Positions 1 through 64,000 of a DNA stretch of 64,000 nucleotides are shown piece after piece. The notes beneath the pieces are model-generated. The model was not told where the DNA came from. It was given only the letters and a program-made list of their open reading frames with translations, and ran no database searches. The DNA comes from Terriglobia bacterium. Its GTDB lineage: Bacteria > Acidobacteriota > Terriglobia > Terriglobales > SCQP01. The translations under genes were made by a program, and so were the position numbers. Each line of letters begins with the position of its first letter. Position 1 is the first letter of the stretch. The stretch covers positions 1 through 64,000 of the forward strand of contig JAJPKR010000061.1 in the NCBI GenBank assembly GCA_021323595.1. Direction: 5' to 3'.

Positions 1-166
1 AGCGCGATTCCCTCCTTGTCTAGCGCCGGAGCAAAGCGCGACCCCATTATTCAGTTGTCAAACCGCAGCGGAGGCGCAGAAGGCGCGATCCGCGGAGGCT
101 ACCCCTGAGGGGCCTCGTAAGTAGGATTCGGTTTGGGCCAGCGGAGTTGGCCGGGATCACTGGATA
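1..166 (+). repeat. Dispersed structured intergenic repeat, copy A (left-truncated by window edge)
   Basis: Non-coding stretch that aligns by eye with a second copy near 59.5-59.66 kb in the same orientation. Shared blocks are GCCGGAG-AAGCG, GTTGTCAAAC (55-64), a C-run/G-run hairpin (95-116), TAAGTAGGATTC (118-129) and GTTGGCCGG-ATC-CTGGAT (147-165). The distance from GTTGTCAAAC to TAAGTAGG is almost the same in both copies (63 and 61 bases). In this copy the hairpin is GAGG-CTA-CCCC-TGA-GGGG-CCTC. I see no convincing reading frame. It may be a structured RNA or a miniature repeat family. The left end lies outside the window. Confidence 0.6.
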
Positions 167-190
167 AGCGTTCAGCTAGAGGCTGGATGG

Positions 191-206
191 CAGGCAGGAA
201 TGCCTG
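191..206. repeat. Short REP-like hairpin with GGAA tetraloop
   Basis: CAGGCA-GGAA-TGCCTG forms a perfect 6-bp stem closed by a GNRA-type loop. It sits in the otherwise featureless 167-308 stretch between the structured repeat and the end of the leftward phosphoesterase gene. Whether it is a terminator, a REP element or chance cannot be decided here. There is no T-run after it. Confidence 0.35.
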
Positions 207-308
207 GGCTACGGCTCCGGGCTGGCAAGCAGGCGGGGAAGTTGGGGTATCGGACAGCGGCGCTGGGCCGAGGGGTCGGGGCTTAGAGGCGGCCGGCTGG
301 CGCCTGAA

Positions 309-1052
309 TCAGATCGCGACCTTGGCAAACGTGGCCAGCATTTCTTCTTCCGAGCGCGGGCGCAAGATGGCGTGTTCGGCGAAATCCTCGGCCTGGGGAT
401 AAGCCGTCGCGCGAACGCAGGCGGCGGCCGCGGCGAAGTCGTACGCAGTGCGGCGGTGCTCCAGCCGCGGCCCGAGCAGCAGCCAGCAAGCGCCGGGCGG
501 ACCGAAGGGCATGCCCACGCTGCCGGCATTGACGATGCGCACACCGCCCACCGTGCGGTCAAATTGCATGTGCGTGTGGCCGCAGACCACGGTGGCGGCG
601 CCGACGCCGGCGAAGGCGGGCTGCACGCGCTCCTCCGGCGTGAGCCGGGTGAAGATTTCGGTATCGCTGCGCGGCGTGGCGTGGCAGAACAGCACTTCGC
701 CGGCTTCCGGAACCGCCAGCCGCAGCGTTTTCGGCCAACTCGCGATGATCTGCATCTCCCGCGGCCCGAACTGGCCCGCCACCCAGCGCACCGCCTCGCG
801 GGCGGAAGCGGGCAAGGCGCCGGTATCCCTGCCCTGCATCGCTTCGAGCACGGCGCGGTCGCCATTGCCTTGAAGGAAATCCACCGGCAGCGGCAGTGCG
901 AGCAAGCGGGCCAGGGTTTCCCGCGGCAACGGGCCCGGAACCACGTCGCCGCCGACCAGGATCCGCTCCACGCCGGCCTGTTGCGCTTCGGCTAGCACGG
1001 CATCGAGCGCGGGCAAGTTGCCGTGAATGTCGTAGAGCACCGCGATGCGCAT
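309..1052 (-). CDS. Metallophosphoesterase, YfcE/calcineurin-like
   Basis: A 247-residue soluble phosphoesterase of the calcineurin-like superfamily, which hydrolyses phosphomono- or diesters with two metal ions. All motif blocks are visible in order: D8-x-H10 (YDIHGN), GGD at 34-36, GNGDR at 62-66 (the usual GNHE/GNCD position), the lone H124 in LFCHATP, and GHTH at 158-161. Length and the missing signal peptide fit the cytoplasmic MJ0936/YfcE-like group. The ATG start gives MRIAVLYDIHGN, with the first metal motif at the expected distance. The kinase-like gene lies about 110 bases upstream on the same strand. The substrate cannot be read from sequence. Confidence 0.9.
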   Translation of the reverse strand: MRIAVLYDIHGNLPALDAVLAEAQQAGVERILVGGDVVPGPLPRETLARLLALPLPVDFLQGNGDRAVLEAMQGRDTGALPASAREAVRWVAGQFGPREMQIIASWPKTLRLAVPEAGEVLFCHATPRSDTEIFTRLTPEERVQPAFAGVGAATVVCGHTHMQFDRTVGGVRIVNAGSVGMPFGPPGACWLLLGPRLEHRRTAYDFAAAAACVRATAYPQAEDFAEHAILRPRSEEEMLATFAKVAI

Positions 1053-1161
1053 CGCCCGGAGTCCCGCGGACGATCTTATCGCGCCTGAGGGCGGCGCTCC
1101 GCGATGGCGCCGTCGTGTTCGCGGCGAAAGCGCGGCGCAGGGTTGGAAGCGGGAGGGCGGC

Positions 1162-2229
1162 TCAGCGGCTGCCCTGGCGCGCAGCGCCCTCGCCGCGCGC
1201 GAGCGCGCGGCGCAGCCGCGCCAGCACCGGCGGCGAGGGCTCGCGGCCGAGCGCGCGCAAGGCGAGGAGAAAGGCGCCGCCCAAGGGCGGCAGCTCGGGC
1301 GCGACCAGCTCCACCGCGCCGGCGCCCGCCTCTTCCGCCTGGCGGGCGAGCTCGTCGCGCAGGGGCACGAGCACGGTGTCGCCGGCGCGAAAGATCGCGC
1401 CCTGCGGCGCCACCCACGCCGGCGAGCCCAGATCGGGCTCGCGCCGGCGCAGGCGCGCGATCACCGCGACGGCTTGGCCGGCCAGCGCCGCCATGCCGCG
1501 GCGCACGATGGCCGCCGCCACCGCGTCCCCGCGCGCGGCCACGCGCAGCACCGCCGGGGCCAGCGCTCCGAACTGCGCCGGCGTCAGCAGCGGCCGGTAG
1601 ACGGCATCGGCCAAGGCGGCGAAGGAAGGCAGCCGCAGCCCGCGCTTGACCACGGCGGCCAGGGCGGTGGGCGGGCCGCTGCCGTCGAAGGCGCGCGCCG
1701 CCGCCGCGATGGCCTGCCGCCCCAGCCATTGGCCGCTGCCTTCGTCGCCGAGCAGCCAGCCCCAGCCGCCAGCCCGGGTCCAGAACGGGCCCGCGCCTTG
1801 GCCCAAAACGATCGAGCCGGTGCCGCTGATGACGACCACGCAGGGCCGGTTTTCGCGCGCGCGGGCGCCGAGCGCGCCGACGAGCGCGAGGCGGGCATCG
1901 GGCTCGACGCGGCCGCGGGCGCGCGGCGCGAGCCGCCGCAGCACGCGCGCCACCGCCGCGCCGCCGGCGCCGTCGTAGCCGATGCCCGCCACCCCCGCCA
2001 CCCAGGCCGCCAGCCGCAGTCCGGGCACCCGGGCGGCGCGCAGCGCCTGCCGCGCCGCCGCCTCCCAATGCGCCCCGGCTTGGCCACCCGCGGCCAGGCG
2101 ATTGCCGGCGCCGGCCTCGCCGCGGCCGAGCACGCGCCCCGCCGCCGTCGCCACCAGCGCCCGCGTATGGGTGGCGCCGGCATCGAGCAGCAGCAGCACC
2201 GCGTCGTCGCCGTCGCTAGGGCGCGGCAA
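1162..2229 (-). CDS. N-acetylglucosamine kinase-like BadF/BadG/BcrA/BcrD-family ATPase
   Basis: About 355 residues of the ASKHA fold. The phosphate-1 motif [12 protein letters not shown] lies at the N-terminus, the phosphate-2 motif [10 protein letters not shown] follows mid-protein, then [13 protein letters not shown], the combination seen in eukaryotic-type N-acetylglucosamine kinases and the BadF/BcrA ATPase family. Likely role: ATP-dependent phosphorylation of an amino sugar in the cytoplasm, for example in peptidoglycan or chitin salvage. The frame stays open upstream to 2403, but that part translates the end of the channel gene out of frame, so the start was moved to TTG at 2229. GTG at 2199 is an alternative. 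Either way it overlaps or nearly abuts the channel gene, suggesting co-transcription. Confidence 0.82.
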
Positions 2230-3196
2230 CGATGCGCTCCTCGCCGCCCAGCGGCGCCGGCTCGACGGCGTGAAACCGGCTCCAGTCCACCCGCAAGTGC
2301 CCATCCTGCGCGGGCGAAACCAGGGGCGCGAACTTCGCGCCCCAAACGATTTCGTCGGCGGTGTAGGAGGAGCGGCTGTGCACGGTCTGGAAGAAGGTTT
2401 CATCCACCGCGGTGATGAGGACCAGGAATTCCGCTTCCGCCTCCAGCATGCGTTCCCGGGTCCAGCCGCGCAGCGGGCTCGCGTCGTCGATCGGATGCAC
2501 CACGGTCCAATTCAGCGGGAAAAAGGTCACGGTCTCGCGCTCGAGCGCGAGCGCATAGTAGCGCCGCATGCGCTGGCCCGCTCCGTCGGCTTCAAAGCGG
2601 CTAAGGAGCAACTGCGCGCGCAACTCGATGAGCTGGTTCTCGCGGCGGTTGACCACGCGGAACTCAAAGGCGGTGATGCCGCGATAGGGCGCGATCACCG
2701 CCTTTTCGCTATAGAGAATGTCGGCGCGCGGCCGCGAAAACCGCGCCAGGATCAGGCCCGCCGCGAAGGCGAAGCCCAGCAACCCGACCAGGGATTCGGC
2801 CGTGACCACCAAGTTGGCGGCGAGACCATTCGGCACCACGTTGCCGTAGCCGATGGTGGCGCAGGTATGAATGCTGAAGAAAAACGCGCGCCAGAACGGT
2901 CCCGTGCCGGCGGAGCCGCGCAGGGCGTCCGGCCCGCACAGCAGATAGATGCCGGCGAAGACGACGTTGAGCAGCAGATAGGCGGCGGCCAGCAGCGCGA
3001 AGAACCTCGTCCAGGAGATATTGAGCAGCAGGTGATAGCTGCCCAATCGCGCCCAGGGGCTGTGGCTATATTCATCGACGTTGAAGCTGCCGTCGCGGTT
3101 GAGCAGCCGCAGCCGCCGCTGGCTCGACAGCACGGATCCGAAGCCGAGATCGCGCTCTTCCTGCTCGGGATCGTAGACTTTGGGCATCGGCCTCAT
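2216..3196 (-). CDS. Inward-rectifier potassium channel, KirBac type
   Basis: A 326-residue K+ channel. An N-terminal cytoplasmic slide region precedes TM1 (about 62-85), the pore helix and the selectivity filter TIGYG (114-118), then TM2 (about 128-150). After that comes a C-terminal immunoglobulin-like Kir cytoplasmic domain ([18 protein letters not shown], then the [13 protein letters not shown] block typical of Kir proteins). Length matches KirBac family members. It sits in the inner membrane and conducts K+ under gating by its cytoplasmic domain. The next gene downstream (a sugar-kinase homologue) starts inside its 3' end, so the pair is probably one transcript, although no functional link is obvious. 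Confidence 0.93.
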
Positions 3197-3340
3197 CCTA
3201 GCCTAGCGCCGCGGCCGCCGGCCGCCGGCCGCGCCCGCGCGCCGCCAGCCGCCATCGGTTGGCCTCCGCCTTGCGGCTTCTCGCCGCAAGAGTTGACGCG
3301 GCTGTCGCGGCGCGCCTACCATACGCCTACGGTCGCACCC

Positions 3341-3700
3341 ATGCCGGCGCCGGCGCACATTCCCGACAAGCTCTATTTCCGCATCGGCGAAGTCGCGCGC
3401 ATGGCCGGCGTCGAGCCGTACGTGCTGCGCTTTTGGGAAACCGAATTTCCCGCGCTCAAGCCGGGCAAGAGTTCCACCGGGCAGCGCCTCTACCGCCGCC
3501 GCGAAGTCGAGTTGGCGCTGGAGATCAAGCGGCTGCTGCACGAGCAGGGCTTCACGATCGCCGGCGCCCGGCAGCAACTCAAAGAGCGCAAGAAGAACCC
3601 GCGGCAGCCGGAGCTGGGCTTTAGCGCGGCCGCGCCGGCGCCGCTGGCCAAAATGCGGCGCGAGCTCGAAGAGATCCTCGGCCTGCTGAACAAACGCTGA
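3341..3700 (+). CDS. MerR-family transcriptional regulator
   Basis: A 119-residue regulator. The winged-helix MerR domain starts at once ([23 protein letters not shown], about 9-31), followed by the wing and the [33 protein letters not shown] dimerisation helix. There is no cysteine-rich or effector-binding extension, so no ligand can be assigned. This compact form resembles the MerR-like protein often found beside ihfA in other bacteria; ihfA is not seen here. ATG was chosen because the domain begins eight residues later. It is transcribed away from the channel gene, with no visible terminator before the BlaI promoter region. Confidence 0.88.
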
Positions 3701-3751
3701 ATTCTAGGGATGTCAAGCCGCGCCGGCCGGCGCGGGGCGCGAAAGCACACT

Positions 3752-3764
3752 CTTAAACATTTAG
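3752..3764. promoter_or_regulatory. Candidate BlaI operator 1
   Basis: CTTAA-ACA-TTTAG is an imperfect dyad of the form CTWAA-N3-TTWAG. The same dyad recurs at 3804-3816. It abuts a TTGACA hexamer (3765-3770), so a bound repressor would block RNA polymerase. Assignment to BlaI rests on the position directly before blaI and on the two-copy pattern. Confidence 0.6.
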
Positions 3765-3794
3765 TTGACAGCGGGCCGGGAGGGGAGCTAGGCT
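3765..3794 (+). promoter_or_regulatory. Candidate promoter of the BlaI-M56 cluster
   Basis: A perfect -35 hexamer TTGACA (3765-3770) is followed after 18 bases by a weak -10, TAGGCT (3789-3794). It lies between the two CTTAA-N3-TTTAG dyads, as expected for an autorepressed blaI promoter. The -10 matches only three of six positions, so this is moderate evidence. Confidence 0.45.
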
Positions 3795-3803
3795 CGGTGA
3801 GGT

Positions 3804-3816
3804 CTTAAGGATTTAG
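3804..3816. promoter_or_regulatory. Candidate BlaI operator 2
   Basis: CTTAA-GGA-TTTAG repeats the dyad of operator 1, 52 bases further on and just before the GTG start of the BlaI-type gene. With the flanking T either side, the match to operator 1 extends to TCTTAA-N2-ATTTAGTT. The placement downstream of the predicted transcription start suits a roadblock operator. Confidence 0.6.
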
Positions 3817-3834
3817 TTTTTCGGAGCCGATCGC

Positions 3835-4233
3835 GTGCCGCGCAAGCCCTCCACCACACTCACCGAAGCCGAGCAGCGCCTGATGGAAGTGCTCTGGCGC
3901 CGGGGCGAAGCCACCGTCGCCGAGGTCGTCGAGGCGCTGCCGGCCGAACTCGGCCTCGCTTACAACACCGTGCTGACCACGCTGCGCATCCTCGAACGCA
4001 AGGGCTATCTGCGGCACCGGCAGCGGCCGGGCGCGCGCGCGTTCGTCTATCGCCCGCGCGTGGCCCGCGCCGAAGCGCGGCGGCGCGCGGTGCGCGACCT
4101 GCTGCGCCGCTTTTTCGGCCAGTCCCACGAAGCGCTGGTGTTGAATCTTTTGCAAGACGAGCCGCTGGAGGAGGCCGAGCGGAAGCGGATCCGCGCCCTG
4201 CTCGACGCCATGGACCGGGAGGCAAAGTCATGA
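3835..4233 (+). CDS. BlaI/MecI/CopY-family repressor
   Basis: A 132-residue winged-helix repressor. The family signature runs TEAEQRLMEVLWRRGEATVAEVVEALP, then LAYNTVLTTLRILERKGYLRHRQ (recognition helix and wing), then FVYRPRV and a C-terminal dimerisation helix region ending LEEAERKRIRALLDAM. In the known systems this protein dimerises on operator dyads and is inactivated by proteolysis triggered by its membrane partner. The next gene is such a partner (M56 peptidase), overlapping by 4 bases (ATGA). Start is GTG, preceded by two candidate operators, implying autoregulation. The cleavage site cannot be identified by eye. Confidence 0.93.
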   Translation: MPRKPSTTLTEAEQRLMEVLWRRGEATVAEVVEALPAELGLAYNTVLTTLRILERKGYLRHRQRPGARAFVYRPRVARAEARRRAVRDLLRRFFGQSHEALVLNLLQDEPLEEAERKRIRALLDAMDREAKS

Positions 4234-6167
4234 ATTTCTGGCTGGCAACGCTCAATCAGGCGGCAGCGACCGGGCTGGCGGCGCTGCTGAACACGCTTTG
4301 GTACGCGGCGGCGGTGGTGGCGCTGGCTTGGCTGCTGCTGCCGCGCTGGCAGCGGCTGAACGCGGCCACGCGCTATTGGATCTGGACCGGAGTGCTCGGC
4401 TTCATGCTCGCGCTGCCTTTTTTGCCCTCAGCCCTGGCGCACCGCGCCGCAGCGGCCGCGCCCACTCCGGCGGCGGCGCAACGGCTCGCGACCGCGGCGG
4501 CGCCGCCGGCGGCCGGCGTGCAGCCCGCGAAGACCTTCGTCACCCTCGAGGCCGCGCCGCGCGCCCGGTTCTGGCCGCTCTGGCTGCTGCTGGCTTGGGC
4601 CGTCGCGGCGGCTTGGAAGCTGCGCGGCATCGCCCGCGCACTCGCGGAGGTGCGCCGCCTCAAGCGCGCCGCCGCGCCGGTGAGGGAAGCCGCCTTGCCG
4701 CTCCATCTCGCCCGCAAGGTGCGCCTGCTGGCCTCCGGCGAGGCCGCCTCGCCGATGGCGGTCGGCTATCGGAGCCCGGCGGTGATCATCTCGCCGCAGA
4801 TGCTCTCACGGCTGGAAGAGCGGGAGCGCCAGGACGTGCTCTTGCACGAGCTCGCGCACCTGGCCCGCTACGACGACTGGCTGGCCTTGCTCGTGGCCGG
4901 CTGCGGCGCGCTGCTGGCGCTGCATCCGCTGGCCGGCGCGGTGATCGGCCGCATCGAGCGCGAGCGGGAAATGGCCTGCGACGATTTCGTGGTGGCGCGC
5001 ACCGGCCGCGCACGCGGCTATGCGCGCAGCTTGGCGCGCCTGCACGATTTGCGCTGCGCCGCCGGCACGCGGCTGCTCGCGGCCGGCCTGGTCGGCCGGC
5101 GCTCGGCGCTGCGGGCGCGGCTGGAGTCGCTCGCGCGCCGCGGCCGCGGCTTTTCCCCGCGGCCGTCGTTCGCCGGCCTGGGCGCCGGGGCTTTGCTGCT
5201 GGCGCTGCTGCTCGCCGCCGCGGGGCTGATTCCCAATTGGATCGCGATTGCCGCCGGGCAAGAGGCCGCGCCACGCGCGTTCTACGCCGCCTCGATCAAG
5301 CCCGGCGACGCCAACGCCCACCAGCGCATGCTGCAACTGCTGCCCGGCGGGCGCTTCAATGCGATCAACGTCAGCTTGAAAACGCTCGTGCTCTACGCCT
5401 ACGACATCAAGCCCGCGCAGCTCGAGCGACTGCCCTCGTGGGCGAGCTCCAGGCTCTATTCAATTCAAGCGGTGCCGCCGCCGAACGGGCCCAACTTGCC
5501 GCGCGCCGAAGGCAGCGACGCGATACGCGAAATGCTGCGCACGCTGCTCGCCGATCGTTTCGGGCTGCGGGTGCACCGGGTGACCAAACAGATGGACGTG
5601 GATGAGCTCGTCGTCGCCAAGGGCGGGCCGAAGTTGAAGCCCGCGCCGCCCGGCGAGCGCCTGATCCCGCCCAGCGGCGCGCCGCAGCCGGCGGCCGGCG
5701 AGAAGGCGATGCGCAAACCCGCCGGCGCCGAGCACGATGCCTCCGTTGGCGGCGAGGAGATGCTGCGCGGCAGCGGCGGCAAGCCGGCGTTGGTGCGCAT
5801 GATGCCCGGCCAATTCATCGGCCAGGACGCGCCGCTGGAATCGCTGGTCTCCATCCTCTCGCGGGATCTCGGCCGCATGGTCGTGGATCGCACCGGCCTA
5901 ACCGGCCGCTACGACTTCACGCTGACTTGGAGGCCGGGACCGGGCGAGCGGGGAATGGCGGCCTTCGCCGGGCGGCCCACGGACCAGCCGGTGGGCGGCG
6001 CACCGGTACCCGATGCGCCGGGCCCCGGCCCCGCACCCGAAGTGAATTTCACCGGTCCTTCGCTCTTCACCGCGCTGCGCGAGCAGTTGGGCCTCGAGCT
6101 AAAGCCCGCCAAAGGTCCGGTCGGGGTGATCGTGGTGGATCACGTCGCTCCGCCCACGCCCAATTAG
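4230..6167 (+). CDS. M56-family membrane metallopeptidase with C-terminal TIGR03435 (DUF3738) domain
   Basis: A 645-residue BlaR1/MecR1-like sensor-protease. Predicted TM segments lie at about 15-37, 50-66 and 113-130. The zinc site HELAH is at 206-210, with a likely third ligand E247 in EREMACDD, and a last TM at about 312-336. The outer part (about 345-645) is not a penicillin-binding sensor but a TIGR03435-type domain (RAFYAASIKPGDA, GGRFNAINVSLKTLVLYAYDI, LLADRFGLRVHRVTKQM, VVDRTGLTGRYDFTLTW). The family picture is that an external cue activates the zinc site, which leads to BlaI inactivation. Here the cue is unknown. It overlaps blaI by 4 bases and is followed 30 bases later by the Oar receptor gene, suggesting one regulatory unit. 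Confidence 0.9.
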   Translation: MNFWLATLNQAAATGLAALLNTLWYAAAVVALAWLLLPRWQRLNAATRYWIWTGVLGFMLALPFLPSALAHRAAAAAPTPAAAQRLATAAAPPAAGVQPAKTFVTLEAAPRARFWPLWLLLAWAVAAAWKLRGIARALAEVRRLKRAAAPVREAALPLHLARKVRLLASGEAASPMAVGYRSPAVIISPQMLSRLEERERQDVLLHELAHLARYDDWLALLVAGCGALLALHPLAGAVIGRIEREREMACDDFVVARTGRARGYARSLARLHDLRCAAGTRLLAAGLVGRRSALRARLESLARRGRGFSPRPSFAGLGAGALLLALLLAAAGLIPNWIAIAAGQEAAPRAFYAASIKPGDANAHQRMLQLLPGGRFNAINVSLKTLVLYAYDIKPAQLERLPSWASSRLYSIQAVPPPNGPNLPRAEGSDAIREMLRTLLADRFGLRVHRVTKQMDVDELVVAKGGPKLKPAPPGERLIPPSGAPQPAAGEKAMRKPAGAEHDASVGGEEMLRGSGGKPALVRMMPGQFIGQDAPLESLVSILSRDLGRMVVDRTGLTGRYDFTLTWRPGPGERGMAAFAGRPTDQPVGGAPVPDAPGPGPAPEVNFTGPSLFTALREQLGLELKPAKGPVGVIVVDHVAPPTPN

Positions 6168-6197
6168 CGCGCCGGCAGCCCAGCCCGAGAGGACGCC

Positions 6198-9185
6198 GTG
6201 AAGCATCGGTCCCTATGCGTGGCCGCGTTGGCGCTCGCCTGTTCGCCCGTCCTGCGCGCGCGGCAGGCGGCGCCCGCCTCGGCGCGGCTGATCGGGACGG
6301 TGCGCTACCAGGGCCAGCCCGTGCCCGGCGCGAGCGTCCGCGCGCGGCAAGGCGCGACGACCCGCGCCGCCGTGACCGGCGAGGACGGCCGCTACGAGAT
6401 CCCCGGCCTCGAGCCCGGCGCGGCGCTGATTCGCGTGGTCATGACCGGTTTCGCCATGCAGCAGCGCGCGGTAACGCTTGCCGCCGGCGCCACCGCCGAA
6501 GACTGGGAGTTGGTCCTGCTGCCGGCGCCGGCGGCGAACAGCGCGGGCGGCTTGGAAGGCCGCGCGCCGCCCGCGCGCGCCTCCCAGCCAGCCGCCGCCG
6601 CGCCGCCGGCGGCCTCGCCCTCACTCGCGCCGGGCGACCTGGCCGGCGCGAATCCCACCGCCGCGCCGGCGCTGGCGATCAACGGCAGCGTGCAGAACGG
6701 GGCGGCTTCGCCCTACTTCCAGCTCCCCGCCTTCGGCAACGATCGCCGCGGGCAGCATTCGCTCTACAACGGCGCGGTGGGCGGCATCTTCGGACTCTCG
6801 GCGCTCGACGCCCGCCCGTTCTCGCTCACCGGCCAGACCTCGCCCAAACCCGCTTGCGCTCATATCACCGGCCTCGCGCAGATCGGCGGCCCGCTGCTCT
6901 TCCCCGGCGTCTTCACGGCGGCGAACGCGCCGATGGTCTTCGCCGCGTATCAGATGACGCGCAGCCGCAACGATACGATCGGCGCCGGCTTGGTGCCCAC
7001 GATTGCGGAGCGCAGCGGCGACCTCTCGCAGTTTCCGGAGCCGATCGTGAACCCGCAAACCGGCCAGCCGTTCCCCGGCAATCAACTGCCCGGCATCAAT
7101 GCGCAAGCGGCGGCACTGCTGAAGCTTTACCCGCTGCCGAACGCGAGCGGCGACCGCTTCAATTACCAAACCGCGATCGTCGCCATCACCCACGAAGACG
7201 ATCTGCAGACGCGGGTCATGAAGCGCGTCAACGACGGCAATCAACTGGCCGGCGACTTCGCCCTGATGAGCTCTCGCGCCTCCTCCCCGAATCTCTTCGG
7301 CTTTCTCGACACGACCGACACGCTCGGTCTCAACGCCTCGCTGCGCTGGCGCCACGCCTTTTCCCCCCGCCTTCGCGGCACGCTCTCGTTTCCCTTCAGC
7401 CGCTTGCGCATTCGCCAGGCGCCGTTTTTCGCCGGCCGCGAAGACATCTCCGGCGCCGCCGGCATCGCCGGCAACGATCCGTCCCCGGCGGCCTGGGGTC
7501 CGCCGGCGCTGGCCTTCGCCGGCGGCCTCGCCGGGCTCAACGACATGCTGCCCGCCGACAATCGCGACCAGACGGCGGCAATCTCCTATGCCGGCTTGTG
7601 GAATCACGGCGATCATGACTTCGCGTTCGGCGGCGACGCGCGCCGGCTCGAGTTCAACCGCCGGGAACAGCAAAATCCGCGCGGGCAACTCGTCTTCAAC
7701 GGCGCGGCCAGCGGCAACGACCTCGCCGACTTCTTGCTCGGCATTCCCGACGCGGCCTCGCTGGCCTTCGGCAACGCCGACAAGTATTTTCGCGAGTCGA
7801 GCTACGACGCCTATTTCGTGGACGACGGGCACCTCGGCCCCGGCCTCTCGCTCAACCTGGGGCTGCGCTGGGAATACGCCGCGCCCATCACCGAGCGGCA
7901 GGACCGGCTGGTGAACCTCGACCTCGCGCCCGGCTTCACCGCCGCCGCGCCGGTGCTCGCGGCGCAGCCGCGCGGGCCGCTTACCGGCGCGGTTTACCCA
8001 CGCTCGCTCGTGCGCCCCGATCGGCGCGCCTTCGAGCCGAGGCTGGGCCTGGCGTGGCAGCCCTTCGCCGCCTCCTCGCTGCTGGTGCGCGCCGGCTACG
8101 GCGTGTACTTCAACACGTCGGTGTATCAAGCGCTGGCGGCGCAGATGGCGCAGCAGGCGCCGCTCTCGACCAGCTTCAGCGCCGCCTACAATCCCGCCCG
8201 GCCTTGGACGCTGGCCAACGTTTTTTCCAGCCTCGCGCCGGCCTCGCAAGACCTCTTCGCTCTCGACCCCAACTTCCGCCGCGGCTACGTGCAGACGTGG
8301 GACGCTTCCCTGCAGCAGGATCTGCCCGCCGCTTGGACGATGACCCTCACCTACCTCGGCAGCGAGGGCGTGCACGCCCCGCAGGAGATCTTGCCCAACA
8401 CCTATCCGGCCGGCGCCGCCAATCCTTGCCCGAGCTGCCCGATCGGCTTCCTCTATATAAGTTCAGGCGGCAGCGCCGCCTACGAGTCGGGCCAGGTGGA
8501 ACTGCAGCGCCGCTTCGCCGGCGGCTTGGCCGGCGATCTGCAATACACCTACAGCAAGGCCCTGGATGACGGCGCGTTGGGCGGCGGCCAGCCCGCAGCC
8601 TTCATCGCGCAGAATTGGCGCGCCGCCGATGGCGACCGCGCGCTTTCCAACACCGACCAGCGCCATCGCCTCACGGCCACGGCGCAGTACACGACCGGGC
8701 TCGGCCCGCGCGGCGGCGCGCTGCTGGGCGGCTGGCGCGGCCTGCTTTACAAGGGCTGGACGCTGCAGGCGCAACTCACGGCGGGCAGCGGCCTGCCGCT
8801 CACGCCCGTGACGTTCGCGATCGTGCCCGGCACCGGCGTCACCCAGGTCGTCCGCCCTTCGCTCACCGGCGCTCCGCTCTATGCCGCGCCCGCCGGGCTC
8901 TTTCTCAATCCCGCCGCATACGCGCCGCCGCCGCCGGGCGCCTGGGGCGATGCCGGACGCAACTCCATCACCGGCCCCAGCCAGTTCAATCTCGACATGG
9001 CGCTCCAGCGCAGCTTCTTCCTCCGCGACCGCCTGAGCTGCAATTTTCGCTTGGAGGCCGACAACGTCTTGAATCACGTCGTCTTCCCCAGTTGGGACAC
9101 CGTCGCCGGCAGCGCGCAATTCGGCCTGCCGCTCGCCGCCAACCCCATGCGCAGCATCAAGACTTACCTGCGCCTGGTGTTCTAG
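6198..9185 (+). CDS. Oar-like TonB-dependent receptor with carboxypeptidase-regulatory N-terminal domain
   Basis: A 995-residue outer-membrane protein. It has a signal peptide (about 1-25), a CarboxypepD-regulatory/CNA-B-like beta-sandwich (about 30-110: LIGTVRYQGQPVPGASV, TGEDGRYEIPGLEPG), a Pro/Ala linker, then a long beta-barrel. Barrel segments resemble Oar proteins: LYNGAVGGIFGLSALDARPFSLTG, NQLPGINAQAAALLKLYPLPN, LNLGLRWEYA, PRLGLAWQPF and a final aromatic residue (RLVF). It likely imports or binds a large substrate at the cell surface. No clear TonB box or complete plug signature was seen. SD-like GAGAGGA precedes the ATG. It lies between the M56 gene and the VWA gene (2-base gap), so it is probably co-regulated with BlaI. 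Confidence 0.85.
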   Translation: MKHRSLCVAALALACSPVLRARQAAPASARLIGTVRYQGQPVPGASVRARQGATTRAAVTGEDGRYEIPGLEPGAALIRVVMTGFAMQQRAVTLAAGATAEDWELVLLPAPAANSAGGLEGRAPPARASQPAAAAPPAASPSLAPGDLAGANPTAAPALAINGSVQNGAASPYFQLPAFGNDRRGQHSLYNGAVGGIFGLSALDARPFSLTGQTSPKPACAHITGLAQIGGPLLFPGVFTAANAPMVFAAYQMTRSRNDTIGAGLVPTIAERSGDLSQFPEPIVNPQTGQPFPGNQLPGINAQAAALLKLYPLPNASGDRFNYQTAIVAITHEDDLQTRVMKRVNDGNQLAGDFALMSSRASSPNLFGFLDTTDTLGLNASLRWRHAFSPRLRGTLSFPFSRLRIRQAPFFAGREDISGAAGIAGNDPSPAAWGPPALAFAGGLAGLNDMLPADNRDQTAAISYAGLWNHGDHDFAFGGDARRLEFNRREQQNPRGQLVFNGAASGNDLADFLLGIPDAASLAFGNADKYFRESSYDAYFVDDGHLGPGLSLNLGLRWEYAAPITERQDRLVNLDLAPGFTAAAPVLAAQPRGPLTGAVYPRSLVRPDRRAFEPRLGLAWQPFAASSLLVRAGYGVYFNTSVYQALAAQMAQQAPLSTSFSAAYNPARPWTLANVFSSLAPASQDLFALDPNFRRGYVQTWDASLQQDLPAAWTMTLTYLGSEGVHAPQEILPNTYPAGAANPCPSCPIGFLYISSGGSAAYESGQVELQRRFAGGLAGDLQYTYSKALDDGALGGGQPAAFIAQNWRAADGDRALSNTDQRHRLTATAQYTTGLGPRGGALLGGWRGLLYKGWTLQAQLTAGSGLPLTPVTFAIVPGTGVTQVVRPSLTGAPLYAAPAGLFLNPAAYAPPPPGAWGDAGRNSITGPSQFNLDMALQRSFFLRDRLSCNFRLEADNVLNHVVFPSWDTVAGSAQFGLPLAANPMRSIKTYLRLVF

Positions 9186-9187
9186 CC

Positions 9188-11317
9188 ATGATCAGGGGCG
9201 GCAGCCGACAAGCGGGGCGCAGGCGAAGGGCGAAGGCCGCCGCCGGCCTGCTCGCGCTGCTGAGCGCGGGCGCCGTGGGCGGCGGGACGCGCGCCGCGGC
9301 CCAATCTCATCCCTACCAGTTCCAGGCCAACAGCCAATTGGTGATGGAGGCGGTGACCGTGACCGGCGCCGACGGAGCGCCGATCGCCGGGCTCACGGCG
9401 AGCGACTTCGTGGTGCTCGAAAACGGGGTGCCGCAGCGGCTCGCCATCTGCGAGTACCAGCAGTTCTCCGCCGCCGGGGCGCCGCCGCGCGCAAGCGCGC
9501 TGCCGCCCTCCGCGGCAGCCGCGCCCGGCATCACGCCGGAGAGCGCCGCCGGCGATTACTACCGCAACCGCCGTTTGCTGGTCCTGTATTTCGATCTGAC
9601 CTCCATGTCGGTGAGCGATCAGCTGCGCTCCCTGCAGGCGGCGCAGAAATACATCACCACCGAGATGCAGCCGAGCGATCTGGTGGCGATCCTCGCGTAC
9701 GAAGGCACGGCGGTCGAGGTCAAGCAAGACTTCACCGCCGATCGCGGCCGCCTCGAGCACGCCATCGCCAAGCTCGTTTACGAAGACGTCCTCGGCTATG
9801 ACGAGAACCCGAACGACGCCGCCACGCCCGACACCGGCAGCGCCTGGGGGCAAGACGACAGCGAGTTCTTCATCTTCAACACCAATCGCCAGTTGTCGGC
9901 GCTGCAGACGGCGGTGCAAATGCTGGCGCCGATCAGCGAGAAGAAATCGCTGGTTTATTTCGCCAGCGGCCTGCCGCTCAACGGCCTCGACAATCAAGCG
10001 CAACTGGCCGCCACCGAAGCCGCGGCGCTGCGCGCCAACGTCGCGCTGTTTCCCGTGGATGCGCGCGGGCTGGCAGCCGCGCCGCCGCTCGGCGACGCCA
10101 CGCAGGGCTCGCCGGGCGGCCTCGCCATGTACAACGGCGCCGCCGCCGAGGCCCTCGCCGGGCGCCGCGTGCGCTCGCAAGACACGCTCTACGCCCTCGC
10201 CGCCGATACCGGCGGGCGCGCGTTTTTCAACAACAACGACCTCAGCGCCGGCATCGTCCGCGCCGAGCGCGCCATCGCCAACTACTACCTGCTCGGCTAC
10301 TACAGCAGCGACGCGGCCCGCGACGGCCGCTATCGCCGCGTCCAGATCCGCTTGCGCGGCCATCCCGGCGCCCGGCTCGCTTACCGGCCCGGCTATTACG
10401 CCGCCAAGGCGTTTCGCAAGTTCACCGCCGCCGACAAGGAGCGCCAGCTCCTCGACGCGCTGCTGCTGCCCGATCCCATCACCGACCTGACGATCGACCT
10501 CGAGGTCAACTACTTCGAACTCGATTCCGCCGAGTACTTCGTGCCCATCGCCGCCAAGATTCCGGGCAGTGAACTGGCGCTGGCCAAGGCGGGCGGCGCG
10601 GAGAAGGCGCAGATCGACTTTATCGGGGAAATCAAAGACCCCTTCGGCAACACCATCGCCAACCTGCGCGACAAGATCGCCTTCAAGCTCGATCGCAGTT
10701 CAGCCGCGCAATTGGCGAAATCGCCGATCGAGTACACCGCCGGCTTCACACTGCTGCCGGGCGCGTATGCGATCAAGCTGCTGGCCCGCGACGACGCCAC
10801 CGGCCACATCGGCACCTATCTCGCGCACTTCACCATCCCCAACCTCGCGCAGTCCTCGCCGGTGCTGGCGCTGAGCAGCGTCGTGCTGGCGAGCCAGCGC
10901 GTGCCCTTCACCGCCGCGCTGTACAACGTCAAGGCGGCGAAGAATGAGCGCCAGCAGGCGGCGAATCCGCTGGTTTACGGCGGGGGGGAGCTGTTGCCGA
11001 GCGTGACACGGGTCTTCAGCCGCACGCAGACCCTGCAGGTCTTCGCCCAGGCCTACGAGCGCGGCGCCAAGACCGCCGAGCCTCTAATCGCCTATTTCGG
11101 TTTCTATCGCGGGCTCGAGGCCCGCCGCCTCGTGCTCGAGACGCCCACGATCACCGTCGCCGCGCCGCTGCGGCCGCCGGCCTATGCGCTGCCCATCCGG
11201 TTGAGCGTGCCGCTCGGGAACCTCGCCCCCGGCCCATACACATGCCAGCTCAGCGTTCTCGATCCTGCCGGGCACAAAGCGGCCTTCTGGCGCGCCCCCC
11301 TCTGGATCATTCCCTGA
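9188..11317 (+). CDS. Exported VWA-domain protein, TIGR03436 (acidobacterial VWFA-related) family
   Basis: About 709 residues. A basic N-terminus and hydrophobic stretch (LLALLSAGAVGG, then AAA-Q) form a signal peptide. A short beta domain follows (VMEAVTVTGADGAPIAGLTASDFVVLENGVPQ), which is the hallmark opening of TIGR03436 proteins. A von Willebrand A-like fold comes next (RLLVLYFDLTSMS, with DLTS-type MIDAS residues; PSDLVAILAYEGTAVEV; KKSLVYFASGLPLNG). The C-terminal part contains beta-rich segments (GYYAAKAFRKF onward). Known members are envelope proteins of unknown function, probably adhesive or scaffolding. The ATG starts 2 bases after the receptor stop, so expression is almost certainly coupled. 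Confidence 0.88.
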   Translation: MIRGGSRQAGRRRRAKAAAGLLALLSAGAVGGGTRAAAQSHPYQFQANSQLVMEAVTVTGADGAPIAGLTASDFVVLENGVPQRLAICEYQQFSAAGAPPRASALPPSAAAAPGITPESAAGDYYRNRRLLVLYFDLTSMSVSDQLRSLQAAQKYITTEMQPSDLVAILAYEGTAVEVKQDFTADRGRLEHAIAKLVYEDVLGYDENPNDAATPDTGSAWGQDDSEFFIFNTNRQLSALQTAVQMLAPISEKKSLVYFASGLPLNGLDNQAQLAATEAAALRANVALFPVDARGLAAAPPLGDATQGSPGGLAMYNGAAAEALAGRRVRSQDTLYALAADTGGRAFFNNNDLSAGIVRAERAIANYYLLGYYSSDAARDGRYRRVQIRLRGHPGARLAYRPGYYAAKAFRKFTAADKERQLLDALLLPDPITDLTIDLEVNYFELDSAEYFVPIAAKIPGSELALAKAGGAEKAQIDFIGEIKDPFGNTIANLRDKIAFKLDRSSAAQLAKSPIEYTAGFTLLPGAYAIKLLARDDATGHIGTYLAHFTIPNLAQSSPVLALSSVVLASQRVPFTAALYNVKAAKNERQQAANPLVYGGGELLPSVTRVFSRTQTLQVFAQAYERGAKTAEPLIAYFGFYRGLEARRLVLETPTITVAAPLRPPAYALPIRLSVPLGNLAPGPYTCQLSVLDPAGHKAAFWRAPLWIIP

Positions 11318-11353
11318 CGCCGCCGCTGGAGAGCATACGGGCCCTCTCGTGCC

Positions 11354-11506
11354 ATGCCACCGGAGGATACCCGCCGCGATGGCCGGCCGCGGCCGGATCG
11401 CAAAGGCCTGCTCGATTGGATCCTGGCCAAGCAGCCGGATGGCTCCTGGCTGATCGAAATCATGCACAACACCGACCTGACCAACGCTCCGGGCGCGGCG
11501 AAATAG
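11354..11506 (+). pseudogene. C-terminal remnant of an SgcJ/EcaC (DUF4440, NTF2-like) gene
   Basis: A 50-codon open stretch whose last 35 residues (GLLDWILAKQPDGSWLIEIMHNTDL) look like the final two beta-strands of the SgcJ/EcaC NTF2-like family, where the ending WxLxKxxGxWxIxxxHNT is typical. The N-terminal two thirds of such a domain are missing, and the preceding bases are the 3' end of the VWA gene and a short spacer. There is no ribosome-binding site of note. I read it as a decayed fragment. A real 50-residue protein is the less likely alternative. It is 130 bases from a tRNA gene. Confidence 0.5.
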
Positions 11507-11634
11507 CCAGGGCGGCTGGCGGACCACTCGTCGTCGCTATTACAAGGTCAAGGCGAGAGGAATAGCCATTCCCCGCTTGGTGCAGAACCAGAAAGCCCTT
11601 TGATCTGATCTCTCCCAGGGCCAGAAATGAAGAA

Positions 11635-11711
11635 TGGTCGGGACGGCCGGATTTGAACCGGCGACCACTTGCACCCCAAGCAAGTGCGCTACCAGGCTGC
11701 GCTACGTCCCG
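11635..11711 (-). tRNA. tRNA-Pro (anticodon GGG)
   Basis: A complete cloverleaf on the minus strand: acceptor CGGGACG pairs with CGTCCCG, D-stem GCGC/GCGC, anticodon stem CTTGC/GCAAG with loop TTGGGGT giving anticodon GGG, T-stem GCCGG/CCGGC with TTCAAAT loop, discriminator A and an encoded CCA. Length is 77 bases including CCA. It reads CCC/CCU proline codons, suiting a GC-rich genome. It stands alone between the VWA cluster and a VOC gene. Confidence 0.95.
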
Positions 11712-11859
11712 ACAGGGCGCGCCAAGCCCAGTCTAGCATTGCGCGGCGAGCGCTGCCGGAAGCGTGAAAAACGACGCGAGCCGCGCGCGCCTGCTTTCAC
11801 TCACGCCTCCATTTTTGCGGCTGCCGCGCCATGGGATAATCGCCGCCAGGAGGACCGCC

Positions 11860-12312
11860 ATGAGCTCCGTCCGACCCATTCCCGAGGGCTACCACTCGCT
11901 TACGCCCTACCTGATCGTCCGCGACGCCAGCCGCGCCATCGAGTTCTATCAAGCAACCTTGGGGGCGCGCGAACGCCTGCGCTTGCCCGCCCCGGGCGGC
12001 CGCGTCGGCCACGCCGAATTGCAGATCGGCGACTCCATCTTGATGTTGGCCGACGAGCATCCCGAGATGGGCTACATGGCGCCGGAAGGCGGCGGCCGTT
12101 CCTTCAGCCTGCTGCTCTATGTCGAAGACGTGGATGCCACCGCCGGGCGCTTCACCGCCGCCGGCGCTAAAACCCTGCGTCCGCTCACCGATCAGTTTTA
12201 CGGCGACCGCACCGGCACCTTCGAAGATCCCTTCGGCCACATCTGGACGCTGGCCACGCACATCGAGGACGTCTCCGTCGAAGAGATGCAGCGCCGCATG
12301 CAAGCGGCCTGA
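11860..12312 (+). CDS. VOC-family (glyoxalase/bleomycin-resistance-like, PhnB-type) protein
   Basis: A 150-residue protein of the vicinal-oxygen-chelate fold with two beta-alpha-beta-beta-beta modules: YHSLTPYLIVRDASRAIEFYQATLGA near the N-terminus, HAELQIGDSILMLADEHPEMG, then SLLLYVEDVDATAGRFTAAGAK and FYGDRTGTFEDPFGHIWTLATHIEDVS. The sequence pattern is that of PhnB-like members, which are often non-enzymatic or of unknown substrate. The start was placed at the ATG 7 bases after a strong AGGAGG. An upstream in-frame extension exists but lacks any conserved feature. No operon partner is evident. Confidence 0.88.
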   Translation: MSSVRPIPEGYHSLTPYLIVRDASRAIEFYQATLGARERLRLPAPGGRVGHAELQIGDSILMLADEHPEMGYMAPEGGGRSFSLLLYVEDVDATAGRFTAAGAKTLRPLTDQFYGDRTGTFEDPFGHIWTLATHIEDVSVEEMQRRMQAA

Positions 12313-12442
12313 GGCCGCAAGCGGCGAAGCGATTCACGACGTCAGCCGTACGTAAAGACCCCGAGGGGGCGTAACCTTCAGCGTCATTGGGACTCCGATT
12401 CAAAGTGTGGATCGGGGCCGAGAGCCCCAGAAGGGGGTTTGG

Positions 12443-12862
12443 ATGAAGGTGTTTCGTTCTCGCCGATTGGGCGTCTTGCTGGTCGCTATCCTTGCTACCT
12501 CAATTTCACTTTGGGCGCAGTATCCAACCGGCGGCGGCACCGGCGGCACGGGCGGCACGTACACGGCCCCGGCCGGCGGTTACAAGACCTCGACCGGCGT
12601 GCTTATCGGCGCCGGGGCGGCGGCGGCGGGCGCTGTGGCCTTTCTCCTTTTGCATAACCGCGGCACGGTCAAGGGTTGTTTCGAACAGAGTGCGAGCGGG
12701 CCGACGCTGACCAGCGGCAAGAACGTCTATGCCCTGGTGGACGCTCCCGAGGGCCTCAAGCCCGGCGAGCGTTTCGAACTGAAGGGCAAGGCCGCGCGCG
12801 ACAAAGCCGGCCACCGCTCGTTTTCGGTGCAAAAAGTTGCCAAAGACCTCGGCGCCTGCTGA
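12443..12862 (+). CDS. Small exported protein with Gly-rich linker, function unknown
   Basis: 139 residues. A signal peptide (MKVFRSRRLGVLLVAILATS, cleavage near SLWAQ) is followed by a Gly/Thr-rich repeat (GGGTGGTGGTYTAPAGGY), a second hydrophobic segment (VLIGAGAAAAGAVAFLLLHNR, about 56-76) and a C-terminal soluble part with one cysteine at each end (VKGCFEQ to DLGAC). This last module recalls small acidobacterial envelope domains that begin with GC and hold a short beta-barrel, but I cannot name it firmly. The start is the ATG next to the charged n-region. The upstream in-frame GTG adds nothing conserved. Confidence 0.7.
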   Translation: MKVFRSRRLGVLLVAILATSISLWAQYPTGGGTGGTGGTYTAPAGGYKTSTGVLIGAGAAAAGAVAFLLLHNRGTVKGCFEQSASGPTLTSGKNVYALVDAPEGLKPGERFELKGKAARDKAGHRSFSVQKVAKDLGAC

Positions 12863-12931
12863 GCGCGGCAACCCCGCATTGCGAATTGGGCGCGCCACGC
12901 GGACTTATCATCGTAAGGGGAGAGTCAGCTA

Positions 12932-14191
12932 GTGGCGCGCCGCGCGGTGATCACCGGAATGGGCGTAGTCAGCCCCAATGGGCTCGGGCGCGAGGCTTTC
13001 TGGCAAGCCACGCGCCAGGGCCGCAGCGGCGTGCGCCGCGTGCCGCTGTTCGAGAGCCAGCAACTGCCGGTCACGATCGCCGGCCATGCCGCCGAGTTTC
13101 GCCCCGGCGAGATTTGCGACGAGCACGAGCTGCACAACGTCGGCCGGGTCGTGCCCATGGCGCTGGCGGCCACCGCGGAAGCGTTTGCCGACGCCGGGCT
13201 GGAGCCCGCCCAGCTTTCGCTCGAGGAGCGGCGGCGGACGGGTGTGATGCTGGGCACGGGCGGGGCGGCGCTGGAGTTTGTCGAACGCCAGTTCTCGCAT
13301 TACTTCAGCGGCGAGGCGCGGCGCTGCAGCGTCTATACGATCCCTTCCTCGACGCCGGGCACGCTGGCGAGCGAGATCTCGATGCGCTTCGGCCTGCGCG
13401 GCTTCAGCCACTTGATCTCGACCGGCTGCACGTCTTCGACCGACGCGCTGGGCTACGCCCGGCAGCATATTCTGCTCAACGATGCCGACGTGGTCGTGGC
13501 CGGCGGCGTGGATGCGCCGCTGGGCTCGCTGATCGTGCGCGCCTTCGCGCTGATGAAGATCCTCACCTCCGCCTGGAATCACCAGCCGTCCCGCGGTTCG
13601 CGGCCGTTCTCGGCCGACCGCAGCGGACTGGTGCTGGGCGAAGGCGCCTGGATTTTCATCGTCGAGGACGCGGAGCGGGCGCGGGCGCGCGGCGCCCGCA
13701 TCTACGGCGAGCTGGCCGGCTATGGCTCGACCTGCGAGGCGTTTCATCGCGTGCGCTTGGATGAGAGCGGGGAAGAGCCCGCCCGCGCCATGAGCCTGGC
13801 GCTAGCCAGCGCCGGCCTGCCGCCGGAGGCCATCGGCTACGCCAACCTCCACGGCACTTCCACGGTGCTCAACGACCGCATCGAAACGCGCGCCGTCAAG
13901 CGCGCACTGGGCCGCCACGCGTTTCGCACGCCAATGTCGGCGCTCAAGTCGCTGATCGGCCATCCCCAGGGGGCGAGCGGGGCGGCGGGCGTGGCCGCAA
14001 CGCTGCTGGCGATGCGGGACGAGTGCCTGCCGCCAACGATCAATTTGGATATACCCGATCCCGAGTGCGACCTCGACTACGTTCCGCATCGCAGCCGCCG
14101 CGAATCGTTCGAGCACGCGCTCTGCAACTGTATCGGGTTCGGCTCCAAGAACTCCGCGCTGATCCTTTCCCATTCTCCGGTTGGGACCTGA
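12932..14191 (+). CDS. Beta-ketoacyl-ACP synthase family protein (KAS II/FabF-like)
   Basis: A 419-residue condensing enzyme of the thiolase fold. The catalytic triad is intact: nucleophile C166 in STGCTSSTDALG, H307 in NLHGTSTVLND and H344 after the conserved lysine (K339) in LKSLIGHPQGASG. Such enzymes perform decarboxylative Claisen condensation of an acyl-thioester with malonyl-ACP. It is divergent from housekeeping FabF in its N-terminal 130 residues and is followed by a methyltransferase and an FAD oxidoreductase with spacings of 4 and 3 bases, so a specialised lipid or polyketide product is more likely than bulk fatty-acid synthesis. No acyl-carrier protein is encoded nearby. Start is GTG. 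Confidence 0.85.
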   Translation: MARRAVITGMGVVSPNGLGREAFWQATRQGRSGVRRVPLFESQQLPVTIAGHAAEFRPGEICDEHELHNVGRVVPMALAATAEAFADAGLEPAQLSLEERRRTGVMLGTGGAALEFVERQFSHYFSGEARRCSVYTIPSSTPGTLASEISMRFGLRGFSHLISTGCTSSTDALGYARQHILLNDADVVVAGGVDAPLGSLIVRAFALMKILTSAWNHQPSRGSRPFSADRSGLVLGEGAWIFIVEDAERARARGARIYGELAGYGSTCEAFHRVRLDESGEEPARAMSLALASAGLPPEAIGYANLHGTSTVLNDRIETRAVKRALGRHAFRTPMSALKSLIGHPQGASGAAGVAATLLAMRDECLPPTINLDIPDPECDLDYVPHRSRRESFEHALCNCIGFGSKNSALILSHSPVGT

Positions 14192-14195
14192 GCCC

Positions 14196-14891
14196 ATGCG
14201 CCAGCGTCCTGCCGCCGAGCTGCTCGACACCGATCAGGGCACGCCCGCCGAGCTCGCCGCCAGCCTCGACGATTTGTGGTGGATTCAGCGCCGCCTCGGG
14301 GGGCTGAGCTCGCTGCGCCGCCTGCTCGCCCCGTGGCGGCGCCAGCCGGCGCAACGGCCGCTGCGCGCTTTGGACGTCGGCGCCGGCGCCGGCCAGACTT
14401 CGGCCTACCTGCGCGATTGGCTCGCCGCCCAGGGCGCGGATTGGACGATGTTCGCGCTCGACCGCCGCCTCAGCCATCTGCAACACGGCCGGCCCGCCGC
14501 GCGCGGGCTGCGCGCCGTCGCCGCTGACGCCCTCGCCCTGCCCTTTCCCGACGGCAGCTTCGATCTCGTGCTGTGCTCGCTCTTCTTGCATCATTTTCAC
14601 GGCGCCACCGCCCGGGCGCTGCTGCGGGAGATGCGGCGCGTCACGCGCGGCGCGCTGGTGGTGCATGATCTGGAGCGGTCGGCGCTCGCCTGGTTGTTCT
14701 TCCGCCTGGTCAGCCCTTTCGTCACCAGCCGCATCACCCGGCATGATGGCGCGGCCAGCATCCAGCAAGCCTATTCGGCCCGAGAAATGGCCGCGCTGGC
14801 GCACAGCGCCGGGCTGGGCGACGGCGCCGTGGTCGAGGTCCACCGCCTCTGGCCCTTCCGGCTGGGACTGGTGAGCGCCCGCGCGAGGTGA
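14196..14891 (+). CDS. Class I SAM-dependent methyltransferase
   Basis: A 231-residue Rossmann-fold methyltransferase. SAM-binding motif I is LDVGAGAGQTSAYL (about 59-72), an acidic residue ends strand 2 (MFALDRRLSHL), VAADALALPFPDGSFDLVLCSLFLHHFH supplies motifs II-III, and a C-terminal lid follows (SAREMAALAHSAGLGDGAVVEVHRLWPFRLGLV). It resembles UbiE/COQ5-like O- or C-methyltransferases. The ATG 4 bases after the ketosynthase stop was chosen; a TTG 15 bases earlier is possible. Sandwiched between ketosynthase and FAD oxidoreductase, it probably methylates the product of this small pathway. Confidence 0.87.
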   Translation: MRQRPAAELLDTDQGTPAELAASLDDLWWIQRRLGGLSSLRRLLAPWRRQPAQRPLRALDVGAGAGQTSAYLRDWLAAQGADWTMFALDRRLSHLQHGRPAARGLRAVAADALALPFPDGSFDLVLCSLFLHHFHGATARALLREMRRVTRGALVVHDLERSALAWLFFRLVSPFVTSRITRHDGAASIQQAYSAREMAALAHSAGLGDGAVVEVHRLWPFRLGLVSARAR

Positions 14892-14894
14892 TCC

Positions 14895-16157
14895 ATGGCC
14901 GAACGCCCTCAACCGCAGCCCCCGCGGCCCGCGCCCGAGCCGGAGCCGCCGGGCGTTCCACCGACGCCGCTGCCGCCGCCGGGGCCGCCGCCGGGGCCGG
15001 AACCGCTGCCGCCCATCACCGAATACGACCTCGCGATCATCGGCGGCGGACTGGCTGGCGCGGCCGCCGCTTGGCATGCCGCGCGCCGGGGCTGCCGGGT
15101 GGCGCTGCTGGAACGCGACAGCTTCCCGCGCGACAAGGTTTGCGGCGAGTTCCTTTCCGCCGAAGCCGTGCCGGTGCTGCTGGCGATGACGCCTCGCCTC
15201 GCCGAGGCCGCGCCCCGCATCACCCGCGCGGCGTTCATCGCTCCTAACGGGCGCAGCGGCGAATTCGCGCTGCCGGCGCCGGCGCTGGCCGTCGCCCGCC
15301 GCGACCTCGACGCCGCGCTCTGGCAGGCCGCCGCCGCCGCCGGCTGCGAGCTGCGCGCCCGGCATGGCGTGCGCTCGTGCCAGGCGCACCGCGGCGGCTT
15401 CGAGCTGCGCGGGGAAACGCGGCCCAGCGGCGCCGCCTTCGCCGTGCGCGCGCGCGCCGTCATCGTCGCCGCCGGCCGCTGGTGGCGCATTGCCGGCCTG
15501 CGCCCCGCCGAGACTTCGCGGCAGCGGGCTTGGCTCGGGCTCAAGGCGCATTTGCATGGCGATCCGCCCGCCGCCGCGGACGGCCTGATCGAAATGTTCT
15601 ATTTCGCCGGCGGCTACTGCGGCTTCGCGCCGCTCGGCCATGGCCTTTGGAACGCGTGCTGCCTGCTGCGCGGCGATCATGCCCGCGCACTGAGCGCGAG
15701 CGGGGACTTCATCGCCTGCCTCGCCCCCCTCGCCGGGTCGCCGGCGCTCGAACGGCGATTGCGCGCTTGCCGGCAGGCGGCGCCGACGGTCGCGACCGCG
15801 CCGGTGTATCTTCGGGCCGCGCCGGCCGCCGCCGGCCCGGTCTTTTTCGCCGGCGATGCCGCCGGCTTTCTCGACCCGTTCACCGGCGACGGCATGGCCC
15901 GCGCGCTGCTGGGCGGCGCGCTGGCAGGGGAAAGCGCCGCTGAGGCGCTGGCCGCGAACGAACCGCTGGAAGCCGCCGCCCGCCGCTATGCCGCCCGCGC
16001 CGCCGCGGCTTCGCGCCGCTCCTTTCGCTGGGCCGGCTGGCTGCGCCGCCTCGCCTTCGCGCCGCCCTGGCTGCAGACTCCGGCGGCCCGGCTGCTGACT
16101 TTCGCCCCCATCGCCCAGCGCGCCACGGCCGCAACCCGCTGGAGGGCGGCGCAATAG
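14895..16157 (+). CDS. FAD-dependent oxidoreductase, geranylgeranyl-reductase/UbiH-like
   Basis: A 420-residue flavoprotein. After an unusual 40-residue proline/glutamate-rich N-terminal tail it shows the dinucleotide motif YDLAIIGGGLAGAAAAWHAARRG (44-66) with ERDSFPRDKVCGEFLS, the CGE motif typical of the geranylgeranyl-reductase/TetX-like branch. A second FAD motif, FFAGDAAGFLDPFTGDGMARAL, lies at about 317-338. It likely reduces or hydroxylates a hydrophobic intermediate. The gene starts 3 bases after the methyltransferase. Together the three genes form a compact cassette like those seen beside type III polyketide synthases, with a FabF-type synthase in that position here. Confidence 0.85.
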   Translation: MAERPQPQPPRPAPEPEPPGVPPTPLPPPGPPPGPEPLPPITEYDLAIIGGGLAGAAAAWHAARRGCRVALLERDSFPRDKVCGEFLSAEAVPVLLAMTPRLAEAAPRITRAAFIAPNGRSGEFALPAPALAVARRDLDAALWQAAAAAGCELRARHGVRSCQAHRGGFELRGETRPSGAAFAVRARAVIVAAGRWWRIAGLRPAETSRQRAWLGLKAHLHGDPPAAADGLIEMFYFAGGYCGFAPLGHGLWNACCLLRGDHARALSASGDFIACLAPLAGSPALERRLRACRQAAPTVATAPVYLRAAPAAAGPVFFAGDAAGFLDPFTGDGMARALLGGALAGESAAEALAANEPLEAAARRYAARAAAASRRSFRWAGWLRRLAFAPPWLQTPAARLLTFAPIAQRATAATRWRAAQ

Positions 16158-16358
16158 GTTCGCGGGGCGCCGGGCCGCCAGCCCCGCGCGCAAACCGCAC
16201 GCGCGCGGGACCCCCGTGGCGGCCGCTCGAGCACCAGCGAGCGGCCCGACTAAGCCTCGGCCAGCCATGACTGCCCGGCTACTCAATCAGGCGCATGCCT
16301 TCTAGTGGCAAGCGATTATTGGCGCGCTCCAAACGAAACAGTAATCTGCTCAGCGCTT

Positions 16359-19300
16359 ATGAGCCGACTCAGCCTGTTTTATCGGAATTTATGGGCCGCT
16401 GCGATCGGCGCCGCCCTGATTCCCTTACTGCTATCCACGCCCTGCCGGGCGCAGATCAACTTGGCGAGCGTCGAGGGCATCGTCAGCGATCCCTCCGGCC
16501 GCGCCTTGCCCGGCGCCCGCCTGACGCTAACCGCCGACGCGACCGGCTTGACGCGCACCACCGTGGCCAACGCCGCCGGCCAATACTCGTTCCCCGCGCT
16601 CGACCCCGGCTCCTACACGCTGCGCGTGCAGGCCAAGCCGCTGATGGCCGCGCCGCAGCGCTTCACGTTGGAGGTCAACCAGCGCCTGCGCCTCGACCTG
16701 ACGCTGAAACTCGGCACCGTGGTCCGAGAGGTGGAGGTGGTGGCGGGCCCGCAGCTGCTGCGCACCGATAACGCGAGCTTGGGGGAAGTGGTCGAGCCGG
16801 CCATGGTTCGCAATCTGCCCCTCAACGGCGGCCACTTGCTGGATCTGGCCCTGCTGGCGCCGGGCGTTCACGCCGGCTCCGGCGCCGCGACCGGCAACGC
16901 CAACCCTCTTTATTGGCGGCCGCTGCAAGACTCCGCGCTCGTGACCGGCGGCGCTCGTCCCAATGCCAACAACTTCCTTCTGGACGGCGCCACCGACGTG
17001 GACCCAACCTTCAACACTCTGACGCTCAGCCCGGCCACCGACGCCATCCAAGAGTTCAAGGTCGAGACGGGCAGCTATTCCGCCGAATTCGGCGGCGGCG
17101 GCGGCGCCCAGGTCATCTTCAGCACGCGCAGCGGCGGCAATCAATGGCATGGCGACGCGTATGAATATTTGCGCAACAGCGCCCTCGATGCGCGCGCCTT
17201 CAACGAGCCCGGCAAGATCCCGCATCTGGCGCAAAACCAATACGGGGCCTCGGTGGGCGGGCCGATCCAAAGAGGCCGGACGTTCGTCTTCGCCAACTAT
17301 GAAGGCTTTCGACTGAGCCAAGGGGTCGTCAACTTCGAGACCGTGCCCACCATGGCCGAGCGCATGGGCGACTTTCAAGGCAGCGGCCTGACGATCTATG
17401 ATCCGGCGACCACCCATCCCAATCCGAACTTCAATCCCGCGCAGCCGGTCAGCGCGGGCAACCCCAAAGTCTTGCGCGATCCCTTTCCCAACGACAGCCT
17501 GCCCAGCGTCGATCCCGTGGCCGCACAGGTGCTGGCGACCGTGCCGCTGCCCAACTTCGCCGGCGGGGCGGGCATGGGGATGGGCATGGGAGGCGGCAGC
17601 GGCCAAGACTCCAACAACTATCTCGACCAGCGCACGCAAACCGGACGCGAAGATCAAGGCACGGCGCGCATTGACCGCAATCTCGGCGGCGGCAACACCC
17701 TTTTCGGCCGCTACACCCTCGAGCACGAAAAGGACTTCGTGCCGCAGAATCTGCCCGGCTTCGGCGCCTACGACGACAACTTGGCGCAAAACGCCACCAT
17801 TTCCTACACCCGCATCCTCTCGCCCGAAACCGTGAACCGCCTTTGGGCGGCGATGTCGCGGCTTTCGATGCATCGCTATTCAGAGGACAATTTCACGCAC
17901 GATTACATCTCCCAGCTCGGCATTCAGGGCGTCGGTTTCGGCGGCTACGGCGCGTGGGGCATGCCCTGGTTCGCGGTGCAGGGTTACAGCGGTTTCGGCG
18001 ACTCATTCAATGCCACGCCGGTGCAGGACTGGGATACCGTGGTCCAGTTCGGCGACCTGTGGAACCATCAGGCGGGACGGCATCAGATCAGCGCCGGCGG
18101 CGACTTTCGCCTCTTCACGTGGCCGATGTGGGGCTTTTTCCAAAACCGCGGGTTCTACCAGTTCACGAACGGCTTCACCACGCAGACGGCGACCAACGAC
18201 GGCACGGGTTCCGCGCTGGCGGATTTCGAACTCGGCCTGCCGGTCGTAAAGCAGCGACAAGCGGGGATCCCGGCCATGGACCTGCGCCAGTGGTATGCCG
18301 ACGGCTTTTACCAAGACGACTGGCGCGTCACGCCTTCGACGACGCTCAATTTAGGCCTGCGCTACGAGTTCATGAGCCCGCTGACCGACGGACACTGGCA
18401 AGGCTCGAACGTGGTCTTCCAGAACGGACAGCCGTACTTGTTCATCGGCGGCCAAGCGGGCATGCCGGCCGGCCTGCTCTTTCCCAACAAGCTCAACTTC
18501 GCGCCGCGCTTGGGCTTCACGCAGGCGATCGGTTGGGGCTTGATCGTGCGCGGCTCCTTCGGCATCTTCTACACGCCGGTGGACATGAACACTTGGTGCA
18601 ATCAGCGCCACAATCCGCCGTTGGTCTTTCAAGAGAGCCAGCAGAGCGACAATTTCACGCCGAGCTTGCAGGGCTTCAATTTCGGCCCGGCGGTCTTCGG
18701 CACGACCGGCGTCAGCGTGACCGCGTTCGATCCGCACAGCCCGGCGCAGCGCATTCATCAATGGAGCTTGTCGGTAGAAAAATCGCTGGCGCGCGATACC
18801 GTCGTCGAGCTCGGTTATACCGGCGCGCGCGGCTATCACTTGCAGCAAATGGTGCTCGTCAACAACGCCGCGCCCGGCCCCGGCCCGATTGGCCCGCGCC
18901 GCCCTTACCAGACGATTTCCTATCTGCCCGGCACCGACCTCTTCCCCATCGGCTACGCTCCGGCCGCAAGCAGCACGCCGCTCGGCGGCATCAACCAGCT
19001 CGAGAACACCGCCGCCACGTGGTACGAAGCGGGTTGGATCGATGCGCGCCGCCGCTTCACGCACGGCTTGACGTTCCTCGCCAATTTCACTTGGTCGAAG
19101 AACTTGTCCACGGCGCCGGACTTCCGCGCGCCCATGGCCGAATCGGCCATCCCGCAAAATAGCCGCGATCTGGCGGCGGAAAAAGGCCCGGCCTGCGACA
19201 TTCCGCTCCGCTTCGTCGCCAGTCTGGTCTATCGCATGCCCAGTTGGCGCGCGGCGGGCTGGACTGACCTGGCGACGCGCAATTGGGACATCTCCAGCGT

Positions 19301-19733
19301 CTTCCAGGCGCAGAGCGGATATCCGCTGACCATTCAGGTCTTCGGCGACACCGCCAATGCCGGAACCTTGCTGGGGGAAAATCCCATCTGCGCGAACGTC
19401 ACCGGCGCGCCGCTCTATCCCGCCGGCACCCACACCACGGCGGAGTGGTTCAACCCCGCCGCCTTCGCGGCGCCGCCGGCCTACCAGTTCGGCGACGCCG
19501 GCCGCAATTCGATCTATGGCCCAGGCATGCAAAATCTAGATCTCGCCCTGACGCGGCAATTCGACCTCGGGGAAAGCCGGCAGTTCCAGTTCCGCGCCGA
19601 GTTCTTCAATGCGCTGAACCACTCGAACTACGGCATGCCCAACAACTTCGTGAACGAGCCGCAGTTCGCCAGCATCACCATGGCGGCCACGCCGGGCCGT
19701 GAAGTTCAGTTCGGAGGCCGCTACGTGTTCTGA
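16359..19733 (+). CDS. Oar-like TonB-dependent receptor with carboxypeptidase-regulatory domain
   Basis: About 1,124 residues. The signal peptide (LWAAAIGAALIPLLLSTPCRA) is followed by a regulatory beta-sandwich (VEGIVSDPSGRALPGARLTL to LRLDLTLKLG, about 35-120) and a plug-like region (VVREVEVVAG, RNLPLNGGHLLDLALLAPG, NNFLLDGATDVDPTFNTLTLSPATDAIQEFKVETG). A barrel follows with GGGGGAQVIFSTRSGGNQWHG and NQYGASVGGPIQ, the standard Oar signatures, ending in an aromatic residue (GRYVF). It is an outer-membrane receptor, probably for peptides or glycans. The ATG was chosen because it begins the signal peptide; an upstream GTG adds 18 unremarkable residues. It is monocistronic by spacing. The plug is far more canonical than in the BlaI-linked receptor. 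Confidence 0.92.
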   Translation: MSRLSLFYRNLWAAAIGAALIPLLLSTPCRAQINLASVEGIVSDPSGRALPGARLTLTADATGLTRTTVANAAGQYSFPALDPGSYTLRVQAKPLMAAPQRFTLEVNQRLRLDLTLKLGTVVREVEVVAGPQLLRTDNASLGEVVEPAMVRNLPLNGGHLLDLALLAPGVHAGSGAATGNANPLYWRPLQDSALVTGGARPNANNFLLDGATDVDPTFNTLTLSPATDAIQEFKVETGSYSAEFGGGGGAQVIFSTRSGGNQWHGDAYEYLRNSALDARAFNEPGKIPHLAQNQYGASVGGPIQRGRTFVFANYEGFRLSQGVVNFETVPTMAERMGDFQGSGLTIYDPATTHPNPNFNPAQPVSAGNPKVLRDPFPNDSLPSVDPVAAQVLATVPLPNFAGGAGMGMGMGGGSGQDSNNYLDQRTQTGREDQGTARIDRNLGGGNTLFGRYTLEHEKDFVPQNLPGFGAYDDNLAQNATISYTRILSPETVNRLWAAMSRLSMHRYSEDNFTHDYISQLGIQGVGFGGYGAWGMPWFAVQGYSGFGDSFNATPVQDWDTVVQFGDLWNHQAGRHQISAGGDFRLFTWPMWGFFQNRGFYQFTNGFTTQTATNDGTGSALADFELGLPVVKQRQAGIPAMDLRQWYADGFYQDDWRVTPSTTLNLGLRYEFMSPLTDGHWQGSNVVFQNGQPYLFIGGQAGMPAGLLFPNKLNFAPRLGFTQAIGWGLIVRGSFGIFYTPVDMNTWCNQRHNPPLVFQESQQSDNFTPSLQGFNFGPAVFGTTGVSVTAFDPHSPAQRIHQWSLSVEKSLARDTVVELGYTGARGYHLQQMVLVNNAAPGPGPIGPRRPYQTISYLPGTDLFPIGYAPAASSTPLGGINQLENTAATWYEAGWIDARRRFTHGLTFLANFTWSKNLSTAPDFRAPMAESAIPQNSRDLAAEKGPACDIPLRFVASLVYRMPSWRAAGWTDLATRNWDISSVFQAQSGYPLTIQVFGDTANAGTLLGENPICANVTGAPLYPAGTHTTAEWFNPAAFAAPPAYQFGDAGRNSIYGPGMQNLDLALTRQFDLGESRQFQFRAEFFNALNHSNYGMPNNFVNEPQFASITMAATPGREVQFGGRYVF

Positions 19734-19778
19734 TCCAAGTTATTGATCTGAATCAGGTTAACATGGAGGACTCTGCGC

Positions 19779-19808
19779 TTGACATCTTCGTAATTTTTTG
19801 CATATAAT
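19779..19808 (+). promoter_or_regulatory. Sigma70-type promoter of hsp20
   Basis: TTGACA (19779-19784), an 18-base AT-rich spacer and TATAAT (19803-19808) match both hexamers of the housekeeping consensus perfectly. The gene starts 38 bases after the -10, with a GAGGAGG ribosome-binding site five bases before the ATG. No CIRCE inverted repeat is seen. Confidence 0.85.
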
Positions 19809-19845
19809 CTGAGCAAATCAAACTCACATATTTGAGGAGGCAGAT

Positions 19846-20331
19846 ATGGAAAAGAGGTTGATTCGCAAGGATCCCTTCTGGCAGGAGCTTTTGGACTTCC
19901 GCCAGAGCTTCGACGAGATTGTGAACAGGTTTTTCAGTCAGCCTTTCGGGCAAGCGATGAACACACAGAGTTGGGTACCGGCCATGGATTGTTACATTGA
20001 AGGCGGCAAATACCACGTGCAGGTGGCGCTGCCCGGAGTGGATCCCAAGCAATTGAACGTCCAGGTGCATGGAAACCTGCTGACGGTGAGCGGCGAGCAC
20101 TCCGACAAAAAGGAAATTGCTCGTGAGAACTACCTGAGCCGGGAGTTCGCTTACGGGCATTTCGAGCGCACCGTGACCTTGCCCGAGGGGGTTTTAGGCG
20201 ACAAGTTTGAAGCCGCCTTCAGCGATGGCATCCTCCACCTAACGGCGCCGATTTCGGACAAAGCGCTGCCGCGCACGATCGAGGTCAAGGCGCTGGGCGA
20301 GGGTACAAAGAATAAGAGCATCGCGGCGTGA
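19846..20331 (+). CDS. Small heat-shock protein, Hsp20/alpha-crystallin family
   Basis: A 161-residue ATP-independent holdase chaperone that binds unfolding proteins in the cytoplasm. A hydrophobic N-terminal arm (FWQELLDFRQSFDEIVNRFFSQPF) precedes the alpha-crystallin domain (about 45-138: MDCYIEGGKYHVQVALPGVDPKQLNVQVHGNLLTVSGEH through FERTVTLPEGVLGDKFEAAFSDGILHLTAP). A C-terminal IxV-type motif (TIEVKA) can dock on neighbouring subunits. Expression signals are unusually strong: consensus promoter, GAGGAGG and an intrinsic terminator. The codon usage is less GC-skewed than the neighbours, fitting a highly expressed gene. It is monocistronic. Confidence 0.95.
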   Translation: MEKRLIRKDPFWQELLDFRQSFDEIVNRFFSQPFGQAMNTQSWVPAMDCYIEGGKYHVQVALPGVDPKQLNVQVHGNLLTVSGEHSDKKEIARENYLSREFAYGHFERTVTLPEGVLGDKFEAAFSDGILHLTAPISDKALPRTIEVKALGEGTKNKSIAA

Positions 20332-20367
20332 TCTGAGATCGCGCCGTGGGCGCCTGATTTTCGTCAC

Positions 20368-20395
20368 AAGCCCCGGTTTTCCGGGGCTTTTTTTA
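20368..20395. terminator. Intrinsic terminator after hsp20
   Basis: AAGCCCCGG-TTTT-CCGGGGCTT is a perfect 9-bp hairpin directly followed by a T-run (TTTTTTT). It ends the rightward hsp20 transcript. The leftward rlmB stop codon overlaps its T-run, and because the stem begins with AA the hairpin could only weakly terminate rlmB. Confidence 0.92.
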
Positions 20396-21145
20396 TTTCC
20401 GCTCGGCTGCGCTCGCGCTCCAGCGGCGGCGAACGATCTCGAAGAGAGCGACGGCGGCGGCCGCGGAAGCGTTGAGGGAGGCGACGCCCGGCTGGAGCGG
20501 AATGCGCGCGAGGAAGTCGCAACGCTTGCGGATCAACTCGTGCAGGCCGCGCCCCTCGCCGCCCACGACCAGCAGCGTCGCGCCGGGGAAGTCCTGGCGC
20601 CAGAGCGGCTGCGGCGCGGCGGCGTCGAGGCCCACGATCCAATAGCCGGCCTGCTTGGCCTTCTCGAGCGCGGCAGCGAGGTTCGAAACCTGCGCGACGC
20701 GCACGTGCTCGAGCGCGCCGGCGGAGGCGCGGGCGGCGGTTTCGTTCAGCGGGGCGGAGCGGCGCGCCGGCACGATCACGCCGCCGGCGCCAGCCGCCGC
20801 GGCGCTGCGCACGATAGCGCCGAGGTTATGCGGGTCCTCGATGCCGTCGAGCGCGACCAGCAGGCCGGCGACGCCCGCCGGCGGGGCCGCCAGCAGATCC
20901 TCCAACGCGGCCAGCGCCTTAGCCGCCACGACGGCGACGACGCCTTGATGGCGCGGCGAGCCGGCGAGCTTGTCGAGCGCCGCCGCCATCTCCACCCGCA
21001 CGGGAATCCCTTGCTCGCGCGCCAGGCGCATGAGCTCGCCGATGCGGGCGTCGCGCCGGTTGCGGCTCACGGCGAGGTACTGGAAGGCGCGCGCGCGCGC
21101 GCGCAGCGCTTCGCGCACGGGATGGATGCCGAGCAAGACCGCCAT
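20393..21145 (-). CDS. rlmB: 23S rRNA 2'-O-methyltransferase, SpoU/TrmH family (RlmB-like)
   Basis: A 250-residue SPOUT methyltransferase. The N-terminal substrate-binding domain (LLGIHPVREALRARARAF, about 3-75) is followed by the knotted catalytic domain with motif 1 DGIEDPHNLGAIVRSA, motif 2 LLVVGGEGRGLHELIRKRCD and motif 3 RIPLQPGVASLNASAAAAVALFE. In the family this enzyme 2'-O-methylates G2251 in the 23S rRNA P-loop. TrmH-type tRNA methyltransferases are related, but the N-terminal domain and length favour RlmB. It begins 3 bases after apt, so the two are co-transcribed. Confidence 0.9.
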   Translation of the reverse strand: MAVLLGIHPVREALRARARAFQYLAVSRNRRDARIGELMRLAREQGIPVRVEMAAALDKLAGSPRHQGVVAVVAAKALAALEDLLAAPPAGVAGLLVALDGIEDPHNLGAIVRSAAAAGAGGVIVPARRSAPLNETAARASAGALEHVRVAQVSNLAAALEKAKQAGYWIVGLDAAAPQPLWRQDFPGATLLVVGGEGRGLHELIRKRCDFLARIPLQPGVASLNASAAAAVALFEIVRRRWSASAAERK

Positions 21146-21148
21146 CGG

Positions 21149-21697
21149 TCAATACTGCAACACGGAAAAGATGTCGTAGGCGCCGAGCTTCTGCCGCGGG
21201 CTGAGGAAGGTCAGCTCGATCACGAAGGCCAGGGCCGCGACTTCGCCGCCCAGCTTGCCGACGAGCTCGGCGGCGGCGCGGGCGGTGCCGCCGGTGGCCG
21301 CCAGATCATCCACGATCAGCACACGCTGGCCGGTATGAATGGCGTCGCGATGGATCTCCAGCGTGTCGGTGCCGTACTCCAGGGCGTAGGTCACGCTCTC
21401 GGTCGCGGCCGGCAGCTTGCGCGGCTTGCGGATGGGCACGAAGCCGGCGTTCAGGCGGTACGCGAGCGCGGGTCCGAAGATGAAACCGCGGGCTTCGATG
21501 CCCGCCACCACGTCGATGCCGCGGGCGATGAACCGCTCGGCCAGGACGTCGATCAGCCGGGCGAAGGCAGCGCCGTTCTTGAGCAGGGTGGTGATGTCGT
21601 AGAACAAAATGCCGGGCTTGGGCCAATCCGGCACTTCGCGAATGTAGCGTTTCAGCTCATCGTGCGATGCTTGCGGTTGCGGGGTTGCGCTAGCCAA
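21149..21697 (-). CDS. apt: Adenine phosphoribosyltransferase
   Basis: A 182-residue type I PRTase that converts adenine and PRPP to AMP for purine salvage. The N-terminal hood carries [55 protein letters not shown] is the APT signature, and the PRPP loop is [20 protein letters not shown] (about 125-144). Length and all blocks match family norms. The start is TTG (encoding MAS), preceded by GGAGG nine bases upstream. It is first gene of a probable apt-rlmB transcript and divergent from acyP. Confidence 0.94.
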
Positions 21698-21743
21698 GCG
21701 GGCTTGCCTCCGGCGAGAATTTTATCGCAGGGGCGTCGCGGAG

Positions 21744-22040
21744 ATGGCCATGCAGGCGTGCTATTTCATCGTCCGAGGCCGGGTGCAAGGGGTGGGCTTC
21801 CGCTTTTTCGCCGAGCGCGAGGCGCGCGCGGCGGGCGTGCGCGGCTGGGTGCGCAATCGCGCCGACGGCGCCGTCGAGGCGCTGGCCATCGGCGAGGCGC
21901 CGGCCCTGGAAGCGTTTCGCCGCCGTCTCGAGCGCGGTCCGGCGGCGGCGCGCGTCGCCGGCGTCGAAACCGTGCCCGCCGAGCTGTCGTCGGATGAACT
22001 CCGCTCCCATCGCGGCTTCGTCGTCGCGCCCTCCGAATGA
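21744..22040 (+). CDS. acyP: Acylphosphatase
   Basis: A 98-residue acylphosphatase, which hydrolyses carboxyl-phosphate bonds such as those of acetyl- or carbamoyl-phosphate. The signature VRGRVQGVGFRFFAEREARAAGVRGWVRNRADGAVEALAIG contains the catalytic arginine (GVGFR) and the asparagine (RNR). It starts 47 bases from the divergent apt start. ATG at 21750 is an equally good start. Standalone small housekeeping gene. Confidence 0.93.
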   Translation: MAMQACYFIVRGRVQGVGFRFFAEREARAAGVRGWVRNRADGAVEALAIGEAPALEAFRRRLERGPAAARVAGVETVPAELSSDELRSHRGFVVAPSE

Positions 22041-22070
22041 GCGACGGCGGGCGGCCGCCCGCCGCGGGCT

Positions 22071-23729
22071 TCAGGACAACTCCGCCGATTCCAGCCTCGG
22101 GGACGAGCCGTGGCTAGGGACCGGCACGCTCTCGGGAACCTCGAGCTTCGGGCGCGACCGGCCGGTGAAATCGAGGTAGAGATGGCGGCGCAGCCACCAC
22201 TCCGGAAAATGAGCGGCGCGGAAGGCAGCATACTTCATCGACCTGCCGAACAGGCGCCGCCCGAGGAGATAGTAGTAGATCGGAAGGCCGACCATGTACT
22301 TCCAGTTGCGCACGCGATGGCTGTAAAACTCGATGTTGTAGCGCCAGCAAGTGTAGAAGAACTCCCATTGCAGCTCGGTCAGATCGAAGAGCTTGGCGCC
22401 CTTGCGGCGGCTCATGCGCGTGCCGTCGAGCGGCACGAAGAGCGTGGGAATGGCCGCCCATTTGGCGTCTTTGAGCGCGTAGAGAAGGTCCAGGCTCTGG
22501 CGCATGTCCGCGTCCGTTTCTTCGGGCAGGCCGAGGATCCAGGTGCAGAAGGGAAACCAGTTTTGCCGGTTCAAGATCTCCATTCCCTTCAGCACCACGT
22601 CGGGCCATTGCCGCGGGCGGAAGGGATAGCTCTTACCCCTCATGTAGAGATCGAAGAGCCGGGGCGAGCCGGTCTCCAGGCCGATAAAGAGCATGGCGTA
22701 GCGATGGTCGGAATGCGTCGAGAGCGGATGCTGGTTGACGCTGCGCCCCACCGCGACCGGCGAGAGCGCATCGATGACCTGCGGCGTGAGCACCACCGGC
22801 GACATGGTGCCGTGGGAAACCATCACATGCTTCACCCCCGGCACGGCGGCAATCGCCGCGAGCAACCGCTCGAGCGCGGGAATGTTGGTTGCAAACTTCG
22901 GCCCCTGCTCGTACAGGAACAAATCTTCGGTGACAAGCAAGATGGTGTCGGCGCCCTCGGCCACATGGGCGCGCACGTCGGCCAAGATGTGGTCGAGCGG
23001 GAGGCTTTTGCCGCGGCGCAAGGCAATCGAGCAGAACTGGCAGCCGCGCCCGCAGCCGCGGGTGATTTCGACCGCGCCGTAGGTGGAGCGGTGGCGGATG
23101 TTGGGGATGCTGCCCAGCGCGGGACTCTGCCCTTCCACGCGGCGCGGCAGCGGCCGCCCCTCGACTGCCGCGGCGAAGAGACCGGCGACGATCGCCTCGC
23201 TTTCGCCGTGCACGAGACAATCGATTTCCCAGACGTCTTGCAGCTGCTTGTGCTCGATTTGCCAGGTTCCCGGGCCGCCGACGATCAGCTTGAGATGGGG
23301 CTTGTGCGCGCGCAGGGCCGGGTGCTGCATGATGCGGCGGAAATCGTCCGCGTTCACCGGCTCGACCTCGGCGCCGTAGAAATGGGCATAGACGCCGGCG
23401 GCGAAGGCGATGCCGAGCGGATTGTGCGCGTGCACGCCGACAGCGCGGGTATCCTCGCCGATGAAGCGGTCCATCTGCCCGGGATAGCAGACGGCGACGT
23501 CGGCGGCGGGAAAGCGTTCGAGCAGCAGCGCCTCGACGACGCGCAATCCGTGCGGCACGAACTTCGCCTGCCCGTCGGGCCGCGTCTCGGTGTAGGTGTT
23601 GAGATCCACGTGCAGCAGCCCGGCGTAACGGGCGGGCACGGTGGCCATGAGCATCTGCCGCCAGGTATTGCGCTGGTACTCGGTGGATTCGGTGTCGCTC
23701 GCGACCAGGACGATGCGTTTCCCTCCCAT
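22071..23729 (-). CDS. Radical SAM protein, B12-binding-like N-terminal domain
   Basis: About 552 residues. The radical SAM 4Fe-4S motif is C226-x3-C230-x2-C233 (EITRGCGRGCQFCS). Before it is a Rossmann-like region (ADVAVCYPG, LKLIVGGPGTWQIEHKQLQDVWEIDCLVHGESE) organised like the B12-binding domain of BchE/HpnR-type enzymes but without a clear DxHxxG cobalamin motif. After it come SAM-barrel blocks (LFIGLETGSPRLFDLYMRG, LGLPEETDADMRQSLDLLYAL) and a C-terminal region with hydrophobic stretches (YMVGLPIYYYLLGRRLFG). The reaction is not assignable. The frame remains open far upstream, but residues there are the antisense of the M28 gene, so ATG at 23729 was chosen. Same strand as, and 104 bases after, the M28 peptidase. 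Confidence 0.82.
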   Translation of the reverse strand: MGGKRIVLVASDTESTEYQRNTWRQMLMATVPARYAGLLHVDLNTYTETRPDGQAKFVPHGLRVVEALLLERFPAADVAVCYPGQMDRFIGEDTRAVGVHAHNPLGIAFAAGVYAHFYGAEVEPVNADDFRRIMQHPALRAHKPHLKLIVGGPGTWQIEHKQLQDVWEIDCLVHGESEAIVAGLFAAAVEGRPLPRRVEGQSPALGSIPNIRHRSTYGAVEITRGCGRGCQFCSIALRRGKSLPLDHILADVRAHVAEGADTILLVTEDLFLYEQGPKFATNIPALERLLAAIAAVPGVKHVMVSHGTMSPVVLTPQVIDALSPVAVGRSVNQHPLSTHSDHRYAMLFIGLETGSPRLFDLYMRGKSYPFRPRQWPDVVLKGMEILNRQNWFPFCTWILGLPEETDADMRQSLDLLYALKDAKWAAIPTLFVPLDGTRMSRRKGAKLFDLTELQWEFFYTCWRYNIEFYSHRVRNWKYMVGLPIYYYLLGRRLFGRSMKYAAFRAAHFPEWWLRRHLYLDFTGRSRPKLEVPESVPVPSHGSSPRLESAELS

Positions 23730-23833
23730 AAAGGGATGGGACTCGCCGGGCTTTGGTGAGGATGCCGGCCAACCGGCCGGGGCTCGCCCCAGTGGAAACG
23801 CAGCGTCCGAGCGACCGGGGCCGGGGCGGCGGC

Positions 23834-25996
23834 TCAGCGCACCGCGTCGAGAGCGTTGGCAGCGCGCTCGAGCGCCTGACGCAAATACCGCAATTGCACC
23901 TGCGCGCCCTCCCAGTCTTTTTGCTGGAGCCGCTCGCTCACGCCGGGCAGCACGGCGGCGGAATAGCCGCGCGTGATCTCCGGCGCGTAGATCAAATGTT
24001 CGAAGTAGGGCCGGCCGGGCAAGCCTTGCGGCAAGAGGAAATTCTGATCGAAGCCGGCGAGGGCGGCGTTGAACTGCGCCAGCCGCGCCGGATTGCTCTC
24101 GGCGTGAGCCAATGCGTCGGCCGAGCGCTCGGTGAACTGATCGGCCGCGGTTTGCAGGCGCGCGGCGGCGGCCAGCGTTCCCGTCCAATCGAGCGTGGCC
24201 ACCGGCGGCGCCGAGGCGGCTTGGCGCAGGCCGTTGATGGCGTCGGTGATCGCCTGCGCGTAGGCGGGCAAGTCGAGCGGCACCAGCGGCGCATCCGCCA
24301 GGCGCATCGCGATCAGGCCTTTCATGTCGGTGGCTTGGGCGCCATAGAGGAACTGCGGATCGCTCTCGGTGCTGAAGTAATGAAAGTCGTCGTAGAGCGA
24401 ATGGTAGACGCCGTAGGGGCCGCTGAAGCTCACGTCCGCCGAGGCCAGGCCGACGTGGCCCAAGTACGGCTCGAAGTCGCTGCCGCCGCCCAACACTCCG
24501 ATGGGCGGGGTCAGCGGCGGCGCCTGGCCGCCGGGCGCGTGCTCCTGGGCGTTTTTCAGCCAGTCCTGATAGATCGTGGTCGCGTGCGTAGTGAGATTGG
24601 GCACGGTGGCGGCGACGGAGCGGATCAAGGCGCCGAGCGAAGGCACGGCATCGGCGCTGAAATTCGGGCCGAAGTCGCCCTGGTCGCTGTTGATGTAAGC
24701 GACGGCGTGTGCCCGCAGGGCATCGAGGTTCTGGTTGGCCCAGTCGGTCGAGCCGATCAAGTCGAACTCTTCGGCATCCCACGAGCAGAGGACGATGGTG
24801 CGCAGCGGCGTCCACCCGGCGGCATGCAGCCGGCCGAGCGCGCGCGCGATCTCGAGCTGCACCATGGCCCCGCTATCCGGATCCACGGCGCCGAAGGTCC
24901 AGCCGTCGCGATGATTGCCCAGGATCACTTCTTGCGAGCCGCTGCCGCGCAGCGTGCCGATCACGTCCCAGATGGTGCGGTATTGGTCGTCCATCTCCAA
25001 GCGCATGTGCGCGCGGGTGTGGTCGTTGCCGCCGAGGTGATAGGTGAAGGGCAGCCCGCCTTGCCAGCCGCGCGGCGCCGCCGGACCGGTCAAGGCCGCC
25101 AGGATCGGCGCGGCCGCTTGATAGGAGATCGGCGCCGTGGGCACGGTCGGCAACGCGGCTTTCCATGCCGCTTGTTCGGCGGCGTCGGGCTGCTGGCCGG
25201 GCGCGAGCGGGGCGCCGGGATAATTGCCGTTCAAGATCGAGCCGCGCTGGATCGCCGTCGCCGGGCGATAGGGCCCGTTGGGATAGACGTCGCCGGCGTG
25301 ATACCCGTCGTCGTTGGGATCGGAATAGATCAGCACCCCGGCGGCACCCGCCTTGGCCGCCAGCTCGGACTTGATGCCGCGATAGCTCCTGCCGTATCGG
25401 ACCAAGACGATTTTGCCTTTGACGTCGATGCCGGCTTTGGCGAGGTCCGCGTAGTCGTCCTCCAACCCGTAGTTGGCGTAGACGACGGGCGCAGTCACGT
25501 CGCCGGAGGGCGAATACGCGTTGAAGCCGATCGCCGCATCCTTCATCGCGGAAAACTCGTCGCCGGGAATCGGCTCCTCGTAGTTGGGGAGGGTTTGCGG
25601 CGCCGGACTGACCAGCTCGATCCGAACTTGACGCGGGTAAGGGAGCCTGGCGGAATAGGCGATGACTTGGGTGTCGAGGCCGGCCTGGCGAAAGACCGAC
25701 GCCACGTACTCGGCGGTGGCGTGGTCGGCCGGCGTGCCGGCCATGTGCGGTTGAGCCGTGAGCGTCCGCAGGCTTTCGCGCAGCGAAGCGGGATTGGGCT
25801 GCTGCAAGAACATCTGCTCCCAATGCCGTTCGGTGGCGGCCGCCGCGGGCGTGAACCCGATCAGGCCGGCGCCGGTGCGGGGCGGCGCCACGAGCGGCGG
25901 AGCCGAGCTGGGTGCTTGCTGGGCCGCCGCCCGCGGCGGCGCCGTTAAGACGAGAAGGGATAACGCCAGCGCGGCGCGAACCGCCGCACGTGCCAT
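23834..25996 (-). CDS. Exported M28-family metallopeptidase, glutamate carboxypeptidase II-like
   Basis: About 720 residues. After a signal peptide (ALALSLLVLTAPPRAAA) it has the three-part PSMA/transferrin-receptor architecture: a PA domain (YANYGLEDDYADLAKAGIDVKGKIVLVRYGRSYRG), an M28 zinc peptidase domain and a C-terminal helical dimerisation domain. Zinc ligands are all visible: H and D in LGNHRDGWTFGAVDPDSG, the EE pair in SWDAEEFDLIGS, D in NSDQGDFG, and H in YGVYHSLYDDFHYF. It probably trims peptides in the periplasm or outside. ATG was preferred to an upstream GTG. It is divergent from thiL and may share a promoter region with it (177 bases). Confidence 0.93.
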   Translation of the reverse strand: MARAAVRAALALSLLVLTAPPRAAAQQAPSSAPPLVAPPRTGAGLIGFTPAAAATERHWEQMFLQQPNPASLRESLRTLTAQPHMAGTPADHATAEYVASVFRQAGLDTQVIAYSARLPYPRQVRIELVSPAPQTLPNYEEPIPGDEFSAMKDAAIGFNAYSPSGDVTAPVVYANYGLEDDYADLAKAGIDVKGKIVLVRYGRSYRGIKSELAAKAGAAGVLIYSDPNDDGYHAGDVYPNGPYRPATAIQRGSILNGNYPGAPLAPGQQPDAAEQAAWKAALPTVPTAPISYQAAAPILAALTGPAAPRGWQGGLPFTYHLGGNDHTRAHMRLEMDDQYRTIWDVIGTLRGSGSQEVILGNHRDGWTFGAVDPDSGAMVQLEIARALGRLHAAGWTPLRTIVLCSWDAEEFDLIGSTDWANQNLDALRAHAVAYINSDQGDFGPNFSADAVPSLGALIRSVAATVPNLTTHATTIYQDWLKNAQEHAPGGQAPPLTPPIGVLGGGSDFEPYLGHVGLASADVSFSGPYGVYHSLYDDFHYFSTESDPQFLYGAQATDMKGLIAMRLADAPLVPLDLPAYAQAITDAINGLRQAASAPPVATLDWTGTLAAAARLQTAADQFTERSADALAHAESNPARLAQFNAALAGFDQNFLLPQGLPGRPYFEHLIYAPEITRGYSAAVLPGVSERLQQKDWEGAQVQLRYLRQALERAANALDAVR

Positions 25997-26172
25997 GGTC
26001 GCAGGAGCCGGCAACACGCCGTCAATATATCAGAACGGCCCGCGCTTCCGCGGCCGGCGGACCGGCGACGCGGCCGGCAGTCGGGGGAACAGACTGCTCC
26101 GCCGGGCGATCGGTCCAGGGCGCGGCTCGGAACTCGAGCCGCCGTCGCCCGGGCCTGGCGCAAACTAGCCTC

Positions 26173-27150
26173 ATGCCCTTTCCCGAGCGGGCCTGGCTGC
26201 GCTGGGCGCGGCGCGCGGCGCGCGGCATGCGCCACCCGGCGCTGCGGCTCGGCATCGGCGACGATGCCGCGCTGTTCGATCTCGGCCGCGGCTACGAGGG
26301 CGCGCTCACCACCGATCTCTTTCTCGAAGACGTTCACTTCCTGCGCGCCGCCGATCCCGCCGTGGTTTGCGGGCGCCGTTGCGCCACGCGCGCGCTCAGC
26401 GACCTCGCGGCGATGGGAGCGGCGCCGGTGGCGCTCTTCCTTTCGGTGGCATTCCCCGCCGGCGCCGCCGAGCGCTGGCGCCGCGACTTTTTTCGCGGCG
26501 TGCGGCTGGCCGCCGCCGAGGCCGGCGCGGTGCTGGCCGGCGGCGATCTCGCGGCTTCGCCCGGCGGCCTGGTGGCCGATGTCGCCGGGCTCGGGCGGGT
26601 GCGGCGCGGGAGGGCGCTTTTGCGATCGGGCGCGCGTCCCGGCGACCTGATTTTCGTGAGCGGCACGCTCGGTCTGGCCGCGCGCGGCCGCGCCCTGGCG
26701 CACGGCGGCACCGCCCCGGGTAACGCCGGCGATCGCGCCGCCCTCGCCCGCCATCGCCATCCGCGAGCGCGCTGGGCGCTGGGCGGGGCGCTGGCGGAGC
26801 GGCGGCTGGCCTCCGCCGCGATCGACATCAGCGACGGCCTCAGCACCGATCTCGATCATCTCTGCGAAGAGAGCGGCGTAGCGGCGGTGATTGACGCCGC
26901 CCGCATTCCGGCGCCGGCGGCGCCGGGGGGATTGGAGTTGGCTTTGCACGGCGGCGAGGATTACGAGCTGCTGTTCACGGTGCCGCCCCGGCGCCGCGCC
27001 GCGCTGGCGCGGCTGGCGTTCGCGGCGGCGCCCGTCGAGATCGGCGTGATTCGCGCCGGCCGCGGCATGTGGCTGCGCCGCGACGGGCGCGTGCGCCGGC
27101 TGCGCGCCGGTGGCTGGGAGCATTTTCGGAGTACGATGCGGGGGAAATGA
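26173..27150 (+). CDS. thiL: Thiamine-monophosphate kinase
   Basis: A 325-residue PurM/HypE-fold kinase that makes thiamine diphosphate from thiamine monophosphate and ATP. Family blocks are visible: LRLGIGDDAALFD near the N-terminus, TTDLFLEDVHFLRAADPAVVCGRRCATRALSDLAAMGA, VLAGGDLAASPGG, then ISDGLSTDLDHLCEESGVAAVID and HGGEDYELLFTVPP. The ATG lies in a context with TAGCCTC upstream; earlier in-frame codons encode nothing conserved. Its stop overlaps the start of the exported phosphoesterase (ATGA), an unexpected partner. Confidence 0.94.
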   Translation: MPFPERAWLRWARRAARGMRHPALRLGIGDDAALFDLGRGYEGALTTDLFLEDVHFLRAADPAVVCGRRCATRALSDLAAMGAAPVALFLSVAFPAGAAERWRRDFFRGVRLAAAEAGAVLAGGDLAASPGGLVADVAGLGRVRRGRALLRSGARPGDLIFVSGTLGLAARGRALAHGGTAPGNAGDRAALARHRHPRARWALGGALAERRLASAAIDISDGLSTDLDHLCEESGVAAVIDAARIPAPAAPGGLELALHGGEDYELLFTVPPRRRAALARLAFAAAPVEIGVIRAGRGMWLRRDGRVRRLRAGGWEHFRSTMRGK

Positions 27151-29933
27151 GCCGCACACTCCCGGTCACTGGACTCTGTTGGCTGCTATTGGCGGCCGCG
27201 GCTGCGCCGGCGCAGGCCCCGGCCCCGGCGCGGCCGCTGCACCTGCCCTCGAATCAACTGCTGTTCGAACCGGCGCCGGGGGCGCCGCAGCAGCTCGACA
27301 GCTTTCCCGCCGCGCTCGCGGCCTCGCCCGACGGCCGCTATGTAGCCGCTCTCGATGCCGGTTTCGGCACGCAGTCGATCGCTATCGCCGATACCGCGAC
27401 CGGCGAGCTGCGCGACTTCGCCGATCCGCGCCTCAGCGCGAAGCATCGCCAGACTTACTTCCTGGGCCTGGCGTTCAGTCCCAGCGGCCGCGAGATCTTC
27501 GCGTCACTGGCATCGTTGACCGATCCGCGAGGGCGCAGAACCGGAGACCTGGGCAACGGCATTTTGGTTTATCGCTTCGCGGGGGGCAGAATCACGCCCG
27601 AGCGTTTTCTTCCGATCCCTCTCCAGCCGCTCGCCCCCGGACGCCGCGCCAGCGGGATGGGCCGTTCCGTGCCGCCGGGATTTGCGATTCCTTATCCCGC
27701 CGGCCTCGCCGTGTTTCGCACCGCCGGCGGGTTGCGCATCCTGGCCGCGAATAATCTCTCCGACAATGCACTCTTGCTCGACGCGGCTTCGGGACGCATC
27801 CTCGAGCGGTTCGATCTCGGCATCAGCCCCACGGTTCCAGCCGCCTATCCTTATGCCGTCGTGGTCGCGCCCGACCACCGCACCGCGTATTGCAGTCTTT
27901 GGAACGGCTCGCGCGTGGCGCAGCTGGATCTCGCGAGCGGGCGCATCACGCGCTGGTTGCCCTTAGCCCCGCCGCGCAGCCGGACCGCGGCTGGTTCCCA
28001 TCCCAGCGCCCTGCTGCTCAGCCGTGACGGCCGATGGCTGTTTGTCGCCTTGAGCAACGCCGATCGCGTCGCCGCCGTGCCGCTGGCGGGGCAAGCCGCG
28101 CCCGCCTGGCTGGATACCACGCTGCCCGACGAGCGCTACGGCGGCAGCACGCCGAATGCCCTCGCCGAATCGCCCGACGGCCGCCGGCTGTTCGTCGCCG
28201 ACGCCTCGCTCGACGCGGTGGCGGTGTTCGATACGCGCGGCCTGGCGCCGGGCCGGACGCGCCGCGCCGCCGGATTCCTCCCGACCGAATGGTATCCGAC
28301 CGCTCTCGCCGCCGGCGGCGGCCAGCTCTGGATCGCCAGCGGCAAAGGGCAAGGCACCGGTCCCAACGGAACGCTGCCCGCGACCCCCAAGGGAGGGCGC
28401 GCCCGCCTCGGTCATCCCTACATCGCGGCCTTGTTGCGCGGCAGTCTGGCGCACGTCTCGTTCGCGGCTGCGACCACGGATTTGGCGGCGCAAACGGCCA
28501 TCGTCGAGCGCGCGAACCTCATGCAGGGCCGCCTGCCCGCCTTACCGTTCCGCGCCGGACACAACCCCATCCGGCATGTGATCTACATCATCAAGGAAAA
28601 TCGCACCTACGACCAAGTCTTGGGCGATCTCGGCGCCGGCGACGGCGACCCGTCGCTCACTTTATACGGCGCCGCCATCACGCCGAACGAGCATGAGCTG
28701 GCGCGCCGCTTCGGCGTGCTCGACAATTTTTATGACAGCGGCGAAGTTTCCGGCGACGGTCATGTCTGGTCCATGGCCGCGATCACCAGCGATTACAACG
28801 AAAGAACGTGGCAAATCAGCTATCGCAACAGCCAACGCAGCTACGACTATGAAGGCGCGGTAGCCGGCGAGGTCCCGCTCGAGCACGGGATCGCCGACGT
28901 GGACGAGCCGGGGACGGGCTACATCTGGGCCGATGTCGCCCGCCACGGCCTGAGCCATCGCAACTACGGCGAATACGTGGTCACGGAGTGGTGCGATGAA
29001 CGCGGCCAGGCGGCTCCGCCCGAAGCGGGCGCGCCGCCGCTGCCGGCCCGCCACTGCCCGCAAACCTGGGTCCGGCCCGGCCAGCCGCTCATGGGCGCCG
29101 CCGGCCAGGCCAGCCCGTGGCCCTGGCGCGTCCCCGTCATCGCCCGCGATATCGCCAGCAAGCCAGAGCTCGTGGGCCATTTCGACCCGGCCTTCGCCGA
29201 CTTTCGCTTGGACTATCCCGACCAACTGCGCGCCGACGAGTTCTTGCGCGAATTTCGCGGCTTCGTGCAGGCGCGCGACACCGGGCAGGGGCCCCGCCTG
29301 CCCAACTTCATCATCCTGCGCCTGCCCAACGATCACACCATGGGCACGCGGCCCGGCGGCCCGACGCCGGAGGCCTCCGTCGCCGACAACGATCTGGCGG
29401 TGGGACGGGTAGTGGAAGCGGTCTCACACAGCCCTTATTGGAGCGACACCGCTATCGTGATTCTCGAGGACGATGCCCAAGACGGCGCCGACCATGTGGA
29501 CGCGCACCGCAGCCTCTGCTTGGTCATCAGCAAATATTCGCCGTCCTCCGAGGCCCGCCCCTTCGTGGACCACCACTTCTATACGACCGTCAACGCCATC
29601 CGCACGATGGAAGTGCTGCTCGGTTTGCCGCCGATGAATCACAATGACGCCCGCGCCGCCGTCATGGCGCCGCTTTTCTCCGGCGCCGGCGACCAGGCGC
29701 CCTTCGACGCCGACTTTCGCAACCGCGACAACGGCCTCATCTACCGGATGAATCCCGCGCGCGGCCCCGGCGCGCGCGCTTCCGCGGCCATGGATTGGCG
29801 CCACGCCGATGCCAATCCCGCCGCCGCGCTGAACGCGATCCTGTGGCGCGAGCGGAAGGGCAACACGCCCGAACCCGCCCCGCGTTACACCGTGCCCGGC
29901 CTGGACGCCCCGCCGGCGGGCGCAAGCCGCTAG
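27147..29933 (+). CDS. Exported YncE-like beta-propeller / alkaline-phosphatase-family phosphoesterase fusion
   Basis: A 928-residue exported protein. The signal peptide (VTGLCWLLLAAAAAPAQA) leads into a YVTN/YncE-type propeller (to about residue 460: AASPDGRYVAALDAGF, LLSRDGRWLFVALSNADRVA, AESPDGRRLFVADASLDAVAVFD). The second half is a PF04185-type phosphoesterase (NPIRHVIYIIKENRTYDQVLGDLG, GVLDNFYDSGEVSGDGHVWSMAAITSDYNERTW, VILEDDAQDGADHVDAHR). This matches bifunctional YncE/phosphoesterase proteins; the catalytic nucleophile region NRTYDQ is intact. Substrate unknown, possibly phospholipid or phosphate ester. It overlaps thiL by 4 bases and converges on the third receptor gene. Confidence 0.9.
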   Translation: MSRTLPVTGLCWLLLAAAAAPAQAPAPARPLHLPSNQLLFEPAPGAPQQLDSFPAALAASPDGRYVAALDAGFGTQSIAIADTATGELRDFADPRLSAKHRQTYFLGLAFSPSGREIFASLASLTDPRGRRTGDLGNGILVYRFAGGRITPERFLPIPLQPLAPGRRASGMGRSVPPGFAIPYPAGLAVFRTAGGLRILAANNLSDNALLLDAASGRILERFDLGISPTVPAAYPYAVVVAPDHRTAYCSLWNGSRVAQLDLASGRITRWLPLAPPRSRTAAGSHPSALLLSRDGRWLFVALSNADRVAAVPLAGQAAPAWLDTTLPDERYGGSTPNALAESPDGRRLFVADASLDAVAVFDTRGLAPGRTRRAAGFLPTEWYPTALAAGGGQLWIASGKGQGTGPNGTLPATPKGGRARLGHPYIAALLRGSLAHVSFAAATTDLAAQTAIVERANLMQGRLPALPFRAGHNPIRHVIYIIKENRTYDQVLGDLGAGDGDPSLTLYGAAITPNEHELARRFGVLDNFYDSGEVSGDGHVWSMAAITSDYNERTWQISYRNSQRSYDYEGAVAGEVPLEHGIADVDEPGTGYIWADVARHGLSHRNYGEYVVTEWCDERGQAAPPEAGAPPLPARHCPQTWVRPGQPLMGAAGQASPWPWRVPVIARDIASKPELVGHFDPAFADFRLDYPDQLRADEFLREFRGFVQARDTGQGPRLPNFIILRLPNDHTMGTRPGGPTPEASVADNDLAVGRVVEAVSHSPYWSDTAIVILEDDAQDGADHVDAHRSLCLVISKYSPSSEARPFVDHHFYTTVNAIRTMEVLLGLPPMNHNDARAAVMAPLFSGAGDQAPFDADFRNRDNGLIYRMNPARGPGARASAAMDWRHADANPAAALNAILWRERKGNTPEPAPRYTVPGLDAPPAGASR

Positions 29934-29939
29934 CCGCGG

Positions 29940-32900
29940 TCAGAACTCCAGGCGCACGCCGAGCTGCGCGGCAAAGGGAATGCCCACGGTGGTCCCCGGT
30001 CCGAAAAAATCGCCGAGCGCGCCCGCAGGCACCCGTAGCTGCCGCAGGCTGGTGATGGGCTGGGTTTGCGTGCATGCGGCATTCAGGCAGAAAGCGGTGG
30101 CGTTCGACAAGCTGTTGACGGGTGTCGGCAACGCGGCGAGGCTGGTGACGTAGTTGGCGCCGGGATTGTTGCGATTGAAGAGATTGAAAAACTCGATCAG
30201 CGGCGTCAACGTCCAGCGTTCCCGCCGTAGGGGCCGGCTGACACGCAGATCGAATTGCACGAAGGGCGTGCCCCGCAGCTCGTCCAGCGTGGTTTGCACC
30301 CCGTTGACGATGGCGCGATCATCCATGGGATCGCCCAAGCCGTTGACATCCACCGGGGTAGTCAGAGTAAACGGCCGGGCGCTTTCGGCTTGGCCGAGCA
30401 GGCTCAGCTGCAGCCCGCCCGGCGCGAGATAGCTTCCCGCCAGCACCGCGCGATGGCGCACGTCCTCGCCGGAGGGGCCGTAATCGCCGGGGGCGAAGGC
30501 ATGCAGCGGATTGCAGACCCCGTTGACATAATCGAACAACTCGCCGAGCACGCACCCCCACGTGTTCGCGCGGGCGAGCGTGTAGTTGAATATCCATTGG
30601 TAGCGATGGCCCCAGTGCCCTTGCAAGTGAACCGATAGCGCGTCGTAGGACGAGCGATTATCGCCGCGGAAGACGGCTACGTTCGGCACGTTCGCCTGCT
30701 GATCGGCGCGATCCTGCGGAAACAGGGGCGAGAACAAGGTATAGCCGGCCTGGTACTCGTAGCGACGGTAGGAGTGGTTGCCCTCTTCGTGCGTCCAGTC
30801 GGCGCCTAGGCTCCAATTCGGGGTCAACGCGTGTTCCACCCCGGCGGTGATGTGGATCGCATACGGCGTTTCGTAGTTGGGATCGATGACTGCGCCCTGC
30901 GCGCCCCCGGGCAAGCAACCGGCGTCCCCGGGCTTGAAGCAGGGCGCGGGCGGCTCGTTCACCGCTTGCAGGGCCTGCACCCAGCCGTTTTGCGCCGAGT
31001 CGGCGAAGAAGAGACCCGCGCCCGCGCGAATTACGGTTTGTTCCCGCCCGTCGGGAGAAAACGCGATGCCAAGACGAGGCGCAAACGCCTTGCGGTAATC
31101 GTGCGGCACGCCGGCCAGCGGAATCTTCAGCGCGCGCAGCGTCAGCAGCGCGGGATTGCTGGCCTGGCTGCGCCCCGACGCCTGAAACAGCCCAAAGGTC
31201 GTATCCCACCGCAACCCATAGTCAATCCGCAGGCGAGGCGTGGCTTCCCATTCGTCTTGAACGTAGAGGCCGAGCCGCTGCACGTTTTGCGAAAACGCGC
31301 CGTTGCCGGCCGGCGTGTCGAGACAGGTGGTTCCGGGCGTGGCATCCGGCGCACAGACCAAGTCCGCGGCAAATTGCCGAGGGGCGGCGAGATAATCGCT
31401 CGGATTCATCGGGAAGACGGTCAGGTTTTCGGCGTTGGCGGAGAGCGCTCCGCTCAGCACCGGCTCATGGATGAAGTCCAGGCCGAAGCGCAGCACGTGG
31501 CTTGACGCCTGGCGGCTCAGGTCGTAGCGGAGCTGGTATTTTTCTTGGTCGCGCAGGACGGGAAACGCCGTGATCGGCGTGATGAATTGGTTGTCGCCGA
31601 AGGTCTCGAAGCCGGAAATGGTGCTGGCGGTCGCGCTGAAGGGAAACGCCAGCGCGAACCCCAAGTCGCCGTTGCGCGTTTCGGAATGGCGCAGCAGGCT
31701 GGCCGCCAGCAAGAAATGGCTGAGCCAATGCGAATGGAACGAATGATTCTGGTCGAGCACCGCGTTGACATAGCTGGAACGCGAGGTGGCGCCGGTCGAG
31801 GGCAACGCCGCCTGCTGCACCAAATCGTTGCGGGTGGTGTAGCCGTCGCTCGAAAGCCGCAAGAACCATTGCGAGCGGTCCGACTGCGCCCAGTCCAGGC
31901 GCAGGGACGCCATCACGTCGCGGAATGGCACGGGCACGGAGCTGGGCGCATCGATCGATGCGACGCCAGGAATCAAGCCGTCCGCGGCCAAACTGCCCAG
32001 GGCTTGAAACTGCGCCAAGCTGGCGGCGCTGTACGCGATGCTGGCGTTCTCCCGCACCGCCTCGATCGAGCTGAACGCCCACAGCCGATGGCGGCGCAGC
32101 GGCCCGCCCAAAGCCGCCACGAAGTTCTGCCGGGAAAACGGCTGTTTGGGGTTGGGCGCGGGGTTGTCGATGGGAAAGCGGGCATTCAGGCCGGCCGCCC
32201 GCTCGTAAAACTCCGCCTCGCCGTGCGGCTGATCGGTACCGCGTTTGGTGGTGATCACGACCGATCCCGCGGTGGTGCGGCCGGTATCGGCATTCTCTTC
32301 GGCGGTGCGCACGGCGAACTCCTGGATCGCCGCCGGAGAAAAATTCTGCAAGAAGCCGCCGATGTAATCGTCGGAATCGTCCGCCCCGTCCACCGACAGC
32401 TCCACGTTGAGACCGGAGCTGCCGCCGAACGACACCGCGGTAATGCGCGCCTTGGTGGGATCGGAGGGTTCCACCGGCTCCGTGCCGGGCACGAGATAGG
32501 CGATATTGGCGAAGCTGCGCGCGGCAAGCGGAATCGTCGCCAAGTCGGAAGCCGTCACGACGCCTTCGTGCACGGCGCTCAGATCGAGCGGCTGCGTGGC
32601 GATGGAGGAGCCTCCGGAACGCACCTCGACGACGCTCTTCACCGCCGCCGGCCTTAGCGTCACCACCAGCGCGCGCACGACGCTCACTTGCACCGTCACT
32701 TCCGATCGCGCGGGCGCGAATCCCGGCGCCGTGACCGTGAGCTGGTAAACGCCCGGGGTCAGCTCTAGGATCGAAAAATCGCCGTTGCGATTGGCCGTCA
32801 CTTGCCGGGCGCCGGCGCCGCCGCCTACCAGCAGGAGTTGCGCGTTGGGCACGCGCGCGCCTTGTCCGTCCTGCACGATGCCGCTCAGCCCGCCGCGGGC

Positions 32901-32975
32901 TTCTTGCCCGTAAACACCGCCGGCCAGCAGCAGCGCCAACAAAAACCCTGTCGCTAACGATCGCAGACTCTTCAC
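29940..32975 (-). CDS. Oar-like TonB-dependent receptor with carboxypeptidase-regulatory domain
   Basis: A 1,011-residue outer-membrane receptor. It has a signal peptide (LATGFLLALLLAGGVYG), a regulatory domain (GGLSGIVQDGQGARVPNAQLLLVGG to LVVTLRPAAVKSVVEVRSG, about 27-120), a plug (IPLAARSFANIAYLVPGTEPVEPSDPTKARITAVSFGGSSGLNVELSVDGADDSDDYIGGFLQNFSPAAIQEFAVRTAEENADTGRTTAG) and a barrel (FYERAAGLNARFP, APRLGIAFSPDGREQ) ending in an aromatic (VRLEF). The DDS-rich loop and PF/QNFSPAAIQEF motif define a subgroup distinct from the other two receptors in the window. Start is GTG, and an 8-bp dyad encloses it. Monocistronic. Confidence 0.92.
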   Translation of the reverse strand: MKSLRSLATGFLLALLLAGGVYGQEARGGLSGIVQDGQGARVPNAQLLLVGGGAGARQVTANRNGDFSILELTPGVYQLTVTAPGFAPARSEVTVQVSVVRALVVTLRPAAVKSVVEVRSGGSSIATQPLDLSAVHEGVVTASDLATIPLAARSFANIAYLVPGTEPVEPSDPTKARITAVSFGGSSGLNVELSVDGADDSDDYIGGFLQNFSPAAIQEFAVRTAEENADTGRTTAGSVVITTKRGTDQPHGEAEFYERAAGLNARFPIDNPAPNPKQPFSRQNFVAALGGPLRRHRLWAFSSIEAVRENASIAYSAASLAQFQALGSLAADGLIPGVASIDAPSSVPVPFRDVMASLRLDWAQSDRSQWFLRLSSDGYTTRNDLVQQAALPSTGATSRSSYVNAVLDQNHSFHSHWLSHFLLAASLLRHSETRNGDLGFALAFPFSATASTISGFETFGDNQFITPITAFPVLRDQEKYQLRYDLSRQASSHVLRFGLDFIHEPVLSGALSANAENLTVFPMNPSDYLAAPRQFAADLVCAPDATPGTTCLDTPAGNGAFSQNVQRLGLYVQDEWEATPRLRIDYGLRWDTTFGLFQASGRSQASNPALLTLRALKIPLAGVPHDYRKAFAPRLGIAFSPDGREQTVIRAGAGLFFADSAQNGWVQALQAVNEPPAPCFKPGDAGCLPGGAQGAVIDPNYETPYAIHITAGVEHALTPNWSLGADWTHEEGNHSYRRYEYQAGYTLFSPLFPQDRADQQANVPNVAVFRGDNRSSYDALSVHLQGHWGHRYQWIFNYTLARANTWGCVLGELFDYVNGVCNPLHAFAPGDYGPSGEDVRHRAVLAGSYLAPGGLQLSLLGQAESARPFTLTTPVDVNGLGDPMDDRAIVNGVQTTLDELRGTPFVQFDLRVSRPLRRERWTLTPLIEFFNLFNRNNPGANYVTSLAALPTPVNSLSNATAFCLNAACTQTQPITSLRQLRVPAGALGDFFGPGTTVGIPFAAQLGVRLEF

Positions 32976-32996
32976 GCGTTTTTGCCGAGAAGAGTC
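32966..32996. promoter_or_regulatory. Eight-bp dyad around the receptor start codon
   Basis: GACTCTTC (32966-32973) and GAAGAGTC (32989-32996) are perfect inverted repeats separated by 15 bases that contain most of the GTG start (32973-32975) of the leftward receptor gene. It could be an operator or an mRNA hairpin that hides the start. No ribosome-binding site is visible. Chance occurrence cannot be excluded. Confidence 0.4.
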
Positions 32997-33191
32997 AGAC
33001 TATCGGCGCCGCCCAACTACTACCAGCGATCGTGGTGCCCTCGGCGCGCCGCGGCAGGCCGCCGTTCGCGTGCGCCGAACGCACCGGCTTGGGCTCGGCC
33101 GCGCGAAGGGCTCCGGCGGCTGGCCGCGCTTGCGCCCCGCTTTGAGTGATACCTAAAGCCCAGTTGCGGCGTAGTTTGCTCATAAGGAACG

Positions 33192-33232
33192 AAAAACGGC
33201 AACCGGGGGAGGAATGGAGACCCCGGTTGCCG
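33192..33232 (-). terminator. Orphan leftward intrinsic terminator in the receptor/ABC divergent region
   Basis: A perfect 12-bp stem, CGGCAACCGGGG / CCCCGGTTGCCG, with a 12-base loop. On the minus strand it is directly followed by TTTTT, the form of an intrinsic terminator. No annotated gene runs leftward into it: the flanking genes diverge from this 341-base gap (32976-33316). Apart from the dyad at its left end and this hairpin I see nothing firm in the gap. A short leftward RNA ending here is one reading; a leader hairpin of the rightward ABC transcript is another. Confidence 0.55.
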
Positions 33233-33316
33233 CCGCGGTGCCGAAGCAACGCGCCTTGATTGTTAAGATTGACCGTCGGCAACGCTCGCAGGTTTCGAAA
33301 TTTTGGCGAAAATCTC

Positions 33317-34243
33317 ATGGCTGCGGCAATAGAGCTCCAAGGCGTTTCTAAGTCCTACGGTTCGGTCCACGCCGTCTCCTCGCTCGATCTTCGCGTTCCT
33401 GAAGGCAGCGTCTACGGCTTCCTTGGCCCGAATGGCTCCGGCAAGACCACGACGATTCGCATGATCATGAACATCCTCGTGCCGGACCAGGGCTCTCTCT
33501 TTATCCAGGGCCGAAGTGTGAGCAAAGACACCAAAGATGTCATCGGCTATCTGCCGGAGGAGCGAGGCCTTTACCCAAAGATGAAGGTCGCCGAGCTCAT
33601 TCGCTTCTTCGCCGAGTTGAAGAATGTGCCCCGCTCCGATCTCGAGCGGCGGGTGCGCTACTGGCTGGAGCGAGTGGATCTGGCGGACTGGGGAGCGAAG
33701 AAAGTCAATGAACTATCCAAGGGCATGCAGCAGAAAATTCAGTTCATTGTCAGCGTGATCGCCGACCCGCCGATTTTGATCCTCGACGAGCCCTCCTCGG
33801 GACTGGACCCAGTCAATGCCAATCTGCTGCGGGAGATCCTGTTGGAACTGCGTTCCCAGGGCAAGACCATCCTGTTCTCGACGCATCGCATGGAAGAGGC
33901 CGAGCGGCTCTGCGACCACATTTGCCTGATCAGCAAGGGGCATAAAGTCCTGGATGGCGAACTGAACGCCATTCGCAACTCCGCGGGCAAAGGGACGGTG
34001 CGCATCGATTACCGCGGCGATGCGCAGATCTTGCGGCGGGGACCGGGCGTCGCCAGCGTCGCCGATTACGGAAATTATGCCGAGGTGCAAATGGCGCCGG
34101 GCGGCGAGCCCGCCGCGCTCCTGCGCTGGCTGGCGCCGCAGCTAGAAATGACGCGTTTTGAAATGCAGGCGCCCAGCCTGAACCAAATATTCCTGGATAG
34201 CGTCGGCGCCACCACCGCCGTGCCGGCGGCGCACGGAGGCTGA
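33317..34243 (+). CDS. ABC transporter ATP-binding protein, NatA-like
   Basis: A 308-residue ATPase with Walker A GPNGSGKTT (about 38-46), the Q-loop region, signature-like LSKGMQQKIQF, Walker B PILILDEPSSGLD and the H-loop STHRM. The C-terminal 80 residues (RIDYRGDAQILRRGPGVASVADYGNYAEVQMAPGG) are the DUF4162-type extension of the NatA/CcmA export group. It energises the adjacent membrane protein, whose GTG starts 4 bases after the stop. The first ATG of the frame was rejected because the second directly precedes the conserved AIELQGVSKSYG. Substrate unknown, possibly Na+ or a drug. Confidence 0.93.
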   Translation: MAAAIELQGVSKSYGSVHAVSSLDLRVPEGSVYGFLGPNGSGKTTTIRMIMNILVPDQGSLFIQGRSVSKDTKDVIGYLPEERGLYPKMKVAELIRFFAELKNVPRSDLERRVRYWLERVDLADWGAKKVNELSKGMQQKIQFIVSVIADPPILILDEPSSGLDPVNANLLREILLELRSQGKTILFSTHRMEEAERLCDHICLISKGHKVLDGELNAIRNSAGKGTVRIDYRGDAQILRRGPGVASVADYGNYAEVQMAPGGEPAALLRWLAPQLEMTRFEMQAPSLNQIFLDSVGATTAVPAAHGG

Positions 34244-34247
34244 GGCC

Positions 34248-35519
34248 GTGTCGAAACTCCTGATCATCGCCAAGCGCGAGTACGTGCAACGGGTCAAGAG
34301 CAAGGGTTTCGTGATCTTCACGATTCTATTGCCCGCCCTGATGGCCGGCTACATCCTTTTCATCGTCGCCATCAGCCGTGCCAGCCAAAATCAGCCGAGC
34401 CACTTGGCGGTGATCGACCTCTCGGGTGAAATTCTGCCGGTATTGCGGCAAGAACTGACGGACAAGCTGAGCAACGGCAAGCCCAAATTCACCATCGAAG
34501 CCGTGACCGCCACGCCGGCGACTTTGCCGCAAGCTGAGCGCCGATTGGAACAAGCCGTTCTCGCCGGACGGTACACCGGCTTTCTCGTGCTGCCGGCGGA
34601 CATCCTTACCAGCCACACCGCGCAATATCACGCCAAGAACGTCATCCTGGACGGCCAGACGATTCAGAATCGCTTGCGCGATGCGGTGACACGCGTGCGG
34701 CTGCGGCAGGCGGGCATCGCGGCCGACCAGGTGCCGCAGTACTTCGCCGCCTTCGATCTCCAAGGTCTGCGCATCACGCCCGAGGGCGAACGCCAAGATC
34801 AGGGCCAGACGCTGGCTTTGGCCTATATCCTCGGCGGCCTCCTTTATTTCGTGCTGATCTTCTACGGCATGAACTTCATGAGCAGCGTGGTTGAGGAAAA
34901 GACCAGCCGCGTCGCCGAAGTCGTGCTCTCCTCGGTCAGCGCCTTCGGGCTGCTGATGGGCAAGATCTTGGGCGTGGCCGGAGCGGCGCTGACGCAAGCC
35001 TGCATCTGGGGCGCGTGCTTGGCGCTGGTCGGCGCATATTCCGCCGTGGTGGCGTCGGCGGCCGGCGGCGGCTGGCTGCGGCATATCCCGCCCATCGGCC
35101 CGATGATCTATATCTCCTTCATCATTTTCTTCGTGCTCGGGTTCCTGCTCTACTCCAGCCTCTATGCCGCGGTCGGAGCGACGGTTTCGAGCGAACAGGA
35201 GATGCGGCAATCGGCCATGCCGATCACGCTCTTGATCGTGGCGGCCTTTTTCATTTCGTTCACGCCGATGATGCAGGTGGGCACGTCCCTCACGGCGGTG
35301 ATCTTGTCGGAAATTCCCTTTTTCGCTCCCATTCTGATGATGGTGCGCATCCCCATCGCGAACCCGCCGTTCTGGCAGATCGCGCTGTCGTGGGCGCTCT
35401 GCGCCGCGACGCTGGTGATCATCATCCAGTTCACCGCGAAGATCTACCGCGTCGGCATTCTGATGACGGGCAAGCGGCCCAATTTGCCCGAGCTGTTGCG
35501 CTGGCTCAAGTACAGCTAG
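34248..35519 (+). CDS. ABC-2-type export permease, NatB-like
   Basis: A 423-residue membrane protein. TM1 (FVIFTILLPALMAGYILFIVAI, about 24-45) is followed by a roughly 130-residue extracytoplasmic domain (HLAVIDLSGEILPVLRQ onward). Five to six further TMs lie from about residue 185 (ALAYILGGLLYFVLIFYGMNFMSSVVEEKTSRVAEVVLSSVSAFGLLMGKILG is the characteristic ABC-2 block). This matches NatB/YhaP-type permeases. It works with the ATPase just upstream; the two genes form a self-contained transporter unit. Start is GTG. Confidence 0.92.
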   Translation: MSKLLIIAKREYVQRVKSKGFVIFTILLPALMAGYILFIVAISRASQNQPSHLAVIDLSGEILPVLRQELTDKLSNGKPKFTIEAVTATPATLPQAERRLEQAVLAGRYTGFLVLPADILTSHTAQYHAKNVILDGQTIQNRLRDAVTRVRLRQAGIAADQVPQYFAAFDLQGLRITPEGERQDQGQTLALAYILGGLLYFVLIFYGMNFMSSVVEEKTSRVAEVVLSSVSAFGLLMGKILGVAGAALTQACIWGACLALVGAYSAVVASAAGGGWLRHIPPIGPMIYISFIIFFVLGFLLYSSLYAAVGATVSSEQEMRQSAMPITLLIVAAFFISFTPMMQVGTSLTAVILSEIPFFAPILMMVRIPIANPPFWQIALSWALCAATLVIIIQFTAKIYRVGILMTGKRPNLPELLRWLKYS

Positions 35520-35579
35520 CCGCGCGGGCGTGCCCGGGCCATCACCGGCTCGCCAGGCGCCCGCCGCGACCAGGGCCGA

Positions 35580-36800
35580 TCAGGTGCGGTAGCTGGCGTT
35601 GATGTGGATGTAGGCTTCGGTCAGATCGCAGGTCCACATCCAGGCGCGAGCGCGCCCTGCGCCCAAGCGCACGCGGACCTCTACCTCTTTCACATCCAAG
35701 CGCCGCTTGGCCTCGCCTTCATCGAAGGGCAGGGCGCGGCCGCGGCGATAGAGCACCATGCCGTTGGCCTGCACTTCCGCCCGTTCGGGATCGAAGCGCG
35801 CGCCGGAGTAGCCGGCCGCCGCCAAGATGCGGCCCCAATTGGGATCGGCGCCGGCCAGCGCGGTCTTCACCAGCGGCGAATGCGCGATGGCGCGCGCGGC
35901 GCGATCGGCTTCGGCCGCGGTGCGCGCCCCCTCGACGGTAATCGTGACGAAGCGCCGCGCGCCTTCGCCGTCGCACACGATCTGCCGCGCGAGCGACGCG
36001 GCCACGGCGGCGAGCGCGGGCGTGAAGACGGCGGCGGCGGCGGGCGCGAGCGGCTTTCCCGCCGCTGCCAGCAGCGCCACCATGTCGTTGGTCGAGGTGT
36101 CGCCATCGACGGTGATGCGATGAAAGGAGACCGCAAGCGCTTGCCGGAGGCAGCGCCGCAGCAGCGGCAGGGCGAGCGGCGCATCGGTAAAGAGAAAGCC
36201 CAGCATGGTGGCCATGCGGGGGTGAATCATGCCGGCGCCCTTGGCGAAGCCGCCGACGTGATAGACGCGCCCGCCGAAGCGAAAACTCGCCCCCGCCAGC
36301 TTCGGCCGCGTATCGGTCGTGCAGATGGCCTGCGCTGCCGCGGCGGCGCCGTCTTCATCGGCGCGCCGGGACCATCGCTCGAGTTGCGCGGTGATGCGTT
36401 TCCACGGCAGGGGCACGCCGATGACGCCGGTCGAGGCAACCAGGATTTCTTCGCGGCCGCACGCGAGCAGCTGCGCCGCGCTCCGCGCCGTCGCCTGCGC
36501 CGCCCGCCGGCCGGCGGCGCCGGTGGCGCAGTTGGCGTTGCCGGAGTTCACCACCAGAGCCCGCACCCGGCCGCCGCCGCGGCGCAGGTTTTCCCGGCTC
36601 AGGCGCACCGGCGCGGCTTGCAGCCGATTGGTCGTGAAGACCGCGGCGCACCGCGCCGCCGGCTCGGCGATGATCCAGGCGAGATCGGCGGCCGCCTCCT
36701 TGATGCCGCAGGGGCCCGCGAGAAACCGGAAGCCGCCCAGGTTCGCGGGCCACGCGGGCGACGCCTCGGCGCCGCCCCGCTTGCCGTCCCGCCCGCTCAC
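35580..36800 (-). CDS. argJ: Bifunctional glutamate N-acetyltransferase / amino-acid acetyltransferase
   Basis: A 406-residue ArgJ that transfers acetyl from N-acetylornithine to glutamate and can also use acetyl-CoA. The self-cleavage site is intact: KGAGMIHPRMATMLGFLFTD, where the A/T bond of ATML is cut and Thr becomes the nucleophile. Other blocks: AAVFTTNRLQAAPV, VVNSGNANCATG, TGVIGVPLPW, VDGDTSTNDM and ADPNWGRILAAAGYSG. Last gene of argC-argB-GNAT-argJ. GTG start overlaps the GNAT stop (GTGA). The frame is open further upstream, but only as a shadow of the GNAT gene. Whether it is mono- or bifunctional cannot be read from sequence. Confidence 0.95.
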   Translation of the reverse strand: MSGRDGKRGGAEASPAWPANLGGFRFLAGPCGIKEAAADLAWIIAEPAARCAAVFTTNRLQAAPVRLSRENLRRGGGRVRALVVNSGNANCATGAAGRRAAQATARSAAQLLACGREEILVASTGVIGVPLPWKRITAQLERWSRRADEDGAAAAAQAICTTDTRPKLAGASFRFGGRVYHVGGFAKGAGMIHPRMATMLGFLFTDAPLALPLLRRCLRQALAVSFHRITVDGDTSTNDMVALLAAAGKPLAPAAAAVFTPALAAVAASLARQIVCDGEGARRFVTITVEGARTAAEADRAARAIAHSPLVKTALAGADPNWGRILAAAGYSGARFDPERAEVQANGMVLYRRGRALPFDEGEAKRRLDVKEVEVRVRLGAGRARAWMWTCDLTEAYIHINASYRT

Positions 36801-37303
36801 GGAACGAGCGCCAGGGCGGCGGCCGGCGCGGGCGCCTCGCTTTCGGCGGCGAAGATATCGCGAATCACCGCATGCTGCCGGCAGACCGGGCGCTTGGGGC
36901 AGGCGGCGCAGTCGCGGCTGAATTTTTGCGGCAGCGCGCCGAGGTCGGTGTCGGTAAACCCGAGGCGATAGAAAAACTGCGGCGCGTGCGTCAGCGCAAA
37001 CACCTTCCACACCTGATGCGCTTTCGCCTCTTCGACCAGCGCCGCCGTCAGTTGCCGGCCCAGGCCTTGGCCGCGGCGGGCCGGCGCCACCGCCAGCGAC
37101 TGGATCTCGGCCACGTCTTCGTCGAGAAAGTGCAGCGCTCCGCTGGCCACGATCCGGCCGTTGGCTTCGATCACGGTGAAATCGCGGATATTCTCGCAGA
37201 GGTAGCGCAAGCTCCGCGGCAGCAGCAATCCCTGCGCCACGTACGGCTGCATCAGCGCATGAATCTCGGCGGCGTCGTACAGGCGCGCGGGCCGAATCGT
37301 CAT
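36797..37303 (-). CDS. GNAT amino-acid N-acetyltransferase, short ArgA-type (N-acetylglutamate synthase)
   Basis: A 168-residue GNAT enzyme. The acetyl-CoA site is IQSLAVAPARRGQGLGRQLTAAL (about 67-89), with the preceding TIRPARLYDAAEIHALMQPYVAQGLLLPRS. The C-terminal part bears a cysteine cluster, CAACPKRPVCRQHA, resembling the tail of the stand-alone short N-acetylglutamate synthases of other phyla. Its place between argB and argJ in a fully overlapped operon (ATGA with argB, GTGA with argJ) strongly suggests it makes N-acetylglutamate to prime the cycle. The cysteines may bind metal. Confidence 0.85.
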   Translation of the reverse strand: MTIRPARLYDAAEIHALMQPYVAQGLLLPRSLRYLCENIRDFTVIEANGRIVASGALHFLDEDVAEIQSLAVAPARRGQGLGRQLTAALVEEAKAHQVWKVFALTHAPQFFYRLGFTDTDLGALPQKFSRDCAACPKRPVCRQHAVIRDIFAAESEAPAPAAALALVP

Positions 37304-38106
37304 CGGGGCACCTCCGCGGTGGCGCATGGGTTTCGCAGGCGCGTGCCGGCCGGCGCGCCGCCGGTGATCCATTCCCTCGCGCCGGCGATGGCAATCTCGC
37401 CGACGCCGCCGGCCAACGCCGCGCGGCAAGACGCCAGCTTCGGCAGCATGCCGCCGGAGACGGCGCCGCCGGCGCTCAGCGTCTCGAGCTCTTCCAGATC
37501 CAGTTCGGCGATGATGCGTCCCGCGCCGTCGCGCACGCCGGGAACGTCGGTCAAAAACAGCAGCCGGTCGGCGCGCAACTGCACGGCGCAGGCGGCGGCG
37601 AAGGCATCGGCGTTGACGTTCAGCGGCGAGCCGTCGGCGGCGGCGGCGAGGCTAGCGAGCACGGGGATGAAGCCCGACGCCAGCAACGTTTCGAGCAGGC
37701 GCGGCTCGCCGCCCGTCATCTCGCCGACGAATCCCAGTTCGGGCGCGCCGGCGCAGGCGCGCAGGCAGCCGCCATCCACGCCGCTCAGCCCTACCGCGCG
37801 GGGCCCCGCCGCCGCGCGCGGCTCCTGGGCCAGCGCCCGGTTCAGCGCCGCCACCAACCGCGTATTCACGGCTCCGGCCAGGACCATGACGGCGGCCTCC
37901 AGCGTCGGTTGGTCGGTGACGCGCAAGCCGCGATGAAAGCTGCTGGCGATGCCCAGCCGCGACAGCATCGCGGTCAGCGCCTTGCCGCCGCCATGCACCA
38001 AGCAGAGGCGTTCGCCCGCCAGCGCCCGGCGCGCCAGCGCTCGCGCCAGGTCGGCGGAAGGCTCGGGCTCGAGCACGCTGCCGCCGATTTTGATCACCGT
38101 GGTCAC
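37300..38106 (-). CDS. argB: Acetylglutamate kinase
   Basis: A 268-residue amino-acid kinase, second step of arginine synthesis (ATP-dependent phosphorylation of N-acetylglutamate). Motifs: VIKIGGSVLE (residues 4-13), CLVHGGGKALT, RGLRVTD, LNVNADAFAAACAVQLRADRLLFLTDVPGV and SGGMLPKLASCRAAL. Length is slightly below the usual 280-300, and the N-terminal helix associated with arginine-inhibited hexameric forms is absent, suggesting an arginine-insensitive enzyme. GTG start overlaps the argC stop (GTGA). Confidence 0.94.
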   Translation of the reverse strand: MTTVIKIGGSVLEPEPSADLARALARRALAGERLCLVHGGGKALTAMLSRLGIASSFHRGLRVTDQPTLEAAVMVLAGAVNTRLVAALNRALAQEPRAAAGPRAVGLSGVDGGCLRACAGAPELGFVGEMTGGEPRLLETLLASGFIPVLASLAAAADGSPLNVNADAFAAACAVQLRADRLLFLTDVPGVRDGAGRIIAELDLEELETLSAGGAVSGGMLPKLASCRAALAGGVGEIAIAGAREWITGGAPAGTRLRNPCATAEVPR

Positions 38107-39161
38107 GGCAGGCCGGCTCCCTCGGGCAGCCCCAGCATCAAATTCATGTTCTGCACCGCCTGGCCGGCCGCGCCCTTCAGCAAGTTGTCGAGGCAGCTCA
38201 CGACAATTGCCTGGCGGGAGGCTTCGCGCACGCGGAAGCCGACGTCGCAGAAATTGGTATGCGTCACGTCGCGCAATTCCGGCAGCCGCTCGCCGCGCAC
38301 GCGCACGAACGGGCGCGCGTCGTAAGCCCGGCGATAGAGGGCCTCGAGCTCGGCGGCGCCGGCGCCGTTGGCGAGGGGCACGTAACAGGTGGCCAGGATG
38401 CCGCGCGCGACCGGCAGCAGATGCGGCGTGAAGGTGAATTCCTCCACCGGCAGCCCCGCCTGTGCGGCAATTTCCGGCGTGTGGCGATGCGTCGCGACGC
38501 CGTACGCCTTGCAATTGCTCTCGAGTTCGACGAAATGCAGGTCCTCACGCAAGCTGCGGCCGGCGCCGCTGGCGCCCGACTTGGCGTCGCAAATGACGCC
38601 GGCGGCGCGCGCGGCGCCGCTCGCCAGCAGCGGCCACAGCGCGGTGTTGGCGGCGGTGGCATAGCAGCCGGGATTGGCCACCAGACGCGCGGCGGCGATC
38701 GGCGCCGGGTAGCGCTCCGGCCAGCCGTAGACGGCTTCGGCGAGCAGCTCCGGCGCGGTGTGCGGTTGCCCGTACCAGCGGCGGAACTCCTCGGCGTCGC
38801 GCAAGCGAAACGCCCCGCTCAGATCCACCAGCCGCGCCGCGGTCTCGCGCCACAGCCGCGGCACCCATTCCAGGGAGACCTCGTGCGGCGTCGCCAAGAA
38901 AATCAAATCGAGCGCCGCCGCGCGCACCGCGTCGAGCGAGAGCGGAACGCACTCCAAATCGGTGCGGCCGGCGAAGGCCGGCGCCCGCTCCGCCAGCGGC
39001 CGCGCCCCGGCACCCTCCCGCCCGGAGGTGAACACGCCCGCCAGGGTCACGCCGGGATGGCCGAGCAGCAGGCGCGCCAGTTCCAGGCCGGCGTAGCCGG
39101 TGACCCCGATCACGCCCACCCGCGCGCGCCCGGGCGCGCCCGGCTGCGAATAATTATTCAT
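38103..39161 (-). CDS. argC: N-acetyl-gamma-glutamyl-phosphate reductase
   Basis: A 352-residue NADPH-dependent reductase, third step of arginine synthesis. The N-terminal Rossmann motif is VGVIGVTGYAGLELARLLLGHPGV (about 14-37). The catalytic cysteine is in LVANPGCYATAANTAL, and HRHTPEIAAQAG plus a C-terminal VVSCLDNLLKGAAGQAVQNMN complete the family pattern. First gene of the arg operon. The ATG lies inside an ARG-box-like palindrome and only a few bases after the predicted transcription start, without a ribosome-binding site, so it may be read from a leaderless mRNA. Confidence 0.95.
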   Translation of the reverse strand: MNNYSQPGAPGRARVGVIGVTGYAGLELARLLLGHPGVTLAGVFTSGREGAGARPLAERAPAFAGRTDLECVPLSLDAVRAAALDLIFLATPHEVSLEWVPRLWRETAARLVDLSGAFRLRDAEEFRRWYGQPHTAPELLAEAVYGWPERYPAPIAAARLVANPGCYATAANTALWPLLASGAARAAGVICDAKSGASGAGRSLREDLHFVELESNCKAYGVATHRHTPEIAAQAGLPVEEFTFTPHLLPVARGILATCYVPLANGAGAAELEALYRRAYDARPFVRVRGERLPELRDVTHTNFCDVGFRVREASRQAIVVSCLDNLLKGAAGQAVQNMNLMLGLPEGAGLP

Positions 39162-39180
39162 CGCAAGAATAATTATTCAT
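39148..39180 (-). promoter_or_regulatory. Tandem ARG-box-like operators at argC
   Basis: The 14-mer ATGAATAATTATTC occurs twice on the minus strand, 19 bases apart (39167-39180 and 39148-39161). Each contains TGAAT-AATT-ATTC, which matches the ArgR operator consensus TGAAT-WWWW-ATTCA at all but the last base. Two adjacent boxes at an arg promoter is the standard ArgR arrangement. The second box contains the argC start codon, so bound repressor would cover both the -10 and the start. Confidence 0.75.
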
Positions 39181-39201
39181 TGGCGGCAGGGACGCTGTCA
39201 A
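39172..39201 (-). promoter_or_regulatory. Promoter of the arg operon
   Basis: On the minus strand TTGACA (39201-39196) is followed after 18 bases by AATAAT (39177-39172), five of six matches to the -10 consensus, lying inside the first ARG-box palindrome. Initiation about seven bases on would fall within four or so bases of the argC ATG at 39161. Confidence 0.65.
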
Positions 39202-39326
39202 GCGGAACGGCGGGCGGGAACCGCGGCGGCGCCGCGCGCCGGGGCCGCCGCTCCGCCGGGCGAGCGCGCCGGTCGCGCGGGCCGCACCGCCCGCGGCAAC
39301 GCCGGCGGCGACGGCCGGGTTGCTTT

Positions 39327-39346
39327 TTCGCCCTATCTTCGCCTAT
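39327..39346 (+). promoter_or_regulatory. Direct repeat upstream of lexA, candidate LexA operator
   Basis: TTCGCCCTAT and TTCGCCTAT follow one another with an 11-base period (TTC-N8-TTC). This spacing equals that of the direct-repeat LexA boxes of alphaproteobacteria (GTTC-N7-GTTC), but the first base differs in each half. It overlaps a weak promoter-like pair, TTGCTT and TATGCT. Weak evidence. Confidence 0.3.
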
Positions 39347-39360
39347 GCTCGAAAGCGCGG

Positions 39361-39987
39361 ATGAGCCTGACCCGGCGGCAAAAGCAAGTGCTCGATTTCC
39401 TGCGCGCCTTTCTGGCGCGCGAGGGCTACGTGCCGAGCTTTCAAGAGATCGCCGGCGGGCTGGGGCTCTCTTCCGTCGCCACCGTGCACAAGCACCTGGC
39501 CACGCTGCAGGCGAAAGGCTACCTGCGCCGCGGTCCCGGCTTCCGCCGGCATTTCGAGCTGATCAATCGCGAATCGATCGAGCGGCGCCACCGCCGCTGG
39601 CGCGCCAACCGCAACCGTCTTCCCTTGGTGGGCCGCATCGCCGCCGGCAAGCCCATCGAGGCAATCGAGGCTCGCGGCGAAATTTCCCTCGCCGATCTGG
39701 CGCGCGGCCGCCAGGTGTTCGCGCTGGAAGTGCGCGGCGACAGCATGATTGACGACCATATCGTGGAGGGCGATTACGTCCTGGTCGAGCGCGTGCCGCA
39801 GGTCGAGAACGGCGAACTGGTGGTGGCCCTGGTGGAAGGCAGCGAGGCGACCCTGAAGCGCTTCTATCGCGAGCGCAACGGCTTGATCCGGCTGCAGCCC
39901 GCCAACGAGCGCCTGCGGCCGCTGCTGCTGGCGGCTGACCGCGTCGAGATCCAGGGCCGGGTGATCGGCGTGTTGCGCCGCTATTAG
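39361..39987 (+). CDS. lexA: LexA repressor
   Basis: A 208-residue SOS repressor/S24 autopeptidase. The N-terminal winged helix is MSLTRRQKQVLDFLRAFLAREGYVPSFQEIAGGLGLSSVATVHKHLATLQAKGYLRR. The cleavage site is an Ala-Gly bond in GRIAAGKPIEA. The catalytic serine is in LEVRGDSMIDDHIVEGDYVLVE, and the lysine in EATLKRFYRERNGLIRLQPAN. RecA filaments stimulate its self-cleavage in the known system. A direct repeat TTCGCC(C)TAT with 11-base spacing lies just upstream (39327-39346) and could be its own operator. No ribosome-binding site is seen. It is divergent from argC and converges with the TPR gene (1-base gap). Confidence 0.96.
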   Translation: MSLTRRQKQVLDFLRAFLAREGYVPSFQEIAGGLGLSSVATVHKHLATLQAKGYLRRGPGFRRHFELINRESIERRHRRWRANRNRLPLVGRIAAGKPIEAIEARGEISLADLARGRQVFALEVRGDSMIDDHIVEGDYVLVERVPQVENGELVVALVEGSEATLKRFYRERNGLIRLQPANERLRPLLLAADRVEIQGRVIGVLRRY

Positions 39988-39988
39988 C

Positions 39989-41038
39989 TCATCCCAGGCT
40001 GGCGAGCAAGCGAGCGGCATCGTCGCGCGTGGGCTGATCGGGCTCCGGCGCGGTGGCCAGGTAATGTTGCAGCAATTCCCTGGCCCAGGAGAAATTCCGC
40101 CCCGTTTGTTTCAGCGCTTGCGCGACCAGGTAATCCCCCAAACGGCTGTCGGGATGAAGGGCCAAGCTGGCCCGCAAGACGCTGCGCGCCTCCGCCTCGC
40201 GCCCCAAGAAAACCAGCACCGCCGCGTAATAGGCCGAATACAGGCTCGATTGCGCTTGCAGCTTCGCCGCGCGCTCGAGGTAGGGCGCGGCGGTGGCATA
40301 TTGCCGCTGCTGAAAATAGGTCAGGCCGGCGTAAAAGATGCCGCGCGGATCGTTCGGGTACTTGCGCGCGGCCTCCAGATACTCCTGCAGCGCCTGCTGG
40401 TTGTGGTTGGCCGCCAAATCGATCGCCGCGCGCGCGATATAGCCGTCCACGGGATCGACGAGCGCGAGCCGGCCGGCCTGCTGCAAGGCATTGCCGGTGC
40501 TGCCGCCCGCCGCCGCCGGCACCTCCAAATTGAAATTGATCCAGCCCCAATGGACATCGGGCAGGTTGGGATTCAAGGTGCTGGCCAACTCGAGCTGCTT
40601 TTTGATCTTGCCCAATTGCAGCAAGGCGCGAAACCGGCTCATGTGCTTCGCCCGTTCCCCCAGGGCTTCACTGAGGTAGAGGTGGCAAAGGGCGCATTGC
40701 TGGTCCAAGTCCACGGCCTGCTTGGCTTGCGCGAGGGCGGCGACGTAGTCTCCGAATCCGACCAGTACGTGGGCGCTGTAGGCCAGCAGGCGCGGGTTGT
40801 TCGGATCTTGACCGAGGGAGGCAGTCAGCAACTGCCGCGCTTCCTTCCAGCGCCCCCACTCCAGCAAATTGCCGGCATGTTGCAGCACCGCTTGGGTCTC
40901 GGCAGCGGTGAGCGAGAAGCCGAAGAGCGGCAGCGCCAAGGCGAGCACCAGGCAACCGCCCCAACGAATCGAACGGCGGATCCACTCAGGCCGGATCGAG
41001 CGCCAAATTGGGAAACACCGACGAGCGTTGGCAATCAC
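39989..41038 (-). CDS. TPR-repeat protein, exported or membrane-anchored
   Basis: About 349 residues. A signal peptide or anchor (GGCLVLALALPLFGFSLTAA, about 27-46) is followed by at least seven tetratricopeptide-like helical pairs, for example GNLLEWGRWKEARQLLTASLGQDPNN, YSAHVLVGFGDYVAALAQAKQAVDLD, YARAAIDLAANHNQQALQEYLEAARKYPNDPRG and LTYFQQRQYATAAPYLERAAKLQ. TPRs mediate protein contacts, so it is probably an envelope scaffold. GTG was preferred as start. An ATG 55 codons earlier (41203) is possible but adds a cysteine- and arginine-rich stretch that overlaps the response-regulator promoter. No operon partner. Confidence 0.75.
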   Translation of the reverse strand: MIANARRCFPIWRSIRPEWIRRSIRWGGCLVLALALPLFGFSLTAAETQAVLQHAGNLLEWGRWKEARQLLTASLGQDPNNPRLLAYSAHVLVGFGDYVAALAQAKQAVDLDQQCALCHLYLSEALGERAKHMSRFRALLQLGKIKKQLELASTLNPNLPDVHWGWINFNLEVPAAAGGSTGNALQQAGRLALVDPVDGYIARAAIDLAANHNQQALQEYLEAARKYPNDPRGIFYAGLTYFQQRQYATAAPYLERAAKLQAQSSLYSAYYAAVLVFLGREAEARSVLRASLALHPDSRLGDYLVAQALKQTGRNFSWARELLQHYLATAPEPDQPTRDDAARLLASLG

Positions 41039-41181
41039 CGAATCGGACTGGACTCCTTGGAATAACGATCGCGCGAAACTTGCGGAACTACGCCGCCGCT
41101 CGGGCGCACACGAGCAGCACCCGTCTTTCCAGGTTGGGCCGGTACAGGCCCTCAACTCCGGCCCTGGCAGCCGCCCTTTCC

Positions 41182-41209
41182 TTGGGACAGCGCTTACAGC
41201 CATTATAAT
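41182..41209 (+). promoter_or_regulatory. Promoter of the two-component operon
   Basis: TTGGGA (41182-41187), a 16-base spacer and a perfect TATAAT (41204-41209). The response-regulator ATG lies 37 bases after the -10. No clear ribosome-binding site stands before that ATG. Confidence 0.6.
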
Positions 41210-41245
41210 GAGAGACTTCGAGCCAGGAACCCGTGCAGCTCATCA

Positions 41246-41929
41246 ATGAGGATCCTGCTGGTTGAAGACGAGCACAAGGTGGCGCAGTTCATTCGTAAGG
41301 GACTGCAGCAAGACCATTTCGCCGTGGATCTCGCCGGCGACGGCGAAGAAGCCCTTTACCTCGCCGAGTCGGGCGAATACGACTTGATCATCCTAGATCT
41401 GATGTTGCCCAAGATCAGCGGCTTGTCGGTCCTCTCCACGGTGCGCAAGAAGGACCCCAACGTCCCGATCTTAATTCTCACCGCCAAGACCTCGGTCGAA
41501 GACCGCGTGCGCGGGCTGGAGATCGGCAGCGACGATTATTTGATTAAACCCTTTGCCTACGCCGAGTTGCGGGCGCGGGTGCGGGCCTTGCTGCGGCGGG
41601 AAAAGCGCGAGCTGAAGCTGCAATTGCGCCTCAATGACCTGATCTTGGACCCGGTCAAGCGCAAAGCATGGCGCGGGGACAAGGAGCTGGAACTCTCGAA
41701 TAAGGAATTCATGCTGCTCGAGTACTTGATGCGCAACGCCAATCAAGTCGTGACGCGCACGATGATCGCCGAACACGTCTGGGACGCCAGTTTCGACAGT
41801 TTTACCAACGTCATTGACGTTTACATCAGCTTTCTTCGCAATAAAATTGACAAGGACCGGGAACCGAAGCTGATTCAGAGCGTGCGCGGCGTCGGTTACG
41901 TGCTGCGCGACGGAACCAACGAGGCATGA
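41246..41929 (+). CDS. OmpR-family response regulator
   Basis: A 227-residue two-domain regulator. The receiver has the acidic pocket E7/D8 (VEDEHK), phospho-acceptor D51 in LIILDLMLPKISG, T in ILTAKTS and K in YLIKPF. The C-terminal winged-helix transactivation domain follows (LELSNKEFMLLEYLMRNANQVVTRTMIAEHVWD, SFTNVIDVYISFLRNKIDK, IQSVRGVGYVLRD). It is closest in style to CusR/CopR-type metal-response regulators, which is not proof of the signal. ATGA overlap with the histidine kinase gene shows translational coupling. It may control the downstream MBL-aminotransferase-dehydrogenase genes. Confidence 0.95.
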   Translation: MRILLVEDEHKVAQFIRKGLQQDHFAVDLAGDGEEALYLAESGEYDLIILDLMLPKISGLSVLSTVRKKDPNVPILILTAKTSVEDRVRGLEIGSDDYLIKPFAYAELRARVRALLRREKRELKLQLRLNDLILDPVKRKAWRGDKELELSNKEFMLLEYLMRNANQVVTRTMIAEHVWDASFDSFTNVIDVYISFLRNKIDKDREPKLIQSVRGVGYVLRDGTNEA

Positions 41930-43380
41930 ACGTGCGCCTGCCGAAAGTGAGTCTGGGGTTTTTGCGCCCTTCGAGCGTTCGGGGCCGGCTCACGCTCCAG
42001 TACACGGTGATCTTCAGCTTGACCCTGGTCGTGGCCGCGGCGCTGCTCTACGGGGTGCTGACTTGGATCATCTACTGGAACATCGATTCCGAATTGCAGG
42101 ATGAGGCGAACTATGTCAAACAGTACATTCAGTTTGCCCCCACGGGACAGCCGACTCTTGTCGCCAACGGCGCCGCCGGAAGCGACGATCTGAACGCCAT
42201 TTTCCGGCTGGCGCAAATCTCCGATGCCAGCGGCCGCTTGGTCAAGCAATCGCCCGAGCTCAAGGGCTTGGGCTTCTCGCTCGAACCGAGCGAGCTGAAG
42301 CGCATTTTGGTGGAGCGGCCCACCTTCATCACGCACGGCTGGCCGCGCCAAGAGGAGATCCGCTTCGCCAATGCCGTCCTGCGCGGTCCGGGGAATCAGC
42401 CGTATCTGCTCCAGATCGGGGCCCGGCTGAAGCCCATCAACGACGCCCTGGACACGTTCTTGTGGGTGATGCTGATGCTGTTGCCGGTCACCGTGGCCAG
42501 CAGCGCGGTCGCCGGCTCGATCATGGCGCAACGCACGCTGAAGCCGGTAGCCGACATCACCCACGCGGCGCAAAAGATCACCGCTTCCAACCTGAGCCAG
42601 CGCATCCCGGTGGTGGCCGCGGGCGACGAGCTGGCGGAATTGGCGCAAACCTGCAACGAAATGATCGCCCGCCTGGAAGCCAGCTTCCAGCAGATGAACG
42701 AGTTCGCCGCCAACGTGAGCCACGAGCTGCGCACGCCGCTGCAAGCGATTCAGGGTGAAACCGAGCTGGCGCTGATCTCGGAGGCGCCGCTGGCGGAGTG
42801 CCGCCGCGTGCTCGAAAGCAACCTGGAGGAGATCGACCGCCTGAACCGCATGATCCGCAATCTCTTGGTGCTGGCGCAGGCGGACGCGGGACAGGTCCGG
42901 CCGCGGCTCGAGGCGTTGGATCTGAATGAACTGGTGCGGGACCTGGTCGAGCAGATGCAGGTCGTGGCGGCCGCCCGGGAAGTGGCGTTGCGCGCGGTCA
43001 CCGCCGCGCCGGTGCCGGTGCAAGCCGACTCGCTGCGGCTGCGGCAAATGGTGCTGAACCTAATTGATAACGCCCTGAAATACACCCCGCCGGGGGGACG
43101 GATCGAGGTCCGCGTGGAGCGGCAGCTCGGGCGCGCTCGCGTGCAGGTCCGCGACACGGGGATCGGCATCGATCCCGCCGATTTACCCCATATCTTCGAA
43201 CGCTTTTACCGCGCCGACAAGTCACGCTCCCGCACCGCCGGCGCCGTAGATGGCTGCGGTCTGGGGCTGCCAATGGTAAAGTGGGTGGCCGAGCTCCATC
43301 GTGGCTCGGTCGAGGTGACTAGCACGCCCGGACAGGGCAGCAGCTTCACCGTGAATCTCCCGATGGCGGGTGTCGCTTGA
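41926..43380 (+). CDS. Sensor histidine kinase, CusS-like
   Basis: A 484-residue membrane kinase. TM1 (YTVIFSLTLVVAAALLYGVLTWII, about 26-49) is followed by a periplasmic loop of roughly 125 residues and TM2 (TFLWVMLMLLPVTVASSAVAG, about 180-200). A HAMP domain comes next (MAQRTLKPVADITHAAQKITASNLSQRIPV), then the H-box NVSHELRTPLQAIQGE (phospho-His about 266), N-box NLIDNALKYTPPGG, G1 DTGIGIDPADLPHIFERFYRAD and a G2 box (GCGLGLPMVKWV). All catalytic boxes are intact. The extracytoplasmic loop has no conserved metal-binding motif I can see, so the ligand is open. Confidence 0.95.
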   Translation: MNVRLPKVSLGFLRPSSVRGRLTLQYTVIFSLTLVVAAALLYGVLTWIIYWNIDSELQDEANYVKQYIQFAPTGQPTLVANGAAGSDDLNAIFRLAQISDASGRLVKQSPELKGLGFSLEPSELKRILVERPTFITHGWPRQEEIRFANAVLRGPGNQPYLLQIGARLKPINDALDTFLWVMLMLLPVTVASSAVAGSIMAQRTLKPVADITHAAQKITASNLSQRIPVVAAGDELAELAQTCNEMIARLEASFQQMNEFAANVSHELRTPLQAIQGETELALISEAPLAECRRVLESNLEEIDRLNRMIRNLLVLAQADAGQVRPRLEALDLNELVRDLVEQMQVVAAAREVALRAVTAAPVPVQADSLRLRQMVLNLIDNALKYTPPGGRIEVRVERQLGRARVQVRDTGIGIDPADLPHIFERFYRADKSRSRTAGAVDGCGLGLPMVKWVAELHRGSVEVTSTPGQGSSFTVNLPMAGVA

Positions 43381-43424
43381 GCCGCAGCCTACGTCAATTA
43401 CTCGGCAGTCAAAAGGAAGCGAGC

Positions 43425-44204
43425 GTGACCCGCCGCCCCGACGGCCTGCCTCGGAACGGCGTTCATCCGCACCGCCCCGGGCCCTGGGAAGTGGCCATCG
43501 CCATGAGCGGCCTGCCGCTGCAATCCTGCTCGGTGCTGCTGCGCAGCGGCAACGAGCGCATCCTGGTGGACACCGGTTTTTCCTCTCACGATACAGTCTT
43601 GTTGCAAGGGCTAGAACGCGCGGGCGTGGCGCCGACAGAAATTACCGCAATCATCAATACCCATTTCCACCTCGATCATATCGGCTGCAACAACCTGTTT
43701 CCCCGGGCGCGGGTGTACGCGTCGCGGCGCGACTACGAATGGGCCTGCCGGATCTATGAGAGCGTCTGCGGCGGCGAGGAGCGGCGCGAAGTCTTCCGCA
43801 CGTTCTACCCGGAAGTGACCGACGCGGAGTTCGACCGCATGGATCAAGCGCGGCTGCTGCAACTGATCCGCTGGCTCTGGGATCCGGCGATGCTGGGGGA
43901 TCTGAACCGTTATCAATGGCTGGAGGACGGCGTCTGGCCTTTCCAGGGATTGCGCTGGCTGCCCACGCCCGGGCATACGCCGGGTCATATTTCGATCGCC
44001 GTGGACGGCGTCGATAACTCGTATTTGATCGTGGGCGATGCCCGGGCGTTCCAAGACGACGCCACCGTGGGCTACGACATGCCGCCCCACAATCTGGCGC
44101 AATATCAGGCTTCCCGGCGCATCCTGGACGCCTTCACGGGCGTACTGATTCCCGGCCACGACGAGCCGTTCCTGCAAATCCCAGGTTCAGGGGGTTCACG
44201 TTGA
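43425..44204 (+). CDS. MBL-fold metallo-hydrolase (quorum-quenching-lactonase-like)
   Basis: About 259 residues of the metallo-beta-lactamase fold: VLLRSGNERILVDTGFSS, the metal motif H-x-H-x-D-H in INTHFHLDHIGCN, H in PTPGHTPGHISI, D in IVGDARAF and H in IPGHDEP. The order and size match N-acyl-homoserine-lactonase-like hydrolases, though the substrate may be another ester or lactone. GTG was chosen because AAGGA lies 8 bases upstream. A TTG overlapping the kinase stop (TTGA) would add 16 residues. It lies between the two-component system and an aminotransferase whose TTG overlaps its stop. Confidence 0.85.
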   Translation: MTRRPDGLPRNGVHPHRPGPWEVAIAMSGLPLQSCSVLLRSGNERILVDTGFSSHDTVLLQGLERAGVAPTEITAIINTHFHLDHIGCNNLFPRARVYASRRDYEWACRIYESVCGGEERREVFRTFYPEVTDAEFDRMDQARLLQLIRWLWDPAMLGDLNRYQWLEDGVWPFQGLRWLPTPGHTPGHISIAVDGVDNSYLIVGDARAFQDDATVGYDMPPHNLAQYQASRRILDAFTGVLIPGHDEPFLQIPGSGGSR

Positions 44205-45397
44205 TCAATCCCGCCGTCAGCGAACGGGGCATCTCCGCCCGCGTGGAGCGATTCACCGAAAGCGTGATTCGCGAGATGACGCGCCTGGCCATGGAGCATG
44301 AGGCCATCAATCTGGCGCAAGGCTTTCCTGATTTTCCGGCTCCCGAATTCATCAAGGAAGCGGCCATCGCCGCGATTCGCGCCGACGTCAACCAGTATTC
44401 GGTGACTTGGGGCGATCCCCTGCTGCGGCAAGCCATTGCCGCTAAATACCGCCGCTGGTACGGCCTGGAGATCGAAGCCGACGCCCACGTGACGGTCTGT
44501 TGCGGCTCGACCGAGGCCATGATCTCGACCCTCATTGCGGTGCTGAATCCCGGCGACGAGACGGTCATCTTCGAGCCCTTCTACGAAAACTACGGCCCCG
44601 ACTCGATTCTCAGCGGCGCCGCGCCCCGCTTCGTGCCGCTGCGCGCCGGCGCCGGCGGCTGGAGCTTCGACCGCGAGGAGCTGCGCGCCGCCTTCAACGC
44701 CAAGACCCGCGCCATCGTGCTGAATACGCCCAACAATCCCACCGGGAAGGTCTTCACGCGCGCGGAATTGGAGTTCATCCGCGATCTATGCGTGGAGTGG
44801 GACTGCCTGGCGATCACCGACGAGATTTACGAGCACATCATCTACGACGGCCGGCCGCACATACCCATGGCCACGCTGCCGGGGATGGCGGAGCGCACGA
44901 TCACGATCAGCGGCATTTCGAAGACCTTCAGCGTCACCGGCTGGCGGGTGGGCTGGGCGGTGGCGCCGGCGCATTTGGCCGGCGGCATCCGCAAGGTGCA
45001 CGATTTTCTGACGGTAGGCGCGCCGGCGCCCTTGCAGATCGGCGCCGCCCACGCCATTGCCGACGGCGACGACTACTGCCGCGGCCTCGCCGCCGCCTAC
45101 ACCGCCCGCCGGCAGCGCATCGTGCCGCGCCTTCAGGCCGCCGGCTTCGCCTGCGCCTGGCCCGAGGGCGCCTATTACGTGATCACCGATATCGGCGGCT
45201 TCCAGCCCCGGCACGGCGCCGACGACGTGGCGTTCGCGCGCTGGCTGACGGCGGAGATCGGCGTGGCCTGCGTCCCCGGTTCCAGCTTCTATCACCGCCC
45301 GGGCGATGGCGCCCGGCAAGTGCGCTTTTGTTTTTCCAAGCAAGACCCCACCCTGGAGGAAGCGGCCCGCCGGCTTGAACTCGTGCGCCAACGCTGA
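44201..45397 (+). CDS. PLP-dependent class I/II aminotransferase
   Basis: A 398-residue fold-type I aminotransferase. Visible blocks: INLAQGFPDFPAPEFIKEAA, VTVCCGSTEAMISTLIAVLNPGDE, VLNTPNNPTGKVFTRAELEFIRDLCVEWDCLAITDEIYEHIIYDG and the PLP lysine in ISGISKTFSVTGWRVGWAVAP. It is of the aspartate/kynurenine-aminotransferase branch; exact substrates are not readable. The TTG start overlaps the hydrolase stop and has AGGGGG upstream. Co-transcription with the hydrolase and dehydrogenase suggests a short catabolic route involving a transamination and an oxidation. Confidence 0.92.
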   Translation: MINPAVSERGISARVERFTESVIREMTRLAMEHEAINLAQGFPDFPAPEFIKEAAIAAIRADVNQYSVTWGDPLLRQAIAAKYRRWYGLEIEADAHVTVCCGSTEAMISTLIAVLNPGDETVIFEPFYENYGPDSILSGAAPRFVPLRAGAGGWSFDREELRAAFNAKTRAIVLNTPNNPTGKVFTRAELEFIRDLCVEWDCLAITDEIYEHIIYDGRPHIPMATLPGMAERTITISGISKTFSVTGWRVGWAVAPAHLAGGIRKVHDFLTVGAPAPLQIGAAHAIADGDDYCRGLAAAYTARRQRIVPRLQAAGFACAWPEGAYYVITDIGGFQPRHGADDVAFARWLTAEIGVACVPGSSFYHRPGDGARQVRFCFSKQDPTLEEAARRLELVRQR

Positions 45398-45481
45398 GCC
45401 GCCGCATCTCCACCCAGGAACCGATCCGTGTGCTCGCGGGCGGCATTCCCGCCCGGCATTCGTCCCCAAGGAGAAGTGCTC

Positions 45482-46669
45482 TTGAAAGCAGCCGTCATTT
45501 CCGCCGATTGGGCGCCGCGCCCCGACTATGCCTTGAGCGAAGAGGAACGCCGCACGCACATGGCGCGCGTCGGTTCCGCGGTCTGGAAGAACCCGCGGGT
45601 GCAGGTGCAGGAGCTCGAAGATCCACGGCCCGGAGCGCACGACGTGATCGTGCGCGTGGCCGCCGCCGGGCTCTGCGGCTCCGACCTGCACTTCTTCGAA
45701 ACCGACGCCGACGGCTACATGCATTATCCCGGGATGGCCCGCTTCCCCAGCGTGCCCGGGCACGAGGTCGCCGGCGAGGTCGTCGAGACCGGCGCCGAGG
45801 TGCGATCGCTGCGGCCGGGGGACTTGGTGTGCCTCGATGACATGGTGTGTTGCGGGGCTTGCGAACCCTGCCGGCGCGGCTTCCCCAACCAGTGCGAAAA
45901 CCTCGACGACGTCGGCTTCACCATGAATGGCGGCTGCGCCGAGCTGCTGCGCGTTCCCGCGCGCAATTGTTGGAACATCAACGCGCTGCTGGGCCGCTAT
46001 CACGGCGACCGCAACCGCGCCCTGGAAGCGGGCGCCGGCATCGAGCCCTTCACCGTCGCCTACAACGCCCTGTTCGAATGCGCGCCCCGCTTGAAGCCCG
46101 GCGCCTTCGCCACGGTGTTCGGAGCGGGGGCCATCGGCCTGGCGGCGGTGCAGCTCTTGCGGGCCAGCGGCGCGGCCCGGATCATCGTCTTCGAGCACCA
46201 TGCGCACCGCCGCGAGCTGGCGCGGCAATTCGGCGCGCACGACGTCTTTCCCGCCAACGGCCCGGAGCCCGGCGGCAAGCGGCCGCCGCGGGAGATCGTG
46301 ATGGAACTGACGGGCGGGGCGGGCGCCGACGTGCAAGTCGAGGCCGCCGGCGCTTTCAATCACACCGTGACGGAAATGGAGGCGTGCGCCGCCAACGGCT
46401 GCCAAATCATCATCATCGGCCGCGACCGCCTGCGCGTGCCGCTGTTCCTGGAGAATCTCCAGGTCAAGAAGGCCAACGTGATCGGCGCCATGGGCAATAC
46501 CGGCTACGGCACCTACCCCAATGTCATCCGCATGATCGCGGCGGGCCTGCTCGACCCCACCCCCATGGTCACCGATCGCTTTTCGCTCGACGAGTTCGAG
46601 CAGGCGCTGGCCAAAGCCAAATCGCGCCAGGGGGGCAAAGTTCTCTTGCGCATGAACGGCGCCCGCTAG
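45482..46669 (+). CDS. Zinc-dependent medium-chain dehydrogenase, scyllo-inosose/polyol-dehydrogenase-like
   Basis: About 395 residues of the MDR/alcohol-dehydrogenase superfamily. The catalytic zinc region is GLCGSDLHFFETD and PGHEVAGEVVETG, the structural zinc site CCGACEPCRRGFPNQCEN, and the Rossmann motif VFGAGAIGLAAVQLL. The layout (long PNQCENLDDVGFTMNGGCAE segment and GDRN insert before the cofactor domain) recalls, from memory, the Thermotoga inositol-pathway dehydrogenase that oxidises scyllo-inosose, so an inositol- or amino-cyclitol-type substrate is plausible. TTG was chosen since AAGGAG lies 8 bases before it. Last gene of the cassette; convergent with the LuxR gene. Confidence 0.87.
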   Translation: MKAAVISADWAPRPDYALSEEERRTHMARVGSAVWKNPRVQVQELEDPRPGAHDVIVRVAAAGLCGSDLHFFETDADGYMHYPGMARFPSVPGHEVAGEVVETGAEVRSLRPGDLVCLDDMVCCGACEPCRRGFPNQCENLDDVGFTMNGGCAELLRVPARNCWNINALLGRYHGDRNRALEAGAGIEPFTVAYNALFECAPRLKPGAFATVFGAGAIGLAAVQLLRASGAARIIVFEHHAHRRELARQFGAHDVFPANGPEPGGKRPPREIVMELTGGAGADVQVEAAGAFNHTVTEMEACAANGCQIIIIGRDRLRVPLFLENLQVKKANVIGAMGNTGYGTYPNVIRMIAAGLLDPTPMVTDRFSLDEFEQALAKAKSRQGGKVLLRMNGAR

Positions 46670-46678
46670 CGAGCGGTT

Positions 46679-47377
46679 TCAGGTCGCGACGGGCAGCGCC
46701 GTCTGCCATTCCCGCTCCGCCACGCAGGCCAAGATGCGCACCGTCGGCAGCGCGGTCTCCTCGAATCGCCCGCCCAGCGGCTCGGAAACCGCGAGCAATT
46801 TCGCTTCCGGCTCGGTATCCAGGCGGACGCCGATGATCTCGCCGCCGCCGGCATGGCTCCAGCGAAACGGCGGCGGCAAGCTCGAGCCGCTGCTCACGTG
46901 GGATTGAAAATACGGCGCCGCTAGCAGCGCCCGGCTCCATTCGGCCGGCATGAGATAGCGATCCCGGCCGTGGCGGAGGACCGCCCCCTCCGCCAGCCCG
47001 AAGAGCATGGCCTCGTGCCCCCCGGTGCATGTTTTGGCCGCCGTTACCAACGTCTCCAGCACCAGCTCGCGGCTGCGGCTATCCAAGAGCTTTTGGATGG
47101 CATCGGCCAGATCGCGGGAGCGCCCCGGCCGCGCCGGCGGGCGATCCAAATAGAACTTGACGAGCAGCGCGCGCGCGGAGTGCACCTGCGCCTTTTGGTA
47201 AATCGTCTTGATGTAATCCTTCACCGTGTTCACGGTGATGTGCAGGTCATCGGCGATTTCGCGCACCGATCGCGCTTGAAGCAAGCCGGCGATGATGTCT
47301 TGCTCGCGCGGCGAGAATTGCTTCCAAGGTCCGAACTCTCTCATGGAAGCGTCACGTCGGATTGGGCTGTCGTGCAT
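46679..47377 (-). CDS. Orphan LuxR-type regulator with N-terminal HTH
   Basis: About 232 residues. The LuxR/FixJ-type helix-turn-helix is at the N-terminus (FSPREQDIIAGLLQARSVREIADDLHITVNTVKDYIKTIYQKAQVHSARALLVKF, about 18-75) instead of the usual C-terminus. A roughly 140-residue C-terminal domain of unknown family follows (ETLVTAAKTCTGGHEAMLFGLAEGAVLRHG to VRILACVAEREWQ), perhaps GAF-like. No receiver domain is present. The ATG with GGGAGG four bases before was chosen over an earlier ATG. It converges on the zinc dehydrogenase (9-base gap), and nothing else shows its targets. Confidence 0.82.
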   Translation of the reverse strand: MHDSPIRRDASMREFGPWKQFSPREQDIIAGLLQARSVREIADDLHITVNTVKDYIKTIYQKAQVHSARALLVKFYLDRPPARPGRSRDLADAIQKLLDSRSRELVLETLVTAAKTCTGGHEAMLFGLAEGAVLRHGRDRYLMPAEWSRALLAAPYFQSHVSSGSSLPPPFRWSHAGGGEIIGVRLDTEPEAKLLAVSEPLGGRFEETALPTVRILACVAEREWQTALPVAT

Positions 47378-47490
47378 AGGTCCTCCCGATGGCAATAACA
47401 TCGTGACTCTGACGTGGAGCTCACTGAACGGACGTTTTCCAAAATAGCGCCAATCGCACGACTCAGGTAAGTACCCAAATGGGTGGACTC

Positions 47491-48495
47491 TTATCCGCCA
47501 GGTGAATAGGCTTTGCGCGCCGGCGGAGTCAGGGGTGGGGACGCGGCGGGGGCTGGCCGATCAGCCAGGGCGCGCTTCACTAACTCCCAGGCTTCGGCTT
47601 GAATGGCGGGGTCATCCCCGAAACCGCGGAGCCAGCGGGCGGACACTTGCCGCCGGAACCAGGTCAACTGGCGCTTGGCGTATTGGCGCTGCTCCCGCTG
47701 CGCCTCGAGCAGGGCCTGGGCGGGCGGGGAGGCGGCGTGCAAGATATCCAAGGCCTGCTTGTATCCGTGCGCCGCGAGCGCCGGCAGCCGCGGGCCGTAT
47801 CTGGCCGCCAGTTGGCGTGTTTCCTCCACAATCCCCGGCGGCTGGAACATCCCTGCCGCCCGTGAGTCGATGCGGGAATAAAGCGCGGCGCGAGGCGGGT
47901 CGAGGCCCAGCAAATAGGGCTGGGCCTCGGCGAAGGGCAGCGGCGGCTGCCGCCAAAATTCGCTCAGGCGGCGCCCGGAAGCCAGGCGCACCTCCAGCGC
48001 CCGGATGATGCGCGCCGCGTCGCGCGGCGCGATGCCGGCGGCGGCTTGCGGATCCAGGCGGCGCAGCAGGCGGTGCAGGGCGGCGGGACCGCGGCGAGCG
48101 ACTCGCTCCCGCAGGCGCTGCCGGATCGCCGGCACCCGCGGCGGCGCCTCCGACAAGCCGCTCAGCAGCGCGCGCAAGTAAAATCCGGTGCCCCCGACCA
48201 GCACCGGCACCCGTCCGCGCGCGGCGATGGCGCGAATGCGCGGCCGGGCCTGGCGCGCGTATTCGCCCGCCGTCCACGGCCGCTCGGGATCGGCCTCGCC
48301 GATGAAATGATGCGGCACGCGCGCCAGCTCCGCCGCGGTCGGACTCGCGGTCCCGATCTCAAAGCCGCGATAGAGCTGCATGGAGTCGAAACTGACGATC
48401 TCCCCTCCCACGCGCTCGGCGAGGTCGAGCGCCAGCGCCGATTTGCCGCTGGCGGTCGGCCCCACGATCACCAGGAGCGGAATCGCCACGGCCAT
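47491..48495 (-). CDS. miaA: tRNA dimethylallyltransferase
   Basis: A 334-residue enzyme that isopentenylates A37 of tRNAs reading UNN codons. The P-loop is VGPTASGKSALALDLA (about 10-25), then IVSFDSMQLYRGFEIGTASPT, VPHHFIG, the LVGGTGFYLRALLSGL motif and the tRNA-binding C-terminal part (EAQREQRQYAKRQLTWFRRQ). Length is normal. It lies 6 bases after the M1 peptidase gene on the same strand, an unlikely functional pair, so co-transcription is by position only. Confidence 0.95.
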   Translation of the reverse strand: MAVAIPLLVIVGPTASGKSALALDLAERVGGEIVSFDSMQLYRGFEIGTASPTAAELARVPHHFIGEADPERPWTAGEYARQARPRIRAIAARGRVPVLVGGTGFYLRALLSGLSEAPPRVPAIRQRLRERVARRGPAALHRLLRRLDPQAAAGIAPRDAARIIRALEVRLASGRRLSEFWRQPPLPFAEAQPYLLGLDPPRAALYSRIDSRAAGMFQPPGIVEETRQLAARYGPRLPALAAHGYKQALDILHAASPPAQALLEAQREQRQYAKRQLTWFRRQVSARWLRGFGDDPAIQAEAWELVKRALADRPAPAASPPLTPPARKAYSPGG

Positions 48496-48501
48496 GCCGC
48501 C

Positions 48502-51006
48502 TCAGCGCTTGAGGATCGTGTCATAGGGATCGATCGCAATCTCGGGCAAGGCGCCCGGGGCGGGGCCGGACGCGAGCGCGAAGGCGAACGAGGTGTTCGC
48601 GCCCTGAGCGATGACCGTGCCCAGGTAGGCCAGGTGATCGGGAGCTAGCCGCACATACAGGGGCACGGGCATGAGAAAGTCCTCCGGGACTTTCTCTTGC
48701 TGCAGCGTCCCGCCGATTTCACGGCCCCCGGAGGCGGCCTGGATCCAGTGTTCATGCGCGACGGCATAACGGGGAATGGCCGTCCATTGCAGCCATTCGC
48801 GGAAGAACCAGTCGAGACTGCCGTCCTGAGTCAAGTCGAGCCGTTGCGGCCAATGGCGCTCGGCAATGCGTTCGAAGTCGCTGGTGGAGGGAGAACGGCC
48901 GGAGTACGTCCGCACGAAGTCGCGGAGCAAGGCGAAGAAGCGGCCGTCGCGCGGGTCCGGCGCCGGGCCGGCCACGAGCGGCGCGGCGGCCGCCGGCGCG
49001 CCCAAGGCCAACGGGCCGCGCAGCATCTCCCGCATCATGTGCAGAAACCAAGCGCCCTTGTCGTAGGTGATCACGTCATAGGCGTTGGGAAACCGGCCGG
49101 AGTTGAGGCGGATACCCAGCCAAATCGGACCCGCACCGGCGATTTCCTGGCCTTGGGCGTTTGAGCGCAGCAGCGCCTGCCGTTCCTCCTCCAAAGCTGC
49201 ATGCATGGCGGCTTCACCGCCGGGCTGGGCTTCGAGGTAGAGCAGCGACGAATAGGTCGCCAGCGCTTCCGCCAGCCATTGGTCATGGTAGTCGCGCCAG
49301 CCGACTTCATCGCCCCACCACTGGTGGGCGATCTCGTGCGGACGCATAAGCGGAAACAGCGAGCGGGCTTCGGCGGGCAGTTTCAAATCTTCCAGCTGCT
49401 GCGGCGAGAGGAAGCTATCCGTCGCCACGTACAGGAGCCCCGGCCAGCCCTGCCCCAAGCGCAAGGGCAGCTCGGTGACACTCAAGCGGGAATAGGGGAA
49501 CGGGCCAAATCGCCGCTCGTAAAACTCGATCGTGCGCGCGGTCTGTTGCGCGACGCCCTCCAACTGCGCCGGCGTCGGCGCCGGCGGGACCCCGCCAGCC
49601 GCCAGCCCGGGGTCGGACTCGGGCTTGGCGCCATAGACATGGACTGGAATCGGGCCTTGCGCCGAATTCGCCTGCGCGCTGGCTTCGGTGTAATCGCCCA
49701 GGCTGAATCCCGCCAGAACCAGCCGCTTGTCGCTCAGCCATCGCGACCGGCGATAGCCCGGCGCGGGCGGCGGAGCATCCGGCGGCGCCACCTGCGCACC
49801 GGTCGCGATCAGCGTCAGCTTACCGGGATAGGTAAACGTTAGGTCGTGGGTGGCGGGCAGACCCGGCCGATTCGGATACCAATCGGCGCGATCGGCAATG
49901 GCGAAGAGCCCGTGCGCGGCGGCGAAGATGATGCGGCCTTGGTAGCGAAATCTGAGCTGGTAATCCCGGCCGGCTTCGAGCGCCGCCGGACAGATTACCG
50001 CGATCACGGGACTGGCATTTTCAGGCGGAGCGAAATTCGGAGTTCCCGGCTCATGCAGGATGCCGAACTGGACGAAATCGAGGGGATGCCCGTCCCCATC
50101 CTGCACCGACTGCACAGTCAGGCCCCGGGCCAAATTGAAGGTCAGCACCTGATCGCCGCTGACGCGCGCGCGGAAGGCGGCGGTGGTGTCGCCCGCAAGC
50201 GCCATGTCAGCGGCGATATCCGTCTCCACGCGATAACCCTCCATCTCGATTTCTTGGTCATCCGGCGCGGGCGCCGGGCGGCCATTGCGCTCCGAACGCA
50301 TGGGGAAGCTAGCCCAAACATCCTCACGCCCGGGCTGCGCGGGGTCTTCGCCGCTGACCGCGATCTGCTCCGTCCGCGAGCGGTCCACCATCACTTCAAA
50401 CTGGCCCAAATGGATGCTCCCGATGCGGGCATAAAAATACGGCGTGCGGTCGTGGTTCAGCACCTCTGCCAGCACGCGAATCGCTTGCATTCGATCGAGG
50501 CTGGCGACCGTCGCCTGCCACCGCTCCACGAATTGCCGCCCCGCGGTGGCGGCGGGCAAGGCGGTCGCCAACTCGGCTTGGTTCAGGCGCAATGCGCCGT
50601 CGGTGAAACAAAAATACGCGCTTTGAAACTGCTCGTCGAGGATATCCGCGCCGGTGAAGTTGGCCATCGAGAGCCGGTCGGCGGCGTCCGGAGGCATCAC
50701 CAGGACTTCGCCTTGGCCCGAGAAGAGCGCCAGCCGCATATTGGGCGCGCCGACCACCGGCGCGCCCAGCGCGAGCGTGCCGTGCAGCAGCGAGATATGG
50801 ACGTCTTCGTCGTCAATATCCAAGCCATCGATGCGGTACACGCGATTCGCGTCCAGCCGCGCCGCCACGATCTCGTCGTAGCTGGCGGCGATGGCATGGA
50901 GGGACGGCGCGGGCGCGCTGCGAGACGCGTTTTGCGCCCGCGCCAGAACCCCGCCCAGCGCGGCGATCAACGCCAACCCGAGGCTAGCCCGCACGCTTGG
51001 CCGCAT
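48502..51006 (-). CDS. Exported M1-family-like aminopeptidase
   Basis: An 834-residue protein with a signal peptide (LGLALIAALGGVLARAQN). A long N-terminal beta-sandwich-rich part leads to the M1-type gluzincin domain with HEIAHQWWGDE (around residue 556) and a glutamate 18 residues on (DQWLAEALATY), so the zinc site is complete. The classical exopeptidase motif GAMEN is not evident, and the C-terminus has no ERAP1-like helical repeat. The order resembles acidobacterial and cytophagal M1-like peptidases. It probably degrades peptides in the periplasm. A possible operon with miaA. Confidence 0.88.
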   Translation of the reverse strand: MRPSVRASLGLALIAALGGVLARAQNASRSAPAPSLHAIAASYDEIVAARLDANRVYRIDGLDIDDEDVHISLLHGTLALGAPVVGAPNMRLALFSGQGEVLVMPPDAADRLSMANFTGADILDEQFQSAYFCFTDGALRLNQAELATALPAATAGRQFVERWQATVASLDRMQAIRVLAEVLNHDRTPYFYARIGSIHLGQFEVMVDRSRTEQIAVSGEDPAQPGREDVWASFPMRSERNGRPAPAPDDQEIEMEGYRVETDIAADMALAGDTTAAFRARVSGDQVLTFNLARGLTVQSVQDGDGHPLDFVQFGILHEPGTPNFAPPENASPVIAVICPAALEAGRDYQLRFRYQGRIIFAAAHGLFAIADRADWYPNRPGLPATHDLTFTYPGKLTLIATGAQVAPPDAPPPAPGYRRSRWLSDKRLVLAGFSLGDYTEASAQANSAQGPIPVHVYGAKPESDPGLAAGGVPPAPTPAQLEGVAQQTARTIEFYERRFGPFPYSRLSVTELPLRLGQGWPGLLYVATDSFLSPQQLEDLKLPAEARSLFPLMRPHEIAHQWWGDEVGWRDYHDQWLAEALATYSSLLYLEAQPGGEAAMHAALEEERQALLRSNAQGQEIAGAGPIWLGIRLNSGRFPNAYDVITYDKGAWFLHMMREMLRGPLALGAPAAAAPLVAGPAPDPRDGRFFALLRDFVRTYSGRSPSTSDFERIAERHWPQRLDLTQDGSLDWFFREWLQWTAIPRYAVAHEHWIQAASGGREIGGTLQQEKVPEDFLMPVPLYVRLAPDHLAYLGTVIAQGANTSFAFALASGPAPGALPEIAIDPYDTILKR

Positions 51007-51239
51007 GAGCTTAGTTTAGGCCGGTGGCGCACAACCTCTGCGCAAACGGCCGCGGGCAACGCCGGAGCAGGCGGCTGCGCGGGCCAAAGGCGTTCAGGGA
51101 CCGGCCGGCGGCTTCCGCGACGCAGAGCGGCGCTCGTGCCGGACGGCTGCAGGCGAGCCGGGCCCGATCGCACCGGTTGCCGGCGGCATCGCCTGGCCGC
51201 CAGGCTCAGCGCCCGCTTACGCCCCAGCTATACTGACGC

Positions 51240-52103
51240 GTGACATCGCCTGCGGCGGCAACCGACCCGCTGACGCCTTGGCGCGTGGCGGCGATCAGCT
51301 TTCTCAATACCGCGCCCTTACTCAGGGGCCTGGAAAACGAAGCCGGCTTGCGTCTGCAATCCATGCTGCCCGCGCAATGCGCCGAGGCCCTGCGGGCGGG
51401 AACGGCGGATATCGGGATCATCCCGGTGATCGAGATGGCGCGAATCCCCGGGCTGGTGGCGCTGCCGGAGATCGCCATCGCCGCCCGCAGCGAGGTGCGC
51501 AGCATCTTGCTGATCAGCCGCTGCCCACCCGCCCGGATTCGCCGCCTTTGCCTGGACCCAGCGTCGCGAACCTCGGCCGCTCTCGTGCAGATCCTGCTGC
51601 GCCGCCGCTTTGGGGCCGAGTTTTCGATCGAGCCACCGACGCCCGATTGGCAAGCGATGCTCGCCCGCGCCGATGGCGGCCTGCTGATCGGCGACCCCGC
51701 GCTGCAAGTGAGCGTCAGCGGCGCGGCTGCCGCCGCCGGGTTCGAGACCCGAGACCTGGCCGCGGAATGGCATCGCTGGACCGGCTTGCCGTTTGTCTTC
51801 GCCTTGTGGGCGGTGCGGCAGGAGCGGCTCGAGCGCGGCGGTCCCGGCGAGGGGCAATGGCTCGCCGCGCGGTTTCTGCGGGCGAAGCGGGAGGGCCTGG
51901 CTCACCTCGATGAGCTGGTGGCGCAATGGGCGCCGCGCCTGGGGCTCGCGCCGGCGGAGATTCGCCGCTACCTCGAAGTGGACGTGGAGTTCGATTTCAC
52001 GCCCGAGCATCGGCAGGGTTTGGCGCGTTTCTTCCAGTTGGCGGCGGAAATGGGCCTGATCGCCTCGCCGCGGCTGCCGAACTTGCTAAGCTGGCGCCCA
52101 TGA
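51240..52103 (+). CDS. mqnA: Menaquinone biosynthesis enzyme MqnA (chorismate dehydratase)
   Basis: A 287-residue protein of the periplasmic-binding-protein-like MqnA/MqnD fold, which in the futalosine pathway converts chorismate to 3-[(1-carboxyvinyl)oxy]benzoate. Family blocks: RVAAISFLNTAPLLRGLE, LPAQCAEALRAGTADIGIIPVIEMARIPGL, RSILLISR, LLIGDPAL, DLAAEWHRWTGLPFVFALWAVR and YLEVDVEFDFTPEHRQGLARFFQLA. GTG start. The stop overlaps the ruvA start (ATGA). Its presence implies the alternative menaquinone route; other mqn genes are not in the window. Confidence 0.93.
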   Translation: MTSPAAATDPLTPWRVAAISFLNTAPLLRGLENEAGLRLQSMLPAQCAEALRAGTADIGIIPVIEMARIPGLVALPEIAIAARSEVRSILLISRCPPARIRRLCLDPASRTSAALVQILLRRRFGAEFSIEPPTPDWQAMLARADGGLLIGDPALQVSVSGAAAAAGFETRDLAAEWHRWTGLPFVFALWAVRQERLERGGPGEGQWLAARFLRAKREGLAHLDELVAQWAPRLGLAPAEIRRYLEVDVEFDFTPEHRQGLARFFQLAAEMGLIASPRLPNLLSWRP

Positions 52104-52693
52104 TCGCTTACTTGACAGGGCAAATCCGCGAGCGCGCCCCGGGCCGGGTCGTGCTCGACGTGCATGGCGTCGGCTACGAGCTCTTCATTCCGGTCAGCAC
52201 CTTCAGTCAACTGCCGGCCGCGGGCCAATCCGCGTCGCTTTATGTCCACACGCACGTTCGCGAAGATGCCTTGCAGCTGTATGCCTTCGCCACCGCGCTC
52301 GAACGATCGCTCTTCGAAAAGCTGATCTCGGTGAGCAATGTCGGGCCGAAGCTGGCGCTGGCGGTGCTTTCCGGACTTTCCGCGCCGGAGCTGGCGGCAG
52401 CGATCACGGGCTCGGATCTGGCGCGACTCACGGCCGTTCCGGGCATCGGCAAGAAGACCGCCGAACGCATCTGCGTCGAGTTGCGCGACAAGCTGGCGGA
52501 GTTGCCGCTCGGGCCGGTGACCGCCGCGCCCGCGCCGCCCCCCGCCTCCGAGGAGGTCCTTTCGGCGCTCGTCAACCTTGGCTATTCGCGCTTCTTGGCG
52601 GAAAAGGCCCTGGCCAAGGCCGCCGGGCAAGCCACCGGCGCTGGTTTCGAAGAGCTCTTCAAGCGCTGCTTGCAGGCGATCGGTGGCGCTTAG
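52100..52693 (+). CDS. ruvA: Holliday junction branch migration protein RuvA
   Basis: A 197-residue subunit that tetramerises on Holliday junctions and loads the RuvB motor. Domain I is MIAYLTGQIRERAPGRVVLDVHGVGYELFIP. Domain II has two helix-hairpin-helix motifs (LISVSNVGPKLALAVLSGL and LTAVPGIGKKTAERICVEL). A linker leads to domain III (VLSALVNLGYSRFLAEKALAKAA), which contacts RuvB. Full length. Translationally coupled to mqnA by an ATGA overlap; ruvB and ruvC are not adjacent. Confidence 0.97.
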   Translation: MIAYLTGQIRERAPGRVVLDVHGVGYELFIPVSTFSQLPAAGQSASLYVHTHVREDALQLYAFATALERSLFEKLISVSNVGPKLALAVLSGLSAPELAAAITGSDLARLTAVPGIGKKTAERICVELRDKLAELPLGPVTAAPAPPPASEEVLSALVNLGYSRFLAEKALAKAAGQATGAGFEELFKRCLQAIGGA

Positions 52694-52751
52694 CGGGCCC
52701 GGACCCTGGTGACGGCTGGATAAAGCGCGGCATGGGTTGGGCAATCGCGCG

Positions 52752-53600
52752 TCACGACCGGGGCGCGAGGCGGCGGCGAAACGGGCTGCCGCCGGTGACC
52801 TGGCCATAGTTGAGCATGCTGACGATCACGACGCCGCCGGCAATATTGCCCAGCACGGCGGGCAAGAGCCAGCCGAGGTAGGCCGAAATCGGCACTGCGT
52901 TCGCCACCACGGCCGAAAGGATCTCGGCGCTGCTCGCCACGCAGTGGACGAAACTGCCGAGGCCGATCAAGAACGTCAGCATCCAGGTGACAAGGATTTG
53001 GCCCGTGGTCCAATGGCTGGCGCTGACCATCCATGCCACCAACGCCATCAGCCACCCCCCGATGACCCCGCTCCAAAAGACATCCGTAGGCGCGAGCGCC
53101 GTGGCATGCTGCCCGATCTCGGCCAGCGCGCCGCGAACGGGCGGCGGCACCGCCCCGGAGTCGATGATCAAGAACGCAAACAAGAGCGCGCCCGCCAGAT
53201 TCGCGGCGAGGATGAGCCCCCAAAACCACAGCAGCCGTTTGAGGTGGCCGCGCTCGGCGAGCGCCAGAACGACGGGATAGAGCGTGTTTTCGGTAAAGAA
53301 TTGCGCGCGGCCGATAATCACCGCGATGAAGCCAAGCGGGTACGCCGCGGCGACCAAAATGGCTTTGCCGGCGCCGGCATAGTAGGTTTCCATCAGGGCG
53401 ACGGCCAAAGCGCTGAGGCCGATGGTCAAGCCGCCGGCCAGCGCTGAAAGCCCCAGGCCTAATGGCGGCCGGAGCAATTCGTCGCGGGCGGTATCGCAGA
53501 CCGCAATCAGAATCTCGCGTGCGCTCAGCCGCTGCGTCTCTTGCGCGACTTCCGATAATCCGCTTTCATCGGGCGGTTTCGGCGGTTGCTTCTCTTCCAT
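52752..53600 (-). CDS. Formate/nitrite transporter (FNT) family channel
   Basis: A 282-residue inner-membrane protein with about six TMs (LGLGLSALAGGLTIGLSALAVALM, ILVAAAYPLGFIAVIIG, LWFWGLILAANLAGALLFAFLII and later ones). RAQFFTENTLYPVVLAL matches the family loop with T-E-N, and HCVASSAEI a conserved turn. The variant is closer to YfdC-like members than to FocA, so its anion is uncertain. A charged cytoplasmic N-terminal tail precedes TM1. It converges with ruvA and is divergent from the lipid kinase gene. Confidence 0.9.
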   Translation of the reverse strand: MEEKQPPKPPDESGLSEVAQETQRLSAREILIAVCDTARDELLRPPLGLGLSALAGGLTIGLSALAVALMETYYAGAGKAILVAAAYPLGFIAVIIGRAQFFTENTLYPVVLALAERGHLKRLLWFWGLILAANLAGALLFAFLIIDSGAVPPPVRGALAEIGQHATALAPTDVFWSGVIGGWLMALVAWMVSASHWTTGQILVTWMLTFLIGLGSFVHCVASSAEILSAVVANAVPISAYLGWLLPAVLGNIAGGVVIVSMLNYGQVTGGSPFRRRLAPRS

Positions 53601-53665
53601 GCCGCTTGGCGGGCGGGGGTGTTGCGCCCGCGCTTTGCTAAGATGCGCCGAGCGCTTCTCCGTCC

Positions 53666-54541
53666 ATGCGTGCCGTCCTGATCTTCAATCCCACGGCGGG
53701 CCGGGCCCGTCCCGCCACGCTCGCCCGAGCCGCGGAGCGCTGGCGGGCGGCGGGCTGGCAGGTCGAGACTCTGGCGACCGACGCGGCGACCGGCGCGCGC
53801 GGGGCCACTCGCGAGGCGCTGGCGCGCGGGGTGGAGCTGCTGGCGGCTTGCGGCGGCGATGGCACGCTGGCGGAAATCGCGAACGAGGTCGTTGCGCATG
53901 GCCTGAAAGCGGCCACCGCGATCACCGCGTTGCCCTTCGGCACCGCCAATGTGTTCGCGCGCGACCTGGGCTTGCCGCTCGCGCCGGAAGCGGCCGCGCG
54001 CGCCTTGCTGGCGGGAAGGCCCCAGGCCTTCCCGCTCGGCCGGGCGCGGTTCGGCGGCGGGCGGGAGCGCCATTTCGTTTGTTTCGCCAGTTGCGGCTTC
54101 GACGCGCTGATCATCCATCGCGTCACCCGGGCCGCGAAGCGGCGCTGGGGGGTGGCGGCGTTCGTGCTCGAAGCCGTGCGGCAACTGCCCGGCTACGCCT
54201 TTCCGCCGCTTCCCGTCAGCAACGGCGCCGGGCAAGCCGAGGCGAACCTGGCGCTGTGCACCTTGACGCGGCATTACGCCGGGCCCTTTGCGCTGTATCC
54301 GCGGAGCTGGGCGCGGCAGCCGTATCTGATCACCTGCCGCGGCGGCGCGGCGCGCATGGCTTTGCAATTGGTGGCGTTCTTGGCCGGCGCCGTGCAGGCC
54401 GCTCCCGGAGTCCGCGCCGCGCCTGTGAAGCAACTGCAGATTGGAGGCGCCGCGCCCGTGCAACTCGACGGCGAGCCCGCCGGCTTCGCACCCGTGGAGA
54501 TCGAAATCGAGCCTGCGGCTCTGCGTGTATGGGCGCCCTAA
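53666..54541 (+). CDS. Diacylglycerol kinase-family lipid kinase
   Basis: A 291-residue lipid/sphingosine-type kinase. The nucleotide region is VLIFNPTAGRARP, and the catalytic motif AACGGDGTLAEIANEV (about 62-77) is followed by ALPFGTANVFARDL and a beta-rich C-terminal domain (IGGAAPVQLDGEPAG, containing the DGE catalytic-base motif). It phosphorylates a membrane lipid such as diacylglycerol. Its TAA stop overlaps the convergent phosphatase stop by 3 bases. Start ATG has no strong ribosome-binding site. Confidence 0.91.
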   Translation: MRAVLIFNPTAGRARPATLARAAERWRAAGWQVETLATDAATGARGATREALARGVELLAACGGDGTLAEIANEVVAHGLKAATAITALPFGTANVFARDLGLPLAPEAAARALLAGRPQAFPLGRARFGGGRERHFVCFASCGFDALIIHRVTRAAKRRWGVAAFVLEAVRQLPGYAFPPLPVSNGAGQAEANLALCTLTRHYAGPFALYPRSWARQPYLITCRGGAARMALQLVAFLAGAVQAAPGVRAAPVKQLQIGGAAPVQLDGEPAGFAPVEIEIEPAALRVWAP

Positions 54542-56178
54542 TGGGCCGCGGCGCGCGCGGCTTTCACCGGCCGCAGGCGGGCAACGGCATTGAGTTGATC
54601 GCTGCGCCAGGGAATTCCGATCAGGCGCGCCAGCGTCGGCGCCAGGTCAATGACATGCACCGGCCGCGCGACAGAGCGCGGCCGCACGCCGAACCCGGCG
54701 ATCAGAAACGGAACGTGAGTGTCGTAGTCGTACGGCGTCCCGTGCGAGGTTGGATACGGCCCGTCCGCCGCGGGTTTGGCGGCGGAAATCAAGACCCAGC
54801 GGTCGGGGACGAAATACATATCGCCGCTCCGGCCGGGGAAGTAGCTGTTGCGAAGGAAAGGGCGGATCCACGCCGGTGCGGCGGCGATCGCCGCGCCGTC
54901 ATAGAAGCCCGCGATGCCATCCACATGAACGGCCGCCAGCGCGTGCTGCGCCGCAGCCAGCGGAATATGCCGCGCCGCCAGCTGCGCGCGATCGAACCAA
55001 ATCTGATCGTCGCCGATCATGGCGAACCAGCGCGTGCCGGCGGGCTGATGCAGCGCGGCATCCAGCCCTTGCGCGGCTTGCTCGCGCAGGCGCCGCGGCG
55101 AAAGGCGGCGCGCGGCCGGATCATGGCGCAGCGCCCGCTCCTCCTCCGGCGCCGGCTGGACGCCGTGATCGGCGGAGAGAGCCCAGAGCACCGTCCCCGC
55201 GCCCAAGCGGGCGTTCACGAAATCCACCAGCTTGCCGAGGGTGCGGTCGAGCCGAAGCTGTTCGTCGGCGATCTCGGCGCTGTCGGGACCGTAGGCATGG
55301 CCCACGAGGTCGTTCGAGGAAAAGCTGATCGCCAATAAATCGGGGGCCGCGCCCGCGCCCAGGCGGTTGGCGGTGATCAACGCCTCGGCGAAACGCTCAA
55401 GCAACTCGTCGCCAAAGGGCGAAGCGAAGACGGCTTGGTACAGCGCCGGACCCGGCGCGGCGGGCAGGGCATGGGGAAAACGCCCGCGATCGGGACCGTA
55501 GGCGGGCGAGGCCGGGCCCAGCAGCAAGGTCCACGAGCGGCCGGCATAGGCGTCGGCGGGATGGGAAGCGTCGAACTGGAGCACCCAGCCGGGCAGCGTA
55601 TCGAAGTAATACCGGCTGGAGATGAAATTGCCGTCGCGCGCCGAAAACCAAAACGCGCCTCCGGCCGGATGCTTGCCGCCGAGCATGATCGCCGCGCGAT
55701 CCTTGAGCGAGATCGAAAACACGCGGGCTCCCGGCAGCGCCGCTTCCAACTGATCGCCGAAGCCGACGCCGGCGAAGCTGCGCGGCGAAACGCCGGGGCC
55801 GGTGTCGCCGGCGGGATCGAGCAAAGGAGAAGCGGGATCGGCGACGCAGTAGAGGGCGCGGCCGCTCGCCGCGTCGTACCAATCGTTGCCGACGATGCCG
55901 GTGTGCGCGGGATCGCGGCCGCTCAGAAGGATCGAATGTCCCGGACAGGTTTCCGTGGGAATGTGGCGATAGTGAGCGTCGGTAAAATCGGCGCCCTCGG
56001 TCGCGAGGTAATGCAAGCCGCCGGTTTCATAGCGCGCGAAACGCGGCAAATAGTCGTAGCGCATCTGGTCCACGGCGATGACGACGATCAGCCGCGGACG
56101 CGGCGGCGCCTGCGCCGCAGCCAGCGTCATCGCGGCCAGCGCCGCGAGCGCGCACCACTGCCCACGCCATCGAAGCAT
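54538..56178 (-). CDS. Exported alkaline-phosphatase-superfamily phosphatase, PafA-like
   Basis: About 546 residues. The signal peptide (LAALAAMTLAAAQA) precedes LIVVIAVDQMRYDYLPRFARYETGGLHYLATEGADFTDAHYRHIPTETCPGHSILLSGRDPAHTGIVGNDWYD, which contains the first metal aspartate and the nucleophile Thr of TETCPGH. Later ligands appear in SSNDLVGHAYGPDS, LSADHGV and DYDTHVPFLIAG. The order and size resemble PafA-type single-domain phosphatases of Bacteroidetes. It likely releases phosphate outside the cell. ATG at 56178 was chosen; upstream codons belong to the regulator gene on the same strand, 25 bases away. Confidence 0.9.
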   Translation of the reverse strand: MLRWRGQWCALAALAAMTLAAAQAPPRPRLIVVIAVDQMRYDYLPRFARYETGGLHYLATEGADFTDAHYRHIPTETCPGHSILLSGRDPAHTGIVGNDWYDAASGRALYCVADPASPLLDPAGDTGPGVSPRSFAGVGFGDQLEAALPGARVFSISLKDRAAIMLGGKHPAGGAFWFSARDGNFISSRYYFDTLPGWVLQFDASHPADAYAGRSWTLLLGPASPAYGPDRGRFPHALPAAPGPALYQAVFASPFGDELLERFAEALITANRLGAGAAPDLLAISFSSNDLVGHAYGPDSAEIADEQLRLDRTLGKLVDFVNARLGAGTVLWALSADHGVQPAPEEERALRHDPAARRLSPRRLREQAAQGLDAALHQPAGTRWFAMIGDDQIWFDRAQLAARHIPLAAAQHALAAVHVDGIAGFYDGAAIAAAPAWIRPFLRNSYFPGRSGDMYFVPDRWVLISAAKPAADGPYPTSHGTPYDYDTHVPFLIAGFGVRPRSVARPVHVIDLAPTLARLIGIPWRSDQLNAVARLRPVKAARAAAH

Positions 56179-56203
56179 GCGGCCAGGGTAGCACTTCACG
56201 CGC

Positions 56204-58327
56204 TCAGCGCGGGGCGCTCCAGTCCAAGCGATAGATCGCGCGGTGCCCGACATCACGCAGGACCAGCGGCGAACCGTCCGGGGCGAAACCGCTCCAGGGT
56301 CCGAGCAGACCGGCGGCCGGGAACCGGCGCAGGCTCGCGACCTCTTCCGCCACCGGGCCGCCGGCGCTTGGCGCCAGCGCCTCGGCGACGGCCGGGAGGA
56401 AACGCAGGCGAAAGATTCCGGACTGCGCTTGCAGGAAGGTATTGAAGTAGATGTAGCGGCCGTCGGGAGACCAGCGCGGATCGTTGACCGATCGCGCGTA
56501 CACGATGCGCCATAGCCGCCGGCGGAAGGAAAAAACAGCGATGCCCCGCCCCGGCGAGCGCGCCAATAGAAAGCGTCCATCCGGCGACCATTGCAGGCTG
56601 TCCATGCCCTCCGCAGCGGGCAGGAATTCGATGCGGCGGCGGTTCAGGTCGAGAATGGCGACGCGCGGCGGGTCACTGCCGTGCCAGTCGCGATAGGTGA
56701 AGGCGAGGCGCTGCCCATCCGGCGCCCAGACGGGATCACTCGCGTCCACCTCCGGAGGCGTGACCTCGCTGATCGGACCGCCGTCGCGAGCGACGACGGC
56801 GATCCGCCACGGGCCTTCGCGGCGGGCAATGGTAAAGGCGAGCCGGTCGCCACGCGGGGACCATTGCGGCCGGAGATGGCGCTCGCCCTGGGCGCCGAGC
56901 TGCAGGCGGCTGCCGCCGCGCAGATCGAGGCGCCACAGCTCGCCGCCGGGATAAGAGACGCAGGCGGCCCAGCGACCGTCCCGTGAAAACGTCACCTGCT
57001 CCAGGGAAGCGCCTCCCCAAAAAGGCTCCAGGCGCTTGGCCTTGAGGTCGTAGCGGAGGAGCTCACCGCGCTGGAAGTAGCCGATGGCGAAGAGATGGCG
57101 CCCGTCGCGACTGACAATCGGGCGCAGCAAGGAGACCGGGCCGGTGGTCAGGCGCACCGGCTCCTCCGACCGGCGCCGCCAAAAGGCGCCGCGTTCGCGC
57201 CGCACCCAGAGGCCACCAGCAGAGGCTTGCGGCGCAAACACGAAATAGCGGCCGTCCGGCGTCCAATCCCCACTCCACGACCCGGGCAGCGCCGCGGCTG
57301 GAAGCGGCGCGAGAACCGGCCGCAGCCGCCCGTTGGCGACGTCGACGTCCTCGAGTTCGCTGACGCGCGAGTCCGGGTCGAGCAGCGTCACGCGCACGAA
57401 GCGCCCGTCGGGCGACCAGCGCGGATCATAGGGCAGGCCCGGCGTATGCGCGAGCAGCCGCCGCGCCGAGCCGTTGCCGCCGGCGAGATAGACGGCACTG
57501 GCGAACGTGTACGCCAGTTTCTTGCCGTCGCGCGACCAAGCGGCGTCCCGCGCTTCGATATTGCCCATGCGGCGGGGCGAGCCACCCTGGAGGGGAACGG
57601 ACCACAACGGAAGATGGCCGCCTTCGCGGACGTGAACCAGCAAGAGCGCGCCGTCCGGCGAAATATCCAAGAGGTCCACCCGCGCCGCATCCCACGGCAA
57701 AGGCACGGGCGAAATCCTGCCGCCGCCCACCGGCACCCGCGCCAGCGTGAGCCGGCCGCCGGTTTCTTCGATGAAATAGACGCTGGCCCCGTCGGTAACG
57801 ATCTGCCGCTCGCCCGGGATGCTGGCCGGCTGCGTCAAGTTCACCATTTCGGTGACTTTCGGCTCGCGATACGCGGGTCGAAACAGATACGCAAGAAGCA
57901 GCAGCGCCATGGCCGCCGCCACGGTCAGAACCGGCCACATCCGGCGCGCGGCAGGTTTGGCCGCGGCGGCGTTCGCGGCGGAGCGCGCGGCGACGGGGGC
58001 GATAAAACGATAGCCGCGGCGCGGCACCGTCGCGATGAAGCGTGGATTGGCGGGCGAATCGTGCAAGGCGCGCCGCAGACGCTTGATGGCGGCGTTCAGA
58101 CTCGCGTCGAAATCAACGAATGTATCCGAGGGCCACAACGCCTGGCGAAGCAGCTCGCGGGTGACCAACTCGCCCGGCGCGGCGAGGAGGAGACGCAAGA
58201 TTTCGAACGGCTGCTGCTGGATCGGGATGCGCAGACCGGAGCGGAACAGTTCGCCGTTCGACAGATCGACGTCGAAGACGCCGAAGCGCAGCCATTGATG
58301 GACTTTCTGCCCTTGCGCGGACCCCAT
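56204..58327 (-). CDS. Winged-helix transcriptional regulator with TM anchor and WD40-like PD40 propeller (CadC-type)
   Basis: A 707-residue one-component membrane regulator. The N-terminal OmpR/CadC-type winged helix (about 12-108: FGVFDVDLSNGELFRSGLRIPIQQQPFEILRLLLAAPGELVTRELLRQALW, SLNAAIKRLRRAL, TVPRRGYRFIAPV) is followed by a TM (VLTVAAAMALLLLAYLF, about 133-149). Then comes a large propeller with many PD40/TolB-like repeats (SPDGALLLVHV, WSPDGRFVRVT, DGRYFVFAPQA, WSPRGDRLAFT, APDGQRLAFTYRD, WSPDGRYIYFN). It presumably senses something in the periplasm and regulates DNA inside. The phosphatase gene follows after 25 bases, the natural first candidate target. Confidence 0.9.
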   Translation of the reverse strand: MGSAQGQKVHQWLRFGVFDVDLSNGELFRSGLRIPIQQQPFEILRLLLAAPGELVTRELLRQALWPSDTFVDFDASLNAAIKRLRRALHDSPANPRFIATVPRRGYRFIAPVAARSAANAAAAKPAARRMWPVLTVAAAMALLLLAYLFRPAYREPKVTEMVNLTQPASIPGERQIVTDGASVYFIEETGGRLTLARVPVGGGRISPVPLPWDAARVDLLDISPDGALLLVHVREGGHLPLWSVPLQGGSPRRMGNIEARDAAWSRDGKKLAYTFASAVYLAGGNGSARRLLAHTPGLPYDPRWSPDGRFVRVTLLDPDSRVSELEDVDVANGRLRPVLAPLPAAALPGSWSGDWTPDGRYFVFAPQASAGGLWVRRERGAFWRRRSEEPVRLTTGPVSLLRPIVSRDGRHLFAIGYFQRGELLRYDLKAKRLEPFWGGASLEQVTFSRDGRWAACVSYPGGELWRLDLRGGSRLQLGAQGERHLRPQWSPRGDRLAFTIARREGPWRIAVVARDGGPISEVTPPEVDASDPVWAPDGQRLAFTYRDWHGSDPPRVAILDLNRRRIEFLPAAEGMDSLQWSPDGRFLLARSPGRGIAVFSFRRRLWRIVYARSVNDPRWSPDGRYIYFNTFLQAQSGIFRLRFLPAVAEALAPSAGGPVAEEVASLRRFPAAGLLGPWSGFAPDGSPLVLRDVGHRAIYRLDWSAPR

Positions 58328-58542
58328 GCCTCGCCCCCCTCCGGCGGCGCAAGCCCAAAATGTCTGAAAAGTCTACCACGGCGCTATCGAAGGCCGAGTC
58401 AGACAGTCCTGCAAATTCCAGTCCCGCAATCATTTGGCAGGTCATCTTCATTCCTGCGACGGGTCAGATCGTCTCGCATCCGCGCCGGGCGATGGTTGAC
58501 CGAGGCGGCGCGCCGCCCATTCGGCTCATGCATAGGAGGGAT

Positions 58543-59085
58543 ATGTCTTGGTCGTTCAAGGGCTTCGCCATGGCCGGCGTGGCGATGACGGCGGTCGTGA
58601 TCGCCCGGCCCCAGCGCGCTCGCCGCAGCGCCGAGGCGGCGGCGGAGCGGCACTTGCGGAAGCTGAATGAAGAAGAGGTCGCGGCTTTCCTCCGCGGCGA
58701 TTGCGCCGCGCTGGCGAGTCTATGGGCGAAGGAATTCGTGGCCACGAACGCGCTTCACCAGCTCTTCAGCCGGCGGCAGCTCTTGGACTTGATCGAGTCG
58801 AGGGCGCTGGCGATGACATCCTTTACGCGGCAGATCGAGTACCTGCGCGTGCAAGGGGACGTAGCCGTGATCGCCGGCCGGGAGACGATCGGCTGGGGCG
58901 GGCAGATGCCGAATAAGGGCATGATCGACGACCTGCGCTTCACGGCGGTCTGGCGGAAGCAGGCGGGCGTCTGGCGGGCAATCGTGCGGCATGCCAGCCT
59001 TTTGCCGCAAGATCATGACGCCATGCGGCGCTTGCCGAGTTTCGAAGCCGGTCTTGTGGCCTCTGGCGAACGATTTCCGGCTTAA
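58543..59085 (+). CDS. NTF2-like/DUF4440 protein, exported or anchored
   Basis: About 180 residues. A hydrophobic N-terminal segment (FAMAGVAMTAVVIA, about 6-19) may anchor or export it. The rest is an NTF2-like fold: EEEVAAFLRGDCAALASLWAKEFVATNALHQLFSRRQLLDLIES, FTRQIEYLRVQGDVAVIAGRETIGW, RFTAVWRKQAGVWRAIVRHASLL. This fits the DUF4440/SnoaL-like family, whose members include ketosteroid isomerases and many without known activity. ATG was chosen at an AGGAGG three bases upstream; ATG at 58528 is also possible. It is divergent from the regulator gene. The same fold is represented by the gene remnant at 11.35 kb. Confidence 0.78.
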   Translation: MSWSFKGFAMAGVAMTAVVIARPQRARRSAEAAAERHLRKLNEEEVAAFLRGDCAALASLWAKEFVATNALHQLFSRRQLLDLIESRALAMTSFTRQIEYLRVQGDVAVIAGRETIGWGGQMPNKGMIDDLRFTAVWRKQAGVWRAIVRHASLLPQDHDAMRRLPSFEAGLVASGERFPA

Positions 59086-59484
59086 CCGGTTGCATCGCCC
59101 GATTGCAGCCGGTTCCGGGGTTGCGCGACTCGGCAAGGCGGACGACGAAGACTCGCGATATAGGCGCCAAGAAGCGATGGCGCCCGTCTCGGGCGGGTCC
59201 GACGAGCCGCCGGAGGAATGAGACCACCCCTGCGCGATGCCCCGTCACGGCGTTGTGTCTAACATACTGAAAAGTAAATAGTTAAAATAGTTAGTTTGAA
59301 ATTTGCGAGGCTTGCCGCAGCCGGCAAGTGGTCTCCTGTCCGAAGGTACAGGCGGCAGCCAGCAGGGTCATCCAAAGCCAAGAGAGACCAGCTAAGTGGC
59401 TGCGCTAGAGCGACTTGTGGCGGTGGATACGGCGCAGCTTGGCCTCTGCCCCCAAACTTGGGGGACGAGATGACGCCGCCCGCT
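59086..59484. other. Long intergenic region before structured repeat copy B
   Basis: No convincing gene. An AT-rich patch (59259-59305) and a CCCCC-AAACTT-GGGGG hairpin (59449-59464) are the only marked elements. Together with the repeat that follows it forms an 819-base gene-free span ending at the BNR gene. The AT-rich patch could be a promoter for an RNA covering the hairpins, but no clean -35/-10 pair stands out. Confidence 0.4.
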
Positions 59485-59661
59485 CTGAGGGGATGCGTCG
59501 GCGGCATCCCCTCAGCGGCTTCCCCGCCGGAGAAGCGGGCACCGGTTCATGTTGTCAAACAGCGGCAGAGCGCAAACCGCGCGCCCGGCGAAGGCAGCCC
59601 CTGGGGGCTCTTAAGTAGGATTCAGCTTGGCCCGGCGGGGTTGGCCGGCATCGCTGGATGG
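59485..59661 (+). repeat. Dispersed structured intergenic repeat, copy B
   Basis: Second copy of the repeat at the left edge of the window, same orientation. It opens with a perfect 12-bp hairpin (CTGAGGGGATGC / GCATCCCCTCAG, 59485-59515, 7-base loop). Then come GCCGGAGAAGCG, GTTGTCAAAC (59551-59560), a C/G hairpin (AGCCCCTGGGGGCT, 59596-59609), TAAGTAGGATTC (59612-59623) and GTTGGCCGGCATCGCTGGAT (59640-59659). The C/G hairpin differs in sequence from copy A but keeps its pairing, hinting at selection on RNA structure. It lies 245 bases upstream of the BNR gene start. Confidence 0.6.
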
Positions 59662-59904
59662 CAACCGCGTGGCCGCGGCGACGGCATCGCGCGGCCGCAG
59701 AGGGAAGCTAGCCGGGCAAAGGCGGCGCTGGGCGCCGTTGGAAGCGGAACCTGCGGGTGCTGTTGCTGACCTTTTGCCGGGCGTTGACGCTGGTATTTCA
59801 GGTGACAAAAGGCACGCATTGACTGCGCGCAGCTTGCGCAACGCGGCAGCGGGCGCAAGGTGATAAGCTCCCTGTTTCGGAAAGAGCCCGAGGAGGATTG
59901 GCCG

Positions 59905-62900
59905 ATGCGTTTGCGCCAGCGCATGTTGGTTGCCGCTGCTTGCTCGTTGGTAGTCATATTCTTGTGCGTCCTGCCCGTGCTGCACGCGCAGCAGGTGAAT
60001 CCGAGCTATTACAGCGCGTTACGCTGGCGACTGATCGGGCCTTATCGAGCCGGCAACGTCTATGCGGTGGCCGGCGTGCCCGGCGACCCCACGACCTATT
60101 ACCTGGGATTGCCGGAAGGCGGAGTCTGGAAGACGACCGACGGCGGCACGGTTTGGTTTCCGATCTTCGATCAGGAGCACGTGCCTTCGATCGGTTCGGT
60201 GGCAGTGGCCGACTCCGCGCCGAACATCGTTTATGTGGGCACCGGCGATCCGACGTTTTGGTCGTTTACGCCCGGGGAAGGAATGTTCAAATCCACCGAT
60301 GGCGGCAAGAGCTGGCAGCGGATCGGCTTGGCCGATACGCAATACATTCCCGCGCTCTTGGTCGATCCGCGCAACCCGAATGTGGTCCTCGCGGGGGCGT
60401 TGGGACCGCGCGGCTTCGGACCACAGGAAAAGAGTTCGGTGCGCGGCGTCTATCGGACCAGCGACGGCGGCCGCACCTGGCAGCACACGCTCTTCGTCGA
60501 CGCGGAGTCAGGCGTCGAAGACCTGGCGTGGGACTATCGCGACCCCAAGGTGGTTTACGCCGCTTTTTCCGGCGGCGGGCGCGGGCCGCAGCGGGCGGGC
60601 GCGGCGGCGGCATCGCGGCCGATCCTCTACAAGTCCACCGATGAAGGCAAGAGCTGGAAGCCGCTGAGCCAGGCGGGCCTGCCGGCGAATTTGCGCGCGG
60701 CGACGATCGCCGTCGCGGCGGGCACGCACGGGCGCATCGTGTACGCCGAAGCGCAGGGCTTCGGCCGCGATGCGCAAGGCCTGTATCGCTCCGATGACGG
60801 CGGCAAGAGCTGGCGGCTGGCCACGCATGACATTCTCAGCGCCGGCGGGCGCATCTACGTGGACCCGCAAAATCCCGACGTCGTTTATCTGATGGGCACG
60901 GCGCTCTACCGCTCCACCGACGGCGGCCGCAGCGTGACCGCGATCAAGGGCGCGCCGGGCGGGGACGATTACCGCGATTTTTGGATCGATCCCCACAATC
61001 CCCGCCGCATGATCGCCGGCGTGGATCAGGGGCCGACGATTACCGTGGATGGCGGGGAGACTTGGACGCCATGGTTCAATTTGCCGAACGGGCAGTTCTA
61101 CCATATCTCCACGGACAATCAGTTCCCTTACTGGGTTTATGGCGCGCAGCAAGACAGCGGCACCGCCGGGGTGCGCAGCCGCAGCGACTATGGCGAAATC
61201 GGCTACCGCGATTGGAACCCGGTGGGCGGCTTCGAGGCGGGGTACATCGAGGTCGATCCGCTGAATCCGCGCTGGATCTTCACCCAAGGCTGGTATCACG
61301 CGCTGCGGCGCTTCGACCGGAAAACCGGACAGGTCGCGGTGGTTTACACGCCGCACGGCAAGGATCGCTTCGCCAGCCAGCCGCCGATGGCGTTTTCTCC
61401 CCAGGATCCGCACACCCTCTACATGGGCGCGCAATATCTTTTGGCCACCGACGACGGCGGGCGGCATTGGCGGACGCTGAGTCCGGACCTAACGGTCCGG
61501 CCGGAACCCAAAGTCAAGGCGGGGGCGCGCCCGCAGGGCCGCCGCTTCGCGCCGCCGGCGCTCGAGAGCTTGTCGCCGTCGCCGGTGGCGGCGGGGGAAA
61601 TCTGGACGGGCAGCAGCAACGGCGTCATCGAACTCACGCGCGACGGCGGCCAGACCTGGCAGAATGTTTCCCCGCCCGGCCTGGACGCCACCACGGCGAT
61701 CGAGATCCTGGACGCCTCGCATCATGATGCCGGCACGGCGTACGCCGCGGCCATGGACTTCGGCAGCGAACATCCGTACCTGTATCGCACCACCGATTTC
61801 GGGAGGACGTGGCAATTGATCGTCAACGGCCTGCCCGAGCACGTGCGCGCGCGCTCGATTCGCGAAGACCCGCGCGATCCCAACTTGCTCTTCGCCGGCA
61901 CGGAGATGGGCGTTTGGGTCTCCTTCGACAAGGGCGACCACTGGCAATCGCTGCAACTGAACTTGCCGAATACCGTGGTCAGCGACCTGGCGGTGCACGA
62001 CAACGATCTCGCCATCTCCACCTACGGCCGTTCGCTGTGGATTCTGGACGACATCACGCCGTTGCGCGAGGCGGCGGCGGCCCAGGCGGCGCCCGCCGCC
62101 TATTTGTATCCTCCGGAAACGGCGCTGCGCGTCCGCTGGTCGAACAACCAAGACACGCCGCTGCCGCCGGAGATGCCCGCGGGCGAGAACCCGCCCGAAG
62201 GGGCGATTCTCGATTACTACCTCAAGGCGCCGGCCGCCGGAACGATGACGCTGGGCATCTACGACGCGGCGGGGAATCTGGTGCGGCAGTATACGAACGC
62301 CGCGCCGCCGCCGTACACCTCCCAGCCGAACGTGGCGAAGTATTGGTTCCAGCCGCCGGCGGTACTTTCCGGAACGGCGGGGATGCACCGCTTCGTCTGG
62401 GATTTGCGCTATCCCGATCCGAAGGCGCTGACCTACAGCTATTTCGGCCAGATGCTCGATTACACCGAATACACGCTGACCTGGCACGCGGTGAAAGGCC
62501 ATACGCCGCGGCGGCAGCCGGTGGGGCCGCTGGCGATTCCCGGCCGCTACGAAGTGCGGCTCACAGTCAACGGCCAGACCTACACCCAGCCGCTCGAGCT
62601 GGTCAACGATCCGCGCGTGCGGATTTCCCAGACCGATCTCGAGGCGCAACTCGCGGCGGAACAGCGCGTCGAGCGCGGCTTGGACGCGAGCTACAACGCC
62701 TTTTACACGATCAGCGATTGGCGCAAGAAACTGACGGCGGAGCTGCGCGCGGCACCCGCCAACGCAAAGGAGCTGGCGGCGCAGGGCAAGGCCGTGGACG
62801 GCAAGCTGGAGGCGCTGATCCGGGGCACCGGCAACAGCGGTTTCGGCGCCGCGAATCGCGATCTGGCGCGGCGCTTGCAGGATCTCGAGTTCGGCGATTT

Positions 62901-63078
62901 GCGGCCGAACGCGAGCATGCTGGCCGCGATCCAGGGCAGTTGCGAGCAGATCGAGGCGGCGAAGCGGCAGTTGGAGCAGCTCGCCGCCGGCGATCTGCCG
63001 CGCCTGAACTCGTTGCTCACCGGCGCCGGCGAGGCCGCGCTGGCGGCGCCCGCAATTACCGGCGGCTGCGGGCAGTGA
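59905..63078 (+). CDS. Large exported VPS10/BNR-repeat beta-propeller protein
   Basis: About 1,057 residues. A signal peptide (LVAAACSLVVIFLCVLPVLHA) precedes many BNR/VPS10-type Asp-box repeats of the form S-x-D-x-G-x-x-W: KTTDGGTVWFP, KSTDGGKSWQRIG, RTSDGGRTWQHT, KSTDEGKSWKPL, RSDDGGKSWRLA, RSTDGGRSVTA, VDGGETWTPW, ATDDGGRHWRTL, TRDGGQTWQNV, RTTDFGRTWQLI. After about residue 720 comes a beta-sandwich part (GTMTLGIYDAAGNLVRQY, PGRYEVRLTVNGQTYTQPLELVNDPRV), then helices. Related exported proteins are described as glycosyl-hydrolase-like propellers, but no catalytic residues are evident. ATG with AGGAGG eight bases upstream was chosen over an earlier GTG. Confidence 0.92.
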   Translation: MRLRQRMLVAAACSLVVIFLCVLPVLHAQQVNPSYYSALRWRLIGPYRAGNVYAVAGVPGDPTTYYLGLPEGGVWKTTDGGTVWFPIFDQEHVPSIGSVAVADSAPNIVYVGTGDPTFWSFTPGEGMFKSTDGGKSWQRIGLADTQYIPALLVDPRNPNVVLAGALGPRGFGPQEKSSVRGVYRTSDGGRTWQHTLFVDAESGVEDLAWDYRDPKVVYAAFSGGGRGPQRAGAAAASRPILYKSTDEGKSWKPLSQAGLPANLRAATIAVAAGTHGRIVYAEAQGFGRDAQGLYRSDDGGKSWRLATHDILSAGGRIYVDPQNPDVVYLMGTALYRSTDGGRSVTAIKGAPGGDDYRDFWIDPHNPRRMIAGVDQGPTITVDGGETWTPWFNLPNGQFYHISTDNQFPYWVYGAQQDSGTAGVRSRSDYGEIGYRDWNPVGGFEAGYIEVDPLNPRWIFTQGWYHALRRFDRKTGQVAVVYTPHGKDRFASQPPMAFSPQDPHTLYMGAQYLLATDDGGRHWRTLSPDLTVRPEPKVKAGARPQGRRFAPPALESLSPSPVAAGEIWTGSSNGVIELTRDGGQTWQNVSPPGLDATTAIEILDASHHDAGTAYAAAMDFGSEHPYLYRTTDFGRTWQLIVNGLPEHVRARSIREDPRDPNLLFAGTEMGVWVSFDKGDHWQSLQLNLPNTVVSDLAVHDNDLAISTYGRSLWILDDITPLREAAAAQAAPAAYLYPPETALRVRWSNNQDTPLPPEMPAGENPPEGAILDYYLKAPAAGTMTLGIYDAAGNLVRQYTNAAPPPYTSQPNVAKYWFQPPAVLSGTAGMHRFVWDLRYPDPKALTYSYFGQMLDYTEYTLTWHAVKGHTPRRQPVGPLAIPGRYEVRLTVNGQTYTQPLELVNDPRVRISQTDLEAQLAAEQRVERGLDASYNAFYTISDWRKKLTAELRAAPANAKELAAQGKAVDGKLEALIRGTGNSGFGAANRDLARRLQDLEFGDLRPNASMLAAIQGSCEQIEAAKRQLEQLAAGDLPRLNSLLTGAGEAALAAPAITGGCGQ

Positions 63079-63128
63079 TGCGGGCGCGGCGTCGCGGGAG
63101 ACGCCGCAAATCCGGCGGCAGCGGGAAG

Positions 63129-64000
63129 CTATTGGCCGGAGACGGTGAAGTTCGCGGATTGCGTCGCCGTCTCCCCGCCGGCTTCCGTCTTGACGACGAC
63201 CGTGTAGTCTCCAGCCGGAAAACTTGCCAAGGGAAAGGCCGGGCTGAGCACGATCTTGCCCTGCGGGTCGGGCGCCGGCAATTGGACCGGTATCTGCGCC
63301 AGAGTTTGACCCGATTGCAAGAAGGTCATGGTCAGCGTGGGAGTGACTCCTTTGGGCGGATACACGACGAAGTAGAAGGTCAACCGCGCGTTCGGAGACT
63401 TCACCAGCGGCTCGCCTAGATTCGGCAGGATCCGCACGCTTTGATAATGCAGCGGATTGTCGGCGGCGCTCGCGGCTTTGTCGAGCTTGATCACGTTCGC
63501 CACGACGGCGATGCTGCTCAGGCGCAACGCAGCGGAATCCGCTCCGATGGTCAGCGGCGTCTGCTTCACCGTGCCGGCCTTTTTGCCCGGCTCGTACAGC
63601 ACTCCCTCGAGCTGGTATTGTCCCGGCGCCAATTGGAGCGTGCGCTCGAAAAGAAAGTTCTGCTTCAGGGCGGAAGCGGGCAAGGTCAGCGGCAGATCCT
63701 GACTGAATTTTCCCACCTGCTGGCCCTGAGCGTTCTTGATCAAAGCCAGAACGCTAAAGTGCTCGGCCACCTTGCCGCCCGCGGCAGGGGCGGCGGCGAA
63801 ATCACCCAGGGGCACCTGCATCAGAATCTCGACCGTCTGCAGGCTGGGATTCGCCGGGAAGACCAACGCCGATTGCCGGAACACCGGCCCGCCGGTACTC
63901 GGGCTCGCGGAGTTGGCCAGTTCCAGCATCGGCGCTTCGAACGCCGCCGCGGGCGCCGCGGTCGCGACCGCGCCGGCTGCCGGGGCGCTGCCGGCGAAGT
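63129..64000 (-). CDS. C-terminal part of an exported acidobacterial protein (5' end beyond the window)
   Basis: The reading frame is open to the last base of the window and has no stop upstream of the first internal methionine, so the gene is cut by the window edge. Visible part is about 289 residues of beta-rich sequence: an Ala/Pro linker, LVFPANPSLQTVEILMQVPLGDF, FSVLALIKNAQGQQVGKFSQDL, LAPGQYQLEGVLYEPGKKAGTVKQTPLTI and FPAGDYTVVVKTEAGGETATQSANFTVSG. Such modules end TIGR03436/VWA- or GWxTD-type envelope proteins in this phylum, but the diagnostic N-terminal part is missing. It converges with the BNR gene. Confidence 0.75.
   Translation of the reverse strand, partial: FAGSAPAAGAVATAAPAAAFEAPMLELANSASPSTGGPVFRQSALVFPANPSLQTVEILMQVPLGDFAAAPAAGGKVAEHFSVLALIKNAQGQQVGKFSQDLPLTLPASALKQNFLFERTLQLAPGQYQLEGVLYEPGKKAGTVKQTPLTIGADSAALRLSSIAVVANVIKLDKAASAADNPLHYQSVRILPNLGEPLVKSPNARLTFYFVVYPPKGVTPTLTMTFLQSGQTLAQIPVQLPAPDPQGKIVLSPAFPLASFPAGDYTVVVKTEAGGETATQSANFTVSGQ

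Follow-up and report, generated by a model that had tools for sequence, protein, structure and literature searches.

The locus described here raises the question of what a BlaI/M56 pair controls, and what it senses, when it is followed by envelope genes. BlaI-type repressors and M56 membrane proteases elsewhere switch on penicillin resistance. In the DNA of a Terriglobia bacterium analyzed here, a stretch of 64,000 nucleotides termed the window, such a pair precedes the genes of an Oar-like barrel and a VWA protein. The initial annotation proposed that an external cue, read by the TIGR03435 domain of the M56 protein, triggers BlaI cleavage and induces a receptor and the VWA protein. Our analysis makes it fairly probable that the locus is a conserved envelope module under a BlaI/M56 switch, the sensor of which is the module's own periplasmic component. 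The locus contains the following features:

3752..3766, + strand: candidate BlaI operator copy 1, CTTAAACATTTAGTT, of a 15-mer direct repeat
3765..3770, + strand: TTGACA, an exact hexamer and candidate -35 of the inferred blaI promoter
3804..3818, + strand: candidate BlaI operator copy 2, CTTAAGGATTTAGTT, starting 52 bp past the start of copy 1, about five helical turns
3835..4233, + strand: BlaI-family repressor (PF03965, Pfam Penicillinase_R 3.4e-32; ORF and family search)
4230..6167, + strand: whole M56-TIGR03435 gene (Peptidase_M56 5.4e-30; TIGR03435 2.6e-58)
4230..5264, + strand: M56 (BlaR1-type) metalloprotease part, residues 1-345, HELAH at 206
5265..6167, + strand: TIGR03435/DUF3738 domain, residues 346-645, presumably periplasmic
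6198..9185, + strand: Oar-like outer-membrane barrel with CarboxypepD_reg N-terminus, no detectable plug and C-terminal F (OMP_b-brl_4 6e-157)
9188..11317, + strand: TIGR03436 VWA protein with signal peptide, VWA domain and C-terminal Ig/FN3-like domains (TIGR03436 4e-66)

The ORF calls and family searches matched the four genes of the initial annotation, including their coordinates. All four lie head to tail on the + strand: blaI and the M56 gene overlap by 4 bases, gaps of 30 and 2 bases separate the M56 gene from the Oar gene and the Oar gene from the VWA gene, and a Shine-Dalgarno-like GAGAGGA precedes the Oar gene. The claimed identity of the outer domain of the M56 protein was borne out by a TIGR03435 match of 197.6 bits, compared with a curated cut-off of 40. 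For the VWA protein, the TIGR03436 match reached 223.7 bits (curated cut-off 81.25), and in the Oar protein both the PF13620 (CarboxypepD_reg) N-terminus and the PF25183 outer-membrane barrel were matched. The 3.55 Mb genome encodes three BlaI-like proteins, 14 TIGR03436 proteins and about 30 Oar proteins, and the single M56 and the single TIGR03435 found in it are both those of this locus. Just 3' of the four genes, a tRNA-Pro gene (anticodon GGG) is located at window positions 11635-11711 on the - strand; the ORF calls overlapping it are spurious.

The first two genes form a pair of the BlaI/BlaR1 type, in which the PF03965 repressor adjoins a PF05569 protease (5.4e-30) with an HExxH motif. 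In the protease part, HELAH at residue 206 is accompanied by a glutamate motif further downstream, EREREMACDDF, and a hydrophobic segment (residues 310-344) precedes the TIGR03435 domain, so that the topology predicted from these elements matches that of BlaR1. The penicillin-binding sensor domain of BlaR1 and MecR1 proper is absent from the window M56 protein, the outer domain of which is TIGR03435/DUF3738. A cell-wall or beta-lactam stress response as in BlaR1/MecR1, with the envelope module as output, would fit the observation that the BlaI and M56 lineage of the window elsewhere precedes an HtrA/DegP-like protease, which is suggestive of envelope stress. However, we regard such a response as very unlikely, because the outer domain is not penicillin-binding, the protein scores just 58 bits against a BlaR1 cut-off of 400, and the domain gave no significant match in the PDB.

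To place the locus among its relatives, the VWA protein was searched against 396 genomes of the phylum, which yielded a group of orthologs with about 47-57% identity, and the fetched regions were annotated with profiles built in this analysis. The resulting clade comprised 27 loci, the window and 26 from relatives, not all of which are independent, since some genomes gave two loci. A locus with only a truncated VWA gene (L147) was left out of the 27, and the comparison of neighbourhoods did not extend to those same-family genomes whose VWA proteins are closest, as their contigs end at the cluster. Ten Oar-VWA pairs that are more distant and have sufficient sequence served as sister pairs. In all 27 clade loci the Oar gene lies directly upstream of the VWA gene, and a TIGR03435 gene directly upstream of Oar was found in 27 of 27 clade loci versus 0 of 10 sister pairs. 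The position of TIGR03435 is occupied by a DUF5666 protein in five of the ten sister pairs, in two of them with a score below the curated cut-off. The survey that the initial annotation had suggested thus revealed a neighbourhood conserved far beyond chance. The Oar and the VWA proteins each formed a clade with a support of 100, and the branching of the two trees largely agreed. Chance adjacency among expanded paralogous families, which might be suspected from the numbers of Oar and TIGR03436 genes in the genome and from the dozens of TIGR03435 matches in some relatives, is refuted by the conserved neighbourhood and the co-divergence of Oar and VWA, and its probability is negligible. The same genome contains a second Oar-VWA pair (L079, own contig C54, 2911-8708), which is accompanied neither by TIGR03435 nor by BlaI/M56. 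In two loci, Oar is directly preceded by a tandem array of four stand-alone TIGR03435 genes, spaced by 2-5 bases (L122, 9101-12533; L126, 9421-12883).

The BlaI/M56 pair is distributed less regularly. An M56 gene was present in 10 of the 27 loci, nine of which also contained BlaI. The other 17 showed no M56; for 13 of these, more than 9 kb upstream was available, and four (L135, L138, L145, L146) are short contigs, so that M56 could lie beyond their ends.

Turning to the promoter, the 15-mer repeat CTTAANNATTTAGTT had, with up to one mismatch allowed, just two occurrences in the 3.55 Mb genome, both at the blaI promoter, and controls gave no match; a BlaI regulon at other places of the genome was therefore rejected. 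The two copies lie around TTGACA but form no clean palindrome or dyad, and a consensus scan found no good -10 for the TTGACA at 3765. Related BlaI-M56 loci without TIGR03435 carry AACTAATnnATTAGTT before blaI, and several loci with TIGR03435 fusions carry TACTA-n4-TAGTA at this place. The window repeats share only part of AACTAATnnATTAGTT: TTTAGTT of copy 1 resembles its right arm. The repeats are good candidates for BlaI operators. No repeat of this type precedes the Oar or the VWA gene, and any BlaI control of both would therefore run via a shared transcript. The tight operon spacing of -4, +30 and +2 and the confinement of the operator candidates to the blaI promoter both support the regulatory idea of the initial annotation in part. 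Alternatively, BlaI-M56 might regulate only itself, while Oar and VWA are transcribed from a promoter of their own, either within the M56 coding region or in the 30 bases before Oar. BlaI is absent from most related loci, in which the module must therefore use other promoters. For the window, however, the short gaps and the GAGAGGA before Oar speak against a separate promoter, as does a consensus sigma-70 scan, weak in such GC-rich DNA, that found no promoter-like site for Oar or VWA. That M56 genes of at least two lineages adjoin the operon, in 10 of the 27 loci, is a further argument against this alternative, which we consider improbable.

What, then, is TIGR03435? The family is named DUF3738 by Pfam, and no mention of TIGR03435, DUF3738 or TIGR03436 was found in the literature searched. 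In 22 of the 27 loci, the TIGR03435 next to Oar is encoded by a gene of its own, as a secreted protein; in the other five (window, L128, L134, L139, L144), it is part of the M56 protein, and the fused domain replaces the stand-alone copy. The stand-alone copies start with signal peptides and a few have a possible lipobox, so these proteins are probably periplasmic or secreted. In one relative (G140, L121), BlaI is followed by an M56 protein fused to CarboxypepD_reg and a TonB C-terminal domain (L121:5173-7458), and then by two stand-alone TIGR03435 genes, Oar and VWA. These gene arrangements indicate that TIGR03435 is a module component first and an M56 sensor in some lineages only. The view of TIGR03435 as simply the sensor of M56 does not account for these distributions. 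Likewise, we judge it unlikely that TIGR03435 serves solely to sense an extracellular ligand, with the cue inducing an uptake receptor together with a surface VWA protein. The BlaR1-like topology and the operon layout favour this model, but it is opposed by the separate secreted copies beside Oar, by the 17 loci in which no M56 was seen, and by an Oar clade without a detectable plug.

An AlphaFold model of the TIGR03435 domain of the window had a mean pLDDT of 82. It matched no fold in the PDB at E<=0.001, and therefore the structure points to no function; a sequence search against solved structures gave nothing significant. An STN-like domain of the secretin/TonB type, considered for its beta-alpha-beta pattern, found no support: none of 46 family members matched Pfam STN and no PDB fold match was found. 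In eight loci (L129, L130, L132, L137, L140-L143), many stand-alone copies are extended at the N-terminus by a further domain of about 100 residues (DITGDWQGTL...), for which no Pfam name was found at E<=0.01.

Phylogenetic analyses were used to follow the attachment of BlaI-M56 to the module. The window M56 grouped, with a support of 96, with 21 M56 proteins without TIGR03435, and an HtrA-like protease was encoded by the next gene in nine of nine sampled cases among these 21; the window branch is long (1.4), which could affect its placement. The remaining M56-TIGR03435 fusions, except L009, formed a separate clade (support 99). When the M56 domains of 20 fusions, the window among them, were placed in a single clade, an AU test rejected this grouping (p=0.002). 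The BlaI tree agreed with the M56 tree, with weaker support near the window, and the window BlaI, which is 60% identical to that of L021, grouped with BlaI proteins of HtrA-linked pairs. The fused TIGR03435 domains did not form one clade either: AU tests gave p=8e-54, 3e-12 with the window left out and 3e-4 for a set of five. The fused domains of L139, L123/L124 and L127 grouped with stand-alone copies from the same or a closely related cluster. Because the M56 and BlaI lineages differ, the fused TIGR03435 domains do not form one clade and several of them group with local copies, these trees indicate that BlaI-M56 is a lineage-specific switch that was attached to the module at least twice, and that the sensor domain appears to have been drawn from local TIGR03435 copies. 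In nine loci of the same order (L006, L010-L012, L015, L018, L019, L028, L030), BlaI-M56 without TIGR03435 precedes an HtrA/DegP-like Trypsin_2 protease, often with PDZ, and many of these loci have a conserved GCTAACTAATnnATTAGTTG dyad before blaI. HtrA-linked BlaI-M56 is possibly an envelope-stress switch.

The downstream proteins were also analyzed. A plug profile made from other Oars, mostly of this genome, reached 19.7 bits or more in 14 of the 16 other Oars that had been held out, and the two low scorers are maybe truncated sequences. In contrast, it scored at most 0.5 bits in all 35 VWA-paired Oars (27/27 of this clade and 8/8 sister Oars), and the window Oar gave no score. The designation as an outer-membrane receptor is doubtful because this Oar clade is without a detectable plug domain. 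Like outer-membrane proteins, the barrel has F or Y as its last residue. In the model of the VWA protein, the VWA domain matched that of ANTXR2 and the C-terminal Ig/FN3-like domains matched RbmA and the Ig domains of PrgB, whereby the whole-chain TM-scores were low. At the MIDAS site the first aspartate is invariant, and the motif is D-x-x-x-M instead of DxSxS. The absence of a plug and the VWA/Ig architecture hint at export or display rather than at a classical receptor. The Oar of Myxococcus xanthus, a TBDT, is required for the secretion of PopC (PMC6434023); with this precedent, it is reasonable to guess that the VWA protein may be exported or displayed.

Together, these findings suggest that a three-protein envelope module, TIGR03435 - Oar - TIGR03436 VWA, was placed under a BlaI/M56 proteolytic switch. 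BlaI would repress a single promoter ahead of blaI. A change of state of the periplasmic TIGR03435 domain would activate the M56 protease, which would lead to BlaI cleavage as in BlaR1/BlaI and to synthesis of the whole transcript. As TIGR03435 would itself be the module's periplasmic component, and normally is a separate secreted protein, the switch would report on the module or its substrate, and not act as a dedicated environmental receptor. The apparently plug-less Oar would most likely export or display the VWA-Ig protein at the surface; export of the VWA protein through Oar is the most speculative part of the explanation. From the regulatory idea of the initial annotation, the BlaR1-like architecture, the operon and its conservation are retained, whereas the sensor would be a co-opted module component and the target an envelope module. 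A more far-reaching version can be put forward only tentatively: in an undescribed envelope module, a plug-less Oar would export or display the VWA-Ig protein with a periplasmic TIGR03435 partner, and BlaI-M56 would have been captured repeatedly and the partner fused to it as sensor, such that the state of the partner determines whether more of the machine is made. If true, a BlaR1/BlaI proteolytic switch would be used outside antibiotic resistance, and its sensor would be a component of the system under its control. The orphan acidobacterial families TIGR03435 and TIGR03436 are placed in one testable context, as parts of a three-protein module whose Oar barrel is modified.

Several known systems resemble the locus in part. 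BlaI/BlaR1 and MecI/MecR1 also combine a repressor and an M56 protease in one operon, the membrane protease likewise has a C-terminal extracytoplasmic domain, and their operator sites are at the repressor promoter, where the window has operator-like candidates. However, the outer domain in the window is TIGR03435 instead of a penicillin-binding domain, the downstream genes encode Oar and VWA and not beta-lactamase or PBP2a, and the window proteins score far under the curated BlaR1, BlaI and MecI cut-offs. The HtrA-linked BlaI-M56 pairs of the same order, which are followed by a Trypsin_2/PDZ protease, include the proteins most closely related to the BlaI and M56 of the window and have the AACTAATnnATTAGTT dyad before blaI, but differ by the lack of a TIGR03435 domain and another downstream gene. 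The sister Oar-TIGR03436 pairs, e.g. that on contig C54, share with the window clade the Oar-VWA pair and the absence of the plug profile; unlike the window, they are without TIGR03435 and BlaI/M56, and several have DUF5666 instead. Although the window clade differs from the M. xanthus Oar in having no detectable plug profile and in being paired with VWA and TIGR03435, the M. xanthus protein combines a CarboxypepD_reg N-terminal extension with a large outer-membrane barrel, as does the Oar of the window.
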